A stretch of 64,000 bases of DNA from Pseudomonadota bacterium (GTDB lineage: Bacteria > Desulfobacterota > Binatia > Binatales > Binataceae): the NCBI GenBank assembly GCA_021324455.1, contig JAJPJA010000139.1:70207-134206 (forward strand), given 5' to 3'. A model generated the notes under the pieces. That model made no database searches and had not been told where the DNA came from. It worked only from the letters and a program-made list of their open reading frames with translations. Shown here piece by piece: positions 1-64,000 of the stretch. The position numbers and the translations under genes were made by a program. Positions within the stretch are counted from its first letter, which is position 1, and each line of letters starts with the position of its first letter.

Positions 1-343
1 CGCTCACAGCCGCCGCATTATAACCTGCCACAGCGCCGAAAACGGCCGTGACCGGCGCGAACAGCATCGCGGGCGCCGGCACTGACGTCGACCACGCAAG
101 ATTACACGCGGCCCCTGACCATACCGCATGAGTGATGAGCGGGTTTATCCAATGCCATACGGCATAAGGCCACCAGACGAAGAACCACATCATCATCGCC
201 GGATCCGTGTTGTAGCCGACGTGAGCGTTCCGCGGTCCGAACGCTATCGGAAGACCAAAGAGAAACAGGGACAGTGTCAAGTAAAGACTGAACGCGAGTA
301 CCGCGCGTCCAGCGCCGGTGCTTACTGTGAGACGGTTCTTCAA
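1..343 (-). CDS. Multi-pass membrane protein, N-terminal part only (cut by window edge)
   Basis: This frame is open to the left edge of the window and is not in the ORF track. Its translation starts with a short basic segment (KNRL), then a hydrophobic helix (LAFSLYLTLSLFLFGLP), then a loop containing GYNTDP and an aromatic, tryptophan-rich stretch (WFFVWWPYAVWHW). That layout resembles the first helix and first large loop of GT-C type or uncharacterised multi-pass envelope proteins, but no family can be named. I chose the TTG start at 343; a GTG at 394 in the same frame is an alternative, and no clear ribosome-binding site decides between them. It lies downstream of the next membrane-protein gene on the same strand, about 225 bases away, so it may belong to the end of the tad transcription unit. 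Confidence 0.55.
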   Translation of the reverse strand, partial: MKNRLTVSTGAGRAVLAFSLYLTLSLFLFGLPIAFGPRNAHVGYNTDPAMMMWFFVWWPYAVWHWINPLITHAVWSGAACNLAWSTSVPAPAMLFAPVTAVFGAVAGYNAAAVS

Positions 344-567
344 TTTAGATCTGCCTGCGCAATTCTGCGCTGCCGGAAATCTGAATACCTGCACCGGAAA
401 TCGGCAATCAGCCGCATTGATTGATATCGGAAAATCAACTTCCTGATCCGAGTGAAAGTTCCCGCGAATCAGTTGCGTTGTTCGCCCCCGATCCGCGACA
501 ACTCAAAGGCGCCGGCCGCGTGCTTTCGCGTTTTCAAGGGACGGCTGCGATGAAGAAGCCCGAAGCA

Positions 568-2172
568 TTAAGGGAACCACGCCTGCTCCGGGATTCGGTT
601 GAATTCCGGACGGAGGTTTTTCGCTCTGGGGTCATCCGCTCTGGCAAACAGCGCCGCTATGCGGTCCCGATACAGGAGTTTCCAGCGCCGGTCAGCGGCA
701 ACATTCCGGTAAGCGCCGCTCTTTGGACTGATGAGAATGTAGTCATGCGGATAGCGGTCAAGCAGCTTTTGGCCGCCAACCCCGGCATTGAGGAAAATGA
801 AATATTCCCGCAAAAGCCGGTCGGGATAGACCACCTCGCAGCGTCCATCCACGAACACTTTATCCCGCGGCGCTCCATGCCAGACAAGGTACGATCCCCA
901 CTCATACTGATTGAGAATATTCCCTTGCAGTCCGTGTTCCTTCATGAACGCCACGGCGCCGCGCGGTACCGGCCCAAAGGTCCTCAGGTGAGTCGACAGT
1001 TCTCCGGTTTCCACCGCAATGACCAGAGCCGCGATGATGACAAAGAGACCCGCAGGCTGATTGCGGGCGGCGTCTGCGGTTTGGGCATCTCTGTCTCCGA
1101 GCAGCACGCCAATATGATGCGCCAGAGGGATGCTGAGCGCGATAATCGCAAGGGCGATGTTCCGATAGGCATGAAACGCCGCCGCCATGAAAACCAGTCC
1201 GACCGCCTGGAGGCTTAAATCACCCGCCAGCGGCGCCGCCGCGACCGCCAGAGCGAAGGCACCGAACAGCCCCAATGGAATGACCCATTTAAGCTTTTCC
1301 GCCAGAGGTAAAGTCCAGTCCCGGGTAAATGCAATTCCCAAAGTATTCCATTCCTGAATGTTTGACCTTACGATTGGGTCGGATACCGAATGCAGCACCC
1401 TGGTCCAGAGCTGCAGGCCGAAGGGGTTGGCGAGAGTGGCTATGGCGCAGCATACTGCGATACCCGCAATTTTGGAGGTATCGGCCAGAGTTTTTTTCTG
1501 CCAGTACTCGGTTATGCCCTCAAACAAAGTGAAAACCGCCAATGCGGCGATGCCCGTGACATACCCGCCGTGAAGGTTGGCCCAGAGGGCAAACAGGGGG
1601 ATCAGCGTCCACATCCTGGCGCGTCCATCGTACACGACCGCGGCAAGTACGGCCATCTCGAAGCTCAGGCTTGCCAGTGTAAAGAGCTGGGGCCTGAACT
1701 GAACCTGACCTACAAGTCCAGCCGCAACGAAAAGCAGTATCAGCCGTCTGGCGCGGGGGCCGGCCGCCGTTTTCGCGATGCCGGCCGCAAGCGAGCACAT
1801 GATGACAGCCACGCATGCGAGTTTGACTATCCGAAGTCCCAGAATGCCGAGCACATCGTAGCTTAGGGCAAGAATCACCTGGCTCAACCATACGTGGTTG
1901 CGCCACGGGAAGCCCGGCGCGGAGTAAGAATATGAATTGAACGCCGGCAGATGAAGCGTGGCGATGATTTGTCTGCCTGCGAACAAATGCATCCACAGAT
2001 CGGGGTCGGCGATATTGTTTCCAGATGCAATAGCTATCGCGAGCACCAGATAGGGGATCGAATATCGCGCGATAGCGCGGCGGTCTCGAGCCGCTTTCGC
2101 GGACATCGCCTGAGCGCTGACGCCTACCAGCGCGGCCGTCTGTTCCTTTCGCTGCAACACGATCGCCTTCAT
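568..2172 (-). CDS. Multi-pass membrane protein, paralogue of the gene at 16593-18131
   Basis: A long protein with roughly ten hydrophobic segments and a soluble C-terminal tail. It shares many motifs with the plus-strand protein at 16593: DPDLW near the N-terminus, YSYSA then WRNH-x-WL, ALWANLHGG, a C-terminal WG-x-YL-x-WH and DGR block ending at VYP, then YPHD and a final FP. The N-terminal acidic DPD motif after the first helix recalls GT-C glycosyltransferases, but the family is uncharacterised as far as I can tell. The track start (TTG at 2247) adds about 25 residues; ATG at 2172 is used here, and ATG at 2106 would match the length of the paralogue best. It follows the third TadG-like gene by about 210 bases on the same strand. 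Confidence 0.75.
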   Translation of the reverse strand: MKAIVLQRKEQTAALVGVSAQAMSAKAARDRRAIARYSIPYLVLAIAIASGNNIADPDLWMHLFAGRQIIATLHLPAFNSYSYSAPGFPWRNHVWLSQVILALSYDVLGILGLRIVKLACVAVIMCSLAAGIAKTAAGPRARRLILLFVAAGLVGQVQFRPQLFTLASLSFEMAVLAAVVYDGRARMWTLIPLFALWANLHGGYVTGIAALAVFTLFEGITEYWQKKTLADTSKIAGIAVCCAIATLANPFGLQLWTRVLHSVSDPIVRSNIQEWNTLGIAFTRDWTLPLAEKLKWVIPLGLFGAFALAVAAAPLAGDLSLQAVGLVFMAAAFHAYRNIALAIIALSIPLAHHIGVLLGDRDAQTADAARNQPAGLFVIIAALVIAVETGELSTHLRTFGPVPRGAVAFMKEHGLQGNILNQYEWGSYLVWHGAPRDKVFVDGRCEVVYPDRLLREYFIFLNAGVGGQKLLDRYPHDYILISPKSGAYRNVAADRRWKLLYRDRIAALFARADDPRAKNLRPEFNRIPEQAWFP

Positions 2173-2382
2173 ATATACGTCAGGACGCCTGATCGGCTGA
2201 AGCGGGCGCCGTCCTGGCCGGGAAACACACAAGCCGGTGATGTTCAAGCCGGGTTGTCTCCGCCGTAATTGAACGCCGGGACGCCGATCTTCGAGTCGAG
2301 CAACGCATGGGGGTTGCGAACGCGCCGGCGTTTTGGATTGAGCCTCGAATGTATCAGCGGCCGAACCGGAGCACCGGCGGCG

Positions 2383-3381
2383 CTATTGTGTCAGACTTAT
2401 CGCGAGAGCGCCGAAATTCGAGCTCGAAGACAACGAACCGTCGACGCCGTTGGCCACCCAGCGCCCGGTGATATTGGCGTTCGACACGCTGTCGATCCAG
2501 AGCTGAGCGAACGCGCTCACCTTGCAGCAGCCTCCGGCGGCGCCCCAGTCCACCATGGCAACCGTCACGGCGCGGGAATCGTTCGCGGTGTAGTTCGGCG
2601 GCGGGACGGCTGAGCCGGAAGGATCCACCGCGGCACCGGCGCTGACGCGCATCTGAATCGCCGCGGTTACCGGTCCCGTCGTCGTGGCACTGCGGTCCGG
2701 GGCGATCAGGTCGCTCACGGAGACTTTCCCATTGTATCCCGGGGGAAACACCGTGGTGAACTGCTTGCCGCCGAGTGCCAAAGCGCTCCAATTGTTGGGC
2801 ATGCTCATCGGCGCGGTGGGACTTGTGAATCGAAGAAACACCGCCGTGCCGTCGGACGGGATGGTGCTGTGAGTAGGATCTCCGGAGCGGTACTGAACCC
2901 CGATCGGAACCAGCCCGAGATCTATCGCGCCGGCCGGTCCCGCTGTCGCTGTGGACGTGGTATTGACGACTCCGTTGTCCACTCCCACCAGACGGGCGAA
3001 GTAGTAGGAAACGCTGCGGCGAAGAATCATCGTCAGCTTGCATCCCGGAACCGGGGGCGGCGGCGGCAAAGGCGGCGCCGGACACAGGGTCGCATCGTAA
3101 GCCGTAGTGGCGGACACTATTTCGGCGCTCGCCACACCATTGAGGCTGGCATAGGTCCGGGCGGTGGAAATGGCGCGGGCCGGCTGGTCCGGTAGATACA
3201 TCGCTCCCGACAATACTGAAGCGTCGTCGGCTGTCTGGAGGCGGAAGTAGTTGAGATACAAATCACCCACATCCGTGGCCAGCGTCATACCGCCCAGCAG
3301 CACCGGCAGCGCCATCGCCACGATGACGAGAACCTGACTTCGGGTACGATCCTGCGCATCCCGCGAAATGGATTCTCCCAT
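2383..3381 (-). CDS. TadG-like pilus assembly protein, third of three tandem copies
   Basis: 332 residues. A short basic N-terminus leads into one hydrophobic helix (LVIVAMALPVLLGG, about residues 17-31) and then LATDVGDLYLNYFRLQTADDA, the pattern of the TadG/TadE-like Flp pilus family (PF13400 type). The rest should lie outside the membrane. It shares with the two upstream copies a PIGVQY block and a C-terminal VDW-x-C-x-W signature (MVDW, adjacent cysteines, LWIDSV). A proline-rich run (PPLPPPPPVP) is unique to this copy. A G-rich Shine-Dalgarno precedes the ATG. It is the last recognisable pilus gene of the operon. Likely role: minor pilus or anchoring component; the exact function of TadG proteins is poorly defined. 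Confidence 0.8.
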   Translation of the reverse strand: MGESISRDAQDRTRSQVLVIVAMALPVLLGGMTLATDVGDLYLNYFRLQTADDASVLSGAMYLPDQPARAISTARTYASLNGVASAEIVSATTAYDATLCPAPPLPPPPPVPGCKLTMILRRSVSYYFARLVGVDNGVVNTTSTATAGPAGAIDLGLVPIGVQYRSGDPTHSTIPSDGTAVFLRFTSPTAPMSMPNNWSALALGGKQFTTVFPPGYNGKVSVSDLIAPDRSATTTGPVTAAIQMRVSAGAAVDPSGSAVPPPNYTANDSRAVTVAMVDWGAAGGCCKVSAFAQLWIDSVSNANITGRWVANGVDGSLSSSSNFGALAISLTQ

Positions 3382-3458
3382 AGCCCCCCCTGGAGTATCC
3401 AGTTCTACTGTTACAACACCTGACTAACCTCTCGCGGCCGGCAAAAGAATCACTTTAC

Positions 3459-4598
3459 TCAACCATTAAGCTTTGCGACGCTGATGCCGCATCCGGGCGG
3501 ACAGGTCCAGGACGGCGATCCGCTGTTCACGGTACCGCTGGTTATGACGCTCTGGGTCCACACACCGCAGATGTCCAACGGACTGGTGGCACTTGAACCG
3601 CAGCCGCTGGTTCCCACGCCCTTAATCCAGATAGTCGCGAAAGCGATGATGGTACAACTGCCCGATGCGCAGGCGGGCGAGGTCCAATCCACCAGCGGGA
3701 CAATGACCGCACGCGGATCGCCGGGCGTTATGACGCAACTGGAGGTGTTGCAATGATCGGCGCTGAAAGCCGGGTCGGTGGCGGCCGCGGTCAACCGCGC
3801 ATTGATCGCACTGGTGGTGGGACCCGTCTTGGCGCCGGTCTCGGCGGGCAAGACATCCCCGATCGAAAGCTTGTACTGCCATCCGAATTGCAACTGGTTG
3901 CTGAACGTGCTGGCTCCGGGAGGTCCGAAGATGAGGCCGCCCCAGTATTGTGGTCCGCTGCCGCTTACCCCTCGGTAAATGAGATTGATCGGCTGTCCCA
4001 TGCAATAGCCGCCCGTCGCGCATGCGGACTCATACTGCACGCCGATAGGAACGATGTTACTGGCCAGGTTGGTATTGTTGCAGCTCGAGGTGCAGGAGCC
4101 ATTGCCCACGGCCGTCGGGGGTCCGATAGGCGCGCTGGCTGACACGTTGAGCGTACCCGAGTTCACACCGATGAGGCGCGAAAAATAGTAAGGAACGGTC
4201 CTCTGCACCTGCATCTTGAGATTCGAACTGTTGGTACCGGTAAAAGTAACCACGTCGCCTGCCGCGCCACCGCTGCCCGTGCCAATACCGTTGGAGTAGC
4301 CAAAGCTGGCCCCGGTCGGTGTGCCAGCGCCCGAAGAAAGACAGGAGCCCGCGCCCGAGTTGCAGGCGGCATTTTCCGCGGCCGATATACCTCCAGTCGG
4401 GCTGGCCAGGTAGGTTACGGAAGAAATCACCGCGGCGTCCACGCCGGTCTGCAGTTTATAGTAGTTGTAGTAAAAATTTCCGACGTCCGAGGCCAGTCCA
4501 AGTCCTCCGACAACGGTCGGCAGGGCAATCGCCATCAGAGCCATTGTCTGCCCCCATTCGCGCAGAGATCGCGGACGCGAAAAAACCGATTTTGCCAT
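3459..4598 (-). CDS. TadG-like pilus assembly protein, second of three tandem copies
   Basis: 379 residues from the ATG at 4598, which has AGGAGA seven bases upstream. The longer track ORF (start 4721) would overlap the preceding gene and ignore this site. Layout: basic N-terminus, QTMALMAIALP helix at about residues 20-40, then LASDVGNFYYNYYKLQTGVDAA, then a Ser/Thr/Gly/Asn-rich extracytoplasmic region with many cysteines. The shared IVPIGVQY block and LVDW-x-C-x-C-x-WIKGV signature are present. Low-complexity Gly/Ser segments fit an exposed, flexible protein. It sits 44 bases after the first copy and 77 bases before the third, consistent with one mRNA and gene duplication. Confidence 0.8.
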   Translation of the reverse strand: MAKSVFSRPRSLREWGQTMALMAIALPTVVGGLGLASDVGNFYYNYYKLQTGVDAAVISSVTYLASPTGGISAAENAACNSGAGSCLSSGAGTPTGASFGYSNGIGTGSGGAAGDVVTFTGTNSSNLKMQVQRTVPYYFSRLIGVNSGTLNVSASAPIGPPTAVGNGSCTSSCNNTNLASNIVPIGVQYESACATGGYCMGQPINLIYRGVSGSGPQYWGGLIFGPPGASTFSNQLQFGWQYKLSIGDVLPAETGAKTGPTTSAINARLTAAATDPAFSADHCNTSSCVITPGDPRAVIVPLVDWTSPACASGSCTIIAFATIWIKGVGTSGCGSSATSPLDICGVWTQSVITSGTVNSGSPSWTCPPGCGISVAKLNG

Positions 4599-4642
4599 GG
4601 AGCGTCTCCTGTGAGAGTTCATTTGCCGAATGCGAAGAGAGG

Positions 4643-5701
4643 CTACTGTAGCATCTCGATCGCAATAGCACCATCTTTGATTCCGGGCGGACTCCCGGGT
4701 GAAAATGACCCGCCTGGACAAAGTGATGAAATCCAGGTCGCGGTGATCGAGCTCGAAGCTCCCCTATCGGTGACCGAGTCAACCCACATTTCAGCAAAGC
4801 CCTTGACCGGCACCGTGCACGTACCCTTGGTGCAGGCCTTGCTGACGTCATAACTCCAGTCGACCAGCGGCAGACAAATCGCGCACGGGCTGTCGGCGGG
4901 ATGAGAGGTCGCGGTCTGGCCGCTGCATGGAGTATAGCGATAAGTATTCATGGCCTTGAATTTGGTTCCCACTCCCGGACTGGTGGTAACAAACATGCTC
5001 GGTTGCGACGCGGGCGAAGATGTTCCATCCCACACATTAAGGGTTCCGGAATAACCGTTCTGGATATTGCAGGAAACTCCCGAATCTCCGCGTCCGCAAC
5101 TGCCGCCAAGATCAAGAAATCCCCAGTTGCCGGGCCCGGCGGAGAATTTATAGGCAATCGGGGTCACGCTGCTGTTGTTGGTGAAGACCGAGGTGTAATC
5201 GAGGCCGATCGGCATCAGGTTGTTGGTGCCGGAGGAGGGGGCGGTAAATGAAGTCATCGGCCCGCCGGTCGCGGTGGCTGTTACGTTAAACACTCCGCTG
5301 GTAACCCCGACCAGGCGGGCAAAATAGTACGGCACGGTCTGGGTCGCGGAGACAGTGATCTGACAGGCCGGTCCGCCGGGACAGAACGAATTGGTGACCG
5401 GCGCCGCGACCGGGTCAGGATCCAGAGTGATGAATGAATCGTTATTTTTCGCATAACTGGTCGCGGTACTGCTGGCGCCCGCGGTGCAACTGGCGGGCAG
5501 CGACAGGCAGGTCGCGCCCGCCAACGCGGCGGCATCCACCGCGGTCTGCGCTCTATAGTAGTTGAAGTAGAAATTCCCGACGTCGACCGCCAGTCCCATC
5601 GCGCCTACGAACGCCGGCAGAGCGATTACCATAAGGGTGAGCGCCTGCCCAAACCCCTTTGTGGGCCGCAGCCTGTTAGGTGATCCTCCGGGGCCTTTCA
5701 T
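4643..5701 (-). CDS. TadG-like pilus assembly protein, first of three tandem copies
   Basis: 352 residues. I use the ATG at 5701 because GGGAGA lies five bases upstream of it; the track start at 5716 would place that Shine-Dalgarno inside the gene. The helix (QALTLMVIALPAFVGAMG) is followed by LAVDVGNFYFNYYRAQTAVDAAALAG, the TadG-like family pattern. The C-terminal half carries LMPIGLDY and LVDW-x(7)-C-x(4)-C-x(6)-FAEMWVDSV, equivalent to blocks in the two downstream copies. The gene follows tadC by about 20 bases, so it is co-transcribed with the pilus machinery. Probable role: envelope-anchored minor component of the Flp pilus; a tip adhesin is possible but unproven. Confidence 0.8.
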   Translation of the reverse strand: MKGPGGSPNRLRPTKGFGQALTLMVIALPAFVGAMGLAVDVGNFYFNYYRAQTAVDAAALAGATCLSLPASCTAGASSTATSYAKNNDSFITLDPDPVAAPVTNSFCPGGPACQITVSATQTVPYYFARLVGVTSGVFNVTATATGGPMTSFTAPSSGTNNLMPIGLDYTSVFTNNSSVTPIAYKFSAGPGNWGFLDLGGSCGRGDSGVSCNIQNGYSGTLNVWDGTSSPASQPSMFVTTSPGVGTKFKAMNTYRYTPCSGQTATSHPADSPCAICLPLVDWSYDVSKACTKGTCTVPVKGFAEMWVDSVTDRGASSSITATWISSLCPGGSFSPGSPPGIKDGAIAIEMLQ

Positions 5702-5721
5702 CGAGTTCTCCCGCATTGGAT

Positions 5722-6651
5722 TTAGTGGAATCTGAATGCTCGAAAGATCTGGACCATGGCGGGGCCGATCAAAACCAACATCATGGCCGGCAACAGAAAG
5801 AGCACCATGGGAAACACCATTTTGATTGGAAGCTTCTGCGCTGCCTCTTCGGCGCGTTGGCTGCGCTTGATCCTGAGCTGCTCCGAGGTCGAACGCAGCG
5901 CGTGGCCAATTTCAGTTCCGAGCTTGTCGCTCTGTACCAGCATCGCGGCAAGGTTCTTCACATCGTCGACGCCGGTCCGCTCGCCCACCGCCTTTAACCC
6001 TTCAGCGAGAGTCGAACCGGCAATCAACTCATTGGAGAGCGCGGTCAACTGATCGCCCAGAGCCCGGCCCTGGCGTTGGGATTCGCGGCCGACCACTCTG
6101 ATCGCCGCCTGAAGTCCCAATCCGCATTCTACGGATACCACCAGCAGGTCGATTATATCGGGCAGTTCCTTTCTGATTCTGAGTTGGCGGGCGTTGGCCA
6201 TCCGCCTGACCATAATAATCGGAATTTCGTATCCCAGACCGGCTCCAATCGGGATGGCGAGAATCGTACTGCGGTGCAGGAAGAGCGGTAGTATATAGCC
6301 CAGAACCGCTCCGCCGGCGGTGCAGAGCAAGCGCACGGCCTGGAAGGCCTTGGGCGCGGCCGGATGATAAAAGCCGGCATGACGCAGGGTCTGAACCAGC
6401 TTCTCCACCGCGGGTTTGTCCAGATCGGGCTGCGGCATCCCCTTCTGAGCCCAGTCAAGGAATACCGCGCCCAGCCGATGCTGCGCCGGAGCATCGTTGT
6501 CCTGTTTTTCCTGGCCGGCTTTGAATCTCGCGGCCAGTTCCTCCATACGGCGCTGCAGGGGATGGTGTCCATAGACGGCGGAATAGATCAGGAAAAATCC
6601 CCCGGAGGTGAGGACAAAGACAAACAATGCGGATGTGAAAGGCTCTCCCAT
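5722..6651 (-). CDS. tadC: Flp pilus inner-membrane platform protein TadC
   Basis: 309 residues from ATG 6651 (a TTG lies immediately upstream in frame). One N-terminal helix is followed by a charged cytoplasmic region and a type II secretion F domain (PF00482 type) at about residues 155-285. The domain is recognisable from LPDIIDLLVVSVECGLGLQAAI and from the C-terminal hydrophobic pair ending MMLVLIGPAMVQIFRAF. TadC and TadB form the inner-membrane platform that the ATPase CpaF drives to add Flp subunits. It is three bases after tadB-family stop spacing and directly upstream of the TadG-like genes, the usual tadA-B-C order. Confidence 0.92.
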   Translation of the reverse strand: MGEPFTSALFVFVLTSGGFFLIYSAVYGHHPLQRRMEELAARFKAGQEKQDNDAPAQHRLGAVFLDWAQKGMPQPDLDKPAVEKLVQTLRHAGFYHPAAPKAFQAVRLLCTAGGAVLGYILPLFLHRSTILAIPIGAGLGYEIPIIMVRRMANARQLRIRKELPDIIDLLVVSVECGLGLQAAIRVVGRESQRQGRALGDQLTALSNELIAGSTLAEGLKAVGERTGVDDVKNLAAMLVQSDKLGTEIGHALRSTSEQLRIKRSQRAEEAAQKLPIKMVFPMVLFLLPAMMLVLIGPAMVQIFRAFRFH

Positions 6652-6657
6652 CAAACC

Positions 6658-7611
6658 TCAGTAGTCGATTCCCATCATGCGATAGATGATGAACAAAGCC
6701 GCGACTTCGAGTCCGGCGGCGGCCCTGAGCATATTCTGACCGGTCGGATCGTGAAGTAACATGGCGACAAAGTCATGATGGAAGAAATTCAGAAAGATCA
6801 GGAGAATAACCGGCATCATCCCTACAATAAGCGCGGTCATGCGCGGCTGCGCGGTCAAAGTGCGGACTTTCATCTCAACCCGCTGGCGGTCGCGAATGGT
6901 ACCCGATAGAAGTCCGATGATGTCCGCCAGACTGCTGCCGGATTCGGTTTGAACCCGGATCGCCGTAACCAGGAAACGGAGATTTTCATCGGGCATGCGC
7001 TGGAGCAGGTATTCAAAGGCTCTGGCCAACGGCACACCCAGCCGGTTCTGCTCGAGCACGATGCGAAGTTCGCTGGAGGCCGGCTCGCCGAACTGCTCGA
7101 CCGTCACCTGCAGAGCGCGCTGCAAGGTATGCCCCGCCGCCAGAGAAGACTTAATCATGTCGAGAATTTCGGGCAGCTGCTGATCGAACGCCGACAACCT
7201 GCGTTTTCTGCGCCAGTTGATATACACCAGCGGGGACAAGCCGCTGAGCAGGCCGCAAAACAGGGTAAAGAAACTGAGGCCCCCGGTCCATAAAGCGGCG
7301 GCCGCATCGCCCGCCACCGCGAGCACGACCATCAGGGCCAGCGCCTCCGAGGCCCTGGTATAAAGCCCCGCCTGCCAGAGCGCTTCCTGAAGACGCGCGA
7401 CCAGCGAGATCCTCGAGAACAATCCTCCAAAGAGGCCGGAGTCGCTGGCCGGAGCCGCGCGCGTAATGCCGATATCGGGCGCGTCGGCCAGAGACGGACG
7501 CAAAAGCTGACTGATGGTCTGTTTGCGGCTTTCATAGTAATGGCGGTAGATGATGACCAGACCCAGAACCATTACCGCCACGAAAACCAGCAGTGGGAGT
7601 AAAGCTTCCAT
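6658..7611 (-). CDS. tadB: Flp pilus inner-membrane platform protein TadB
   Basis: 317 residues. The N-terminal helix (LLPLLVFVAVMVLGLVIIY) is followed by a second hydrophobic pair near residues 85-132. The type II secretion F domain is at about 145-270 (LPEILDMIKSSLAAGHTLQRALQ, then the GSSLADI block). A last helix pair (TALIVGMMPVILLIFLNFF) ends the protein. It is the partner of TadC in the pilus assembly platform and the presumed docking site for the CpaF ATPase. Three bases separate it from the cpaF stop and a similar gap separates it from tadC, implying tight translational linkage. Confidence 0.92.
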   Translation of the reverse strand: MEALLPLLVFVAVMVLGLVIIYRHYYESRKQTISQLLRPSLADAPDIGITRAAPASDSGLFGGLFSRISLVARLQEALWQAGLYTRASEALALMVVLAVAGDAAAALWTGGLSFFTLFCGLLSGLSPLVYINWRRKRRLSAFDQQLPEILDMIKSSLAAGHTLQRALQVTVEQFGEPASSELRIVLEQNRLGVPLARAFEYLLQRMPDENLRFLVTAIRVQTESGSSLADIIGLLSGTIRDRQRVEMKVRTLTAQPRMTALIVGMMPVILLIFLNFFHHDFVAMLLHDPTGQNMLRAAAGLEVAALFIIYRMMGIDY

Positions 7612-7614
7612 CGC

Positions 7615-8979
7615 TCAGCCCGCAAACCATCTGGAGTCGAAGCGCACGCCGGCGGCTTCGAAGCGTTTGATGTAATTGGAGCGAATGCCGGTGGGGCGGA
7701 AGCTGCCCAACAACTCGCCGCCGCTTCCAATTCCGGTGCGCACAAACTCAAACAGGTCCTGCATAGTTACCATGTCCCCCTCCATGCCGGTGATTTCGGA
7801 AATACGGGCAACCTTGCGGCTGCCGTCCGACATACGGGAGACGTGAATGAACAGATTGATGGCTCCGACGATTTGCTGGCGCATCGCGCGCTCGGGTATC
7901 AGATAGCCGGACAACATCATCATCATTTCAAGCCGGCCAAGGCTATCGCGCGGGCTGTTGGCATGAATGGTCGAAATCGAACCGTCATGGCCGGTTGACA
8001 TCGCCTGCAGCATGTCCGCGACTTCAGCGCCGCGAACCTCGCCCACGACTATCCGATCGGGCCGCATACGCAGCGAGTTGCGCACCAGGTCGCGTTGTGT
8101 GACCTCGCCCCTGCCCTCAAGATTGGGCGGGCGCGTTTCCAGACGCACAACGTGGGTTTGCTGCAGACAGAGTTCGGCGGAATCCTCGATCGTGACTATT
8201 CGCTCGTCGGATGGAATAAAGCTGGTCAGGCAATTGAGCATGGTGGTTTTGCCCGATCCGGTTCCTCCGCAGACAAGAATGTTCAGCCTCGCCCTGACCG
8301 CCGCGTTGAGAAATTCAGCCATCGCGGTGGTTATGGTTTGATTGCGAATCAAGTCATCGATCGTCAGCGGGTCGCGGCCGAACCGGCGGATGGAAAGCAC
8401 CGGCCCATCAAGCGCCAAAGGAGGTATGATGGCGTTGACGCGCGAGCCGTCGGGCAATCGCGCATCGACCATGGGCGAGGCCTCGTCGACCCGCCGGCCC
8501 ACCCCCGCAACAATCCGGCCGATGACGTGGAGCAGATGCGCGTCATCCTGAAACCTGATGCCGGTCAGATACAGCCGGCCCGCGCGCTCGATATAAACCT
8601 GGCCCGGACCGTTGACCAGGATGTCGCTGATGGCATCGTCGCGCAGCAACGGCTCCAGCGGACCCAGTCCCAGAATCTCATCCTTGATTTCTTCGATCAG
8701 CCGCAGACGATCGGCGTCGGCCAGCAATCGATTCTGCTGCTCCAGATGTTCGAGGATGGCCGCGCTCAGCCGTTCGTTGACCGTCGCCGGATCGAGGGTG
8801 TCCAGCTTGGACATATCCAGCGTCTGGAGCAGATGGTCGAGCACTCGGCCCTTGAGTTCGCGAAAAGCAACCGCCTCGGGAGAATCGCGGGATTCGCGTC
8901 TTTGTGAAATGACCGCCAGCGACGACAGCGCCGGCCCGCCGCCGCTGCCGTTCTTCGACAGGCGCTCGCTCAAGCTCAT
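7615..8979 (-). CDS. cpaF: Pilus assembly ATPase CpaF/TadA
   Basis: 454 residues, a normal length for the family. A helical N-terminal domain precedes the secretion ATPase core. Walker A is GGTGSGKTT at about residues 238-246. The Asp box region VTIEDSAEL follows. The Walker B-like segment is [12 protein letters not shown] near 305-316, and the His-box-like segment [11 protein letters not shown] follows. It is the hexameric cytoplasmic motor that powers Flp pilus extension (and perhaps retraction) through TadB/TadC. The ATG overlaps the stop of cpaE (ATGA), so translation of the two is probably coupled. All catalytic motifs look intact. Confidence 0.96.
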
Positions 8980-10196
8980 GATTTAACCCCGGCATGGGCG
9001 CCATTGCGCGCAAAAAGTTTCGACAGCAATCCTCCCTTTTTCGGCAGGTCCACCGGCGCCGAAAGCTGCAGCGCCATCTCCTCCAGAGCGCGGGTCAAGG
9101 CCGAACGGGGCGCCGCCTTCCACAGATCTTCACCCCGGCCCAGCGCCTGCTCCAGCACCGAATCCTCCCGCGGGATGCGGGCGAACAGCGGTCTGCCCAG
9201 TGTGGTGATGATTTGCTTTTCGGTTATCGGATGGCGCGGTGTCCAACGATTGAGCACGAAGCGGAGCTGCAGGCGGGGAAGCTCGAGCCGGGCGAACAAA
9301 TCCAAAAAGCGCCAGGCGCCGCGCACCGCGCCGATCGACTGGTCGATTACATACAGAAGATCATCCGAGCGCTCCCACGCCGCCACCGAGACGTCGCTGA
9401 TGTAGCGGCCGATATCCATCACCACTACATCGACCATTTCGCGCAGCAGACCGATAATCATGCCGACGCGGGATGCGGCTATCTGTTCGCTCTCCTCGAT
9501 GCGCTTGGGAGCGGCCAGCAGGTACACGCCCGAACGATGCCTGGTGAGCACCGATTCGATCTGCACCGAATTGAGCCGCGCACCGGTGTCATTGAGATCC
9601 GAAATACAACGCTCCGGCTCCAGATTCAGACATACCGCCAGGTCGCCGGATTGGAAATCGAGATCGACCAGGGCGGTTTTCTTTCCCGCCAGATTGGCCA
9701 GCGCGATGGCGCAGTTGGACGCTATGGTTGTAACTCCGGTACCGCCCGTCAGGCTGACCACCGAAATCACCTTGCCGCCGCTGTGGGCGGCCGCGTCGCC
9801 CACCGACTCGCTGATTTTGAGCAGCGCGCGGGAGAGATCCTCCTGGTCCAGCGGCAGAAACAGCACCTCATCGGCGCCCGCCCGCAGGACCTCGCGAATG
9901 GCCTGCGGGGATCGTTCGTGCGTCAGGGCGATACGAACCGGCCGTCCCTTGTCGCCCGCGGCACCGGGCTGGGGGAGAGACTGGCCGTCAAACTCGAAGA
10001 TCACGACATCAACCGGCGCGCCGGTCGTCTGCGAGAGTATTCCGGGTTTTTCGTCGATGACTTCGATATCCAGTTCGGTCATCGCGAGCAGGGCCGAGCG
10101 CAGCGCGGGCCCGTCCGCCGCGTTGGCCATCAACAGCACCCGCAGCCTGGGCCGGGCGGTCCTCAATCGTTCGCGCGTTTCCAGATCTTTCGCCAC
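8976..10196 (-). CDS. cpaE: CpaE/TadZ pilus localisation ATPase-like protein with degenerate Walker A
   Basis: 406 residues from a GTG start with AGAGG seven bases upstream. Residues 18-130 form a receiver-like domain, and residues 142-390 form a MinD/ParA-like domain. The Walker A position reads LTGGTGVTT (about 149-157), where deviant Walker A motifs normally have KGG-x-GK-T/S-T. Both lysines are replaced, so classical ATP hydrolysis is doubtful. [13 protein letters not shown] (the A'-box region) and [13 protein letters not shown] are kept. TadZ/CpaE family members place the pilus machinery at the pole and atypical nucleotide sites are known in the family. It lies between the secretin and ATPase genes and overlaps cpaF by four bases. 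Confidence 0.9.
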
Positions 10197-10205
10197 TAAT
10201 AACCT

Positions 10206-12110
10206 CTAAAATCGCGGCCGCGCCGCATCCGGCGTCGACAGCGGTCGCGTCCGGACTTCTTCGGGCGTCAGGGGCCCCTGCCGTTCGGTCGGGAGAGAAA
10301 CCTCGCCCCCGGGCGGAAGCGGCCGGACCAGCTCCGGAGTGACGCTCATTACCAATTCGGTCTTGTCGTGGGCCCAATAGGTTTGGCGGAACAGGCTGCC
10401 GAGGTAGGGCAAATCGCCGAGATAGGGAACTTTCTTTACCGTGGCCCTGCTGTCGTCCAGAATCAGTCCGGCAACGATCAGGGTCTGATTATCCCGCAGC
10501 CGAACCCGCGTCTCGGCCCGGCGGGTAACGAATGCCGGTATGGTAAAGCCGAACAGCTGGACTCCCTGGGTGTAATCGGGCTTTGAAACTTCGGGCCTTA
10601 CCAGCAGGTCGATATCCCTGCCGCCTATCACCGTGGGAATGAAGGCCACCGAGGTTCCGTACTGCTTAAACACGATAGTAGTGGTCAGGGCTTGCGTGAC
10701 GACAATGGGAATCTCGCCGCCCGAGAGAAATTTCGCCTTCTGCCCCGAGTTCGCGAGCAATTGAGGCCGGGCCAGAATCCGGGCCAAATCGTGCGATTCC
10801 AGAAATTGAAAAAACGACCAGGCCGTCACGTTCGAATTCGATCCCGCCAGCATGTAGGTCAGATTCTGCGAAAATAGCGGCGAGAGCGGGGTGCCGCCAG
10901 CCGGAGGGAAGGACGGTCCGACACCGCCTGCCGATGCGCTAAAAGGGGTGGCGACAAAGCCGGGCAGACTCAGAAATGTGAAACCATACTTGGTAAGCGC
11001 AACCGAGATATCGATTCCCATCTGCTCCAGCTTGTTGAGATCCACCTCCGCCACAATCACGTGCAGCATGACCTGTTGATGTCCGGCGATCTCGGTCCAG
11101 ATTTGACGCTCGATATAGTTTCCCTGGCTGTCCCAAACCACCAGCGAACCAAAGCCCGGATCGTGACCCACCAGCATCAACTGGTGATTACCCAGAACCT
11201 GAACGTCCGCCACTTTGGTGTTGGAAATCGAAACGCGGCTGACCGGTCCGCCAAAGTCGTAAACCTGAGATGTTCCCGAAGTCAGAGTAATCGTGTCGTT
11301 GGGCAGATTGTGGCGGCCGCCGAAGGCCCGGTTGTTCAGATAGCCGTCGGAACGCAGGCTGCGCGGGTTGGTGGTGAATTGCTGACTTACCACCGACGGC
11401 GCCTGCTCATGCCATTCAGCGGCAGTGCTGCGGCTGACGTTCGCCGACAGCGCGGATGCGGAGGGACCCGCGGCCCTTGCGGCATAACCGTCCGCCCCGG
11501 GAGCGTATTCGGCGGAATTTCCAGCGGCGTCGAACGCGGTCGGCCCGATGGTCTCGGTTTTCGTCCCGCCCACCTCGGTAGAGTTGTATTCCCCGGGTGC
11601 CGCGGCTAACGGACCGGTGCCGGAGTCGCCGGGACTACCGGCTGCAGGGCCCAATCCAGCCGCAGGCCGCGGTGCGGCCGCGACCGCGGCACTGGCCGGC
11701 GCGTAGGGCGCCGGGGCGGGCGTTTCGGAATGGCCCGCGCCGCTTAGCGCCGGCGGAGCGGCTCCCGGCCGCAGCGGATGCCCGGGATTGGCGATACCGC
11801 TGACGATGATATGGTAAGTAACATCCTCGCCGGCAATCTTGGTATCCAGACTGCCTTCGCCCGGTTGAAAGCTGAATACCGTCAGCGAATGCGGACCGGT
11901 GCTTTTGACTGTAAACGAATTTGGGTTATCCGCAAAGCTGACGCGCGGTGCGGCGTTGGCGTCAACGTTTTGTATTACGTAGGCTTCGCCCGCGTTAAGA
12001 GTCAGGGTGAGGACCTGGTTAGCCGATGCGCTTTCGCATACAAGCGAAACGAGTGCCGCGAGCACCAATACCGCGGTCGAGCGGCTGAATTTCCGGCCTC
12101 TCTCCATCAC
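10206..12110 (-). CDS. cpaC: Pilus outer-membrane secretin CpaC/RcpA
   Basis: 634 residues. A signal peptide spans about residues 1-30 (TAVLVLAALVSLVCESASA). The pilus-secretin N-terminal domain follows (LTLNAGEAYVIQNV to about 110). A long Ala/Pro/Gly-rich linker covers about 110-250, an unusually large insertion for this family. A second N-domain repeat comes next (ITLTSGTSQVYDFGGPVSRVSI). The C-terminal half is the secretin core, ending with VPYLGDLPYLGSLFRQT and KTELVMSVTPELV. It forms the outer-membrane pore for the Flp pilus. The start overlaps the cpaB stop: GTG at 12110 or ATG at 12107 inside TGATG, both served by AGGAG upstream. Confidence 0.94.
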   Translation of the reverse strand: MMERGRKFSRSTAVLVLAALVSLVCESASANQVLTLTLNAGEAYVIQNVDANAAPRVSFADNPNSFTVKSTGPHSLTVFSFQPGEGSLDTKIAGEDVTYHIIVSGIANPGHPLRPGAAPPALSGAGHSETPAPAPYAPASAAVAAAPRPAAGLGPAAGSPGDSGTGPLAAAPGEYNSTEVGGTKTETIGPTAFDAAGNSAEYAPGADGYAARAAGPSASALSANVSRSTAAEWHEQAPSVVSQQFTTNPRSLRSDGYLNNRAFGGRHNLPNDTITLTSGTSQVYDFGGPVSRVSISNTKVADVQVLGNHQLMLVGHDPGFGSLVVWDSQGNYIERQIWTEIAGHQQVMLHVIVAEVDLNKLEQMGIDISVALTKYGFTFLSLPGFVATPFSASAGGVGPSFPPAGGTPLSPLFSQNLTYMLAGSNSNVTAWSFFQFLESHDLARILARPQLLANSGQKAKFLSGGEIPIVVTQALTTTIVFKQYGTSVAFIPTVIGGRDIDLLVRPEVSKPDYTQGVQLFGFTIPAFVTRRAETRVRLRDNQTLIVAGLILDDSRATVKKVPYLGDLPYLGSLFRQTYWAHDKTELVMSVTPELVRPLPPGGEVSLPTERQGPLTPEEVRTRPLSTPDAARPRF

Positions 12111-13150
12111 TTATCCACTCCTGAATTTATACCCACTCCGCTCCCGCCCATGCCGCTGTCGGAGACGCCGTTATCCGATCCGTAGGTGTCGGAATTCTGA
12201 CCGTCATCTCCGCCCAGGCTGTTGCGATATACGCTCGGCGTGCCGTCGTTTGCATGGGCTCCGGCCTCGCGGCGCGCGGACGGCATCGCCATGCCATTTC
12301 TGCCAATCACGATGGTTTCGCGGCTTTGACCGTCTCGCAGCAGTTCCACCGTAGCCAATGGGCGCAAATGGCGGACGAATTCACGCACCGGCAAACGCAC
12401 ATGCTTGGATTCCTGAATCGGAGCCGGCTCGGGCACCGCGGTGCTATAGGCGCTCATCACCTTGTGCACATCGGCCCCCGAAGTTGCGACAACGCTGTTG
12501 TCGCCGTAGTTGCGCAGGGCAAGATGCAATTTGCCCTGGGTGCTGGCGACCGCCAGCGCCTCGGCCTGTTCCGGGGTTACTTCCAAAGTGACCACCCGTT
12601 CGGGCTGCGGGTTGTCCTTGCGTTCAATGGTCTGAGCCACGGCCAGCACCGGCACATTCTCCAGGATGATCTTGGAGCGTTCGGGCTGTTTGTCATTGCC
12701 GGCGGTAGAGAGAAGCACGTCCACCCTGGTGTAGGGCAAAACGAACCCCGACATGTCGGAGACCTCGTCCACCGCCACCGACATCGCGCGCATGTCGGGC
12801 GGAATCATCAGCGGAAGAACTCCAGAGGTCCGGTCTCCGGCGACCAGCCTGCTGGCCACGATCGGTTCATTGGTTACGAACTCCGCCTTGGCCAGGTTTC
12901 CCAGCACGCTGGCGGCATCGGTAACCGCACCCGGTGGAAGACTGTCGCGGGGCCAGCGGGCCAGCTTGACGGAGGCGGCGTCGATTTTGGCCCCGACTCC
13001 GATATCATGCGCCGCAACCACGATCGTGGTCGTGCCCGCCAGCGCCCTGCGCATCTCCTCGTCCTTTTTTTTCAGCGACGAGTACACCACCATCGACGCA
13101 AGGACAGCGGCAAAGACCGCCAGCACGAGGAATACCGCTGGACGTCTCAT
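12107..13150 (-). CDS. cpaB: Flp pilus assembly protein CpaB/RcpC
   Basis: 347 residues. An N-terminal membrane anchor (AVFLVLAVFAAVLASMVVY, about residues 5-23) is followed by a SAF domain at about 41-103 (TIVVAAHDIGVGAKI to EPIVASRLV). An RcpC/CpaB domain then runs at about 115-240 (MRAMSVAVDEVSDMSGFVLPYTRVDVLL). The C-terminal tail is Gly/Ser-rich. CpaB is a periplasmic subunit thought to work with the secretin, possibly through peptidoglycan or secretin stabilisation. A GGAGGAGAG purine run lies ahead of the ATG. Its stop overlaps the start of the secretin gene, implying coupled translation. Confidence 0.93.
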   Translation of the reverse strand: MRRPAVFLVLAVFAAVLASMVVYSSLKKKDEEMRRALAGTTTIVVAAHDIGVGAKIDAASVKLARWPRDSLPPGAVTDAASVLGNLAKAEFVTNEPIVASRLVAGDRTSGVLPLMIPPDMRAMSVAVDEVSDMSGFVLPYTRVDVLLSTAGNDKQPERSKIILENVPVLAVAQTIERKDNPQPERVVTLEVTPEQAEALAVASTQGKLHLALRNYGDNSVVATSGADVHKVMSAYSTAVPEPAPIQESKHVRLPVREFVRHLRPLATVELLRDGQSRETIVIGRNGMAMPSARREAGAHANDGTPSVYRNSLGGDDGQNSDTYGSDNGVSDSGMGGSGVGINSGVDK

Positions 13151-13220
13151 TCCCTTTACTCTCCTCCCAAGTACCTTGCGCGGGCCGCAGGCGCCGCCCC
13201 AAATGGCAATCGCACCACGA

Positions 13221-13673
13221 TCATTCAGCCATCACGGAACTCGAATTGGTGATTGTGGTAGGGAGCGTGAAACCCAGCAGCGATTTGGGTATTATCAACT
13301 TGCCACCGCTCGAGAGATTATATGTGACGGTAACCGTGACCTGGGCGCCGGAAACGATGTTGCCGCTCGAATCCGAAGAGGTTACCGTCGGCACGCCGAG
13401 ACCGGTTCCGCTGCTGCAACCCGAGAAGCCCGAGGTACAAATCGTCGGCGACGGGCTGACATTGCTCTCGATCGTCGAGCCGTAACCGGACGCGCTGGAG
13501 CCGGTGCCATGCACCGCCGCATAACGCGCCGCGGTGTAGGAATACTGGCTCACCGCCAGTGCCGCATTCAAAATCAGGGCAAGCTGCAATCCCCCCATCA
13601 CAATAACCAACAGCGCGGTGGCCAGCAGCGCGAACTCAACCATCCCGGCCCCGCCATTTTTGGTCCGTGCCAC
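13221..13673 (-). CDS. tadE: TadE-like pseudopilin
   Basis: 150 residues, GTG start. The N-terminus KNGGAGMVEFALLATALLVIVMGG is the TadE signature. A pseudopilin cleavage site fits after the second glycine (G/AGMVE), which places Glu at +5, and the hydrophobic helix follows. The remaining 100 residues are Ser/Thr/Gly-rich with two cysteines (ICTSGFSGCS), typical of exported minor pilins. It is the first gene after the putative attenuator that separates the two Flp pilin genes from the assembly genes, and it lies about 70 bases ahead of cpaB. Confidence 0.85.
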   Translation of the reverse strand: MARTKNGGAGMVEFALLATALLVIVMGGLQLALILNAALAVSQYSYTAARYAAVHGTGSSASGYGSTIESNVSPSPTICTSGFSGCSSGTGLGVPTVTSSDSSGNIVSGAQVTVTVTYNLSSGGKLIIPKSLLGFTLPTTITNSSSVMAE

Positions 13674-14013
13674 TTCAGTCCGCAGCCGGGCTGAAGATGA
13701 AACCGTCCCTTTATGCTTAAGGAAACAGCTCAGATGATCATCAGCGCCCCGGTCGACGGCGCTTCCTCCATTTGCTTCCGCTATCGTTCACGCCGTCTCA
13801 GCCGCGGCGGACCCGATAGTCTTGTGATTGTGCCGCAAATTCACAGGGCGCAGCCCTGGCCAAAAGCACTTCATTGACAAACCAAAAAAGCCGCCCCCCG
13901 CCCCAACACAAGTTGGGACAGGGGAACCAGTTTCTTCCGGTTTACCCAACATATGCCTTCAGTCGGATGGCCAGGGGCCGTCCGGACCGCGGCTGGGTAC
14001 GACTCCGGCCGCC
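13674..14013. other. Non-coding gap between flp2 and tadE
   Basis: About 340 bases without a convincing gene on either strand. Its one clear element is the minus-strand hairpin with T-tract near 13884-13924, annotated separately. The plus-strand ORFs in the track here have no ribosome-binding site and no recognisable composition. Confidence 0.6.
13884..13924 (-). terminator. Intrinsic terminator or attenuator inside the tad operon
   Basis: Read on the minus strand, CCCCTGTCCCAAC and GTTGGGGCGGGGG pair as a 13-bp stem with two G-T wobbles around a TTGT loop. After five more bases there is a run of six T. It lies downstream of both pilin genes and upstream of tadE. A partial stop here would make much more pilin mRNA than assembly-gene mRNA. 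The plus orientation has no T-tract after the stem, so it acts on the minus strand only. Confidence 0.75.
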
Positions 14014-14196
14014 TCAGACTTTCGCCGCGATGTTGTTCAGGGCGGTCGCGATGTTGGTGCCGAGCGCTGTCAGCGCCAAGATGCAGACCAGAGCGACCAG
14101 CCCGATAATTAGCGCATACTCAGCCAAAGCCTGCCCCTGATTGTCTTCGCGCACCTTCAGGTAGCCTCGAACAAGACTGTCCATTAACCGATCCAT
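14014..14196 (-). CDS. flp2: Flp/Fap-type pilin, canonical cleavage site
   Basis: 60 residues from the ATG at 14196, with AGGAGG seven bases upstream (a GTG directly before it is in frame but too close). The leader ends in NQG and the prepilin peptidase site is G/QALAEYALI, with -1 Gly, Glu at +5 and Tyr at +6, the type IVb Flp consensus. The mature subunit would be 39 residues, almost entirely one hydrophobic helix ending in a small hydrophilic tail (ALNNIAAKV). It follows the first pilin gene by about 77 bases. Confidence 0.93.
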   Translation of the reverse strand: MDRLMDSLVRGYLKVREDNQGQALAEYALIIGLVALVCILALTALGTNIATALNNIAAKV

Positions 14197-14273
14197 CACT
14201 GTTCCTCCTTGACTATCGTCAGCGTGTTAACCCACGCATAAGACGCTTACTGCGGCTGACCCAACCCAAATTT

Positions 14274-14447
14274 CTAAAACGAGCCAGTGATTGCGTTCAG
14301 CTTGGTGGCGATGGCGTTGCCCAGAAGAGTCAACGAGCCTACCGCCACCGCCATGATTAACAAAAGGATCAAAGCGTATTCCGCCAGACTTTGAGCCTTG
14401 ATGGGCGACGCTTCCTTGCCGTTCGGACAGCTTTTTGACTCTTCCAT
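14274..14447 (-). CDS. flp1: Flp-type pilin with alanine at the -1 cleavage position
   Basis: 57 residues from the ATG at 14447; the longer track start (14507) adds a non-conserved stretch. The leader is MEESKSCPNGKEASPIKA and the cut would fall before QSLAEYALIL. The +5 Glu and +6 Tyr are present, but -1 is Ala instead of the usual Gly. The mature length is 39 residues, the same as the second pilin, and the two align without gaps (shared LT-x-LG and IAT-x-LN). It is the first gene of the tad operon, about 160 bases after a good promoter candidate. Confidence 0.9.
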   Translation of the reverse strand: MEESKSCPNGKEASPIKAQSLAEYALILLLIMAVAVGSLTLLGNAIATKLNAITGSF

Positions 14448-14612
14448 GCTTCGTGCCCCCTGTTTGTTTGAATAAAGCACAGGAATCTGTCTCGCATCAC
14501 CGAACAAGGATCTTCCAATTCAATTCTGTTCTCGTCGAACAACCCGAACCATCTTTGCCCGAAATGGTCAAACTTTTCTACTTATGGTATGCTTAAACTG
14601 TCAGACTCATCA

Positions 14613-14641
14613 ATTAGACTGATCTCGTATGTATAAGTCAA
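14613..14641 (-). promoter_or_regulatory. Candidate sigma-70-type promoter of the tad operon
   Basis: On the minus strand TTGACT is followed after exactly 17 bases by TCTAAT. Both hexamers are close to the -35 and -10 consensus. The site lies in a markedly AT-rich stretch and points toward flp1, giving a leader of roughly 160 bases. No other gene on that strand lies between. A small inverted repeat (AGACC-gagaa-GGTCT) lies just upstream and could be an operator. Confidence 0.45.
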
Positions 14642-15127
14642 GACCGAGAAGGTCTGATTAGATTTTCTCAGGTAACGGCAAAACTGCGACAATTAAAATG
14701 CCGTTCTATCTCATCCGCCGCCCTGCCATATTCATGAATCTGCTCTGAAATCTATCTTTTTTTCGACAGATACCTGCAAATCACTTATTGCTGAATATTT
14801 TGCCTCCCGCTGTTGGCGATCCGCGGCTGTGGGATCTGAAACCATCCATGCTCAACCTTATTGCGGCGCGACTGCGGATGCTTCAAACTGAGCTCCGTGC
14901 GCAAGCACTCCCGAGCTCCCTGTTTGTGTCAGAAAAACCCGAGGCAAGCACCCCGGATGTCCGCTTATGCTCAGGCCATAGCGCAGCGCAGATTGACAGA
15001 GATGAGGCGGACTTCCTGGAACCGGAATTCCAATCCAACCGGACCGATTCGTGATCTGTGACAGAGACTGGCTGGACGCGCTTCAACCCCAGCTCTGGCG
15101 CCGGGTTTTCCCGGCCGCCTGAATCAG
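14642..15127. other. AT-rich intergenic region between the divergent tad operon and GT-C-like gene
   Basis: No convincing gene. The first 200 bases are clearly richer in A and T than the surroundings, as expected for a divergent promoter zone. The plus-strand ORF at 14788-15054 lacks a ribosome-binding site and has no recognisable protein features. Confidence 0.5.
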
Positions 15128-16561
15128 ATGAGCTCGCGCCGCGCCTGGCTGATCACGGCCGTGCTGATGCTCGCCACGGGGATCTTTTGCAGCTTACATC
15201 TTGGACGACCTCTGGGAGCCAGTGAAGCCTATACGGCTTTGGCCGCCGAACAGGACGGTTTGCGCGCCGTAATCGACGCCTCGCTGCGCTTCGATCCCGG
15301 CAAACCGCCGCTGTATCCGCTTGCGGTGCATGGCGTTGAATCGGTGCTCGGCCGCAGCGACGGCGCTTTGCGGCTCGCGTCAGCGTTGTGCGCGATGATC
15401 GATGTGGCTTTGACGATGGCGCTGGGGAGCCTTTTTTTTTCGCCCGCCGTGGGAGTAGGCGCCGCAATGCTTTGGGCGCTCAGCCCATTTTCAATCATGT
15501 ACGGGACCTGGGCGCGGGTCTATGCGCTGCTGATCGGTTTGTCGCTCTGGCAATTGATCCTGCTGTGGCAGCTGCGCACGCAATCCTCGGGCTACCGCGC
15601 AACTCTGTGTGGAGCGGCGGGCGCGGCGATGCTTTATGCTCATCTTGGCGCGGCGCTTTTTCTGGCCGCCGAAGCGATGATGCTGGCGGGCGCTGAACGG
15701 CGGGGTCAACGCAGCCGCGCAGCATGGGCCGCCCTGTTGCTGAGCGCGATCTTTTTCCTGCCTTTTTTACCCATCGCCTGGCGCCAGACGGAGCAGTTGC
15801 TGGCCGGGCACTGGATGGACTGGATCGGACCGGCGCGGCACGCCGGTTTCGGCTATAAAGCGGCGGTGTTCGCCCTGGCGGCGGCGGCCATTGGCGTACT
15901 GATGTTTGCCCCCGCCGTCGAAGACGATTGGCGCGAACCCTTGCGCTGGTGCGCCGGTGTGGGCCTGATTCCGATCATCGTGCTGGCCGCCTGTTCGATG
16001 GGCATCCGCCCCCTGTTCAATATCAGGTACGTGGCGCCCTCCTGCGCAATCCTGATCCTGCTTTGCGCCGCGGCACTGAAAAAGCTGCCGGCGCGGGCAT
16101 ACCGGCTGACACTGGCCGGGATGGTCACCGCCTTGTCATGTCTGTTGCCGTTTTATCCCTGGTATGAGCCTTGGCGTGACATGGCGACCATCATCGCGCG
16201 CGGCGGCCCGCGCCAGGCCATATTTTTCGAATCGGGGTATGTGGGTGCGACGGCGGTGGAAGATGATCCCAAGCAGGGCTTTCCGCAAGGTTTTTTTCGC
16301 GTCCCGCTGGACCGCTATTTTAAAGGACCGAATCCGCGCCTGGTGGTCGACCCATCCGCGCCCGCCTCCGCCCGCCGGCTGATAGCGAGCAGCGCTCGCG
16401 CCAATCATGGCGCCTGGCTGCTAAGCAGCCTTGACCGCAAGCTGGCGCGTGCGGAATCGGCCGGCCCATGCCTCCACATCGAACCGCAGGCCGCCGGCGA
16501 TTACGCCACTCTATACCATGTCATACCACAGCCGAATTGCTCCGCCCTCAGCGTCCGGTGA
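15128..16561 (+). CDS. GT-C-like multi-pass membrane glycosyltransferase-type protein
   Basis: 477 residues with about nine to eleven hydrophobic segments. After the first helix the loop contains GASEAYTALAAEQDG, matching the position and style of the (D)EAYTA loop of PMT/GT39-type (GT-C) enzymes, though the usual Asp is replaced by Ser. FDPGKPPLYPL a little further on also fits the family (conserved PPLYY-like segment). The last third is a soluble domain with FFESGYVG. GT-C enzymes move a sugar from a polyprenyl-phosphate carrier to a protein or lipid on the outer face of the inner membrane. It is followed within 32 bases by another membrane protein, so the two are likely co-transcribed. Substrate unknown. 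Confidence 0.65.
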   Translation: MSSRRAWLITAVLMLATGIFCSLHLGRPLGASEAYTALAAEQDGLRAVIDASLRFDPGKPPLYPLAVHGVESVLGRSDGALRLASALCAMIDVALTMALGSLFFSPAVGVGAAMLWALSPFSIMYGTWARVYALLIGLSLWQLILLWQLRTQSSGYRATLCGAAGAAMLYAHLGAALFLAAEAMMLAGAERRGQRSRAAWAALLLSAIFFLPFLPIAWRQTEQLLAGHWMDWIGPARHAGFGYKAAVFALAAAAIGVLMFAPAVEDDWREPLRWCAGVGLIPIIVLAACSMGIRPLFNIRYVAPSCAILILLCAAALKKLPARAYRLTLAGMVTALSCLLPFYPWYEPWRDMATIIARGGPRQAIFFESGYVGATAVEDDPKQGFPQGFFRVPLDRYFKGPNPRLVVDPSAPASARRLIASSARANHGAWLLSSLDRKLARAESAGPCLHIEPQAAGDYATLYHVIPQPNCSALSVR

Positions 16562-16592
16562 CAATTGCGCCGTCCATGGGCCGGCAGCCGTG

Positions 16593-18131
16593 ATGCCCTC
16601 GCACGGGCGCGGGCTGAGAGCGCTGCGTAATCTGGCTCCCGAGTTGATCACATTGATGATCGCGAGTGCGGCCGCGATCCGGACCAGCGACCCCGATTTA
16701 TGGGGCCATGTGCGCTTTGGCCAGGTAATGTTGAACCGCCGGCACCTGGTTCTCTACGACCCCTATTCCTATAGCGCTTTGGGTCACTTGTGGCGCAATC
16801 ATGAATGGCTCACCGAGATCGTCATGGCGCTGTTCTACAATCATCTGGGGGGAACCGGTCTGAAGCTTTGGAAGCTTGCGTGCAGCGGTGCGACGCTGGG
16901 CCTGCTGGTGCTGGCCATGGCTGAAACCGGAGCAGCGCGGCGCCTGCAGCTGGTGATCCTTATTATCACCGCGGTGGCCATCACACCTTTCATTCAGTTC
17001 CGGCCCCAACTATTCAGTTTTGTACTGTTCACCGCGCTCATCGCGCTGCTCGCACGCCGTACTTATCGCGAAGCGACGCCGCTGTGGATGGTAATTCCTC
17101 TGATGGCGCTGTGGGCCAACCTTCATGGCGGGTTCATAGTCGGAATCGCCGCGCTGTGGATTTATGCCGCTGTGGTCTGCTGCCGGAACGCGATTGCGGC
17201 GCGCCAAATGGGCGGAGCGGGCCGGCTCGTGATGCTGGCAGCCGCCGGTACGCTTGCCACAGTGCTGACGCCCTACGGCGGCGGCCTGTGGATTGCGGTA
17301 GGACATGCGTTAAGCAATCCTCTGACCCGCGCCATTATCGACGATTGGAAGACCCCCTTTGCCTTCATACGAAGCGGAGGAAAAACCAATTACCTCTACG
17401 CGTTCTTCTGTCTTTACGCCTGGGGCCTGGTAGGTCTGCTGGGCATCGCTCTTTACCTGACCCCATCGCTGGACGATTTGCCGCTGGTTGCGGTGGCCGC
17501 GATTATGAGCGTCGGCTCGTTCATCGCCGTCCGCAATCTGGCCTTTGCCGCTTTGGCGTGCAGCGTTCCCGTTGCTCATCACCTGGCGTTGTCGGAGCGC
17601 GGGGGCCAGCCGCGCATTGATGGCGTTGTCCTGTCGCTGCGAATGCGCTGGGGGATTACGGCCATCGCGCTCATGGTGGCTCTTTTCCGTGGTGGACTGG
17701 CCTCCGGGCTTATACCGGTGGACGAGTCCTATCCCTCGGGTCCGGTGCAATTCATGAAAGCGAACGGCCTTCATGGCAATGTGTTATGCAACTTCGGCTG
17801 GGGTGAGTATCTGATCTGGCATCTGGCCCCGCAGTCGCGGGTGTTTATCGACGGCCGCTACGATACCGTGTATCCCTCCAAAGTGATACAGGACTATGTC
17901 AAGGTCCACTTCGGAATACCCGGCGCCAAGCGGGTATTGAAAAGCTATCCGCACGATTTCATACTGTTTCCCGCACAGAGCGTGCCCTCCCTATCGCTGA
18001 AGGCTTCGCCCGACTGGAAGCTGGTTTACAAGGATAATGCGGCGGCCCTGTTCGCACGCCGGAATTCAGCCGCCGCGCGCCTGCACCCGATTGCGGAAAA
18101 CGCAAGGCCGGCCGCGGCATATTTCCCATAG
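16593..18131 (+). CDS. Multi-pass membrane protein, paralogue of the gene at 568-2172
   Basis: 512 residues from the ATG at 16593; the track start at 16431 lies inside the preceding gene. The protein shares with its minus-strand paralogue DPDLW, PYSYSA, WRNHEWL, ALWANLHGG, YLIWHLAPQSRVFIDGR and YPHDFILF, in the same order and spacing. It has about ten hydrophobic segments, an early acidic loop and a C-terminal globular tail. This suggests an envelope enzyme of the GT-C style, but the function is not known. It follows the GT-C-like gene by 32 bases and precedes the MFS/spermidine-synthase gene by about 180. Confidence 0.75.
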   Translation: MPSHGRGLRALRNLAPELITLMIASAAAIRTSDPDLWGHVRFGQVMLNRRHLVLYDPYSYSALGHLWRNHEWLTEIVMALFYNHLGGTGLKLWKLACSGATLGLLVLAMAETGAARRLQLVILIITAVAITPFIQFRPQLFSFVLFTALIALLARRTYREATPLWMVIPLMALWANLHGGFIVGIAALWIYAAVVCCRNAIAARQMGGAGRLVMLAAAGTLATVLTPYGGGLWIAVGHALSNPLTRAIIDDWKTPFAFIRSGGKTNYLYAFFCLYAWGLVGLLGIALYLTPSLDDLPLVAVAAIMSVGSFIAVRNLAFAALACSVPVAHHLALSERGGQPRIDGVVLSLRMRWGITAIALMVALFRGGLASGLIPVDESYPSGPVQFMKANGLHGNVLCNFGWGEYLIWHLAPQSRVFIDGRYDTVYPSKVIQDYVKVHFGIPGAKRVLKSYPHDFILFPAQSVPSLSLKASPDWKLVYKDNAAALFARRNSAAARLHPIAENARPAAAYFP

Positions 18132-18313
18132 GACCGCCGCGGTCGATCCGGCTCCAACCCCCTCATCGGGAAATTGATAAGAATCGGTTCCCGTTTGCGC
18201 CGCCGTCCAATACCTGCCCCTCCAACCCTCGCCCGGCATAAAAGACACCTGATGGATATTCACCCGCCAAAAAAGACCGTCGAGACCAGCGCGCGGGGGG
18301 TTTCGCCGCAAAG

Positions 18314-20590
18314 ATGAACGACGGCCGGCTTTCTGCCCTTGCCTACTGCGCCACGCTCTTCGCCGGATCGTTTCTGCTGTTCCAGCTCGAGCCGATGATG
18401 GGCAAATTCATACTGCCGTGGTTCGGCGGGGCGCAGGCGGTGTGGACCACCTGTATTCTTTTTTTTCAGATTGTTTTAGTGGCCGGCTATGCTTATGCAC
18501 ATCTGATTGGGACGCGTCTGGGTCCGCGGCGCCAGGCCCTCGTCCACCTTGCGCTGGTGGCGCTATGCTTGATGAGCATGGGCGCGCTTGCCTTGATATG
18601 GCAGTCGCCCATCATGCCGCCCGCCGCCTGGAAACCGCCGGATCCCGCACTGCCGGTCCTGCGGATTGTGAAGCTCCTGTTGGCCAGCGTCGGATTGCCT
18701 TATTTCGTGCTGTCCACCACCGCACCTCTGCTCCAGGCGTGGTTCGCGCAAAGCTGCCCGGGGTCATCTCCCTATCGTCTCTATGCATTCTCCAATCTGG
18801 GAGCGATGCTGGGTCTGCTGCTTTACCCATTTGTGGTGGAGCCGGCGTTCAGACTGAGCACGCAGGCGCGCCTGTGGTTGCTCATGTACATCGCATTCGC
18901 GAGCGGGATTGTATGGTGCGCCCGCACCCTTCCAGTAAGCGCGGCGCACCAGCCGCCTTATGCAGACCCGCACGATTATGAGGAGTCGGGGCCTGCGCCG
19001 GCGGCTTATCTTCTGTGGCTGGGGTTGAGCGCCTTTCCTTCGCTGCTGTTCCTCGCGGTGACCAACGAGCTTTGTCAGGATGTCGCAGCCGTACCCTTTT
19101 TGTGGGTCGTGCCGCTGGCCATCTATCTCTTATCCCTGAGCCTGTGTTTCGGCAGCGAGCGATGCTATCCACGGGGTCTTTTCAATCTCGCTTTCGCGCT
19201 TACAACCGTGCTGGTCTGCGCGGTGCTGTACCGGCCCGCGATTGCGATGTCCTGGCAGATAGTCGTCTACCTGGCGCTGCTGATTTGCGCGTGCATGGTC
19301 TGCCATGGCGAGCTGGTGCGACTCAAACCGGGACTTACGCGGCTGACCAGCTTCTATTTGACGGTCTCGGCCGGAGGGGCACTGGGCGGATTATTCGGCG
19401 CCGTCCTCGCACCCTGGATCTTCCGCGGATTCTGGGAGCTGCAGCTTTCAATCTTCGGCTGTGCGGCCGCACTTTACGGGGCGCTGCTGTATGACGGTCG
19501 ATCCTGGATGAAGCAACGCGGACCATTGCTGGCGCTGGCACTGCTGGCGGGAGTCGTGTTGTCGCCCGAACTGATTCTTCCCGGGGCCGCGGGCGGATCG
19601 CTGCTGTATTACAACCTGGCGGTGGGCGCCACTCTGATCGCGGCCGCGTCAGCCGCGATGCGGGGAAATGGATCTTCGAGCCGGGGTCACGGCCTTTTGG
19701 CAGTGACGGCGGGCTCAGGTCTGCTGCTCATCGGCGCCATCCTGTTGTACAACGTCAGGGCGCGGCTGGCCGTCAGCCTGGTCGCGGGCCGGAACTTTTA
19801 CGGCTCCTACGCCGTGGTGCTGAGCAACGCCGGCGACCCGGCCTGGCGCTCCTACACGCTGCGCCATGGACGGATCAGGCATGGGATGCAGTTCCCGCAA
19901 CCGGATAAGCGTTATCGCCCCACGAGTTACTACGGCCCCACCAGCGGCATTGGTCTGTTGCTGCTCCACGATCGCGTTCGCGCGCTCCATCCTCTGCACA
20001 TAGGAATAGTCGGACTCGGCGCCGGCACTGTGGCGGCCTATGGAAGGCCGGGCGACTACATCCGCTTTTACGAGATCGATCCGGCGATTATCAAACTCGC
20101 CACCGCCACCAGCAGTTATTTCACCTACGTGCGAGACTCACAGGCGCGGGTCGAGATAGTTCCCGGCGATGCCCGTCTTTCCATGGAACGCGAAATTGCC
20201 CACAAGCGCGGCCAACACTTCGACGTTCTGGCCATCGACGCTTTCAGCGGCGATTCCATTCCCGTGCATCTGCTGACCAGCGAAGCCTTTGCCATCTATC
20301 TGCGCCTGCTGGCGCCCGACGGAGTCCTCGCCTTTCACATCAGCAATCGCTACGTGGACTTGAAACCGGTCCTGCTGCAGTCCGCACGGCACTTCGGCCT
20401 GCGCGGCGGATGGGTACATGACGAGCCCTCGGACAGATTGAGCGAAACCAGCGACTGGGTGCTGTTGGCGCGCAATGACCTGGTCCTCGGCCAAAGCGGG
20501 ATATCGCAAAGGCTAACGCCGCTCAGTGGGGCAAAACCGGTGCGCATGTGGACCGACGACTACAGCAATCTTTTCCAAATTCTTCGTTAA
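18314..20590 (+). CDS. Fused MFS-like transporter / spermidine synthase-like protein
   Basis: 758 residues. About residues 1-500 are hydrophobic with ten or more helices, starting TLFAGSFLLFQLEPMMGKFILPWFGG, the hallmark of the proteins often labelled fused MFS/spermidine synthase. Residues 550-750 form a Rossmann methyltransferase-like domain related to spermidine synthase: IVGLGAGTVAAYG (nucleotide loop), RFYEIDPAII, GDARLSM, and LAIDAFSGDSIP in place of the usual aspartate motif. The C-terminus MWTDDYSNL is also typical. The reaction is not established for this fusion family; polyamine synthesis should not be assumed. It is downstream of two membrane proteins on the same strand. Confidence 0.85.
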   Translation: MNDGRLSALAYCATLFAGSFLLFQLEPMMGKFILPWFGGAQAVWTTCILFFQIVLVAGYAYAHLIGTRLGPRRQALVHLALVALCLMSMGALALIWQSPIMPPAAWKPPDPALPVLRIVKLLLASVGLPYFVLSTTAPLLQAWFAQSCPGSSPYRLYAFSNLGAMLGLLLYPFVVEPAFRLSTQARLWLLMYIAFASGIVWCARTLPVSAAHQPPYADPHDYEESGPAPAAYLLWLGLSAFPSLLFLAVTNELCQDVAAVPFLWVVPLAIYLLSLSLCFGSERCYPRGLFNLAFALTTVLVCAVLYRPAIAMSWQIVVYLALLICACMVCHGELVRLKPGLTRLTSFYLTVSAGGALGGLFGAVLAPWIFRGFWELQLSIFGCAAALYGALLYDGRSWMKQRGPLLALALLAGVVLSPELILPGAAGGSLLYYNLAVGATLIAAASAAMRGNGSSSRGHGLLAVTAGSGLLLIGAILLYNVRARLAVSLVAGRNFYGSYAVVLSNAGDPAWRSYTLRHGRIRHGMQFPQPDKRYRPTSYYGPTSGIGLLLLHDRVRALHPLHIGIVGLGAGTVAAYGRPGDYIRFYEIDPAIIKLATATSSYFTYVRDSQARVEIVPGDARLSMEREIAHKRGQHFDVLAIDAFSGDSIPVHLLTSEAFAIYLRLLAPDGVLAFHISNRYVDLKPVLLQSARHFGLRGGWVHDEPSDRLSETSDWVLLARNDLVLGQSGISQRLTPLSGAKPVRMWTDDYSNLFQILR

Positions 20591-20769
20591 ACACGCCGAC
20601 CACAGCGCGCCTGAGGATTTATGGCCGCTGGATTGCCGCGCGCATCTGTTTTTTTCCCTTCGGCTCCGCTCCGCCTCTGAAGGCCGGACTTTCGTTGCCG
20701 CTGCGGCTGGAAGCGGCCCCAGGCTGCCGCTCCCGCATGCTCAAGCCGCCGCCGGCCCCTCAGCCGCGG

Positions 20770-21420
20770 TCAGCGGATGGCGCCGGGCACTTCCAAATCA
20801 CGGCTTAATCGGGAGACGAACTCGATCACGAGATCGGCGGCCTCGGCCAGGTTCTGCTCCAATGTGCGGCCCGAACGCCTGGTGGGTTTGAAGGAATGGT
20901 CGCCGTCATCGATCCAGGCGATCTTGATTTTCCGCGACAACTGGTAGCCCGCGACCTCATCGCGGTTGCCCAGGGAGTCGCGCGTGCCCTGGATTATCAG
21001 GGCGGGCGTGCGCAGGGTGCGCAGATGCTCGATACGGGGGTGCTGCGGGCGGCCGGGGGGATGGAAGGGGTAGCCCAAACAGACCAGGCCGGCCGCGCCG
21101 ACCTCGTCAGCCATCATGCTCGCGACGCGCCCGCCCATCGACTTGCCGCCAATTATCAGCCGCGCGGCGCCGCCCAACTGCTCGATAACCTCCATCCAGG
21201 CCGCGCGCAGGCTCGGTTCGCGATCGGGTGCGGTCCGTTTACCAGTGCGCCGCCGCGCCGCCATGTAGGGAAATTCGAACCGAACTACAGCCATTGCGGC
21301 GGTCCCGGCCTCCGCGGCAATGCGGTTCATGAAGGGCGAGTCCATCGGCGCTCCAGCGCCATGCGCCAGCACCAGGGTCAGCCGCGATGAGCGCGGCCCA
21401 TCATGCAACAGTTCAATCAT
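20770..21420 (-). CDS. Small alpha/beta hydrolase (KANL3/Tex30-like)
   Basis: 216 residues. VLAHGAGAPMDSPFM near the N-terminus is the oxyanion loop typical of this short alpha/beta hydrolase group. The nucleophile elbow is GKSMGG with Ser94, followed by QGTRDSLG (Asp148) and DDGDHSFKP (His175), so the Ser-Asp-His triad is complete. No lid domain is seen. The substrate cannot be predicted. It converges with the upstream plus-strand gene and stands alone as a transcription unit. Confidence 0.85.
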   Translation of the reverse strand: MIELLHDGPRSSRLTLVLAHGAGAPMDSPFMNRIAAEAGTAAMAVVRFEFPYMAARRRTGKRTAPDREPSLRAAWMEVIEQLGGAARLIIGGKSMGGRVASMMADEVGAAGLVCLGYPFHPPGRPQHPRIEHLRTLRTPALIIQGTRDSLGNRDEVAGYQLSRKIKIAWIDDGDHSFKPTRRSGRTLEQNLAEAADLVIEFVSRLSRDLEVPGAIR

Positions 21421-21826
21421 AAAGGCAGACGCGTCCTGTGTGACCGATTAATAGCAAATCGCGGCCATCTTTAAGAGCCCGCAAAAGCTTCTGTTTATCA
21501 GGTCTTTGAAGCGCAGCGCCGGACCGCGGCGGCAAGATGGCTGAGGGCGAACGGCCATCGGATTGGCTTGCGCCGAGCTGTTAATTATTAGCAGACCTAA
21601 TCGGATTCGGCGTTCGCCGGATATTGACTACGAGCGTCTTCATCTCTATGTTTGTGCTAATCAATGCAATACCGAGCTAAAACACGTAGTAGAGCAACTT
21701 TTCCATTCAGTATGTTCACCCGATTTGAACATCCGGTTAAGTAGCGCAGCTTACATCCAGGAGATTAGTTTTTCTTACACGGAGTAGGTACGACGGGCGC
21801 AGCGGCAGGCAATCAGGAGGAAAAAA
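21421..21826. other. Intergenic region, AT-rich from about 21560
   Basis: About 400 bases between the hydrolase and the microprotein. The second half is much lower in GC than the rest of the window. It holds a promoter candidate (21624-21652) and a quasi-palindrome GTTCA-cccgatt-TGAAC at 21714-21730, which could be an operator or leader hairpin. The 74-codon TTG-initiated ORF in the track has no ribosome-binding site, and I do not call it. Confidence 0.5.
21624..21652 (+). promoter_or_regulatory. Candidate sigma-70-type promoter upstream of the microprotein
   Basis: TTGACT and TATGTT are separated by exactly 17 bases, in the AT-rich stretch. Transcription would start near 21659 and give a leader of about 165 bases to the microprotein start. 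The same transcript could be a small RNA in its own right. Confidence 0.4.
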
Positions 21827-21922
21827 ATGGTTCTCTTATCCAACCCGTGGCTGTGGTTCGCGATTATCGCTGTGGCTTGGGTTCTGCTGCCACAACCGGG
21901 CTTGAGAAGAAGGCGGCGCTGA
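21827..21922 (+). CDS. 31-residue membrane microprotein with poly-Arg tail (not in ORF track)
   Basis: A perfect Shine-Dalgarno AGGAGG lies six bases (all A) before the ATG, the best ribosome-binding site in this part of the window. The reading frame encodes MVLLSNPWLWFAIIAVAWVL followed by LPQPGL and five arginines, then TGA. That is one transmembrane helix of about 18 residues, rich in Trp, with a strongly positive C-terminus; by the positive-inside rule the tail would be cytoplasmic. No family is recognised. It stands alone between a hydrolase on the other strand and tRNA-Ser about 110 bases downstream. It could regulate a membrane complex, or act as a leader or toxin peptide; nothing in the sequence decides this. 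Confidence 0.6.
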   Translation: MVLLSNPWLWFAIIAVAWVLLPQPGLRRRRR

Positions 21923-21997
21923 GGATTTTGTCCGACTTGATGCCACCACGCGGCCACCGCGGGCGGCCCCTACCGCTTGACCCAAGCCGGCCCCCGC

Positions 21998-22026
21998 TTG
22001 ACTGTCATTGGGCAAACGTCGATGCT
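21998..22026 (+). promoter_or_regulatory. Possible promoter of tRNA-Ser
   Basis: TTGACT then 17 bases then GATGCT, ending about ten bases before the mature tRNA. The -35 is good and the -10 weak. Transcription would begin almost at the tRNA 5' end. Confidence 0.3.
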
Positions 22027-22035
22027 GCCAGTCAC

Positions 22036-22126
22036 GGAGAGGTTCGGGAGTCCGGCTTAACCGGCGTGACTCGAAATCACGTGTGCCCTTGTGGCACCGA
22101 GGGTTCAAATCCCTCCCTCTCCGCCA
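22036..22126 (+). tRNA. tRNA-Ser, anticodon CGA
   Basis: 91 bases including an encoded CCA. The acceptor stem GGAGAGG pairs with CCTCTCC, with discriminator G. The anticodon stem CGTGA/TCACG encloses the loop CTCGAAA, giving anticodon CGA at 22072-22074, which reads UCG codons. The long variable arm (GTGCC-cttgt-GGCAC) is the class II feature of serine tRNAs, and the T loop GTTCAAATC is standard. It fits a GC-rich codon preference. No integrase or repeated tRNA end is seen downstream, so it is not used as an attachment site here. Confidence 0.96.
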
Positions 22127-22197
22127 CCTTTCGGCCCGCGCTCCCGCAAGGCGGGGCGGTCTGAAGCGGCCGTCAATCAGGATTGGCGCGCTCCCAA

Positions 22198-23445
22198 TCA
22201 AATCCGGTCCGCCAGCGCCGGATCCTCCGACACGATACCTTTGGCCGCCAACTCCCGGATATCCGCCTCGCTGAAGCCGAGGTCCCGGGAAAGGACGGCG
22301 CGGTTGTCCTCGCCCAGCATCGCGACGCGCTGGCCGATTCGGGTCGGCGTCTCGGTCATATGGTAGGGCGTGCGCGCCAGCATCATCAGGCCCGCGCCGG
22401 GAACTTCGACCGGCTGCAGCACGTTGCGGCTGTTGATTTGCGGATGATTCACCGCCTCGGGCACGGTCAGCACCGGTGCCGCGATCAGGCCCGCGTCGCG
22501 GATGAATTTGATCGCGTCGTCGCGCCGCCTGAAGTTCTTGGTCACCCACGCCTGGACCTTCTCGGCCAGGACGTAGCGATTCTCGGAGCGCAACCGCAAA
22601 TTGGCGAAGCGCGGGTCGTCCTTAAGCTCGGTCATCCCGGACACTTTGACGAACAGGTCCCAGTAATGGTCGAGCACGACCATGATGAAGTAGCCGTCTT
22701 CGGTCTTGTAATAGCCGTGCGGCGTGGGGCCGTTGCGATGGCTGCCGAACGGCTTGGGCGCGTCGCCCGCCTTGTCGCCGGCCAGGTATTCGCACAGCGT
22801 GTTGTCGTGCAGGTTGAAGATGCATTCGGCCAGGCACAGGTCGATGTACTGGCCGCGGCCCGACTTCTCGCGGTAATACAGCGCCGCGCTGATCGCCCCG
22901 AACGCGTTGACGCCGGCGTTGCCGTCGGCCATGTAGATGCCGCTGAATACCGGCATCCCGTCCGGATTGCCGGTCAGCGAGGTGACGCCTGAGATCGACT
23001 GCGCGATAGCGTCGGTGGCCGGCAGCCTGGCCATCGGACCGGTCTGCCCGAATCCCGACACCGAGCACATGATGAGGCGCGGATTGATGGGCTTGAGGTC
23101 CTCGTAGCCCAGCCCGTACTTGCCCAGCAGGCCCGGCGTCAGGTTTTCCAGGAAGACGTCGAAATGTTTGATTAGCTGGCGCACCAGGGCCGCGCCGTCG
23201 GGCCGTTTGAAATCGATGCAGACGCTGCCCTTGCCGCGATTGTAGTAGGCATGCATCGGCGAAAAACGCATCCTGGAGCTCGGTTTGGGCATCGGACCGC
23301 GGCAGTAATCGCCGTTGGGCGGAAGCTCCAGCTTCACCACTTCAGCGCCGAGATCGGACAGGATGCGGCCTGCGACCGGACCCGCGATATAATTGGTAGC
23401 CTCCAGCACCCGGACTCCGGCCAGCGCCTGCGCGTCATTTGACAT
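22198..23445 (-). CDS. CaiB/BaiF family (class III) CoA-transferase
   Basis: 415 residues, normal for the family. GVRVLEATNYIAGPVAGRILSDLGAEVVKLE at the N-terminus, NRGKGSVCIDFK near 70 and SVSGFGQTGP near 130 are all diagnostic. The likely catalytic aspartate is in PATDAIAQ (about residue 145). The enzyme moves CoA between carboxylic acids; the acids cannot be named from sequence. It is divergent from the cyclase-family gene, with about 125 bases between starts, so they may share control. That pairing suggests a degradative route in which a hydrolysed ring product is activated to a CoA thioester. Confidence 0.93.
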   Translation of the reverse strand: MSNDAQALAGVRVLEATNYIAGPVAGRILSDLGAEVVKLELPPNGDYCRGPMPKPSSRMRFSPMHAYYNRGKGSVCIDFKRPDGAALVRQLIKHFDVFLENLTPGLLGKYGLGYEDLKPINPRLIMCSVSGFGQTGPMARLPATDAIAQSISGVTSLTGNPDGMPVFSGIYMADGNAGVNAFGAISAALYYREKSGRGQYIDLCLAECIFNLHDNTLCEYLAGDKAGDAPKPFGSHRNGPTPHGYYKTEDGYFIMVVLDHYWDLFVKVSGMTELKDDPRFANLRLRSENRYVLAEKVQAWVTKNFRRRDDAIKFIRDAGLIAAPVLTVPEAVNHPQINSRNVLQPVEVPGAGLMMLARTPYHMTETPTRIGQRVAMLGEDNRAVLSRDLGFSEADIRELAAKGIVSEDPALADRI

Positions 23446-23570
23446 CGTCGATGAAACCTTTCAGATTCTGGACGGCCGCGGTCTTCGCGCCCGAAACGGA
23501 GTCGCGCCGCGGCCATCTTCAACCCAATATCCCAAAGCGCCGCCACCGTACAACCAAGAGATATCGCGAG

Positions 23571-24527
23571 ATGAAACTGCCCGATTATGATCAACTGCCG
23601 ATTCGACCCGATGCGCCGCCCGGTTCGGCCTGGGGCGTGTTCGGCGACGACGACGAACTCGGCACGCTCAACCTGCTGACGCCCGACCGCGTTCGCGACG
23701 CCCTGTGCGAAGTGCGCACCGGCCGCTGCTTCTCCCTGGACCTGCCGCTCAATCTGCCCGACCCGCCAATCGTGCCGCGCACGCCCTATCGTCATCGGGT
23801 AAGCGGGATGCCGGGTTACGGCGACCTGCTCGACGACACCATCGACAACCTGAACACGCAGTCGTCCTCGCAGTGGGACGCGCTGGCGCATTTCCGCCAT
23901 CCGTCCTTCGGCCTGTACAACGCAGTCCCCGACACACAAGCGGCGGGACGCGGCGGCCGCAAACTGGGCATCGATCGGATCGCGCGCAAAGTCGTGGCCG
24001 GACGCGGCGTGCTGCTCGACGTCGGACGCTATTATGAACGCCATCAAGTGGCGTTCGATTATTCGACGGCGTCGGTGGTGCCGCTGACCGATCTGAAAGC
24101 GGCGCTGGCCCAACAGCACACCGAACTGAAGATCGGCGATATCCTGCTGATCCGGCTCGGATGGCTCAACTATTATCTGTCCGCCGACGCCGCGACGCGC
24201 CGCGCTTACGGCGTCAGGGCGCGGCTGCCGGGAATCGAAACCAGCGTCGAGGTGGTGCGATGGCTGTGGAACGCGCACGTAGCCGCGGTCGCCACTGACA
24301 CGCCGGCGCTGGAAGCGGCGCCCAAGCGCGGTGCGGAGCGCGAGCGCGAAACCCTCCACGCGCATCTGCTGGTGTATCTCGGGATGCCGATCGGCGAGTT
24401 GTGGGACATGGAGGAATTGGCCGCCGCCTGCGCGCAGGACGGCCGTTACAGCTTTTTCCTGTGCTCGGTGCCGCTGAAACTGCCCGGCGGCGTCGGCTCC
24501 CCGCCCAACGCCGCCGCAATCAAATGA
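23571..24527 (+). CDS. Cyclase family protein (kynurenine formamidase-like hydrolase)
   Basis: 318 residues from the ATG at 23571; the track extension to 23439 runs back over the start of the CoA-transferase. The N-terminal GVFGDDDELGTLNLLTP is typical of PF04199-type proteins. The metal-site region reads SQWDALAHF in place of the textbook HxGTHxDxPxH, a variation seen in a subfamily of cyclase proteins. Family members hydrolyse amide, lactone or formyl bonds using a divalent metal. Substrate unknown. It is divergent from the CoA-transferase and converges with a hypothetical membrane protein. Confidence 0.85.
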   Translation: MKLPDYDQLPIRPDAPPGSAWGVFGDDDELGTLNLLTPDRVRDALCEVRTGRCFSLDLPLNLPDPPIVPRTPYRHRVSGMPGYGDLLDDTIDNLNTQSSSQWDALAHFRHPSFGLYNAVPDTQAAGRGGRKLGIDRIARKVVAGRGVLLDVGRYYERHQVAFDYSTASVVPLTDLKAALAQQHTELKIGDILLIRLGWLNYYLSADAATRRAYGVRARLPGIETSVEVVRWLWNAHVAAVATDTPALEAAPKRGAERERETLHAHLLVYLGMPIGELWDMEELAAACAQDGRYSFFLCSVPLKLPGGVGSPPNAAAIK

Positions 24528-24616
24528 GTCCCGCCATGCCGATGAGCGCCCAACGCCGCCCTTAAGACCAATCGTTGCAGGCTTTGGCGGCGGCCCGCTC
24601 TCGACCGCTGCGGAAA

Positions 24617-25072
24617 TCAAAACAGCCACGCGGCGTTTCGATGCAGCGCCGGGCAAGCGTACGACGCGAATCTGAGGACAATGAAGAAGGCGAGCAGAAA
24701 GATGCCGGCGACAAACCATCTGCGCAGCCCGTTTGACCAGAACCCCACGGTCTTTCCGCTGGTGTACATGGAATAGATATCCAATTCCCTGCTCGGCGGA
24801 TCGGCCGGCACTCTTTGAACGCAGCCCGGCAATAAATTCAGCAACAGCACGCCGCAAAACAGCGAGACGCTCAACGCGATCGCGGTCAATGCGAGGATGA
24901 GTATCTGCCCGGGCGCAAGGGCCATTTTCGCGAAATCCGTATATCCCGCCAAAGCCCCGATAACCCCCAGCGCCGCGGTCTGAAGCTGGATGAGAGCGGT
25001 GGTCCAATCCTTCATCAGCCCCGCCGCGGCGGCGATGGTCTGCGCGGTGAAGTTTATCTTGTATCTCGCCAT
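24617..25072 (-). CDS. Hypothetical membrane protein with about three helices
   Basis: 151 residues from the ATG at 25072, which has GAGG five bases upstream; the track start at 25150 lacks such a site. Hydrophobic segments are seen around residues 30-50 (LQTAALGVIGALAG), 58-83 (GQILILALTAIALSVSLFCGVLLL) and 125-145 (WFVAGIFLLAFFIVLRF). A polar loop between the last two contains SRELDIYSMYTSGKT. No family is recognised. It stands alone, convergent with the cyclase gene and divergent from the SDR gene. Confidence 0.65.
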   Translation of the reverse strand: MARYKINFTAQTIAAAAGLMKDWTTALIQLQTAALGVIGALAGYTDFAKMALAPGQILILALTAIALSVSLFCGVLLLNLLPGCVQRVPADPPSRELDIYSMYTSGKTVGFWSNGLRRWFVAGIFLLAFFIVLRFASYACPALHRNAAWLF

Positions 25073-25316
25073 AATTGCCTCGAAGCGGTGTGTGCGGGTG
25101 AGCCGCGCGGCATTCGCCAATTGCCGCAACAGCCCGCGCCACCATGTCATTGCGACCGACCGAGGTCCAGCGAAGGAAGCGGAGGAATGACACTGTGGGG
25201 CGTGCGCAGGCCAACAGGCTCAGCGAGAATCCGATGCACGGGAGGACGTCGCAATTTGCCGCGAAAAAAATTTCGTCTAAGGTGGCTGCATATTCTCACG
25301 ATGGAGCACAACCGCG

Positions 25317-26111
25317 ATGCGGCTTAAAGACAAAATTTCCCTCATTACCGGCGCGGCTTCGGGAATCGGGGCGGCAACCGCCGCAACCTTCGCGCGGGAA
25401 GGAGCCGCCGTCGTCGTGGCCGATATCAATGACGAGGGCGGGCATCGGATGGTCGAACGGATTCGCGACGGCGGCGGTAGGGCGGATTTCGTCCATGCGG
25501 ATATCGCGCAGCCCAAAGAGGTCGAAGCGATGATCAAGTTCGCGGTCGATCGATTCGGCCGGCTGGATATTTTGCATAACAACGCGATCACGGCGAGCGC
25601 CGGCCACATCGGCGACATTTCGCTGGCGGGGTGGCAGAAAACGATCGACGTGGGACTGACCGCTTATTGGTACGCCACCAAGTGCGCGATCGCGGAAATG
25701 ATGCCCAACAAGCGCGGCGCGATAGTCAACACCGCTTCAATATCGGGGCTGGGCGGCGATTACATGATGGGCGCCTACAACACCATCAAGGCCGGCGTCA
25801 TCAACCTGACGCGCACCACGGCGATCGAATATGCGCGCAAGGGCATCCGCTGCAACGCCGTCTGTCCCGGACCGATTGCAACGCCGGCCCTGATGGGCGC
25901 GCTCAACGCCCAACCCAAACAGATCTCCGATCAGATCTGCCAGGCGATTCCGATGGGCCGTTTGGGCGATCCGCAGGAGATCGCCAACCTGGTCCTGTTC
26001 CTGGCCTCGGATGAGGCGTCGTACATCACCGGCGCATATTTTGTCGCGGACGGCGGACTGACCGCACATACGGGGATGCCAAGCCTGTTCGGCGTCGGTC
26101 CGCAATGGTAA
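25317..26111 (+). CDS. SDR family oxidoreductase
   Basis: 264 residues, classical short-chain dehydrogenase. TGAASGIG at residues 11-18 binds the dinucleotide, and Asp36 (VADIND) suggests NAD(H) preference. The NNAG motif is altered to NNAI (88-91). The catalytic set is Ser141, Tyr154 and Lys158 (YNTIK). C-terminal NAVCPGPIATP and YITGAYFVADGGLT are typical. It would oxidise a secondary alcohol or reduce a ketone; the substrate is unknown. It converges with the molybdenum-hydroxylase subunit gene. Confidence 0.93.
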   Translation: MRLKDKISLITGAASGIGAATAATFAREGAAVVVADINDEGGHRMVERIRDGGGRADFVHADIAQPKEVEAMIKFAVDRFGRLDILHNNAITASAGHIGDISLAGWQKTIDVGLTAYWYATKCAIAEMMPNKRGAIVNTASISGLGGDYMMGAYNTIKAGVINLTRTTAIEYARKGIRCNAVCPGPIATPALMGALNAQPKQISDQICQAIPMGRLGDPQEIANLVLFLASDEASYITGAYFVADGGLTAHTGMPSLFGVGPQW

Positions 26112-26120
26112 CGGCGTCAT

Positions 26121-26151
26121 CCGCGGTCCGTCGGTGGGTCATTTACCGCGG
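26121..26151. repeat. Inverted repeat between convergent genes
   Basis: CCGCGGT and ACCGCGG form a 7-bp perfect inverted repeat with a 17-base spacer, just after the SDR stop and before the end of the opposite-strand gene. There is no T-tract, so it is at best a weak terminator or mRNA-end hairpin. Confidence 0.3.
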
Positions 26152-26206
26152 GTGAAAAAGAGCGCTGTTCAGTCTGCCGTCCGGCCCGGATGAATCTTCC
26201 CCTCGG

Positions 26207-28525
26207 CTAACGCTCTTTGGCGTTCTTCAGCGCCTTGACGATGCGCGGGGGCGACATCGGGCATTCGGTCATGCGCACGCCGATTGCGCGATAGATCGCG
26301 TTGGCGACCGCGGCGGGCGGCGCCACGATCGACACTTCGCCGACGCCGCGGATTCCCAGCGGATGCCCCGGATGCGGGACCTCGACGATGCGCGGCTCGA
26401 TCGCCGGCAGGTCCAGACAGGTCGGCATGCGATAGTCCAGGAAACCGGCGTTGCGCATGATCCCTCTGGCGTCGTACACGTATTCCTCGTTCAGCGCCCA
26501 GCCCAAACCCTGCGACGTGCCGCCCTGCATCTGCCCTTCGACGTAGCTGGGATGAATCGCGCGGCCGGCGTCCTGCGCCACCGTGCAGCGCAGCACCTGC
26601 ACCTTGCCGGTCTCGGGATCGACTTCGACGTCGACCAGCAAGCCGGCAAAGGCGGGGCCCACGCTATGCGGATTGACCGTGGCGCGGCCGATAATCGGGC
26701 CGCCCAGCATCGGCAACCGCATCGCGATATCGCGCAGCGCGGCGGGGCGCTTGCCGTTGTTGCGCGCGATCGCCTTGCCGTCCACCCAGTCCACGTCTTC
26801 GGGCTTGAGCTGCCACATCACGGCGGCGCGCTGCTTGAGTTGGCGCACGGCGTCCTGCGCGGCCTCGTACACCGCCATCCCGGTGGCGAAGGTCACGCGG
26901 CTGCCGCCGGTCACGTCAGTCTGGCCGATTGAATCGGTGTCGGCGACCAGCGGGCGGACGCTGTCGATGCCGACGCCCAGCACTTCCGCCGCAATCATCG
27001 CCATCGACGCGCGCGAGCCGCCGATATCCACCGATCCGGTAACCACGCTGACGCTGCCGTCGCCATGGATATTGACCGTGGCGGAGGACTGATGGCCGGC
27101 GTTGAACCAGAATCCAAACGCGGCGCCGCGCCCGCGATTGGGTCCGGTCAGTTTGGATTTGTAGTGGTCGGAATTCTTGAGCGCCTGGCAGACTTCGATA
27201 AAGCCGATCTTGCCGTACCTGGGTCCGATAACCTGACGCGTGCCTTCCTGCGCGCCGTTCTTGATGCGGAAGTCGATCGGATCCATCCCGCACTTTTCGG
27301 CCAACTCGTCGATCACGCATTCCGAGCCGAACGCGGCGTTGGTGGCGCCGGGCGCGCGATAGGCCGCCGTTTTGGGCCGGTTGACCACCACGTCGAAGCC
27401 GTCGATCAGAAAGTTGGGGATGTCATAGGGCGCGATCACGCACATCGCGCCGGCGCCCACCGGCGACCCCGGAAACGCTCCGGCCTCGAAGGCGAGCCAA
27501 ATCCGGGCCGCGGTGATGCGGCCGTCTTTGGTCGCGCCCATCTTCACCTTGATCCACGACCCCGACGTCGGTCCGGTGGCGCGCAGCACTTCCGCCCGCG
27601 TCATCACCATCTTCACCGGATGCCCGGTCTTCTGCGACAGCAGCAGCGCCACAGGTTCCAGATAGATCGTGGTCTTGCCGCCGAAGCCGCCCCCGATCTC
27701 GGCCGGAACCACGCGGATGTTGCCCTGCGGAATTCCCAGCAGCATCGAACAGAGCATCCGCACCTCGAACGGTCCCTGGGTCGAGCAATACAGCGTCGCG
27801 TGGCCGTCGGCGTTGAATATGCCCAAAGCATTGTGCGGTTCGATGTACCCCTGATGCACCATCTGGGTGTTGAATTCGCGCTCGACGATAAAGTCCGCCG
27901 CCTTGAAGCCGGCGTCGAGGTCGCCGCGCTGGAACTGGAAATGAGCGGCGACGTTGGTCGGCTTGTCGCCCGCGCCCTTGGACGGCGCGATGAACAGCTC
28001 CATCGGGCTGTCGAACGACAGCTGGCCGAATTCCTGATTGCGCAGGTCTTCCAGCACGATCGGCGCGTCCGGCGCCATCGCTTCCTTGACCGTCAGCACA
28101 AACGGCAGCGGCTCGTATTCGACTTCGATCAGCCCGAGCGCCTCTTCCGCGATGTGCGGCGAGGTGGCGGCGACGGCGGCGACCGCGTGTCCGTCGTACA
28201 TGACCTTGTCGCGCGCCAGGATGTTGTGCGAGATGTCGTGCGGATTCATCATCATCTCGCCCATCGACTGGCGCCGTCCGGGCAGATCGACGAGGTCCTT
28301 GCCGGTCACGACCGCCTTGACCCCGGGCAGGCGCAGCGCCTTCTCGACGTTGATCGATTTGATTCGCGCGTGCGGATAAGGACTGCGCAGCACCTTGCCG
28401 TGCAGCATGTCCGGCCAACTGTAATCGGCGCCGTACTTGGCCCGCCCGGTCACCTTGTCGACGCCGTCATGGCGCACGGGCCGGGTTCCGATGACTTTGA
28501 ATTCGTGCTGTTCGGTTGTGCTCAT
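26207..28525 (-). CDS. Molybdenum hydroxylase large subunit (xanthine dehydrogenase family)
   Basis: 772 residues, the usual length of a molybdopterin-binding CoxL/XdhB-type subunit. Two regions stand out: IGGGFGGKT (about residue 275) and AYRAPGATNAAFGSE (about 390), both cofactor-loop hallmarks. The GVGE close to the C-terminus supplies the catalytic glutamate. It would hydroxylate an aldehyde or N-heterocycle carbon using a Mo-cytosine-dinucleotide cofactor. The usual partner genes for the FAD subunit and the 2Fe-2S subunit are not adjacent. The upstream gene, 46 bases away on the same strand, is a hydantoinase/oxoprolinase, so the two probably form an operon. Confidence 0.93.
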   Translation of the reverse strand: MSTTEQHEFKVIGTRPVRHDGVDKVTGRAKYGADYSWPDMLHGKVLRSPYPHARIKSINVEKALRLPGVKAVVTGKDLVDLPGRRQSMGEMMMNPHDISHNILARDKVMYDGHAVAAVAATSPHIAEEALGLIEVEYEPLPFVLTVKEAMAPDAPIVLEDLRNQEFGQLSFDSPMELFIAPSKGAGDKPTNVAAHFQFQRGDLDAGFKAADFIVEREFNTQMVHQGYIEPHNALGIFNADGHATLYCSTQGPFEVRMLCSMLLGIPQGNIRVVPAEIGGGFGGKTTIYLEPVALLLSQKTGHPVKMVMTRAEVLRATGPTSGSWIKVKMGATKDGRITAARIWLAFEAGAFPGSPVGAGAMCVIAPYDIPNFLIDGFDVVVNRPKTAAYRAPGATNAAFGSECVIDELAEKCGMDPIDFRIKNGAQEGTRQVIGPRYGKIGFIEVCQALKNSDHYKSKLTGPNRGRGAAFGFWFNAGHQSSATVNIHGDGSVSVVTGSVDIGGSRASMAMIAAEVLGVGIDSVRPLVADTDSIGQTDVTGGSRVTFATGMAVYEAAQDAVRQLKQRAAVMWQLKPEDVDWVDGKAIARNNGKRPAALRDIAMRLPMLGGPIIGRATVNPHSVGPAFAGLLVDVEVDPETGKVQVLRCTVAQDAGRAIHPSYVEGQMQGGTSQGLGWALNEEYVYDARGIMRNAGFLDYRMPTCLDLPAIEPRIVEVPHPGHPLGIRGVGEVSIVAPPAAVANAIYRAIGVRMTECPMSPPRIVKALKNAKER

Positions 28526-28571
28526 GGCTGCTCCCTGCGCGCTCGGATGTTGATTTGGATTATAAACGCCT

Positions 28572-30680
28572 TCAGGCGCCCACGTTCAAGACGATATTGC
28601 CGTAATCGTCCACGTGGCTGGTCTGGCCCGGACGCACCGGCATCGTCGTGTGCGGCAACTCGATGATCGCGGGTCCCGTAACTTCGGCGCCGGGGCCCAG
28701 CCGCCCGCCGTCAAGCACCGGCGTATCGACAAAGCCCTCGGCCTCCCACCAGTACACGCGCCGGCGCCTGACGATCGGTGCGGCGCCGCGGCCGTTGTCT
28801 GAATTGGCGGGCAGCTTGACCGGGTTGACTTCAGGCAGGCGGCCCACCGCGCGCAACCGCAGCTTCATCAGCTCGACTCCGGCTTCGCGAAAGCCCGCGC
28901 CCTGGCCGTAGCGCCGGGCGTAGGTGGATTCGAAGGTATCGACCAGCGCATCGACTTCATCGGGCGCGAAGCCCGCCGCCGGATAAGGAATCTCGAGCGA
29001 AGAGATCTGCGCTCCGTATTTGAGGCTGACGAAGCGCTCGAAATGCATACTGGATCGCGCAAAGCCTTCGCCCGCAAGCTGAAGCGCCGCGCGCTCTTCC
29101 ATCTCATTGAAGATGGCATTGAGCGCGCGCGCGTCCAGCGGCTCGCGCATGAATTCGTTGCGGTCATACACATGCACCACGCCGCCCAGATAGGTACCGA
29201 GCGCCGACCACACGGCGGCGCAATTGCCCAGCGGCACCACCACCTGCCCGACGCCCAGTTCGCGCGCGTATGCACCGGCATGCGTCGGACCGCCGCCGCC
29301 GAAAGCAAACACCACGAACTCGCGCGGGTCATAGCCGCGAAACAGGGTCATGCGGCGGATTTCCCCGGCCATCATGTTGTCCACGATCTGACAGATGCCG
29401 GCCGCCGTTTCCTCCAGTCCCAATCCCAGGCTTGCGGCCAGACGCCCGATGCCCTGGCGCGCAAGGTCGGCGCGCAGCTTGCGCTTGCCGCCCAAAAAGT
29501 AGTCCGGGTCGAGGATTCCCAGCACCAGGTTGGCGTCGGTGACGGTGGGCTCGGCGCCGCCCTGCCCATAGCACATCGGTCCGGGCTCGGCACCGGCGCT
29601 GCGCGGCCCCACGCGCATCGCACCCGAGGCCGGATCGATGTACGCGATACTGCCGCCGCCCGCTCCGATCGACACCACGTCGACCATCGAGACCGCCATT
29701 TCATAGCGGCCCAGCACCGTCGCGCTGCGGGTAAGCGGCGCGCCCTGATGAACGATGCCCACGTCGAACGTCGTCCCGCCCATGTCGGTGGTGATGATGT
29801 TCGGATAGCCCATGCGCGGACCAAGGATGCTGGACGCGCCGACGCCGCTGACCGGACCCGAGTCGATCGTATAGAGCGGCACCGCTTCCGCCTGCTCGCC
29901 CGGCACGCATCCGCCGACGCATTGGGCGAACAGGAAGCGGCCCTTGTAACCGGCCTCCGCCGCCTGCCGCTCCAGCCCGGAGACGTAGCGCTTCATCAAC
30001 GGACCGATACAGGCGTTGAACACGGCGGCGACCGCGCGCGGATATTCCCCGACCATCGGGGAGACTTCGTGCGAGCAACTGACAAAGAGGTCCGGCGCGG
30101 CTCGGCGGGCGATCGCGGCCAGCGCTTTTTCGTGCGCGGGATTCATCGGCGACCACAACAGGCAGATGGCCAAAGCTTCGATTCCTTTGGATAACAGGCG
30201 CCGCAGGGCCGCCTCGGCGCGAGCCTCATCCAGCGCGACCACGGTGTTGCCCTTGCAGTCCACGCGCTCAATTACTTCCTCGATACAATCAGGCGCGACC
30301 AGCGGCTCGGGCTTATGCGCGCCGGGTATATAGAGCAGTTCGTCGATCGAAAGCCCCTTGGTACGTCCGCCGCCGCGCATGATGGAAAGCGCCTCGCCGT
30401 GGCCCACGGTGGTCAGCAATCCGACCCGGGCGCCGCGCCTGGTCACGATTGCGTTGGTCCCCACCGTGGTGCCGTTGACCAGGGTCACGGTGTCAGCCAG
30501 CAGCCGGCCCACGTCCAGCCCGGCCGCGGATGCCGCCGCTTCGAGCGCCTTGAAGAAACCCTGAGCGGGATTTTGCGGAGTAGTCGGCGCCTTGCCGGTG
30601 ATGAAGCGGCCGGCCCGACCGTCGAACACCGCGCAATCGGTAAACGTGCCGCCGATATCCACTCCGACCATGTAGCTCAT
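28572..30680 (-). CDS. Hydantoinase/oxoprolinase family protein (HyuA type)
   Basis: 702 residues. The N-terminus VGVDIGGTFTDCAVFD is the ATP-binding start of the hydantoinase A/acetone-carboxylase family. LVNGTTVGTNAIVTRRGARVGLLTT and TTDMGGTTFDVGIV are the other conserved blocks, and FAFGGGGPTHAG lies in the C-terminal part. Members use ATP to open a cyclic amide (5-oxoproline, hydantoin) or to activate a ketone. They usually need a HyuB-type partner, which is not seen here. It shares a strand with the molybdenum-hydroxylase subunit and starts 98 bases from the divergent alcohol dehydrogenase. Confidence 0.93.
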   Translation of the reverse strand: MSYMVGVDIGGTFTDCAVFDGRAGRFITGKAPTTPQNPAQGFFKALEAAASAAGLDVGRLLADTVTLVNGTTVGTNAIVTRRGARVGLLTTVGHGEALSIMRGGGRTKGLSIDELLYIPGAHKPEPLVAPDCIEEVIERVDCKGNTVVALDEARAEAALRRLLSKGIEALAICLLWSPMNPAHEKALAAIARRAAPDLFVSCSHEVSPMVGEYPRAVAAVFNACIGPLMKRYVSGLERQAAEAGYKGRFLFAQCVGGCVPGEQAEAVPLYTIDSGPVSGVGASSILGPRMGYPNIITTDMGGTTFDVGIVHQGAPLTRSATVLGRYEMAVSMVDVVSIGAGGGSIAYIDPASGAMRVGPRSAGAEPGPMCYGQGGAEPTVTDANLVLGILDPDYFLGGKRKLRADLARQGIGRLAASLGLGLEETAAGICQIVDNMMAGEIRRMTLFRGYDPREFVVFAFGGGGPTHAGAYARELGVGQVVVPLGNCAAVWSALGTYLGGVVHVYDRNEFMREPLDARALNAIFNEMEERAALQLAGEGFARSSMHFERFVSLKYGAQISSLEIPYPAAGFAPDEVDALVDTFESTYARRYGQGAGFREAGVELMKLRLRAVGRLPEVNPVKLPANSDNGRGAAPIVRRRRVYWWEAEGFVDTPVLDGGRLGPGAEVTGPAIIELPHTTMPVRPGQTSHVDDYGNIVLNVGA

Positions 30681-30778
30681 AGAGTTGCCGCTCCCGTCTT
30701 CCGCTCAGCTTGTGATGCGCCGCCTGCGATCGTAGGCTGCCCGAAAAAGCGTAAGCCGCCGAACGGAGAGAATCCACC

Positions 30779-31897
30779 ATGGCCGAAATTCCCAAAACCT
30801 GCAAAGCCGCCGTGCTCAACCGCCTTAAGCAACCGATCAGTATCGAAGAGGTCAAGGTGCCGCAGGAACTGGAACCCGGAGCGATGCTGGTGCGGACCGA
30901 CGTGGCGTCGCTGTGCGGCTCCGATATCCACATGTGGGACGGCACCATCATGCTCCCGATCGAACCCTTTCTGCCGATCATTCCGGGCCATGAGATGATG
31001 GGTACGATTGTCGATCCGGGCACGGTCAGCTGCGACGCGGTGGGCCAGCCGCTGCGCGAGGGCGACCGCATCGTGTGGAGTCCGGCCACGTGCGGTCAAT
31101 GCTTCTGGTGCCGCGTCACGAAACAGGAGTCGCTGTGCCCCAACCGGCGCAACTATAACTTCGCCTCCTGCCGCAATTATCCTTACCTGCTCGGCGGTCT
31201 GTCGCAGTACTGCTACGTTTATCCGACTTCGGGCAAAATCAGGATTCCCGACGAAGTCAAGAGCGAATGGGCCTCGGCGGCGTCATGCGCGCTGCGCACC
31301 GTGGTGCATGCGTTCGAAAAGCTCGGCGCGGTGCACGATTGCGACACCGTCGTGGTGCAGGGCGCGGGACCGGTGGGTTTGTTCGCGGTCGCGATGGCGT
31401 CGAAGGCCGGCGCCAGCCGCATCATCAATATCGGAGCGCCGCAGGTCAGGCTGGAGATTGCGCGGCGATGGGGCGCCAATCACGTTATTTCGGTGGACAA
31501 GGCCGACGCCAGACAGCGGCAGGATCAGGTGATGACGCTGACCGGCGGGCGCGGCGCCGATATCGTGATCGAAGCGTCGGGCGCCAAAACCGCTTTCCGC
31601 GAGGGAATCGACATGGTGCGCCGCGGCGGACGCTACCTGGTAATCGGCCAGACCAACATGGACGAGGTCTCGATCGCGCCCAGCGCAATCGTCGGCCGCG
31701 AGATGACCGTGTTCGGATCGCTGTCGGCGGAAACCACGGATTACTACAAGGCGATGGAATTTCTGCGCAACAATCGCGACCGCTTCGACTTCGACGCGAT
31801 GGTCGGTTCGCGCTATCCGCTGTCCAAAGTGAATGAAGCATACGAGGCGATGCGCACCTTCAGCGTCATCAAGCCGGTCATCCTGCCGTATGGCTGA
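30779..31897 (+). CDS. Zinc-binding alcohol dehydrogenase family protein
   Basis: 372 residues of the medium-chain dehydrogenase type. Catalytic zinc ligands are Cys46 (LCGSDIH), His71 and Glu72 (PGHEMMG). The structural zinc site is Cys105, 108, 111 and 120 (TCGQCFWC then SLC). The Rossmann loop is VQGAGPVGLFA near residue 195. GGAGAG precedes the ATG region as a purine-rich ribosome site. The reaction is NAD(P)-dependent alcohol/aldehyde conversion; substrate unknown. It is divergent from the hydantoinase gene and may belong to the same pathway. Confidence 0.92.
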   Translation: MAEIPKTCKAAVLNRLKQPISIEEVKVPQELEPGAMLVRTDVASLCGSDIHMWDGTIMLPIEPFLPIIPGHEMMGTIVDPGTVSCDAVGQPLREGDRIVWSPATCGQCFWCRVTKQESLCPNRRNYNFASCRNYPYLLGGLSQYCYVYPTSGKIRIPDEVKSEWASAASCALRTVVHAFEKLGAVHDCDTVVVQGAGPVGLFAVAMASKAGASRIINIGAPQVRLEIARRWGANHVISVDKADARQRQDQVMTLTGGRGADIVIEASGAKTAFREGIDMVRRGGRYLVIGQTNMDEVSIAPSAIVGREMTVFGSLSAETTDYYKAMEFLRNNRDRFDFDAMVGSRYPLSKVNEAYEAMRTFSVIKPVILPYG

Positions 31898-31981
31898 AGG
31901 CGCGCGTCCGCGCGGCTTGTGATCGCGCCATTTTTGCGCCAACCTTCCCTCTCCGGCATCGCGCGATAAGGGAGAATCATC

Positions 31982-33163
31982 ATGGCTTACGGCGACACGC
32001 CCTACGATGAGCGGCTCAAACGGGCATGGGAAGAGTTCTGCGACAAGCTCAAGAGCGCGCAGAGCCTGATCTTCAACGACACCCTGGGTGCGACGCCGCT
32101 GGATCGCGCCACCGGTTTCCAGTACCTGTCGCGCTACATCTCCAAGGCGCTGAATGAGAAGTTCGAGTTCAACGATCCGCTCTATCCGCAGTTGTGGCAG
32201 TTGCAGACGCCGACCAACAAATCCTTCGGCGACAATCCCGACTGCACTTACCTGGTGACCTGGCTGGACGGCGCGCACGATTACCGCATCGTCGGCAACC
32301 GCGGCACCGTATCGTGGGTGTCCTTCCTGGTCAACGGCGCCGAGTTCACTGTCACCAACTCCGCCATCAGCAACAGTCAGCTCATAACGGAATGGGACGG
32401 AAGCTTTCAGATCAATGTCAGCGCGCAGCGGCATCCGGGAAACTGGCTCAAACTGGGCCCCGGCCCCAACTTCCTGTTCATCCGGCAGTTCTTCGGCGAA
32501 TGGGATACCGAAGAGCCGATGTGGATCCGGGTCGAGCGCGTCGGCGCGGCCGAACCGCCGCCCCCGCTTACGCCCGAGCGCCTGATAAAAGGGCTGCGCG
32601 ACGCGGGCGACTGGTTCATCTCGGATTCAAAGCGGTGGGTTGACTGGGTGGAGTTCTACGCCGACAAACCCAATCAGTGGGTGTCGGGAATGCCGGCGTG
32701 GGCGGGCGACGGACAGAGCCAATCGCTGGGGCGGCAGCTGCAGTTCTGCTACTGGAAGATTCAACCCGATGAAGCGCTGATCTTCGAAGTCAAGCCGCCG
32801 CGATGCGCTTACTGGAATTTCGAACTGGCTAATCGATGGTTCAATTCGACTGACTACAGATACCGGTTCTCGTCCCTGAATGGAAAGCAGGCGGTTTACG
32901 AAGACGACGGCTGGGTGCGAATCGCGGTATCGCACGTCGACCCCGGCATTCCGAACTGGCTCGACGTGGGCGGGCATTGCGTGGGCATGGTCAATCAGCG
33001 CTGGGTCGAGGCGGAAGACCATCCGGTGCCGACGGCCAAACTGGTCAAGGTCGCGGATCTGCCGGGATTGCTGCCCTCAAACGCGCGCCGCGTAACACCC
33101 GAGCAGCGCCGGGAACAGTTGCGCCGGCGCAAAATCGGAGTCGATCGCCGCTTCCCGGTATAG
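31982..33163 (+). CDS. DUF1214 domain protein
   Basis: 393 residues, no signal peptide. The C-terminal third matches the DUF1214 pattern: GWVRIAVSHVDPGIPNWLD with a following RW motif, and aromatic-rich segments such as CAYWNFELANRWFNS. The function of the domain is not known; it occurs singly or with DUF1254. A clear GGGAGA precedes the ATG. It follows the alcohol dehydrogenase by 84 bases on the same strand, so the two may be co-transcribed. Confidence 0.82.
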   Translation: MAYGDTPYDERLKRAWEEFCDKLKSAQSLIFNDTLGATPLDRATGFQYLSRYISKALNEKFEFNDPLYPQLWQLQTPTNKSFGDNPDCTYLVTWLDGAHDYRIVGNRGTVSWVSFLVNGAEFTVTNSAISNSQLITEWDGSFQINVSAQRHPGNWLKLGPGPNFLFIRQFFGEWDTEEPMWIRVERVGAAEPPPPLTPERLIKGLRDAGDWFISDSKRWVDWVEFYADKPNQWVSGMPAWAGDGQSQSLGRQLQFCYWKIQPDEALIFEVKPPRCAYWNFELANRWFNSTDYRYRFSSLNGKQAVYEDDGWVRIAVSHVDPGIPNWLDVGGHCVGMVNQRWVEAEDHPVPTAKLVKVADLPGLLPSNARRVTPEQRREQLRRRKIGVDRRFPV

Positions 33164-33193
33164 CGACTGTCGTCCATCCAGGGCGAGGAAGTC

Positions 33194-34057
33194 TCACGCG
33201 CGCATTCGCCGCGCCAGTGACGCGACTTCGCGCCGCATCTCGCTTTCCGCCAGCCAAATCCTTCCGCCGTGGCCGGGCAGCACCCACTCGAAGCGCTCCT
33301 CGACCAGCCGCCGCATCGACGCGATCTGATCTTCCCACGAATCCCAACAGGCCCATCGCGAGGCGCCCAGCCTGCGCTCATCGGCGCGCCACCAGACGTG
33401 GTCGCCGGTGAACAGGTAGCGATCCCGGAACAGCAGCACGCAATGCCCGGGCGAATGGCCCGGAGTCGGGATTACCTTGAATTCGGGCGCGATCCGCACC
33501 GGCGCGTCGCCGTCGATCACGATCTCGGCCCCGGGCTGCGCGTCCAAATCGCGCCGATGGATGATGCGGCGGGCGCCGAACCGATGCGCGAACTCGGCCG
33601 CCTGCGCCACGTCGTCGCGATGGGTCAGGAAGATGTATCTGATTGCGCCCATCTGCTCGAAATGCCGCAGCAGATGACTCACCGTCCGGGGCGAATCGAC
33701 CAGCCAATTGCCGGCCGGATGCCGGATGAAGTAGCTGCTCGCGCCGTAGCTGCCGGGCGCAGCGAAACCGCAGTAATACACCGGCCCCTCGATTTGGATC
33801 GGGAAGTCGGCCATCACCGATTTCACATCGGCGCGATTGCGCGTGCCGATCGATCCGACCGGGCAGGCCAGCAGCGCGCGCGCCGCGGCACGGACATCCG
33901 CGCCGCTTTGCGGCTGCGCGCGCACGTAGGAGTATTGCGCGGCTTGGGCAAACACCGCGGGCGCCAACTGCCGGCAGGTGTCGCAGTCGATACAGGTCGA
34001 ATCGACGAAGAACTCGCCCGCGGCGTTCTCAGGGACACTTTTCCTGACGTCCGCCAT
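33194..34057 (-). CDS. Ferredoxin-MBL fold hydrolase fusion
   Basis: 287 residues from the ATG at 34057. Residues 15-72 form a single-cluster ferredoxin-like domain: Cys22, Cys25, Cys28 (CIDCDTC) and Cys65 followed by Pro. Residues 85-285 are a metallo-beta-lactamase fold: THRDDV in place of the standard HxHxDH, then TPGHSPGHC, TGDHVW and PGHGG. The altered first metal motif suggests a modified metal site. The fusion recalls redox-linked MBL proteins, but no substrate can be assigned. It is divergent from the cupin gene, with about 120 bases between starts. Confidence 0.85.
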   Translation of the reverse strand: MADVRKSVPENAAGEFFVDSTCIDCDTCRQLAPAVFAQAAQYSYVRAQPQSGADVRAAARALLACPVGSIGTRNRADVKSVMADFPIQIEGPVYYCGFAAPGSYGASSYFIRHPAGNWLVDSPRTVSHLLRHFEQMGAIRYIFLTHRDDVAQAAEFAHRFGARRIIHRRDLDAQPGAEIVIDGDAPVRIAPEFKVIPTPGHSPGHCVLLFRDRYLFTGDHVWWRADERRLGASRWACWDSWEDQIASMRRLVEERFEWVLPGHGGRIWLAESEMRREVASLARRMRA

Positions 34058-34177
34058 GATTCCATCATGCCACAAATCGCGTGCAGGCGCTTTCAGCCGC
34101 AAACCGGACCCGCGGTCGTTGACAGGCGGCATCAAACCGGATTAGCAAGCGGGGGATGCTCGCGCAGGAGGAAAGTC

Positions 34178-34858
34178 ATGGCCGATCCAGCCAACGTACC
34201 CTCGCAAATTATCCCGGCGGCTCAGCGCGAATGGGAAACGATCTCGCCCACGGTGAAAATGAAGAAGCTGTGGTCCGACTCCGCCGCCAAACGGCGCGTC
34301 CAGATAACCCGCTTCGAACCCGGTGCGACCCTCCCGATGCATCGCCATGTCGGCGACGAACTGCTCTATGTAATCGAAGGCGCGATCTCGGACGACTTCG
34401 GCACGACCACGGCCGGCAACGTCAGCTACCGGCCCAACGGATGCGTTCATACGGTAACCTGCCGCAACGGCGCGACGATCCTGGCCATGGTCAGCGGAAG
34501 CAGCGAACCGGCGGCGGAGATCGGCAACGCACCGCGCTCGCAGAATTTCATCCTCAGCGACATCGCATGGGTCGAAGCGATGCCCGGGATGCGCCACAAA
34601 CCGATCTGGCGCGATCAGGCCACCAATCGGCTCGTGATGCTGGGGCGGTTCGAGGCGGGAGCAACCATCCCGCTCCATCGGCATCTGGGCGACGAGCTGA
34701 TTTTCGTGATCGAAGGCAGCAGTATCGACGAATCAGGCGAAGTCGCGGTGGGCGACGCCAACTACCGGCCCAACGGCTGCACCCATACGGTGTGGACCAA
34801 AACCGGCGGCACGTTTCTGGCCTTTGTCAGCGGCGGCGTCGAGATGGTGAAGAGCTGA
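34178..34858 (+). CDS. Double cupin protein (ChrR-like)
   Basis: 226 residues from the ATG at 34178, with AGGAGG six bases upstream; the long track ORF (from 33269) is only an open frame. Two cupin domains repeat the same metal motif. Domain 1 has His55, His57, Glu61 and His91 (MHRHVGDEL, NGCVHTV). Domain 2 has His167, His169, Glu173 and His203 (LHRHLGDEL, NGCTHTV). The near-identity of the motifs points to an internal duplication. ChrR-type cupins bind zinc and often sense stress or act as dioxygenases; no sigma factor partner is adjacent. Confidence 0.87.
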   Translation: MADPANVPSQIIPAAQREWETISPTVKMKKLWSDSAAKRRVQITRFEPGATLPMHRHVGDELLYVIEGAISDDFGTTTAGNVSYRPNGCVHTVTCRNGATILAMVSGSSEPAAEIGNAPRSQNFILSDIAWVEAMPGMRHKPIWRDQATNRLVMLGRFEAGATIPLHRHLGDELIFVIEGSSIDESGEVAVGDANYRPNGCTHTVWTKTGGTFLAFVSGGVEMVKS

Positions 34859-34860
34859 GG

Positions 34861-35682
34861 CTACCAGTTGCGCTCCAAAAACCCGCGCACGATTCGTATC
34901 ACTGCATCGGTGCTGTCCAGAATGATCTGATGGTCCGCGCCGGATATTTCGACGAACGCGCCGCGCGCTGATGCCGCCGCGAGCTGCTCCAACTCTTCGC
35001 GCCGGTTCATCGTGCTCTGTCCTGCCCTGACTACCAGCACGGGACACGAAACCCGGCGCATCCATTGGATGCCGTCGAATGCGTGCAGGCGGCGCCCGGT
35101 ATTCCGATCAAGTTTATTGATCCATTCGCCGCCCGGCAGTTGGCGGAATGAATGCCGCGACAGATGATCGACCATGGCGGGCGGCGCGCCGGCGGTGGGC
35201 GGCGTCAAGCGAAATGACTTGCGAGCCTCTTCCAGAGAGGAAAAGGTTCGCGGCGGCCGCGGCGCCCGATTGCGCATCCGCTCGACCATCTCAAGGTCAT
35301 AAACCGGTCTGGTCTCCAGCAGCACCATACCGCGAACGTTGTGCGGATAATGCGCCGCGTACATGATGCACGGCAGTCCGCCGCCGGAATGCGCGACCAA
35401 AAACGCAGCGCCCAATCCCCGCTTGGCAATTACGGCGTGCATGTCGGCCATGTAATCCTCGATTTCGTAACGTCCGGATTGCGCCCATTGGCTGTCGCCG
35501 TGCCCGCGCCGGTCCAGCGCGACAACATGATAACGGTCGGTGAGCGCGGGCGCGGTGAAATCCCACCATCGCGAATGCGCCGCCGCCCCATGCATCAGCA
35601 GCACCGGCGCCCCGCCTTCACCGCCATAATCGATACAACTGAGCTCCAACCCCTCCGGTCCGGGAAACTTGAGGAAATGCAT
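34861..35682 (-). CDS. Alpha/beta hydrolase
   Basis: 273 residues. The oxyanion loop is LLMHGAAAHSRWW. The nucleophile elbow is VAHSGGG with Ser99. The catalytic histidine is likely in GADHQI near residue 252. The acid residue normally found after the sixth strand is not obvious (VVRAGQST), so the triad may use another aspartate. A cap domain lies between about 135 and 200. Substrate unknown. It converges with the cupin gene, with only two bases between the stops. Confidence 0.87.
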   Translation of the reverse strand: MHFLKFPGPEGLELSCIDYGGEGGAPVLLMHGAAAHSRWWDFTAPALTDRYHVVALDRRGHGDSQWAQSGRYEIEDYMADMHAVIAKRGLGAAFLVAHSGGGLPCIMYAAHYPHNVRGMVLLETRPVYDLEMVERMRNRAPRPPRTFSSLEEARKSFRLTPPTAGAPPAMVDHLSRHSFRQLPGGEWINKLDRNTGRRLHAFDGIQWMRRVSCPVLVVRAGQSTMNRREELEQLAAASARGAFVEISGADHQIILDSTDAVIRIVRGFLERNW

Positions 35683-35886
35683 TATGACGAAGAGGCGTAA
35701 ATGATGGGCCGCAGCGATTCAAGCACTGCTTACAAATTTCGAGGCCCGCGGTTGGCCGCGATTACCGGCCCGGTGTTTGACAACGAGCCCCGCAGCGCGG
35801 CCAACGCCGCCCCGAGGGCGCATGCATCCCGCAAGCCCGCCTCTCAGCGTCGCTGGCGTTCCGGTGACAGCGGGAGGGCGAGTTTT

Positions 35887-37107
35887 CTACTTTGCCGATC
35901 GGGCCCGCGACAGGGCCTTTAATCTCAATCCGGCCAGCCGGATGAAGCCGGTTGCGTCGGATTGCTCATAGCCGCCGGCTTGTTCGAAACTGGCCAGATT
36001 CGCGTCGTACAGCGAATGCTCCGAGCGGCGGCCAGCGATCCATACGCCGCCCTTGTACAGCTTTAATCGCGCCACTCCGCTGACGTTTTCCTGCGACCGA
36101 TCGATCAGCGCCTGCAGCGCCTCGCGTTCGGGCGCGAACCAGAACCCGTTGTACACCATCTCGGCGTAGCGCGGGATCAGCGCGTCGCGCAGATGCATCA
36201 GTTCGCGGTCGAGCGTCAGTTGTTCCACCGCGCGATGCGCATGCATCAGCATCGTAACTCCCGGGCTTTCGTACACGCCGCGCGACTTGATACCGACGAA
36301 GCGATTCTCGACCAGATCGACGCGGCCAATCCCGTGCCGTCCGCCGATCGCGTTGGCCAGATCGATCAGCGAGGCCGGCGACAGCCGTTCGCCGTTGATA
36401 CCGGCCGGGTCGCCGCGCAGATATTCGATTTCCACGTATTCGGGCTCGTCGGGACCTTTTTGCGGCGCCACGGTCAGCCGGAACATGTCGTCGTATGGCT
36501 CTCTCCAGGGATCCTCCAGGATGCCGCCCTCGTAGCTGATATGTACCAGGTTGCGGTCCATCGAATAGGGCTTCTCGGCGGTGACCGGAACCGGAATCCG
36601 ATGCGCCTGGGCATAGGCGACCATTTCGGCACGCCCGTTGAAGTTCCAATCCGGATGCCGCCAGGGGGCGACCACCTTGAGATCGGGGGCGAGGCGGGCG
36701 AAGGTCAGTTCAAACCGCACCTGGTCGTTGCCTTTGCCGGTGGCGCCGTGAGCGACGGCGTCGGCGCCCTGTTCGCGCGCGATTTCGACCTGGCGTTTGG
36801 CGATGACCGGACGCGCGATGGAAGTGCCGAGCAGGTAATACCCTTCGTACACGGCATTGGCGCGCAGGATGGGAAAGACGAAGTCGCGGGCGAACTCCTC
36901 GCGCAGGTCGGCAACGCAAAGCTTGCTGGCGCCGCTGCCCAAGGCGCGTTCTTCAAGCCCCGAGATCTCCTCGGCCTGTCCCACATCGGCGCAATATGCG
37001 ATCACTTCACACTCGTAGTAATCCTTGAGCCAGCGCAGAATGACGGAAGTATCGAGTCCGCCGGAATATGCCAGCACTATTTTTTTGATGTCGTTTTTTT
37101 CTGCCAT
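35887..37107 (-). CDS. argG: Argininosuccinate synthase
   Basis: 406 residues from the ATG at 37107; the track start at 37194 adds a Cys-rich stretch outside the family. [13 protein letters not shown] is the ATP pyrophosphatase P-loop. [22 protein letters not shown] and the substrate-binding [12 protein letters not shown] block follow in order. It joins citrulline and aspartate with ATP, the seventh step of arginine synthesis. It is the last gene of the arg block, separated from argF by a toxin-antitoxin pair. argH is not in the window. Confidence 0.97.
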
Positions 37108-37150
37108 TGAACAAATATCCGGGAAAGAATTTCCCTCTGATAACCCGGCG

Positions 37151-37492
37151 TTACAACCATAACACCGGGCGCAGGCCGTCTTCGACTTCGCCAACGCGCT
37201 GGGGAGAAATTTCCCCCATCCGGCTGACGAGGCAGTCTCTGCTCAGGGTTGAAAGCTGAGAGACGTTGACGACGCAATCCTTCGACAGGCGGCTTTCGCG
37301 CCTGGGCAGGGCAACATTGCCGGGCGCTTGCGCCAAACGCGGATTTGAAGTGATCGCCGCGGCAATAACCGTCTGGATGGCGCTGCGGTTGAAGCTGTCG
37401 GTTTGCACAACGAGGACGGGGCGGCGATAAGCAGGTTCCGAGCCCCGCGGTTCGGGCAAGGACGCCCACCAGATCTCACCCCGTACTATCAC
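37151..37492 (-). CDS. MazF/PemK-type toxin
   Basis: 113 residues from GTG 37492, whose codon overlaps the antitoxin stop (GTGA); the track uses a TTG three bases earlier. [28 protein letters not shown] is the classic MazF/PemK start, followed by PGNVALP and VVNVSQL blocks. Such toxins are sequence-specific mRNA endonucleases held inactive by their antitoxin. The pair lies between argF and argG on the same strand and may also be read from the arg promoter. Confidence 0.9.
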
Positions 37493-37725
37493 CAATCTTC
37501 GTGCGGGATCGATAATTCCTGCAGCGCCTCAAGCATGGGGGCCAGCCTGGCCGATTCGTGCGCGTAAATCCTGTTCAAGCGCGCGGTTGCGTCAGACTCC
37601 TCCGCCTCCCCTACGTAGCGTTCAAGCGCGCGGGAATACAGCCGGCTGCGCGTTACGCCTAATCTCTTCGCCAGGCGCTCGGCCGCGCGGAACAGCGGAT
37701 CGGGAAGGGAGACGGCGGTTTTCAC
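37489..37725 (-). CDS. Ribbon-helix-helix antitoxin
   Basis: 78 residues from GTG 37725. The first 45 residues (VKTAVSLPDPLFRAAERLAKRLGVTRSRLYSRALERYVG) form a ribbon-helix-helix DNA-binding domain of the MazE/CopG kind. The tail ending in SIPHEDW is the likely toxin-binding segment. It would neutralise the adjacent MazF-type toxin and repress its own promoter. The stop overlaps the toxin start by four bases, the usual antitoxin-toxin arrangement. The region from 37726 to the argF stop (about 105 bases) should hold its own promoter. Confidence 0.87.
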   Translation of the reverse strand: MKTAVSLPDPLFRAAERLAKRLGVTRSRLYSRALERYVGEAEESDATARLNRIYAHESARLAPMLEALQELSIPHEDW

Positions 37726-37831
37726 GGGTCCAGCATAACCCCGTTGATACCGGCCGCCAAACGACTCCGGCACCGCGCCGCGGCGTTGATGTATGACCAT
37801 CGCACTTGACGGGCGCCGACGGCGGCACGAT

Positions 37832-38779
37832 TCATCTCCGCGCCGCCGCGCCGTCCGGCCAGCGCTCCAGCACCTCGGGTTTGAGCAGCCAGAGCATGAT
37901 TGCCTTCTGCACGTGGAGACGGTTTTCGGCCTGGTCCAGCACCACGGAACTGGGACCGTCGAGCATCTCGTCAGTGATTTCCTCGCCGCGATGCGCCGGC
38001 AGGCAATGCATCACCAGGGCGCCCGGTTTGGCATGCTTCATCAGCTCGCGATTGACCTGGAAGCCCCTGAACTCCCGCCGCCGCTTTGCCGCCTCGCGCT
38101 CCTGGCCCATCGAAGTCCACGTATCGGTGTAAACCGCGTCGGCACCGCTGACGGCTTCTTTGGGATCGTTGCTGATCAGGATTTTCGACCGCTTGAAGCG
38201 CTGCACGAAGCTTCTATCCGGCTCGTAACCCGACGGCGACCCCACGCGCAGATCCAGTCCAAACAGCTCCGCCGCCTCGATCCAGCTGTTGGCCAGATTG
38301 AAGCCGTCGCCCACGAACGCGATGCGCAGGCGGGTGAAGTCGCCATGATGCTCCTTGAGAGTCAGCAGGTCGGCCAGCAGCTGGCAGGGATGGAGCAGGT
38401 CGGTCAGGCCGTTGATCACCGGCACGCTGGCCTCGCGCGCCAATTCAACACAGGTGTCGTGCGCGAAGGTGCGGATCATGATCAGGTCGACCCATCGGGA
38501 GAGGTTGCGCGCGACGTCCTTGACCGACTCGCGCTCGCCGATTCCGATTTCATTGGGGCCCAGATAGATGGCGTGCCCGCCCAACTGCGCCATCCCGGCT
38601 TCAAACGTGAGCCGCGTACGCAGGGAGGGCTTCTGAAAAAGCATCGCGAGCGTCTTGCCGCGCAGGTAGGGATGCTCGAGGCGGTTTTTTACGTCGCTCT
38701 TCAGCCAACTGGCGAGGCTCAGCAGGGCGTGGCCTTCGGCGGCGGAGAGCGAGGAGAGATCTATGAAGTCGCGTTTCAT
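37832..38779 (-). CDS. argF: Ornithine carbamoyltransferase
   Basis: 315 residues. The carbamoyl-phosphate motif is SLRTR (52-56), HPCQ is at 130-133, TDTWTSMG (218-224) is the ornithine-specific loop, and HCLPAHRGEE comes near the end. GDGFN (157-161) replaces the common GDGNN. It makes citrulline from ornithine and carbamoyl phosphate. It lies about 50 bases after argD and before the toxin-antitoxin pair. The SMG loop argues for ornithine rather than acetylornithine as substrate. Confidence 0.95.
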   Translation of the reverse strand: MKRDFIDLSSLSAAEGHALLSLASWLKSDVKNRLEHPYLRGKTLAMLFQKPSLRTRLTFEAGMAQLGGHAIYLGPNEIGIGERESVKDVARNLSRWVDLIMIRTFAHDTCVELAREASVPVINGLTDLLHPCQLLADLLTLKEHHGDFTRLRIAFVGDGFNLANSWIEAAELFGLDLRVGSPSGYEPDRSFVQRFKRSKILISNDPKEAVSGADAVYTDTWTSMGQEREAAKRRREFRGFQVNRELMKHAKPGALVMHCLPAHRGEEITDEMLDGPSSVVLDQAENRLHVQKAIMLWLLKPEVLERWPDGAAARR

Positions 38780-38832
38780 TGGGTTGAGTTTGGTTTCAGG
38801 CGCCCTCTCCCAGGGGGCTGAGGGCGCAGGGG

Positions 38833-40017
38833 TCAGGCGGCGAGAGCGCGCCGTATTATTGCCATTCCTTCCTGCGCCTGCTCCAGGGTCAGGTTCAGCG
38901 GCGGCAGCAGACGCAGCACGTTGCCGGCGGTTGCGTTTAAAATCAGATGCTGTTTGAGGCAGGCGTCCACCACCGGGCGCGCTTCATCTTTAAGCACCAC
39001 GCCGATGATCATGCCCTGCCCTCTGACTTCGACGATCCGTGAGGAGCTCTTCGCAATCGTGCGCAGTTCCTCCATCAGGTAGTTGCCGATCGCGGCGGCG
39101 TTTTCCAGCACCCGCTCCTTTTCGATCGTGTCCAGCACCGCGAGCGCCGCCGCGCAGGCGACCGGATTGCCGCCGAACGTGGTGCCATGAGTACCCGGCG
39201 TCAGCGTGGCGGCAACCTCGGGCCGCGCCAGCATCGCACCGATGGGAAGACCGCCGCCCAGCGCCTTGGCCAGCGTCATCACGTCGGGGCGGACGCCGAA
39301 ATGCTCGTGCGCGAACAGCTTGCCGGTGCGGCCGACGCCGACCTGCACTTCGTCGAACATCAGCAACAGGTTGTTGCGATCGCAGAGCTGGCGCAGCCGT
39401 CCCAGGTAGTCCGCGGTTTTCGCAATCACCACGCCGCCCTCGCCCTGGATCGGCTCGACCAGCACCGCCGCGGTGCGCTGGTTCACGGCCGCTTCCACGG
39501 CTTCGATATCGTCGAAGTTGACCAGCGCGACACCGGGGAGCATCGGCTCGAACCCGTGATGGTATTTTTCCTGGCCGGTGGCGCTGAGCGTCGCCATGGT
39601 GCGGCCGTGAAAGGAATTGTGCATCGCGATGATCTCAAACCGTCCGCCGTGGTCCGCTCCCCAATGGCGCGCCAGCTTGATCGCCGCTTCGTTCACTTCC
39701 GCGCCCGAGTTGGCGAGAAACACCTTGGCGCCATTGAACAGGCCCGACAAACGCTCGACCAGCCGCGCGCCCGGCTCGGTATGGAACACGTTGGAGACGT
39801 GAATCAGCTTTTCGGCTTGCGACTTGATCGCGTTTACCACGGCCGGATGGCAATGACCCAGGCTGGTGACGGCGAGGCCGCAGAAGAAATCCAAATAGCG
39901 GTTGCCGTCGGCGTCGATCAGATAAGGGCCGCGACCTTCGACAAAAGCCAGCGGCAGACAGCCGTAAATGTTGACCAGGTGTTTATGCGTCAGCTCGACG
40001 ATTTCAGCGTTGGTCAT
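38833..40017 (-). CDS. argD: Acetylornithine aminotransferase
   Basis: 394 residues. Class III aminotransferase motifs are in order: FLANSGAEVNEAAIKLAR, HNSFHGRTMATLSATGQ, LLMFDEVQVGVGRTG and the PLP lysine in TLAKALGGGLPIG. It converts N-acetylglutamate semialdehyde to N-acetylornithine (and may also serve lysine synthesis). GGGAGAA lies four bases ahead of the ATG. It is preceded by argB with a gap of about 165 bases that contains no gene and may hold an internal promoter. Confidence 0.96.
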   Translation of the reverse strand: MTNAEIVELTHKHLVNIYGCLPLAFVEGRGPYLIDADGNRYLDFFCGLAVTSLGHCHPAVVNAIKSQAEKLIHVSNVFHTEPGARLVERLSGLFNGAKVFLANSGAEVNEAAIKLARHWGADHGGRFEIIAMHNSFHGRTMATLSATGQEKYHHGFEPMLPGVALVNFDDIEAVEAAVNQRTAAVLVEPIQGEGGVVIAKTADYLGRLRQLCDRNNLLLMFDEVQVGVGRTGKLFAHEHFGVRPDVMTLAKALGGGLPIGAMLARPEVAATLTPGTHGTTFGGNPVACAAALAVLDTIEKERVLENAAAIGNYLMEELRTIAKSSSRIVEVRGQGMIIGVVLKDEARPVVDACLKQHLILNATAGNVLRLLPPLNLTLEQAQEGMAIIRRALAA

Positions 40018-40184
40018 CTTTTCTCCCGTGCAGGGTCAGCTTCGCCCCCGATTCAACTAGCGGATTTGTTTTGCGGCGGATAGTGCTCCTCAGTCCGGAA
40101 ACATCGTCCTGTCCGCTCCGGGCGGGATTGCCCGCGGCGCGGACTCCAGCCTGCAGGCAAACCGCGGCTCCGTCCTTTACGTTT

Positions 40185-41123
40185 CTATTTGTTGCCGCCG
40201 GTGCGGCCTTTGCGCGCCGGACGCTTGAGCTCCCGCACGCTGCCCGGCCCCTCCACCACTTCAGTGCCGATTCCGGACCGGGTGAACGTCTCCAGCAGCA
40301 GCGAATGCATCACGCGGCCGTCGATAATATGCGTCTTGGCGACCCCTTCGTTGAGTGCGTCGATGCAGCATTCCGCCTTCGGGATCATCCCTTCGGAAAT
40401 GGTCCCGCGCGCGATCATGCGCCGTGCGCGCGCAACGTCCAGCGTGGAGACCAGCTTGCCGGACTGGTCGCGGATACCGGAAACGTCGGTCATCAGGATC
40501 AGCTTTTCGGCCTTGATCGCCGCGGCGATTTTCCCCGCCGCCAGATCGGCGTTGATGTTGTAGGTCAGGCCCTCATGGTCGTAGCCCACCGGCGCGATCA
40601 CCGGGATATAGTTCGCCTCATCCAGCGCCCGCAGCAGGCCCGGATTGATTTCCACCACCTCGCCGACCAGCCCGATATCCACTTCGCTGGGCCGCCCCTC
40701 GCTGTCCGGCACGACCATCCGCATCCGCCGCGACAGCATCAGCCCGCCGTCCTTGCCCGACAGCCCGACGGCGCGGCCGCCATGGCGCGCGATCAGCATC
40801 ACGATTTCCTTGTTGATCCGCTGCAGCGCCATCTCGACCAGTTCCATCGTGGCTTCGTCGGTCACCCGCATCCCGCGCACAAAGGTGGACTTGAGCCCCA
40901 CGCGCTCGATCAGTTCGGAGATTTGCGGGCCGCCGCCATGCACCACGACCGGGTTGATGCCGACCAAATCCATCAGCACGATATCCTGGGCGAAGCTCTG
41001 CTTGAGCTCCTCGGAGAGCATCGCGTGGCCGCCATACTTGATGACGAAGGTCTTGCCGCGAAAGCGCTGGATAAAGGGCAGCGCCTCAACGAGGATCTGC
41101 GCCCTTTGAATGAGTTGTTCCAC
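40185..41123 (-). CDS. argB: Acetylglutamate kinase
   Basis: 312 residues from a GTG at 41123; the track start (41171) is also possible since no strong ribosome site decides. KYGGHAM (substrate/ATP loop), VVHGGGPQI, PVGYDHEGLTYNINAD and GMIPKAECC are all conserved. It phosphorylates N-acetylglutamate, the committed step of arginine synthesis. The C-terminus has a short basic extension (RKGRTGGNK). It follows hslU by about 60 bases, so the arg genes and the xerC-hslVU genes are probably one unit. Confidence 0.95.
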   Translation of the reverse strand: MEQLIQRAQILVEALPFIQRFRGKTFVIKYGGHAMLSEELKQSFAQDIVLMDLVGINPVVVHGGGPQISELIERVGLKSTFVRGMRVTDEATMELVEMALQRINKEIVMLIARHGGRAVGLSGKDGGLMLSRRMRMVVPDSEGRPSEVDIGLVGEVVEINPGLLRALDEANYIPVIAPVGYDHEGLTYNINADLAAGKIAAAIKAEKLILMTDVSGIRDQSGKLVSTLDVARARRMIARGTISEGMIPKAECCIDALNEGVAKTHIIDGRVMHSLLLETFTRSGIGTEVVEGPGSVRELKRPARKGRTGGNK

Positions 41124-41181
41124 CTGGTTATACCGCCGGCTCCCGGTTCTATTTTGAGGCCCGCACCGCAAGCGGGCGATT

Positions 41182-42558
41182 TTACAGGATATAACGCGAC
41201 AAGTCTTCGTCCTTCACGATCGAATCCAGCCGCTGATGGACGTAGGCGGAATCGATCCGGACCTCGCGCTCGTTGAGCTCCGGAGCCGAGAACGAAAGAT
41301 CGTCGAGCACCCGCTCCAGCACGGTGTGCAGGCGGCGCGCGCCGATATTTTCCGACCTCGCATTGACCGTCGCGGCGATTTCCGCCAACGCCACGATCGC
41401 GTCATCGGTGAAGTGCAGGTCAACCTGCTCGGTCTTGAGCAGCGCCACGTACTGCTTGATGAGCGCGTTTTCCGGCTCGGTCAGGATGCGCACGAAGTCC
41501 TCGCGCGTCAGCGCCTTGAGTTCGACCCGAATCGGAAAGCGCCCCTGGAATTCGGGAATCAGGTCGGAGGGTTTGGAAATGTGAAACGCACCCGACGCGA
41601 TGAACAAAATATGGTCGGTGCGCACCGAGCCGTACTTGGTGTTGACGGTAGTGCCCTCGACTATCGGCAGCAGGTCGCGCTGCACGCCTTCGCGCGATAC
41701 GTCGGGGCCGCGGCCGGCTTCGCGCCCCGCAATTTTGTCGATCTCGTCGATGAACACGATCCCCGACTGCTCCGCGCGATGGATCGCCTCGTGCGCGACC
41801 TGGTCCATATCGACCAGCCGGGCGGCCTCTTCCTGGGTCAGAATTTCCATCGCCTCGGGGATTTTGACGGTGCGGCGCTTGGTCTTGCGGGGCATGATCT
41901 GGCTGAACAGGTCCTTCATGTTGACCCCCATCTCCTCCATCCCCTGGGGAGTAAAGACCTCGACCATCGGGGTGGCCTGGGCGGTGACTTCAAGCTCCAC
42001 GTCGCGGTCGTCGAGATGGCCGCCGCGCAGCAGCTTGCGCAGCTTTTCGCGGGTATCGCGATGGGAATCGTCGGCGGAGGAAACCTGCAGGTTGCCCTCG
42101 GGGGTGATACCGACCGGGCGGCGGCTTTTGGTGGGCGGGGGAAACAGGATGTCGAGCAGGCGCTCCTCGGCCGCCTCGTGCGCCTTGAGCGCGACGCGCT
42201 GGCGCTCCTCCTCGCGCACCATCTTGACCGTCACTTCGACCAAATCGCGGATGATCGATTCGACGTCGCGTCCGACGTAACCGACTTCGGTGTATTTCGA
42301 GGCTTCGACCTTTAAAAAAGGCGCCTGAGCCAAACGCGCCAGACGCCTTGAGATCTCGGTCTTGCCCACTCCGGTGGGACCGATCATCAGAATGTTCTTG
42401 GGCGCGATTTCCTCGCGCAGGTCGGGAGGCACGTTCTGCCGGCGCCATCGGTTGCGCAGCGCGATCGCCACCGCGCGCTTGGCGTCGTTCTGCCCCACGA
42501 TGTAGCGATCGAGCTCGGAGACGATTTCACGCGGAGTCATTACCTGCGCGGATGCCAT
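41182..42558 (-). CDS. hslU: HslUV protease ATPase subunit
   Basis: 458 residues. GPTGVGKTE (Walker A, about residue 60), [11 protein letters not shown] (Walker B), an I-domain between about 110 and 245, and the C-terminal RYIL that docks into HslV. The pore loop is GYVGRD. It unfolds substrates and feeds them to HslV. It is 15 bases after hslV. Confidence 0.97.
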
Positions 42559-42573
42559 GGCTCAACTCCCGGC

Positions 42574-43140
42574 TTACAGCTCTTCGAAAACAAATTGATC
42601 GTTGGTGTAAACACAAATTTCCGCCGCCGCGAGCATCGCCGCCTCCGCAATCTGGCGCGCGGTCAGATTGGGCGCGTTGCGCACCAAAGCGCGCGCCGCC
42701 GCCAGAGCGTAATTGCCCCCCGACCCGATGGCCAGCACGCCGTCGTCGGGCTCGATAACGTCGCCCGAGCCGGAGATCAGCAGCGAGCTTTCCTTGTCCG
42801 CCACCACCAGCATCGCCTCCAGCCGGCGCAGCATCCGGTCCGTGCGCCAGTCCTTGGCCAACTCGACCGCGGCCCGGCGCAGGCTGCCGTTGAATTCCTG
42901 CAGCTTGGCCTCGAATTTGTCGAACAGGGTCAAGGCGTCGGCGGTCGATCCGGCAAATCCCGACAGCACGCGATCATTATATAAGCGGCGCACCTTGCGC
43001 GCGCCGCGTTTCATTACCGTCTGGCCCAGGCTGACCTGACCGTCCCCCGCCATCACGACGCCGTCCTTATGCCGGACGGTAAGTATGGTGGTGTGTCGGA
43101 ACGTGGCTTGTTCTTCAGGCGCGCGGGTGGGCACGGGCAT
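42574..43140 (-). CDS. hslV: HslV peptidase subunit with long propeptide
   Basis: 188 residues. The N-terminal nucleophile threonine is Thr17 of [20 protein letters not shown], so a 16-residue leader must be removed. Most HslV proteins have a leader of only one to a few residues. The only ATG or GTG starts in frame are at 43140 and 43134; both lie within the end of xerC, so the overlap is real. The rest is standard: [13 protein letters not shown] and [14 protein letters not shown]. It forms the proteolytic chamber of HslUV. Confidence 0.95.
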
Positions 43141-43999
43141 AAACCTCTTTGAGCCGGTTCACACTGACGTGGGTATAGCGCTGCGTGGTGGCCAGGCTGG
43201 CATGGCCGAGCATCTCCTGGATCGAGCGCAGGTCGGCGCCGCGGTCGAGCAGATGCGTGGCGAACGAATGCCGCAACCCATGCGGCGTGGTGCGGTTGGC
43301 GATACCCGATCGAGCCTGCATCCGCGCCACGATCAGCTCCACGCCGCGGGTGGTGATACGGCCGCCGCGCAGATTGGTGAAGATTGGGCCATCGGTCAAA
43401 ACGCCCGGCGTCACGCGGCGCCACGCCTCGATCGCCCGCAGCGCCGGCTCTCCAATGGGAACAATCCGCTGCTTGTTGCCTTTGCCATGCCGTACGCGCA
43501 GCAGACTCATTTCGTAGTCGAGATCGGCCCAGTTAAGCGCGACCAGCTCGCTGATGCGCAGGCCCGAGGAATACAGCGTCTCGACCATGGCGCGGTCGCG
43601 TATGCCGGCGCGGTCGTCGGCCGCCGCGCCGCCGATCAGGGCGGAGACTTCCTTTTCCCGCAGCACGGACGGCAGATGCTTTTCGCGCCGGGGCGATCGC
43701 AGTCCGCGCGCCGGATTGGAGGCGCCGCAGCTGACTTCGCGATAGCGGAAAAACGCCTTGATCGCGGCCAGATGGCGCTGCGCGGTGGCGCGGGTGGCGC
43801 GTTTCATCAGCTCGCCGAGGTAGGCGCGGATATGGTCGGCGTGGACAGCCTGCACCGAAACTTCGCCGCCGGCGGCTCCGCGCTCGATCAGAAAGGCGCG
43901 AAAGCTCATCAGATCCCTGCGGTAGGATTTCACGGTGTTCGCCGAAGCGCGCAAAACTTTGCTCAAACTTGCCACAAAGGCTGCAATTTCCTCCAACAT
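43115..43999 (-). CDS. xerC: Tyrosine recombinase XerC
   Basis: 294 residues. The N-terminal SAM-like domain (about 1-90) is followed by the catalytic domain: SSGLRISEL (first Arg), [18 protein letters not shown] (His-x-x-Arg), [15 protein letters not shown] (final His and nucleophile Tyr). It resolves chromosome dimers at dif with XerD. Location directly upstream of hslV-hslU is the conserved xerC-hslVU arrangement of many bacteria, so this is a housekeeping gene rather than a mobile integrase. Its 3' end overlaps hslV. Confidence 0.94.
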
Positions 44000-44066
44000 A
44001 CTCGCCCTCGCCGCCTCCGGGAGTTATGCTATCAAGGGACTGAAAGCGGCAAAAGCCGGGCCGATT

Positions 44067-44372
44067 ATGAAGTGCTGGAACTGCGCAACTGAGATCGACA
44101 CGCGCGAGCGGGTTGAATTTCGCGCCGCCTGTCCGTCATGCGACCGGGCTGTGCACGTATGCAAAAACTGCAGGCATTACGACCCCGCCTATTATAATCA
44201 ATGCCGTGAGACGGCGGCGGAACGCGTGGTGGACAAGGAACGCGCCAATTTCTGCGAATTTTTCGCTCCTGGCGGCGGGATTGCACAGGCCAAACGGATC
44301 GGTTCGCAGGCGCGGGCGCAGCTTGACGCGCTGTTTAAAAAACCGCCGGGAGCCAAGGGAGGGCAGGCCTAA
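44067..44372 (+). CDS. Small zinc-ribbon protein
   Basis: 101 residues from the ATG at 44067 (the track extends upstream over the xerC start). It contains CWNC, CPSC, CKNC and further single cysteines, the last in NFCEFF, enough for two zinc knuckles. The C-terminal part is basic and helical (AKRIGSQARAQLDALFKK). The function is unknown; the RHYDPAYYNQC stretch resembles small DUF proteins of uncharacterised role. It starts the zinc ribbon-lipoprotein-glmU-glmS run and is divergent from xerC with 67 bases between starts. Confidence 0.75.
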   Translation: MKCWNCATEIDTRERVEFRAACPSCDRAVHVCKNCRHYDPAYYNQCRETAAERVVDKERANFCEFFAPGGGIAQAKRIGSQARAQLDALFKKPPGAKGGQA

Positions 44373-44373
44373 C

Positions 44374-44805
44374 TTGAATCAAGCCCCGCCAGCGCGCGCA
44401 ACTATCCGTACTATCCCGGCGAAAGTCCTGGTTTTGCTTGGTATTTCTCTGCTCAGCGCATGCAAACCGGCCAACACTCCGCGCGCCGTCGTCGATCGCT
44501 TCATCGAGGCCCACTACCTCGCCATCGATCTCAAGAGCAGCGAGCGCTGGTGCACGGGTCTTGCTTTGGACAAGCTTCATCATGAAGAGGCGCTGACCGC
44601 AGGACAGGCGATCGACGATGAAACCCGCAAACCGACAATCCATTACCGGCTAAAGCAGCAGCGCGACGGTACCGATCGGGTCATGTATCTGTTTGTCGCC
44701 ACCATCGACGTGCCCGACGGCGGCTCGTTCGACAAGAAATGGATGATAACGGCGCGCAAGGAAGGCGATATCTGGAAGGTGTCGAATTTCAGTGAATACG
44801 ACTGA
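44374..44805 (+). CDS. Small lipoprotein
   Basis: 143 residues from a TTG at 44374, chosen because it comes just after the upstream stop and places a signal peptide with lipobox (ISLLSAC) at about residues 18-30. No ATG start exists upstream of the lipobox. The mature part is an NTF2-like/DUF4878-type fold by appearance (PRAVVDRFIEAHYLAI, then a beta-rich segment ending KEGDIWKVSNFSEYD). It would be anchored to the inner or outer membrane. It overlaps glmU by 14 bases, so the genes are co-transcribed. Confidence 0.72.
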   Translation: MNQAPPARATIRTIPAKVLVLLGISLLSACKPANTPRAVVDRFIEAHYLAIDLKSSERWCTGLALDKLHHEEALTAGQAIDDETRKPTIHYRLKQQRDGTDRVMYLFVATIDVPDGGSFDKKWMITARKEGDIWKVSNFSEYD

Positions 44806-46249
44806 GCGCACCGATGCGGCGCACGAATCGGCGCCGCTCGCCGCCATTACACTGGCCGCGGGGTTGGGCACCCGGATGCGATCGGCGCGCGCCAAGGTGC
44901 TGCATGAATTGGCCGGCGAGCCGATGATCGCCGCCTCGCTGCGTCCGCTGGTAGGTCTGGGCGCCGATCCTCTTATCGTGGTCGTGGGGCATCAGGCGGA
45001 TCAGGTCCAAGCCGCGGTGCGCGGCGCTTTGGGCGGCGTCAGTCTGAGATTTGCGCTGCAATCCAGCCAGCGCGGCACCGGACACGCCGCCCTGTGCGGG
45101 ATGGCCCTCTTGCCGGAAGATTTCAGCGGCGACGTTCTTATCACCTACGGCGACATGCCGCGGCTGCGGGCGCAAACGGTCGCGAGTTTCGTGCGGGCGC
45201 ATCGGCAAAGCGGCGCCGCGCTGTCCTTCATCTCGGTGGAACTGCGCGAAGCCGGCGCCTACGGGCGGGTGGTGCGCGATGCGGACGGAAAGGTGGCGGC
45301 AATCGTCGAAGCCAAAGACGCGTCGCCGAGTCAGCGCAACATCCGCGAAATCAATACCGGTGTATACGCGGCGCCGGCGGCGTTTTTGCGCGGCGCGCTG
45401 GGCGCGATCAGGTCCGAAAACGCGCAGGGCGAGTATTACCTCACCGACCTGGTTGCGATTGCACGCGGGCGCGGGCTCGCGGTTGAAGCTTTCAAGGCGG
45501 AGCAAATCTCCGAATTCGCCGGGATCAATTCCCGGGAGGAGCTGGCAGAAGTGAACGCGGAAATGCGGATGGCGATCAATCGCAGGCTGATGGCTTCGGG
45601 GGTGACGCTGATCGATCCGGCCACGGCCTACATCGGCGAGCAGGTCGAAATCGGCGCGGACACGATCATCGGCCCCAACGTGCAGATATACGGACGCAGC
45701 AAAATCGGCGCGGGGGTGCGGATCGACGGCACCGCCTGGCTGCGCGACGTCACCATCGGCGACCGCAGCCATCTGAAGATCGGCATCCGGGCCGAGCAAT
45801 GCCGCGTCGGCGAGGATTGCGAGCTGGGGCCGTTCGCCCATCTGCGCGAGGGTACGGATCTGGAGGGCCGCAACCGTATCGGCAATTTCGTCGAAACCAA
45901 GAAGGCCCGCATCGGGCGCGGCACCAAGGCCAGCCATCTCAGCTACCTGGGCGACGCCAAAATTGGACGCGAAACCAACGTCGGCTGCGGCGTAATCACG
46001 GTCAACTACGACGGCTACGAAAAACATCGCACGGAAATCGGCGATCGATGCATGGTCGGATGCGATACGCAGCTGATCGCGCCGGTCAAGGTCGGCAACG
46101 ACGTCTATATCGCGTCGGGCACCACGGTGCTGCGCGAAATTCCCGACGGCGCGCTCGCGATGTCGCATCATCCGCAGCGCGAGAAAGCCGGATGGACCGC
46201 GAACTGGCACAAGCGCCATCAGAAGGGCGGCGGCGCGGCGGAATCCTGA
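44792..46249 (+). CDS. glmU: Bifunctional GlmU
   Basis: 485 residues from a GTG start. LAAGLGTRMRS with a lysine in AKVLHEL is the uridyltransferase signature. QRGTGHAAL, TYGDMPRL and EINTGVYA are also conserved. From about residue 260 the left-handed beta-helix acetyltransferase domain shows hexapeptide repeats (IGADTIIGPNVQIYG) and catalytic ETKKA and CGVITVNYDG blocks. It acetylates glucosamine-1-P and couples it to UTP, making UDP-GlcNAc for peptidoglycan and LPS. The start lies inside the preceding lipoprotein gene. Confidence 0.96.
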   Translation: MNTTERTDAAHESAPLAAITLAAGLGTRMRSARAKVLHELAGEPMIAASLRPLVGLGADPLIVVVGHQADQVQAAVRGALGGVSLRFALQSSQRGTGHAALCGMALLPEDFSGDVLITYGDMPRLRAQTVASFVRAHRQSGAALSFISVELREAGAYGRVVRDADGKVAAIVEAKDASPSQRNIREINTGVYAAPAAFLRGALGAIRSENAQGEYYLTDLVAIARGRGLAVEAFKAEQISEFAGINSREELAEVNAEMRMAINRRLMASGVTLIDPATAYIGEQVEIGADTIIGPNVQIYGRSKIGAGVRIDGTAWLRDVTIGDRSHLKIGIRAEQCRVGEDCELGPFAHLREGTDLEGRNRIGNFVETKKARIGRGTKASHLSYLGDAKIGRETNVGCGVITVNYDGYEKHRTEIGDRCMVGCDTQLIAPVKVGNDVYIASGTTVLREIPDGALAMSHHPQREKAGWTANWHKRHQKGGGAAES

Positions 46250-46266
46250 AATTTAGGGAGCCAATA

Positions 46267-48099
46267 ATGTGTGGAATCGTCGGTTACGTCGGCAATCGAG
46301 ACGCGGTTGCGGTCCTGATTGGCGGCCTCAAGCGGCTTGAATATCGCGGCTACGACTCCGCCGGCGTGGCGACGCTGGGCGCGGACGGCAAACTCGATCT
46401 CCGCCGCGCGGTGGATAAACTCGTCAACCTGGAGAAACTGCTGGAGAGCCGGCCCCTCTCCGGCAACACCGGCATCGGCCACACCCGCTGGGCCACGCAC
46501 GGACGCCCCTCCGAAGAAAACGCGCATCCGCATAAAGCCGGCCCCGTTGCCGTGATCCACAACGGCATCGTGGAGAACTACATCGAACTGCGCGACGCGC
46601 TGATTGCCCGCGGCCATCGGATGGCGTCGCAGACCGACACCGAAGTCATCGCGCATCTGATCGAGGAAAAAGTCAAAGCGGGAAGAGAGCTGACCGCGGC
46701 GGTGCTGGAAACCGTGCGCGAACTGCGCGGATCGTTTTCCATCGTGGTGCTGTCTGAGACCGCGCCGGGCAAGCTGGTCGCGGCCAAAACCGCCACGCCG
46801 CTGGTGATCGGATTGGCCAGGGGCGAGAACTTCGTCGCCTCCGACATCCCCGCCCTGCTCGAACATACGCGCGAGACCATCGTGCTCGAAGACGGCGAGC
46901 TGGCCGAAATCAGCGCCGGCGAAGTGCGGCTGATGACGTTCGCCGGCACCCCCGTGCAGCGCAAGCCGCGCCATATCGAATGGGACGCGGTGGCCGCGAC
47001 CAAGGGCGGCTTCCGCCATTACCTGCGCAAGGAAATCGCCGAGCAGCCGCAGGCCTGGATCGATACGCTGAGCGGCCGCGTCAAGGCCGACTCGCAAACC
47101 GTCGAATTCGAGCAGGAGCTTTTCCCCGGCGGCGATCCGCGCGCCGTCAACCGCCTGGTGATGGTCAGCGCGGGCGCGTCGTGGATCTCCTCGCTCATCG
47201 GCAAATTCATGATCGAGGAACTGTGCGGCGTTGCGGCCGAAGTGGATTACTCGGCCGAGTTCCGCTATCGCAGCCCGGCCATCGACGATCGCACGATGAT
47301 AATCGCGGTATCGCAGTCGGGCGAGACCGCGGACACGCTGGCCGCGATGGAAGAGGCGCGCCGGCGCGGATCGCATATCCTGGCGCTGACCAACACGGTC
47401 GATTCGTCGATCGCGCGCAAGGCCGACGCGCAGCTCTATACGCGCTGCGGTCCGGAAATCAGCGTCACCACCACCAAATGCTTCCTGACCCAGATCGAGG
47501 CGTTCTACCTGTTTGCGATTCATATGGCGCAGCGGCTCGGCCGGCTGACCGCAATCCAGGTGCGGGAGTTGCTGTCCCCCGCGATGGCGATCCCGGCGCA
47601 GATCGAAGCGGTAATCGGCAGGGAGCGTCAGATCGAAAAAATCGCGCGCAAGTACGGCAAGGCGCACGATTTTCTCTATCTCGGCCGCGGCATCAACTAT
47701 CCCGTGGCGCTGGAGGGCGCGCTCAAGCTGAAGGAAATTTCATACATTCACGCCGAAGGCTATTCCGCGGGCGAGATGAAGCACGGTCCGATTGCGCTGA
47801 TCGACGAGAACATGCCCGTGGTGGTGCTGATTCCCAACGACAACGTGTTCGAAAAGACGCTGTCGAATCTGAAGGAAGTCGAGTCGCGCAGCGGCCGTAT
47901 TATCGCGGTCACCGACCATCGCAACGCCGAACTGGAAGAGGTGGCGTGGGAGATAATCGACGTTCCCGCCACCAACCGCCTTCTGGCCCCGGTCCTGCTG
48001 ACGGTCCCGCTGCAGCTGCTCGCCTACCACATCGCGGTCTACCGCGGCACGGATGTGGACCAACCGCGCAACCTGGCGAAATCGGTCACCGTGGAATAA
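46267..48099 (+). CDS. glmS: Glutamine-fructose-6-phosphate aminotransferase
   Basis: 610 residues from the ATG at 46267. Met1 is followed by the nucleophile Cys2 (CGIVGYVG), typical of class II glutamine amidotransferases. LEYRGYDSAG and THGRPSEENAHPH complete the amidase domain. Two SIS domains (VSQSGETADTL and the KLKEISYIHAEGY block) follow, and the C-terminus is PRNLAKSVTVE. It makes glucosamine-6-P from fructose-6-P and glutamine. No glmS ribozyme is visible in the 17-base gap. It is paired with glmU in the same operon. Confidence 0.97.
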   Translation: MCGIVGYVGNRDAVAVLIGGLKRLEYRGYDSAGVATLGADGKLDLRRAVDKLVNLEKLLESRPLSGNTGIGHTRWATHGRPSEENAHPHKAGPVAVIHNGIVENYIELRDALIARGHRMASQTDTEVIAHLIEEKVKAGRELTAAVLETVRELRGSFSIVVLSETAPGKLVAAKTATPLVIGLARGENFVASDIPALLEHTRETIVLEDGELAEISAGEVRLMTFAGTPVQRKPRHIEWDAVAATKGGFRHYLRKEIAEQPQAWIDTLSGRVKADSQTVEFEQELFPGGDPRAVNRLVMVSAGASWISSLIGKFMIEELCGVAAEVDYSAEFRYRSPAIDDRTMIIAVSQSGETADTLAAMEEARRRGSHILALTNTVDSSIARKADAQLYTRCGPEISVTTTKCFLTQIEAFYLFAIHMAQRLGRLTAIQVRELLSPAMAIPAQIEAVIGRERQIEKIARKYGKAHDFLYLGRGINYPVALEGALKLKEISYIHAEGYSAGEMKHGPIALIDENMPVVVLIPNDNVFEKTLSNLKEVESRSGRIIAVTDHRNAELEEVAWEIIDVPATNRLLAPVLLTVPLQLLAYHIAVYRGTDVDQPRNLAKSVTVE

Positions 48100-48165
48100 T
48101 GCGTTAAAGCACCCGCTCCAACCGATTGGCGAAATATAATCGTTGGACTGGCCGGTTTGCGGCAA

Positions 48166-48192
48166 CGGCGCGCGGCCGCAAGCCGCGCGCCG
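48166..48192. terminator. Perfect GC hairpin between convergent glmS and phosphoesterase genes
   Basis: CGGCGCGCGGC and GCCGCGCGCCG form an 11-bp perfect stem around CGCAA. One more A-T pair closes the base. It is palindromic, so it can fold in either transcript. There is no T-tract on either side, so classic intrinsic termination is not certain, but the location between convergent genes supports an end-of-transcript role. Confidence 0.5.
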
Positions 48193-48201
48193 TATGCTCG
48201 C

Positions 48202-49893
48202 TCAATCCGCCGGTTCGCCGGTGGACGGCTCCAGGATGAGTTTGCGTTCTCCCAACGGGTGATGGCTGAAGTCGAAGAGGTTGTTCAACGGCCCCGCCAG
48301 CGCGTCAAAGGAACCATTTCCGATCCGGCCGGTGCCGAAGTTGTCCTCGATGAAGCGCAGGATCGAGCTTTGATCGCTGAGCCCGTGATCGACGAAATTC
48401 CGCCTCGCATAGGGTGAGATCACCAGCAGCGGAATTCGCGGACCGTACCCGCAGCGCCCCTGGATTTCATTGCCGCCGTCGTCCGTCAGCGGCGTTCCGC
48501 TGCCGCACTTGCCGGTGCCGTTCAGGTTGTCCGAATCCGCCGAGTTGCCCGAGCCGGTCTCCGCGGACGGATTGACGATCGGGTTCATCTGATGGTCGTA
48601 CCAGCCGTCGGAGTCGTCCCACGTGATGAAGATGGCCGTGTCTTTCCAGAACTTCGACCGCTCGATCGTATTGATGGTAGCGGCCAAAAATTCCTGCTCC
48701 AGCAGCGGATCGGAATAGCCGGCGTGGCCGTCCATGTTCGCCGGCGCCTTCAGGAAGCTGACGGCGGGAAGATTGCCGGCCTCAAGCGCGTCGAAAAAGT
48801 CATGGATGTCGTATTCGTGATTGGCCCCGGTGTCGGCGCTCGTCCCGTACTGCGCGGGAGGCACGCTCGGACGGGTGTGCATGGGGTTGGCTGTCGAAGC
48901 CCAGTACTGAAAGAACGCGTGATGCGGGATGTAATCGTTAGTGAAATTGTCGACCGGAGGAACCGTAAGGCTGTTGGCCGCGGTTGCCGGGCTGGAGCGG
49001 TTGCATCCGGTGGTGCCGTTGGGATTGGTAAGCGTCAGGTCGAACCCGCCCATGAACGCGCCCCAACTGATGCCGTTGGCGTTGAGCAGGTCGCCGATGC
49101 TCTGGCCGCCCATCTGCACGGTCACGCCGCCGGAGCAAACGTCGCCGGTTGGATCGAGATCGCCAACCAGTGTGTATTTGCCGTTGGAGTTGAGCACGAA
49201 TTTGGGCGACGCTGCGCTGCCGGTGGCGGGATATGTGTTGCCTGCCACCAGATTGAGCAAACCGGGAGTCGACGGACCGAAGGTCGTGCCGTAGAAATTG
49301 TCGGACATGGCGAAGTTCTGGGCATAGTTCCACAGCGCCGTAACCGTATTGCCGTCAAAGTAGCCCATCACGATCCCGTTGCCCTGCGCGTACGAATAGA
49401 CGCTGTTGCAGAAACTGCCGCCGCCCGACCCCACGCTCCGGGGGAAAAGATCCATCAGTCCCTGATCGAACGCGAGCTGTTCATGGCCGTAGTTGTGGTC
49501 CTGATCGCAGGTCGACGCCTCGGAATGGCTCAGGCGAAACGGGTTGATGTTGTACGGAGCGTTGGCGGAATTTTCCAGGTTGGGATTCCTGGTCAGCAAC
49601 ACTCCTGACGGCTCGCCCTCTGCCAGAGTGCCCAGCCCATTGACAGTCGGCGTGCCCGCGGCAGGATGAAACAGCGAGCCGTCGGTGTTGGCCGCAAACG
49701 GATAGGTCGCGAAATAATGATCGAACGAAACATTTTCCTGGAAAATGACCACCACGTGCCGGATCGGCGTGGCGGGCGACGGCGGCCCTCCGCGATGCGG
49801 CTCGGCCAGGGACGATCCGGCGAGCGTGCTCAGCGCCGCAATGATCGCTGCCGCGCCGCTCAGGACCTGGTTGATCGCGCGCAATCCCTTCAT
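48202..49893 (-). CDS. Secreted phosphoesterase (acid phosphatase/phospholipase C family)
   Basis: 563 residues from the ATG at 49893, which has AGGAGG nine bases upstream; the track start at 50028 is not used. A signal peptide spans about 1-30 (cleavage after GSSLA). Family signatures are VVVIFQENVSFDHYFATYP, the repeated SDNFYGTTFGPSTPG metal segment, and TWDDSDGWYDHQ with RIPLLVISPYARRNFVDHG near the C-terminus. It hydrolyses phosphate esters outside the cytoplasm; either phosphatase or phospholipase activity is possible. It stands alone and converges with glmS. Confidence 0.88.
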   Translation of the reverse strand: MKGLRAINQVLSGAAAIIAALSTLAGSSLAEPHRGGPPSPATPIRHVVVIFQENVSFDHYFATYPFAANTDGSLFHPAAGTPTVNGLGTLAEGEPSGVLLTRNPNLENSANAPYNINPFRLSHSEASTCDQDHNYGHEQLAFDQGLMDLFPRSVGSGGGSFCNSVYSYAQGNGIVMGYFDGNTVTALWNYAQNFAMSDNFYGTTFGPSTPGLLNLVAGNTYPATGSAASPKFVLNSNGKYTLVGDLDPTGDVCSGGVTVQMGGQSIGDLLNANGISWGAFMGGFDLTLTNPNGTTGCNRSSPATAANSLTVPPVDNFTNDYIPHHAFFQYWASTANPMHTRPSVPPAQYGTSADTGANHEYDIHDFFDALEAGNLPAVSFLKAPANMDGHAGYSDPLLEQEFLAATINTIERSKFWKDTAIFITWDDSDGWYDHQMNPIVNPSAETGSGNSADSDNLNGTGKCGSGTPLTDDGGNEIQGRCGYGPRIPLLVISPYARRNFVDHGLSDQSSILRFIEDNFGTGRIGNGSFDALAGPLNNLFDFSHHPLGERKLILEPSTGEPAD

Positions 49894-50272
49894 GTGCAGG
49901 TTTCCTCCTTGATTTCCGCACTCGCTTGCAGCCCTCGTTCGAGAGCGGACGCAAGCTGGTGAGGATCTCCGAACCGAACCCTCCAAAAGCTTTCGTTCCG
50001 CGCCTCGACCGCGCCGAACCAAGCTCATCAGTTTCGCAGGCAGGATTTAGTCAGGCTGATTTACCCGACTCAGATCGATTCGATGAAAGTTTGGTTGCGC
50101 TCCGGTTAAGCCCCGGCCGGAGGTTTCGCACAAAGAAGGGGTTGCGCGGGACCCGCCGTCTTGAGGGTTGTTTGGCCGGCTCAAGGGCGGTGCCGGATGA
50201 AGAATGACAGGCGGCGGGTTAGGCGCGGCAGGCCCGCGCAGCGGCGCCGCGCGCGGCGGCGGCCCGACGCGA
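49894..50272. other. Intergenic region upstream of the phosphoesterase
   Basis: About 380 bases. It should hold the phosphoesterase promoter and the end of the YeiH transcript, but I see no hexamer pair or hairpin strong enough to name. The ORFs listed here have no ribosome site or recognisable content. Confidence 0.4.
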
Positions 50273-51307
50273 TCAACCGATCCAGCCGACCAGGATCGCG
50301 GCGAGGGACCCGGTTCCCATCAGGACCCACAGAAGAAATCCCTGTATCAACGGGCGCTTGCCGACCAGCCGCAATGCGCCGCGGCTGAGTCCGGAACCGA
50401 TCAGGAACAGCGTCAGGACCAGGCATCGCTGCGCCGCGAGGAACACCACATGCCCCGGCGGTTTGAGCGCCGGAATCCAGGTCGCCAGTGCGGCGGCCGC
50501 GATAAATCCCAGAATGAACCATGGGCGTTTAGCCTTCGCGGCCGTGTTTTCCGCCTCCCGCCCTCGATTCCACATCATCCCGGTGATGAGGGTCACGGGC
50601 ACAATCCACAGCGCCCGGGTCAGCTTGATGGTGGTCGCGATTTCCAGCGCGCGCCGGCCGTACTGCATCGCGGCGCCGACCACGGAACTGGTGTCGTGAA
50701 TCGCCAGCGCGCTCCACACCCCAAACTGCGCCTGGCTCAGGCCCAATCGATGACCAGCCCAGGGAAAAAGCACCAGCGCGATGGCGTTGAGGAAAAATAC
50801 GGTTGCCAGGGCCACGGACACTTCGTGACTGCGGGCGCGAATGACGGGAGCCACGGCGGCAATCGCGCTTCCGCCGCAAATCGCGGTGCCGACCGTAACC
50901 AGCAGAGAGGTATCGCGTCCGGTGCGAAGCAATCGACCCAGCATCAGGCCGATCGTCATCGTCAGACTGATGCCGGCCACGGTATAGAAGAAACCATGCA
51001 CGCCCGCGCGGCCGACCTGCACCAGATTCATTCCCGCGCCCAAACCGACGACCGAAAGCTGCAGCAACGGCGTTGTGAGCCGCGCCGTCGCCAAAGGATA
51101 GGGATTGCCCATGCTTAGAGCCACTGCGATTCCTGCCATCAGCGCCAGGCCCGGCGAAACAAAGGGCAGCAGCGTGGCCAATGCGCACAGCAAAAATAAA
51201 ATCGAGGGAGCGCCGCCGGTTTTTACCCAGGTCCGCCGGTCTCGCCGGCTGATAACCGCCGAGGAGCGCGATACCCCGGGATTTTTCTCTTCCCTGATGC
51301 GCCGCAT
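50273..51307 (-). CDS. YeiH family membrane protein (putative sulfate/sulfite exporter)
   Basis: 344 residues with about ten helices. SVVGLGAGMNL, GTAICGGSAIAAVAPVI and SALAIHDTSSVVGAA are the conserved blocks of the YeiH/PF03601 family. The transport role is proposed for sulfur oxyanions in some members but is not proven for most. It starts five bases after the ArsR gene on the same strand, so the regulator probably controls it. Confidence 0.87.
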   Translation of the reverse strand: MRRIREEKNPGVSRSSAVISRRDRRTWVKTGGAPSILFLLCALATLLPFVSPGLALMAGIAVALSMGNPYPLATARLTTPLLQLSVVGLGAGMNLVQVGRAGVHGFFYTVAGISLTMTIGLMLGRLLRTGRDTSLLVTVGTAICGGSAIAAVAPVIRARSHEVSVALATVFFLNAIALVLFPWAGHRLGLSQAQFGVWSALAIHDTSSVVGAAMQYGRRALEIATTIKLTRALWIVPVTLITGMMWNRGREAENTAAKAKRPWFILGFIAAAALATWIPALKPPGHVVFLAAQRCLVLTLFLIGSGLSRGALRLVGKRPLIQGFLLWVLMGTGSLAAILVGWIG

Positions 51308-51312
51308 TCCAG

Positions 51313-51675
51313 TTATGCCGGTCTGCGCCGGTTGAGCGAAACCACCTGGGCCTGGAGTCTTTGGCGCAATCGAGCACAGATCATTTCGCAGAGTTCAAAG
51401 ACCATCGGATCCATTACGGAGTAGAAAACACAGTTGCCCTGCTGGCGGCGCCGGATAAGCCCCGCGTCCTGCAGAACCTTGAGATGCTTGCTGGCGTTGG
51501 GCTGGGTTGATTGCACCAGTTCGGCGAGCGCGGAAACGCTGGATTCGCCCCGCATCGTCAACTCCTGTAAAATCCGCAGGCGCAACGGCTCGCTCATCGC
51601 CCTGAACTGGCTGGCGACCAGCTCAAGCGCCTGGGGCGTCAACGCCGCTACCGGGCCGGATTTTCTTTCCTTCAT
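51313..51675 (-). CDS. ArsR family transcriptional regulator
   Basis: 120 residues from the ATG at 51675; a longer start at 51765 is possible, and no Shine-Dalgarno decides. The winged helix-turn-helix is clear: SEPLRLRILQEL, then SVSALAELVQSTQPNASKHLKVLQDAGLIRRRQQGNCVFYSV. The usual metal-binding cysteines of helix 3 are absent. Three cysteines (one in the wing, two in FELCEMIC of the last helix) are the only candidates for a sensor. Position next to the YeiH exporter suggests control by a sulfur compound or redox state. Confidence 0.88.
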   Translation of the reverse strand: MKERKSGPVAALTPQALELVASQFRAMSEPLRLRILQELTMRGESSVSALAELVQSTQPNASKHLKVLQDAGLIRRRQQGNCVFYSVMDPMVFELCEMICARLRQRLQAQVVSLNRRRPA

Positions 51676-52194
51676 GCGTATCAAGGCATATACGAAATCA
51701 GTGCGCGAGCGAAGCGCTTCGAAACCCGGTATTTGCGCCGGCCATGCGGCCTGCTGAACTTTCATGCACAGGGAACCTGACAACAGATTGGGGAAAAGGC
51801 GGCCGGGCCGATGCTCGCGGAGAAAGGACCAGAGCGTGGAGTACCCCCTCCCCCTGACCAACCCTGAGGCAAAGGCGATCAACGCATGTCACCCAAGTCT
51901 CCGGTTTTTATGCAACCTATCTCTGCGCCTGATCACGGAAAGATGGGGGATAAGGCGGGACCCCGCAGAGCCGCATCGGCCCCAATCAAACCCCGAATGC
52001 CCGTAAACCGGCGAGCGGCCGATACCGGTCCGGGAAAGTCCGCCGTTGCGGCAAACAAAACCGGATGCGGCGCACGGGGCCGCTTGGACGCTCCCGGATG
52101 CCCAATGCGCGAGCTTGTGCCTATTCACTGTGCAATGATGGCGGTATAGGATAAGAAAACCACAAACCCACGCCGCAGGGACCCCGGGCCAGCT
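51676..52194. other. Intergenic region between ArsR and ribBX
   Basis: About 520 bases, partly covered by a possible N-terminal extension of the ArsR gene (to 51765 or 51882). The 300 bases before ribBX are rich in GC and contain short self-complementary stretches (for example CCGGCGAGCGGCCGATACCGG). I looked for an FMN riboswitch and did not find the conserved core. No other gene is seen. Confidence 0.4.
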
Positions 52195-53391
52195 ATGTTC
52201 AACGAACTGATTTTACGCGAGTCGCAGGCTGAAGCTCCCTTTGTCAGTGTCGAGGAGGGCCTCGAAGAGATCCGCCGCGGGCGGATGATCATCCTCATGG
52301 ATGACGAACAGAGGGAAAACGAGGGCGACCTGTGCATGGCGGCCGAAAAAGTCACCCCCGAGGCCATCAACTTTATGGCCAGGTACGGCCGCGGGTTGAT
52401 TTGTCTGCCGATGTCCCCCGATCGCATCGAGCGGCTGGGCCTGGGCATGATGGTGGGCGACAACCAGGCGCCGCTGGGCACCGCGTTTACGGTTTCGATC
52501 AACGCGCGCCGCGTGTCCGGATCCGGCGTCTCCGCCCATGACCGCGCCACCACGATTCTCCAGGCCGTGCGCGAGGACGCGGTCGGCTCCGAGTTCGTGA
52601 CGCCCGGCCATGTCTATCCGCTGCGCGCGCGTGAAGGCGGCGTGCTGGTGCGCACCGGACAGACCGAAGGCGGCGTGGATTTGGCCAGGCTGGCGGGGCT
52701 CAAGCCGGCCGCGGTGATTTGCGAGATCCTCAAGAATGACGGCACGATGGCGCGGCGCGACGACCTGGTGGATTTCGCCCGCGAGCAGAACCTCAAGATC
52801 CTCACCGTGGCCGACATTATCGAGTACCGGCTGCGCAACGAGACCCTGGTCCAGCGCGTGGCCGAAGCCAGACTGCCGACCGAGTATGGCGAATTCCGCG
52901 CCTGCGTCTATCGCGACATGGTCGACCTCACCGAACATCTGGTGCTGATCATGGGTAAGGTTGAGCCGACGGTGCCGATCATGGTCCGGGCGCATCGCGA
53001 ATACCTGCCGGGCGACGTGTTCGGCTACCTGGAGCGCAACACGCGCAACCTGCTGAGCGCGTCGATGGCGCATATCGCGGCGGCCGGCAACGGCGTCATT
53101 CTCTATCTCAAGCGCAACTTCAACGCGATCGCCTCCGAACTCAACGGCGCCCTGCAGGACATGCGGCGCGTCACCACCCATACCAACGCGCTGGGCGGCG
53201 ATTTTCGCGAATACGGAATCGGCGCGCAGATCCTGCGCGACGTCGGCGTGCGCAAGATTATCGTGGTGTCGGACCGGGTGCCGCGTTTGGCCAACCTGCC
53301 CGGCTATGGCCTCGAGATCGTCGACAGCATCCCGCTTTCAATCAACGAACCGCCGCCGCTGGTGTTTCAGAACACCAACGGCCATCAGTGA
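52195..53391 (+). CDS. ribBX: RibBX-like protein: dihydroxybutanone-phosphate synthase with degenerate GTP cyclohydrolase II domain
   Basis: 398 residues. Residues 15-215 are the RibB domain with DDEQRENEGDL at 36-46 and PGHVYPLRAREGGVL near 137-151. The motif normally GHTE reads GQTE (Gln156). Residues 225-390 align with GTP cyclohydrolase II, but all zinc cysteines are gone: the SEC position is REY (268-270), RCDC is ERNT (280-283), and the catalytic RQEGRGIGL segment is KRNFNAIAS. The RDYGIGAQIL-like block is kept (REYGIGAQILRDVGV). This fits RibBX proteins known from Proteobacteria, in which the second domain does not open GTP. It feeds riboflavin synthesis only if the RibB half is active. 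Confidence 0.88.
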   Translation: MFNELILRESQAEAPFVSVEEGLEEIRRGRMIILMDDEQRENEGDLCMAAEKVTPEAINFMARYGRGLICLPMSPDRIERLGLGMMVGDNQAPLGTAFTVSINARRVSGSGVSAHDRATTILQAVREDAVGSEFVTPGHVYPLRAREGGVLVRTGQTEGGVDLARLAGLKPAAVICEILKNDGTMARRDDLVDFAREQNLKILTVADIIEYRLRNETLVQRVAEARLPTEYGEFRACVYRDMVDLTEHLVLIMGKVEPTVPIMVRAHREYLPGDVFGYLERNTRNLLSASMAHIAAAGNGVILYLKRNFNAIASELNGALQDMRRVTTHTNALGGDFREYGIGAQILRDVGVRKIIVVSDRVPRLANLPGYGLEIVDSIPLSINEPPPLVFQNTNGHQ

Positions 53392-53446
53392 TGCGCACTG
53401 ATTTGGTGTCGGACATTGCCGCGGCGTTGTCACGCCTTTAGTTGAG

Positions 53447-55207
53447 GTGGCGCTGTTTTCCCCCGGGCGTAAATTGTTGGTGTGCGCGGGCCTGCTCGCC
53501 GTTGTGGTTGCCGCGGCCGCGGCTCACGCCGCACTCCCCAGGCCCGAACAGGTCGTATCGATCACCGGCGGCGCGCTCGCTCCCGTAGCCCGCGGCAAGG
53601 CGGTTTTGCGCGTCGACGCCGCCATCCTGCCCGGATGGCACATCAATTCGGACCAGCCTTCCAGCCCCGATTACATCGCCACCCATCTGTCCATCAAGGG
53701 CGCGCCGGAGCTGAAAGTCGGCGCGATCCAATATCCGCCCGCCGAAACGATCGCTCCGGAGTTTTCCATGGGCGAGAAGCTCTCCGTGTTTACCGGCAAG
53801 GTCAGCTTCAAGGCGGAGGTTTCCAGCACCGCGGAGCTCGAACCGGGCCGCAAGGCGGCGTTCGATCTGTCGCTCGATTACCAGGCCTGCAACGAGCGGC
53901 AATGTCTGCGCCCGGTGACCATCGCCAAACAGATTGCGCTGCGATGGCCGGAGGCCCCGCACGCGAACGCGCCTGCGATCCAAGCGTATCCGGCCGCGCC
54001 CATCAATGCTCAGCCCGGCGGCGATCTGTTTTCCAGCCGCGGATACGCTTTTGGCTTTTTGCTGATATTTCTCGGCGGACTCGCGCTTAACCTGACGCCC
54101 TGCGTTTACCCTCTGATTGGCGTGACGATCGCGTACTTCGGCAATCAGGGCGGCGGCGGAACGCGGCGCGTCCTGATCCTGGCCGCGCTCTACGTCGCCG
54201 GCATCGCGCTGATGTTCTCGGCGATCGGCACGGCGGCGGCGCTGTCGGGCGGATTGTTCGGCGCGGCGCTGGAGAGTCCGTACGTGCTGGCCGCGATTGC
54301 CGCCGTGATGCTGTTGCTGGCGGCCTCCAGCTTCGGATTGTTCACGCTCCAGGCGCCGGGCTGGATGCTGCGGCGGGCGGGCGCGGCCCGTCCCGGCTTT
54401 GTGGGATCGCTCGCGATGGGGCTCGGGATGGGCGTGGTCGCCGCCCCCTGTATCGGGCCGTTTGTGCTGGGGCTGCTGCTGGTGGTCGAGCGCAGCGGCA
54501 ATGCGACGCTGGGATTCGCCGCGTTTTTCGTCCTCGCCCTGGGGATGGGCCTGCCCTACATCGTGCTGGCGCTGGCCGCCGGCAGTATCCGCAGTTTGCC
54601 GCGATCCGGCCAGTGGCTGGCGTGGGTCGAGCATCTGTTCGGTTTCGTGCTGATTGGCCTGGCGCTGTATTTCATCGACCCGCTGCTGCCCAACCGTCTG
54701 GCCACGCGGCTACTGCCCTACTACGCCGCCGCCGCCGGCATCTATCTCGGCTTCCTCTCACCGCATGGACGCCGTCCGCGTCCGTTCGCGATCTTCAAAG
54801 GCGCCGTCGGAGCGCTTTGCGCCGCCGCTCTGATCTACCTGCTCAGCGCGGGCGGGAAAACCAGTTCGCTCAGGTTCCAGCCTTACGCGCAATCGCGCAT
54901 TACAGCGGCGGCGGCGCAGCATAAGCCGGTGCTGATCGATTTCGGCGCCGACTGGTGTATCCCGTGCCGCGAGATGGAACGGACCACGTTCACCGACCCC
55001 GCGGTGGTTGCCGAGGCGCGCCGCTTCGTGGCGCTGCACGCCGACCTGACCAGGCTCGACCGCCGCAACGACGCGATTATCAGCGAGTACCGGATCCAGG
55101 GCGTTCCCACGATGCTGCTGTTGGACGGCTCCGGCAGCGTGCGCAAGCGGATGGTCGGTTACATCGGTCCGGATGAGATGCTGAATTCGATGAAATCGGT
55201 CAATTAG
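53447..55207 (+). CDS. dsbD: Thiol:disulfide interchange protein DsbD
   Basis: 586 residues from a GTG start. A signal peptide (LLVCAGLLAVVVAAAAAHA) is followed by the periplasmic N-domain with CNERQC (about 148-153), the eight-helix core with TPCVYP and APCIGP cysteines, and a C-terminal thioredoxin domain with WCIPC (about 503-507). All three cysteine pairs needed for electron relay are present. It moves reducing power from cytoplasmic thioredoxin to periplasmic proteins. It starts about 55 bases after ribBX on the same strand. Confidence 0.94.
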   Translation: MALFSPGRKLLVCAGLLAVVVAAAAAHAALPRPEQVVSITGGALAPVARGKAVLRVDAAILPGWHINSDQPSSPDYIATHLSIKGAPELKVGAIQYPPAETIAPEFSMGEKLSVFTGKVSFKAEVSSTAELEPGRKAAFDLSLDYQACNERQCLRPVTIAKQIALRWPEAPHANAPAIQAYPAAPINAQPGGDLFSSRGYAFGFLLIFLGGLALNLTPCVYPLIGVTIAYFGNQGGGGTRRVLILAALYVAGIALMFSAIGTAAALSGGLFGAALESPYVLAAIAAVMLLLAASSFGLFTLQAPGWMLRRAGAARPGFVGSLAMGLGMGVVAAPCIGPFVLGLLLVVERSGNATLGFAAFFVLALGMGLPYIVLALAAGSIRSLPRSGQWLAWVEHLFGFVLIGLALYFIDPLLPNRLATRLLPYYAAAAGIYLGFLSPHGRRPRPFAIFKGAVGALCAAALIYLLSAGGKTSSLRFQPYAQSRITAAAAQHKPVLIDFGADWCIPCREMERTTFTDPAVVAEARRFVALHADLTRLDRRNDAIISEYRIQGVPTMLLLDGSGSVRKRMVGYIGPDEMLNSMKSVN

Positions 55208-55293
55208 CTTGCTCTGCCGTGCGCAACTGTCACAACGTCCGGCACCGGGACGGACCGACAAAGCTTCGCCCGGACCATCGATAACATGGTGTA

Positions 55294-56289
55294 TCAGGAC
55301 GCGAACTCAGGCATCACTTTGCCGGCGAACAGCTCGACCGCGTCGGGACTGCCCAGCGCGAGCATATAGTAAGTGATATTGAATTCTTCGATCCGGTAGC
55401 GCAGCTCGCGTCTGATCTCCTCGGGCGTGCCAATCAGCGACATCGGCAGGCGCCGCACTTCGTCCAGATCCGTGATGCCCGACGCGTCGCCGGCCGACTT
55501 CGCCATCGCGTCCGCCTCGCTCTTGCTCTCCGACATCAACACCAGGGGAAAGCCTGACAGTTCGATCGCGGCAGGGTCGCGGCCGGCGGCACGCGCGAAT
55601 TGATGCAGCTGCGCTATCTTTTTGCGCAGCTGAGTGTTGTCGAACCGGGCCTGCTGACTGGGTTCGATGCTGCCCTGATAGACCGCCGCGATCAGGTTCA
55701 TGATATCGGCTTCGCGGCCGGCGATTTCCAGGATTTTCCTGCCCGACCCGCCCATCATGATCGGCGGATGCGGTTGTTGCAGCGGCTTGGGAAAATTATA
55801 CGCGTTCTCGATTCGATAATGGCGGCCGCTAAAGCTGGTCTGCTCATCGGTCCACATCGATTTCAGGATCCTGATTCCCTCGGCCAGCCGCTCGATTCGT
55901 TCCGCGTTGGTGCCGAATCCGTAGCCGTAGTTCTCGAATTCTTCCAACTCCCATCCGGCTCCCAATCCCGCGATCACCCTGCCGCCGCTTATGCGATCGA
56001 TGGTGGACAGCATTTTTGCCAGCAGCGGCGGATGGCGGAACTTCATCGGCGAGATAAACGGCACCAGCCGCACGCGTCTGGTGATCGCCGCGACCGCCGC
56101 CAGCGTGGTGTAGCATTCGATTTGCGGCTGCGCTGGAGTCCGTTCGAAATTGAGGAAATTGGTGCGGGTAAACATGTGATCGGCGACCGATACCGAGTAA
56201 AAGCCCAGCTCATCGGCGCGCTGCGCCCACGCCTTGGCCCGGCTGAAGCCGGCAATCGGCAGCCCCAAATTAAACTTGATCTCCCGCAT
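55294..56289 (-). CDS. Luciferase-like flavin oxidoreductase (LLM class, possibly F420-dependent)
   Basis: 331 residues. LGLPIAGFSRAKAWAQRADELGFYSVSVADHM and STIDRISGGRVIAGLGAGWELEEFENYG are the family blocks. MMGGSGRKILEIAGREADIMNL is the cofactor-loop segment near residue 185. Members use F420 or FMN; F420 is likely but cannot be told for sure. Substrate unknown. It converges with dsbD and is divergent from the Rrf2 gene, about 185 bases apart. Confidence 0.9.
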   Translation of the reverse strand: MREIKFNLGLPIAGFSRAKAWAQRADELGFYSVSVADHMFTRTNFLNFERTPAQPQIECYTTLAAVAAITRRVRLVPFISPMKFRHPPLLAKMLSTIDRISGGRVIAGLGAGWELEEFENYGYGFGTNAERIERLAEGIRILKSMWTDEQTSFSGRHYRIENAYNFPKPLQQPHPPIMMGGSGRKILEIAGREADIMNLIAAVYQGSIEPSQQARFDNTQLRKKIAQLHQFARAAGRDPAAIELSGFPLVLMSESKSEADAMAKSAGDASGITDLDEVRRLPMSLIGTPEEIRRELRYRIEEFNITYYMLALGSPDAVELFAGKVMPEFAS

Positions 56290-56428
56290 CCAATCACTCC
56301 TGGTTCACGATCGGCCGCAACTATCCGCCTTGCGGCCGGATAAGAGCCGCGGTCTATTAATGTCACCGCGGCCCGCGCGGTGCCAGCCAGGCGTCGGCGT
56401 CAATCCCCGGCGCCATCAATTGCGGCTC

Positions 56429-56457
56429 TTGACAGCGGCGCCGTTTGGCAATAGATA
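56429..56457 (+). promoter_or_regulatory. Candidate promoter of the Rrf2 gene
   Basis: TTGACA, the full -35 consensus, is followed by 17 bases and TAGATA. The predicted transcription start is about ten bases ahead of the Rrf2 ATG, leaving a very short leader. The -10 is weak, which suits an autoregulated promoter. Confidence 0.45.
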
Positions 56458-56473
56458 AGCTTGCCGATAGGCT

Positions 56474-56932
56474 ATGTTGTCAAACAAGGCCAAGTACGCT
56501 CTCAAGGCGCTCCAGGTTCTGGCCAAAGAATACGGTCAGGGGCCGGTCCTTATTTCGGAGATCGCCCGGCGCGAGAGCATGCCGCCCAAATTCCTCGAAT
56601 TGATCCTGCTGGAGCTCAAGAACCACGGCATCCTGCAGAGCAAAAAGGGCAAGGGCGGAGGGTATTTCCTTGCCCGCGCGCCGCAGTCGGTCAGCGTCGG
56701 ACAGGTTGTGCGCCTGATGGACGGGCCTTTGGCTCCCCTGCCTTGTGTCAGCAAAACCTCTTACATGCGCTGCCGCGAATGCCGCGATGAACGCAGCTGC
56801 GGTATCCGCCTGATCATGAAGGACGTGCGCGACGCCACCGCCCGCATCCTGGATTCAACCACGCTGGCCGACGTGCTCAAGCGGGTCGAGGCCGTGGTGC
56901 TGGGCAAGGAAGGGCTGCATTACGCGATCTGA
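56474..56932 (+). CDS. Rrf2 family transcriptional regulator
   Basis: 152 residues. The winged helix-turn-helix spans residues 1-65 (KYALKALQVLAKEYGQGPVLISEIARRE to GYFLARAP). Four cysteines at about 90-110 (PCVS, then CREC, then SCGIR) are placed as iron-sulfur ligands in IscR/NsrR-type proteins. It should sense iron-sulfur status, nitric oxide or cysteine. YezD follows 43 bases downstream and then a phosphate-type porin, so these are likely targets. Confidence 0.9.
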   Translation: MLSNKAKYALKALQVLAKEYGQGPVLISEIARRESMPPKFLELILLELKNHGILQSKKGKGGGYFLARAPQSVSVGQVVRLMDGPLAPLPCVSKTSYMRCRECRDERSCGIRLIMKDVRDATARILDSTTLADVLKRVEAVVLGKEGLHYAI

Positions 56933-56975
56933 AAAGTTTTTTCCGACGTCAGTCAAGTAAAATGATAGGGCTAAT

Positions 56976-57182
56976 ATGAAAACGGACCGCAACCTCAACC
57001 AAACCGGGCTGGCCGACCAATCCGACCGGATATCGCACAGCGCGATCAGCGAAATCCTGCGCTCCTTACGCGCGGTCCGCTTCGGCTCGGTCGAAATCAC
57101 CATCCACGATTCCCGCATCGTTCAAATCGAGCGCAAGGAAAAAGTGCGGTTCTCCGCTCCATCCCGCCTCCCCCCGGAATAG
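56976..57182 (+). CDS. YezD family small protein (DUF2292)
   Basis: 68 residues. The C-terminal 45 residues (ILRSLRAVRFGSVEITIHDSRIVQIERKEKVRF) match the YezD/DUF2292 pattern. The function is unknown; the family often neighbours cysteine or sulfate-assimilation genes. It lies 43 bases downstream of the Rrf2 gene, in an AT-rich gap (TAAAATGATAGGG). Confidence 0.85.
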   Translation: MKTDRNLNQTGLADQSDRISHSAISEILRSLRAVRFGSVEITIHDSRIVQIERKEKVRFSAPSRLPPE

Positions 57183-57303
57183 CGGCGCTGTCGCGGGCTC
57201 AACCGATCGTCGACCAGTCATCTGGAGGCGCGGATGCGGCGTTTGAGGGATCTGACCGGACCACCGGAAGTCTCCCCGTTCACTGCCATTGGGAGAAGCT
57301 TCG

Positions 57304-58752
57304 ATGTTCAAGCAGCGGTGGTCATGGATCCACCTGGCAGCGGCCGTTGCCCTTTGGCTGGCGGTTTCGCCGGCGCTGGCCCAAACCACCGACGCGACGG
57401 TGCGCGAGTTGGAAAAACGGATCGCGGATTTGGAGCGGCAGGTCAGGGCCCTGCAGGCGGCCAGCCAGCGCAAAGACCGCAATCTGCAGGCGGTCGATCA
57501 GCGGGTCAAAGTCCTCGATCGCAAGGTTGACGTCCAGCAGCAGGCGCAGCGCCAACTCACCCGCACCCTGCCCAAAGTCGATTTCAACTACAGGGATCAG
57601 GGCGGTCTGACGCTCAAGAGCACCGACGGCGCCGAACGCTTTACCGTCGGCGGCTGGGTCCAGGCTGACGGCCGCTACTACACCACTCAAGCGCCGGGCG
57701 GGGCGAGCACCTTCCTGATGCGCCGCGTGCGGCCCTACTTCGAGGGTACGATCGACAACTACTACGATTTCCGCGTGATGCCGGACTTCGGTCAGGGAGC
57801 CTTCACCCTGCAGGACGCCTTCGCTGACATCCATTATTTTCCCCAATTGCGGCTGCGCGCCGGCAAGTTCAAGGAGCCGATGGGTCTGGAGCGCTGGCAG
57901 GACGACCGCTGGAACGAGTTCGTGGAACGCGGACTGCCCACCCAGCTGGTGCCGGACCGCTCGATCGGCGCCCAGTTGCACGGCATGCTGCTGCACGACG
58001 TTATCGAGTATCACTTCGGTGTCTTCAACGGATCGACCGACAACGTCGCCACGTCGGATATCGATACCAACAACGCCAAAGACCTGTCCGGCCGGATCTT
58101 CGTGCGGCCATTCGCCACTTATGCCAGCGAGGCTCTGCAGGGTTTCGGAGTCGGCCTTGCCGGAACCTACGGCACGTCGGAAAAGGGTATCGCGCTGGAC
58201 ACTTTGAAGACCGCGGGGCAGAACGTTTTCTTTCAGTACAACAGGACCGCGTTCGCGGCGGGAGACCGCTATCGTTATTCGCCGCAGTTCTATTACTATG
58301 GCGGACCGTTCGGGCTGCTGGGCGAGTTCGTTTACAATTCGCAGAAAATCGGCCGGTTCAATCCCGCGGGCAGCGCCGTCAATCATCAGATTTCCAACTA
58401 CGCCTGGAATCTGACCGCGAATTATGTCCTAACCGGCGAAGATGCCGCGTTCGACGGGATCAATCCGCGGCATAACTTCGATCCGCGAGCCGGCTCCTGG
58501 GGCGCGCTCGAACTGGTGGCGCGCGTGGATCAACTCGTCGTCGATCCCGACGCTTTCAAATACGGCTTCGCCAATCCGTCGCTCTCGGCGGGATGGGCCC
58601 TGGAATGGGGCGTCGGATTCAACTGGTGGCTCTCGCGCCGGCTGAAACTGCAGACTGACTATTCGCGCACCACCTTCCATCAGGGCGCCGCCAACGGCGG
58701 CACGCGCAAGCCGGAAAGCGTTTTTCTCCAGGAACTCCAGCTCATCTTCTGA
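57304..58752 (+). CDS. OprP/OprO-type outer-membrane porin
   Basis: 482 residues from the ATG at 57304, with GGGAGA seven bases upstream. A signal peptide (AAAVALWLAVSPALAQ) ends near residue 27. A coiled coil follows (about 30-85, heptads with ELEKRIADLERQVRALQ). The beta-barrel then runs to the C-terminal aromatic residue (QLIF). GGWVQADGRYY and FKEPMGLERWQDD are typical of the phosphate/polyphosphate porin family. The coiled coil probably trimerises it or spans the periplasm. Its solute cannot be read from sequence. Confidence 0.9.
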   Translation: MFKQRWSWIHLAAAVALWLAVSPALAQTTDATVRELEKRIADLERQVRALQAASQRKDRNLQAVDQRVKVLDRKVDVQQQAQRQLTRTLPKVDFNYRDQGGLTLKSTDGAERFTVGGWVQADGRYYTTQAPGGASTFLMRRVRPYFEGTIDNYYDFRVMPDFGQGAFTLQDAFADIHYFPQLRLRAGKFKEPMGLERWQDDRWNEFVERGLPTQLVPDRSIGAQLHGMLLHDVIEYHFGVFNGSTDNVATSDIDTNNAKDLSGRIFVRPFATYASEALQGFGVGLAGTYGTSEKGIALDTLKTAGQNVFFQYNRTAFAAGDRYRYSPQFYYYGGPFGLLGEFVYNSQKIGRFNPAGSAVNHQISNYAWNLTANYVLTGEDAAFDGINPRHNFDPRAGSWGALELVARVDQLVVDPDAFKYGFANPSLSAGWALEWGVGFNWWLSRRLKLQTDYSRTTFHQGAANGGTRKPESVFLQELQLIF

Positions 58753-58822
58753 GCAACGCGATGCCGGTGCTCCGTCTTCATCAAAAAGTATTCTCGTTTT
58801 CGAGACAAAAACTGACGCGCGG

Positions 58823-58849
58823 TTCCCGCTCTTGGGAATATCCATTCCC
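58823..58849 (+). promoter_or_regulatory. Three half-sites phased at 11 bp (putative activator binding site)
   Basis: TTCCC, GGGAA and TTCCC begin at 58823, 58834 and 58845, exactly 11 bases apart and alternating in direction. The last two form the palindrome GGGAAT-atcc-ATTCCC. A further hairpin-like element TCTCG-tttt-CGAGA lies at 58792-58805. The array centre is about 115 bases upstream of the start point expected from the sigma-54-like element, the usual place for an NtrC-type enhancer. Confidence 0.45.
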
Positions 58850-58927
58850 TAACCCATTGACACGACGCTGAACTGGAAAACTCGCTCCGCTTTTCGGACA
58901 AATTCACCGCCGGCGATGCCTGCCTCC

Positions 58928-58941
58928 GGTCCCGAAATTGC
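58928..58941 (+). promoter_or_regulatory. Sigma-54-like -24/-12 promoter of the MMPL gene
   Basis: GG at 58928 and GC at 58940 are separated by exactly ten bases, in the context CGGTCCC-GAAA-TTGCT. The consensus is TGGCACG-N4-TTGCW; the match is partial in the -24 element and complete in the -12 element. Transcription would start near 58953, leaving a 95-base leader to the MMPL ATG. A sigma-54 activator gene is encoded 3.7 kb downstream. Confidence 0.45.
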
Positions 58942-59047
58942 TAATGTCCTCGCAGATGCGCCGGCCTCTCTTTGAACCCAAAATCCACACCTGAGTTCAT
59001 CATTGCGGCCGCTGCGCGCTTCATGCATTAAGGCGGTGGGTTGAAAG

Positions 59048-61480
59048 ATGACGACCAGGAAAAGGCCGGATGTCGGACATATCGTTTTGCGCTATCGGGC
59101 GTTAATCGGGGCGATTCTGGTTCTTTCTACGGCTTTTATGGCCTATGAGGCCTCGCGCGTCACAATCGGCACTCGTTTCGTGGATTTCTTTCCGCAAAGC
59201 GCGCACAACGTAAAGCTTTACCGGCGCTTCCACCGTTACGGCGGAGCGCAAACGCTCGCCCTGATGCTTCACGTCCGCCGCGGCGACATCTTCAACATCC
59301 CAACGCTGCGGAAGATCCAGGCCATCAACGCCGCGGTCGACCGCCTGCCCGGCGTCAACCATCAGGAGATCTTCTCGCTGGCCTCTTACCGCGTCGCGTA
59401 CGCGGAAGCGGTGGCGGGCGGACTCAACACCAGGCCCTACATGTATCCGGAGGTCCCGACCACCGCCGCCGGAATCAAGGCGCTCAAGGTTCACGTCTTC
59501 GCGCATCGCGAACAACTCGCCAACCTGGTCAGCCCGGATTACAAGAACACTCTGGTGACGGCCTCGTTCAACGAAGAAGGACTCAATTACAGGAGCCTTT
59601 TCGAGCAGATCCAGGGAATCGTCAAAAAATTCCAGGATTCGAATACGGATATCTACGTCGCGGGCGAGCCGGTGGTGCGGGGTTACGGTTATCATTACTT
59701 TCCAGTCATCGTCGCAATATTCTTCGCCGCGATTTTCCTGATGATTGTCACGCTGTACTGGAATTTGGGCGATTATACGTCGTGGTGGGCGCCGATCGTG
59801 ACCGGTAGCTGCTCCGCGATATGGGGCCTCGGCTTTGTCGGCATTATGGGATACAACTTCGACCCCCTGATGCTGGTGGTGCCGTTCATTCTGACCGCGC
59901 GCGACATGAGCCACGGCATTCAATGGCAGCGGCGCTACTACTACATGCTGGAGCAGACGCATCATCGCCGCGCCGCATGTATCGCCACTACCAACTTCAT
60001 GCTGCCGGCGGGTCTGCTCGCAATTTTGGCCGATATCGCGGGGATTATCTTTATCTCCTTTTCGGGAATCACGGTGCTGGACGATATCGCCCGCGCGGGC
60101 ACGGTGTGGCTGGCGGCGAGCCTGGTGATGGTGTTTATCTTCCAGCCGATCATGATGAGTTATCTGCCGCAGCCGCGGCGCAGGGGGCGGCTGGCGGGCG
60201 CAGGCCCGATCGCGCGGCGGCTGCGGCCCGCGGCCGACTGGTTGTGCCGCATTCCGGTAATGCCGGGGCCGGTCCGCAGCGGGCTGCTGATCGGATCGCT
60301 GATATTTCTGCTCGCCGGAATCTTCTCCGGCCTCCACGCGCAGGTCGGTTACACCCACCCCGGCACCCCGCTTTACCGGCCCGGTGCCAAGGTCAACCAG
60401 GATATCGCCGCAATATCCAGATACTTCCCCACCGATGAAGGGTGGGTGATCCTGAGTACCCCGGCTTATCCGGACGCTCAATCGGTGCTGGGTCCGCGAA
60501 CATTGCGGATGGCGGACGATCTGCGCGACTACCTGCTGCGGGACTCGCGCGTCAAACAGGTGGTCACTTTCGCATCGATGGTGATCCGGCCGTTCAACCA
60601 GATGTTTCATTACGGACATCCGAAGCTGTACGCGATTCCGATGAATACCCAGATCGCGGGGAATCTCTGGTATCTGTTTTTGGGCGGCACCGCGCCGGGG
60701 GAGATGGAGCATTATATTTCCAGTACCGCCGCCAACGACACCTGCATCCGCATTCTAATGTCGGACCATACTTACAAAACCCTCAACGACATGCAGAACA
60801 AGCTGGGCGCCTTTGTGAATTCATATGCCGTCCGCAATCCGGGGCTGGCGAAAGTACACGTGATGTATCTGGGCGGAATCGCGGGATTGTACGCCGCCGC
60901 CAACCAGGTTCTGTTCAATCTTGATTTCTACAACATCAGCTTCGTATTGGGATGCGTTTTTCTTTTCTGCCTGATTGCCTTTCGTTCCTTCGTTGGCGGC
61001 ATCCTGTTCGTGTTCGCCTGCGTTCTGGCCAATTTCGGCGCGTTCATCTATCTGCAGGCGCGTCAGATTGGACTGACTATCGACACGGTTCCCGTGATTT
61101 CGCTGGGAATCGGTTTGGGCGTCGACTACGGCATCTACACCGTCTCGCGCATCAGGGACGAGGTAAGGGGCGGGATGCGGCTGGAGGACGCTGTGCCGCT
61201 GGCGATCAGGAGCACCGGCGGCGCGGTGTTCATGGTGATGTGCGTGATGATCGGCGGCATCATCCCGTGGGCGTTTTCGCCCGCGCTGTTCCATAACAAC
61301 ATGAGCGTGCTGCTGGCGGTTTTGATGTTTCTCAACGGAATCGCGGGCGTATTCGTGCTGCCGGCGTTTATCGCCTGGTCGCGCTCGGGATTCATCTGCC
61401 GCTATGAACAAGCCCGCGAGCCGGCACAGCCGATGGCGCCGGCGCTGGGCGCGCTGGGCGGCGCTCATCGGGCGGGTTAG
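59048..61480 (+). CDS. RND/MMPL family transporter
   Basis: 810 residues with the two-fold MMPL layout. TM1 is at about 17-35, and a large extracytoplasmic loop follows to about 220. Five helices come next with VPFILTARDMSHGIQ, then a second loop (about 430-620) and a second helix bundle with VPVISLGIGLGVDYGIYTVSRI. The GxGxDYG segment is the proton-relay type motif of this family. It probably exports a hydrophobic substance or lipid. Its gap upstream holds the sigma-54-like promoter and half-site array. Confidence 0.9.
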   Translation: MTTRKRPDVGHIVLRYRALIGAILVLSTAFMAYEASRVTIGTRFVDFFPQSAHNVKLYRRFHRYGGAQTLALMLHVRRGDIFNIPTLRKIQAINAAVDRLPGVNHQEIFSLASYRVAYAEAVAGGLNTRPYMYPEVPTTAAGIKALKVHVFAHREQLANLVSPDYKNTLVTASFNEEGLNYRSLFEQIQGIVKKFQDSNTDIYVAGEPVVRGYGYHYFPVIVAIFFAAIFLMIVTLYWNLGDYTSWWAPIVTGSCSAIWGLGFVGIMGYNFDPLMLVVPFILTARDMSHGIQWQRRYYYMLEQTHHRRAACIATTNFMLPAGLLAILADIAGIIFISFSGITVLDDIARAGTVWLAASLVMVFIFQPIMMSYLPQPRRRGRLAGAGPIARRLRPAADWLCRIPVMPGPVRSGLLIGSLIFLLAGIFSGLHAQVGYTHPGTPLYRPGAKVNQDIAAISRYFPTDEGWVILSTPAYPDAQSVLGPRTLRMADDLRDYLLRDSRVKQVVTFASMVIRPFNQMFHYGHPKLYAIPMNTQIAGNLWYLFLGGTAPGEMEHYISSTAANDTCIRILMSDHTYKTLNDMQNKLGAFVNSYAVRNPGLAKVHVMYLGGIAGLYAAANQVLFNLDFYNISFVLGCVFLFCLIAFRSFVGGILFVFACVLANFGAFIYLQARQIGLTIDTVPVISLGIGLGVDYGIYTVSRIRDEVRGGMRLEDAVPLAIRSTGGAVFMVMCVMIGGIIPWAFSPALFHNNMSVLLAVLMFLNGIAGVFVLPAFIAWSRSGFICRYEQAREPAQPMAPALGALGGAHRAG

Positions 61481-61561
61481 AAAGGCTGCCGCAAGAGGGC
61501 GCAATCTGGTATTTTTATCCGGTCAGCCGCGAAGACTGAATCCCGCCCGGCGGAAACAGGG

Positions 61562-62743
61562 ATGAAGATATCGCCGAAAGCAGCTACTCCCTTTGCGCGC
61601 CAGTTGGCGCGCGGCGGCGGGAAGGTCGATCTCGCCCGCTGCCTGATGGATACCGCCCACGTTATAATCATGGTGCTGGATCGGCTGGGAAGAATTGTCA
61701 GGTTCAATCCCTTCACCGAGGAAATATCCGGCTTCCGCATGGACCAGATGCGCGGCCGCGACTGGTTTTCGAGCTTTCTCCCCGAGCATGAACGCGGCCG
61801 CATGAAAGCGCTGTTCGAGCGCTGTCTGCGCGGGCAGAGCACCGGCCCCATCACCGCCGCGATGCTCACGCGAGCGGGCACCGCGCGCGCGATCGACTGG
61901 CGCGTCTGCGCGTTGCCGGACCGCGGCGCAGCGCCCGCAGGCGTGCTCTGGATCGGCAAGGATATTACGCAGCGGATGCAGGCGGAGCGCGAACTTTATG
62001 AACTCAACAAGGTCGCCCAGCAGCGCGAACGGCTGGCCGACGTCGGCGCCATCGCCGCCCAGATTGTTCATGACGTCGGCAATCCGCTGGCGGCTCTGTC
62101 GATGCAGGCCCAGTTGATCCGGCGGCGCGCGCGCGAATACCCCGATCAGCCGGTCGGATCGGTGCTCAAATCGGCCGAGCAGATGGTGATGGAGCTGCAT
62201 CGGCTGGAATCGCTGATCCGGGAATTCATGAACTTCGCCCGCGAACAGCGTCTGCATCTGGGGCGCATCGATCTGACCCGGTTTCTGTCCGAGATTGCCG
62301 CGCTGTGGAGCCAGGTCGCCTTTGCGCGCGGCATCAATCTTATCTTTCACGCTCCCGACACTCCGCTGAGCGTGCGCGCGGACGAGGAAAAGATTCATCG
62401 CGTGCTCGACAACCTGATCAAAAACGCGGTCGAGGCGATCGGCGACGCCGGCGGTCGCATCGCGATCTGCGCGGGCGCCTGCGGCGGCGGCCGGGTGCGG
62501 ATATCGGTGGCCGATACCGGCCCGGGCATCGCCCGGGACGTCGCGGTGTTCCGGCTGTTCGAAAGCACCAAGGCCGAAGGATCGGGCCTGGGTCTGGCGG
62601 TGGCCCGGCAGATCGTGCTGGCGCATGGCGGCTCGATCTATCACGAAGCCGCTTCCCCCCATGGCGCCGTGTTCCATTTCGAGCTGCCGATCGAAGGTCC
62701 CACCCCGGACGACGCGGCCGCGCGCCCGCCGAGAAGCTTATGA
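61562..62743 (+). CDS. PAS-domain sensor histidine kinase
   Basis: 393 residues without clear membrane segments, so probably cytoplasmic. The PAS domain is at about 25-140 (VIIMVLDRLGRIVRFN to GVLWIGKDITQRM). The phosphoacceptor is His170 (IVHDVGNPLAALS). The kinase domain has NLIKNAVEAIG (N box), DTGPGI (G1) and GSGLGLAV (G2). It overlaps the response-regulator start (ATGA) and is about 80 bases after the MMPL gene, so sensor, regulator and transporter form a unit. Confidence 0.93.
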   Translation: MKISPKAATPFARQLARGGGKVDLARCLMDTAHVIIMVLDRLGRIVRFNPFTEEISGFRMDQMRGRDWFSSFLPEHERGRMKALFERCLRGQSTGPITAAMLTRAGTARAIDWRVCALPDRGAAPAGVLWIGKDITQRMQAERELYELNKVAQQRERLADVGAIAAQIVHDVGNPLAALSMQAQLIRRRAREYPDQPVGSVLKSAEQMVMELHRLESLIREFMNFAREQRLHLGRIDLTRFLSEIAALWSQVAFARGINLIFHAPDTPLSVRADEEKIHRVLDNLIKNAVEAIGDAGGRIAICAGACGGGRVRISVADTGPGIARDVAVFRLFESTKAEGSGLGLAVARQIVLAHGGSIYHEAASPHGAVFHFELPIEGPTPDDAAARPPRSL

Positions 62744-64000
62744 ACCCGCCGCGCCAAGCCTCAGGACGGATTCTCATCGCCGATGACGAAGCGTCGATCC
62801 GCGGCGGCCTGGTCGACGTGCTGACCGATGAGGGCTACGAGGTGACCGGCGTGGCCAACGGGGCCGAGGCGATCGGCGCGATTGCCCAATGCGGTTACGA
62901 CATTGTGGTGACGGACCTGCGGATGCCGGGGGTTGACGGGCTCGAAGTGCTGCGCCGCGTGCGCGAGCTTTCGCCCCAGACCCTGGTGCTGCTGATCACC
63001 GCCTACGCCTCGGTGGAGACGGCGGTTGAAGCGCTGCGCAACGGCGCCCACGACTACATCCTCAAGCCGCTCATCGTGGAGGACGTGCTCAGCAAGATCC
63101 ATCGGCTGGTCGAATACCGCCGGCTGGCGTGGGAGACGCAGATGCTGCGGCGCGAAATCGCCTCGCGCTATGAACTGGATCAGATGGTCATCCGGTCGCC
63201 CGCGATGCGCGAGATTTCCGGCATGATCGAGAAGGTCGGCCCCACCAACAGCACGGTTCTGATCACCGGCGAAAGCGGAGTCGGCAAAGAGGTGGTGGCG
63301 CGCGCCCTGCACGCCGCCAGCACCCGGCGCGACCAGTTGTTCCTTCCGGTCAATTGCGGGGCGATACCGGAGAATCTGCTGGAAAGCGAGCTGTTCGGCC
63401 ACGCGCGCGGCGCCTTCACCGGCGCCGCGGCCGCGCATGAGGGGCTGTTCCAGCGCGCGCGCGGCGGCACCATCTTTCTCGACGAGATCGGCGACTTGCC
63501 CGCCGGCGTTCAGGTCAAGCTGCTGCGCGCGATCGAACGGCGCGAGATCCTGCCGCTGGGCATCAATACGCCGGTGATGACCGATGTGCGGATTATCGCG
63601 GCGACCAACCGCAGGCTGCACGACGCGGTCCAGGAAGGGAAGTTCCGCGAGGATCTGTTTTACCGCCTCAATGTCGTGGGTATCGAAGTACCGCCGCTGC
63701 GCCAGCAGCGCGAGGCGATTCCGGCGCTGGTCGAATACCTGATTCGGCGCCACAACGCCGATTTGAAAAAGAGCTACCGCGGCGCGGACAACGCCACCAT
63801 GCGCATTCTGATCGCTCATTCATGGCCGGGCAACATCCGCGAGCTCGACAACGTAATCGAGCGCGCGATGATTCTGGGCAACGGGGAGTGGATCACGCCC
63901 GCCGACCTGCCCCCCGCCATCCGGCACGACGCCGAAAACCCGCACAGCGTGGCCGACAATCTGCGCGAAGCGATCCGGGCCTACGAAAAGATCCACATCG
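62740..64000 (+). CDS. NtrC-family sigma-54 response regulator, C-terminus cut off
   Basis: This frame runs to the window edge and is missing from the ORF track. The receiver domain is at about 8-125 with DD (15-16), phosphoacceptor Asp59 (VVTDLRMPG) and Lys109. The AAA+ domain has Walker A GESGVGKE (177-184), GAFTGA (224-229, the sigma-54 contact), FLDEIGDLP (Walker B) and an Arg-finger block (FREDLFYRLNV). About 420 residues are visible and the DNA-binding helix-turn-helix is just beyond the end. The ATG overlaps the kinase stop (ATGA). It should activate sigma-54 promoters when phosphorylated by the adjacent kinase. Confidence 0.95.
   Translation, partial: MNPPRQASGRILIADDEASIRGGLVDVLTDEGYEVTGVANGAEAIGAIAQCGYDIVVTDLRMPGVDGLEVLRRVRELSPQTLVLLITAYASVETAVEALRNGAHDYILKPLIVEDVLSKIHRLVEYRRLAWETQMLRREIASRYELDQMVIRSPAMREISGMIEKVGPTNSTVLITGESGVGKEVVARALHAASTRRDQLFLPVNCGAIPENLLESELFGHARGAFTGAAAAHEGLFQRARGGTIFLDEIGDLPAGVQVKLLRAIERREILPLGINTPVMTDVRIIAATNRRLHDAVQEGKFREDLFYRLNVVGIEVPPLRQQREAIPALVEYLIRRHNADLKKSYRGADNATMRILIAHSWPGNIRELDNVIERAMILGNGEWITPADLPPAIRHDAENPHSVADNLREAIRAYEKIHI

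Follow-up and report, generated by a model that had tools for sequence, protein, structure and literature searches.

The window analysed here, a stretch of 64,000 nucleotides on contig C152 of the 5.28 Mb genome (G000) of an uncultured soil bacterium, carries an intergenic region of 295 bp between a Porin_O_P gene and an MMPL transporter gene, and two regulatory genes follow the latter (Table 1). The MMPL protein is a HAE3-like member of the RND superfamily that matched PF03176 above the cut-off, and its match to TIGR00921 fell below the cut-off of that model. After a gap of 81 bp lies the gene of a histidine kinase with the architecture PAS-HisKA-HATPase (Pfam), which shortly overlaps the gene of an NtrC-type response regulator. 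The regulator has a receiver, an AAA+ domain, and a Fis-type HTH; it matched PF00072, PF00158, and PF25601 in Pfam, and its full-length sequence, completed from the genome, contained the GAFTGA motif and the C-terminal HTH, which is the domain composition of a sigma-54-dependent NtrC-type response regulator. The best curated matches in NCBIfam were AtoC (432 bits against an equivalog cut-off of 714) and NtrC (400 bits), and since all NCBIfam equivalog scores were far below the cut-off, the regulator is none of these proteins. Its nearest solved structures are of the NtrC1, ZraR, and NtrX types. One intact RpoN with the RpoN box ARRTVAKYR is encoded in the genome. Transporters of the MMPL/HAE3 type reach up to nine copies per genome in the family (G000 and its relatives); of these, only the copy in the cluster of the window is flanked by genes for a kinase and a regulator.

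Table 1. Genes and candidate control elements around the MMPL gene (positions within the window)
Feature	Position	Strand	Remarks
Rrf2-type protein gene	56474-56932		upstream of the intergenic region
Porin_O_P gene	57289-58752		upstream neighbour of the intergenic region
Intergenic control region	58753-59047		295 bp; MMPL gene is the probable target
Distal dyad TTCTCGTTTTCGAGAC	58791-58806		one mismatch to TTCYC-N6-GRGAA; probable first activator site
Proximal dyad TTCCCGCTCTTGGGAA	58823-58838		exact TTCYC-N6-GRGAA; probable second activator site
Third half-site TTCCC	58845-58849	+	with GGGAA at 58834 closes the inverted repeat GGGAAT-N4-ATTCCC
-24/-12-like element CGGTCCCGAAATTGCT	58927-58942	+	GG 58928-58929, GC 58940-58941
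Predicted transcription start	near 58953		predicted from the sequence
MMPL transporter gene	59048-61480	+	810 aa
Histidine kinase gene	61562-62743	+	393 aa
NtrC-type response regulator gene	62740-64000	+	runs past the window end; full length about 458 aa

The preliminary description of this region, drawn from the single sequence, had proposed a unit of three half-sites in 11-bp phase (TTCCC 58823, GGGAA 58834, TTCCC 58845), preceded by a separate element TCTCG-TTTT-CGAGA (58792-58805) and followed by GG-N10-GC with TTGCT (58938-58942), and every one of these motifs was found at its position. The window holds one exact triple TTCCC-N6-GGGAA-N6-TTCCC, where the half-site frequencies predict 5e-5, and no other exact copy was present in the 5.28 Mb genome. 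The lone exact dyad TTCCC-N6-GGGAA was found four times in the genome versus three times for the reversed control pattern, and a single dyad, taken alone, is common enough to be due to chance.

Two orthologous clusters were identified (G001 and G002), both from the same genus and with MMPL proteins 83–84% identical, so that the cluster comparison covers three species. As the motif had first been spotted by eye, an unbiased search was run over the three orthologous upstream regions with all 1024 five-base half-sites at 13 gaps, that is, 13,312 gapped palindromes. TTCTC-N6-GAGAA ranked first with the lowest sum of mismatches (7); this value was reached by 1 of 3473 shuffled triples when any pattern was allowed, and none fell below 13 when the same copy spacing was required in all three regions. 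The copies lie in pairs, with starts 32 bp apart in the window (TTCTCGTTTTCGAGAC and TTCCCGCTCTTGGGAA), 32 bp apart in G001 (TTCCCATTGCTGGGAA and TTCTCTGATTTGAGAA), and 33 bp apart in G002 (TTCTCAGTTCCGGGAA and TTCTTTATTCTGAGAA). The presumed separate element TCTCG-n4-CGAGA turned out to be another copy of the dyad, the distal one, which becomes apparent when it is read from one base leftward (TTCTC 58791) as TTCTC-N6-GAGAC. The conserved unit ahead of the MMPL gene, as read from the aligned upstream sequences, is a pair of TTCYC-N6-GRGAA dyads spaced by about 32 bp, and the 11-bp step follows from the geometry of one dyad. The TTCCC at 58845 had no counterpart in the upstream regions of G001 or G002, where the array had been expected to recur before the orthologous MMPL genes; the unit of three half-sites is confined to the window genome and does not define the system.

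Upstream of the orthologous promoters the dyads are conserved, as upstream activating sequences of an EBP are, and their occurrence is selective. The 57 other MMPL upstream regions showed at least five mismatches to the dyad pair, the same as random pieces, and among 41 family genomes the pair (at most one mismatch, gap 16 or 17) was found only at the three MMPL promoters and at one further site on contig C57 of G000. The upstream neighbour of the cluster differs in the three species, which indicates that the dyads travel with the MMPL gene; in G001 the dyads remain with MMPL beside an extra membrane-protein gene (L039, at about -1147 to -254 relative to the MMPL start). This gene, TauE/SafE-like by eye, separates the porin from the MMPL promoter in G001 and is absent from the window.

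The distribution of the regulatory genes is equally narrow. Relatives of the MMPL protein are widespread in the family, but the cluster of MMPL, kinase, and regulator turned up in three genomes only, G000, G001, and G002, as did the co-occurrence of the dyad pair, the PAS histidine kinase, and the NtrC-type regulator. Within the family the kinase is confined to this one genus; no close relative outside the genus was present in the genome collection, where the next best protein shared 29% identity. The HTH of the regulator is near-invariant across the three species, and the co-occurrence makes this protein the most likely predicted binder of the dyads.

The candidate promoter was judged in the same way. 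GG-N10-GC has its sole copy on the + strand of the intergenic region in CGGTCCCGAAATTGCT, and each of the three orthologs has the form GG-N8-TTGCW on the stretch from the dyads to the start codon (CGGTCCCGAAATTGCT, AGGCATCCCATTTGCA, and CGGTCTCATAATTGCA), compared with 3 of 57 other MMPL upstream regions; by shuffling, the chance of such an occurrence was 3.4, 5.5, and 4.4% in the three orthologs. Conservation of GG-N10-GC with TTGCW and the RpoN encoded in the genome are features expected of a sigma-54 promoter. The match to the full consensus TGGCACGNNNNTTGCW is weak, with four mismatches in the window, three in G001, and five in G002, and sites with at most three mismatches numbered 77 in the window, below the shuffled counts. 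Because of its four mismatches and this window-wide abundance, the lone element carries little meaning and gains weight only through the comparison; the poor match to the full consensus is the weakest link of the reading. The distance from the element to the proximal dyad is about 105, 55, and 116 bp in the three orthologs, a variation that can be tolerated by looping. The earlier proposal of a sigma-54 enhancer and promoter with its own NtrC-type activator accordingly held in kind, through the conserved dyads and GG-N8-TTGCW, and failed as to the unit of three half-sites.

Phosphorylated NtrC-type regulators bind their sites, oligomerise, and activate RNA polymerase-sigma-54 via looping. Along these lines, a local two-component sigma-54 enhancer/promoter quite probably drives the MMPL gene, with regulator binding, sigma-54 use, the operon, and looping all inferred from sequence features. 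The sensor kinase would phosphorylate the regulator, which would then bind both dyads; since these are about three helical turns apart, they lie on one face of the DNA, and the bound regulator could oligomerise. Its GAFTGA loop would contact RNA polymerase-sigma-54 at the -24/-12-like element through DNA looping and drive transcription from about 58953. Both regulatory genes come after MMPL in the same orientation, so that this promoter is likely to supply its own regulators as well, and their probable co-transcription with MMPL would lead to self-reinforcement.

The weak -24/-12 match leaves room for a reading in which the regulator of the cluster indeed binds the dyads and transcription starts from another sigma-54 promoter or a sigma-70 promoter. 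A perfect TTGACA directly past the array (58858-58863) would fit it, as would the much better conserved sigma-54-like promoter, TGGCATGAGATTCGCT or TGGCACGAGTTTCGCT, of another gene of the genus. However, the TTGACA has no following -10, a sigma-70 scan of 58700-59100 passed no promoter, all three orthologs carry GG-N8-TTGCW, and the regulator belongs to the type that activates sigma-54, which makes this reading rather unlikely. The dyads might instead serve a different regulator, for example the upstream Rrf2-type protein, whose gene is near the locus in the window genome and in G001 and of which G002 carries an 86% identical copy. In G002, however, that copy is on a separate contig while the dyads remain with MMPL, kinase, and regulator, and the size and symmetry of the dyads suit a dimer site of a Fis-type HTH, which we counted against the Rrf2 protein; its involvement is judged improbable.

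It is more improbable by far that the inverted repeats are RNA hairpins, a porin terminator, or a chance cluster. TCTCG-N4-CGAGA could fold into a hairpin of 5 pairs, accompanied on the minus strand by a weak T-run, but the region folded no better than its shuffles (z -0.61) and the porin's strand has no terminator-like site, on which grounds the hairpin or terminator reading was rejected. The dyads also persist while the upstream genes differ, and the spacing-matched shuffles speak against chance.

The favoured arrangement, a local two-component system acting on sigma-54, resembles the NtrC/NtrB, AtoC/AtoS, and ZraR/ZraS systems in its kinase and receiver-AAA+-HTH regulator, in the dyads upstream of a -24/-12 promoter, and in a target that adjoins the regulator genes. 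The mechanism itself is textbook and the type of switch ordinary. The recognition word of NtrC differs from the TTCYC-N6-GRGAA dyad, and judged by titles and abstracts, no report of an EBP site with TTCCC/GGGAA or TTCTC/GAGAA was found in the literature searched, so that the binding word appears to be undescribed. In Desulfovibrio vulgaris, EBP genes adjoin their own sigma-54 promoter, EBP regulons mostly comprise one to four operons, and the DVU2956 binding site has three conserved half-sites (PMC4641369). The window triple is similar to that site in the arrangement of half-sites, whereas its own third half-site does not recur in the other two species. By analogy with the three half-sites of DVU2956, the third half-site may add affinity in the window species. 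We put forward only tentatively, as a possibility that is rather doubtful, a genus-restricted two-component system with an undescribed word paired at three helical turns and a third overlapping half-site gained in the window species. The analysis gives an uncharacterised two-component system of an uncultured genus both a probable binding site and a probable target, connects a specific regulator with one copy among several MMPL paralogs, and corrects by a three-species comparison the site definition drawn from a single sequence.

A wider set of targets was sought with the dyad. Exact TTCYC-N6-GRGAA occurred at 42 sites in the three genomes versus 10 for the reversed control; these lie mostly within long open frames. 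Single dyads thus have no predictive value and were rejected as a genome-wide regulon. On contig C57 of G000, a double dyad (gap 17, one mismatch) and a sigma-54 site (two mismatches) precede the gene of P0007. P0007 is small and secreted and matched nothing in Pfam. Its sigma-54-like promoter, about 60 bp upstream of the start codon, is nearly perfect and strongly conserved (TGGCATGAGATTCGCT twice and TGGCACGAGTTTCGCT once; L175, L176, and L177). G001 and G002 share the sigma-54 site, but conservation does not extend to the dyads, which makes this a weak second target, and it was dropped as a firm one. Upstream of the gene, G001 and G002 have another inverted element, around CATGTAG...ACATG, which suggests that the gene may be under a different activator there.

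In G002 an exact dyad, TTCCCAAGGCTGGGAA, is located just after the regulator gene (C9:20358-20373; L040, at about +5207 relative to the MMPL start), with a 2-mismatch -24/-12 site about 79 bp on, followed by a small lipoprotein-like frame, after which comes a DegP/HtrA-like gene (names from sequence features). This site and that on C57 of G000 are leads only as further candidate targets, through which the genus-restricted system may also control small envelope proteins. In G001, two copies of TTCCCGGAACCGGGAA, possibly a repeat, were also seen at the end of a contig (C16; L165, 61-76 and 214-229), 153 bp from each other.
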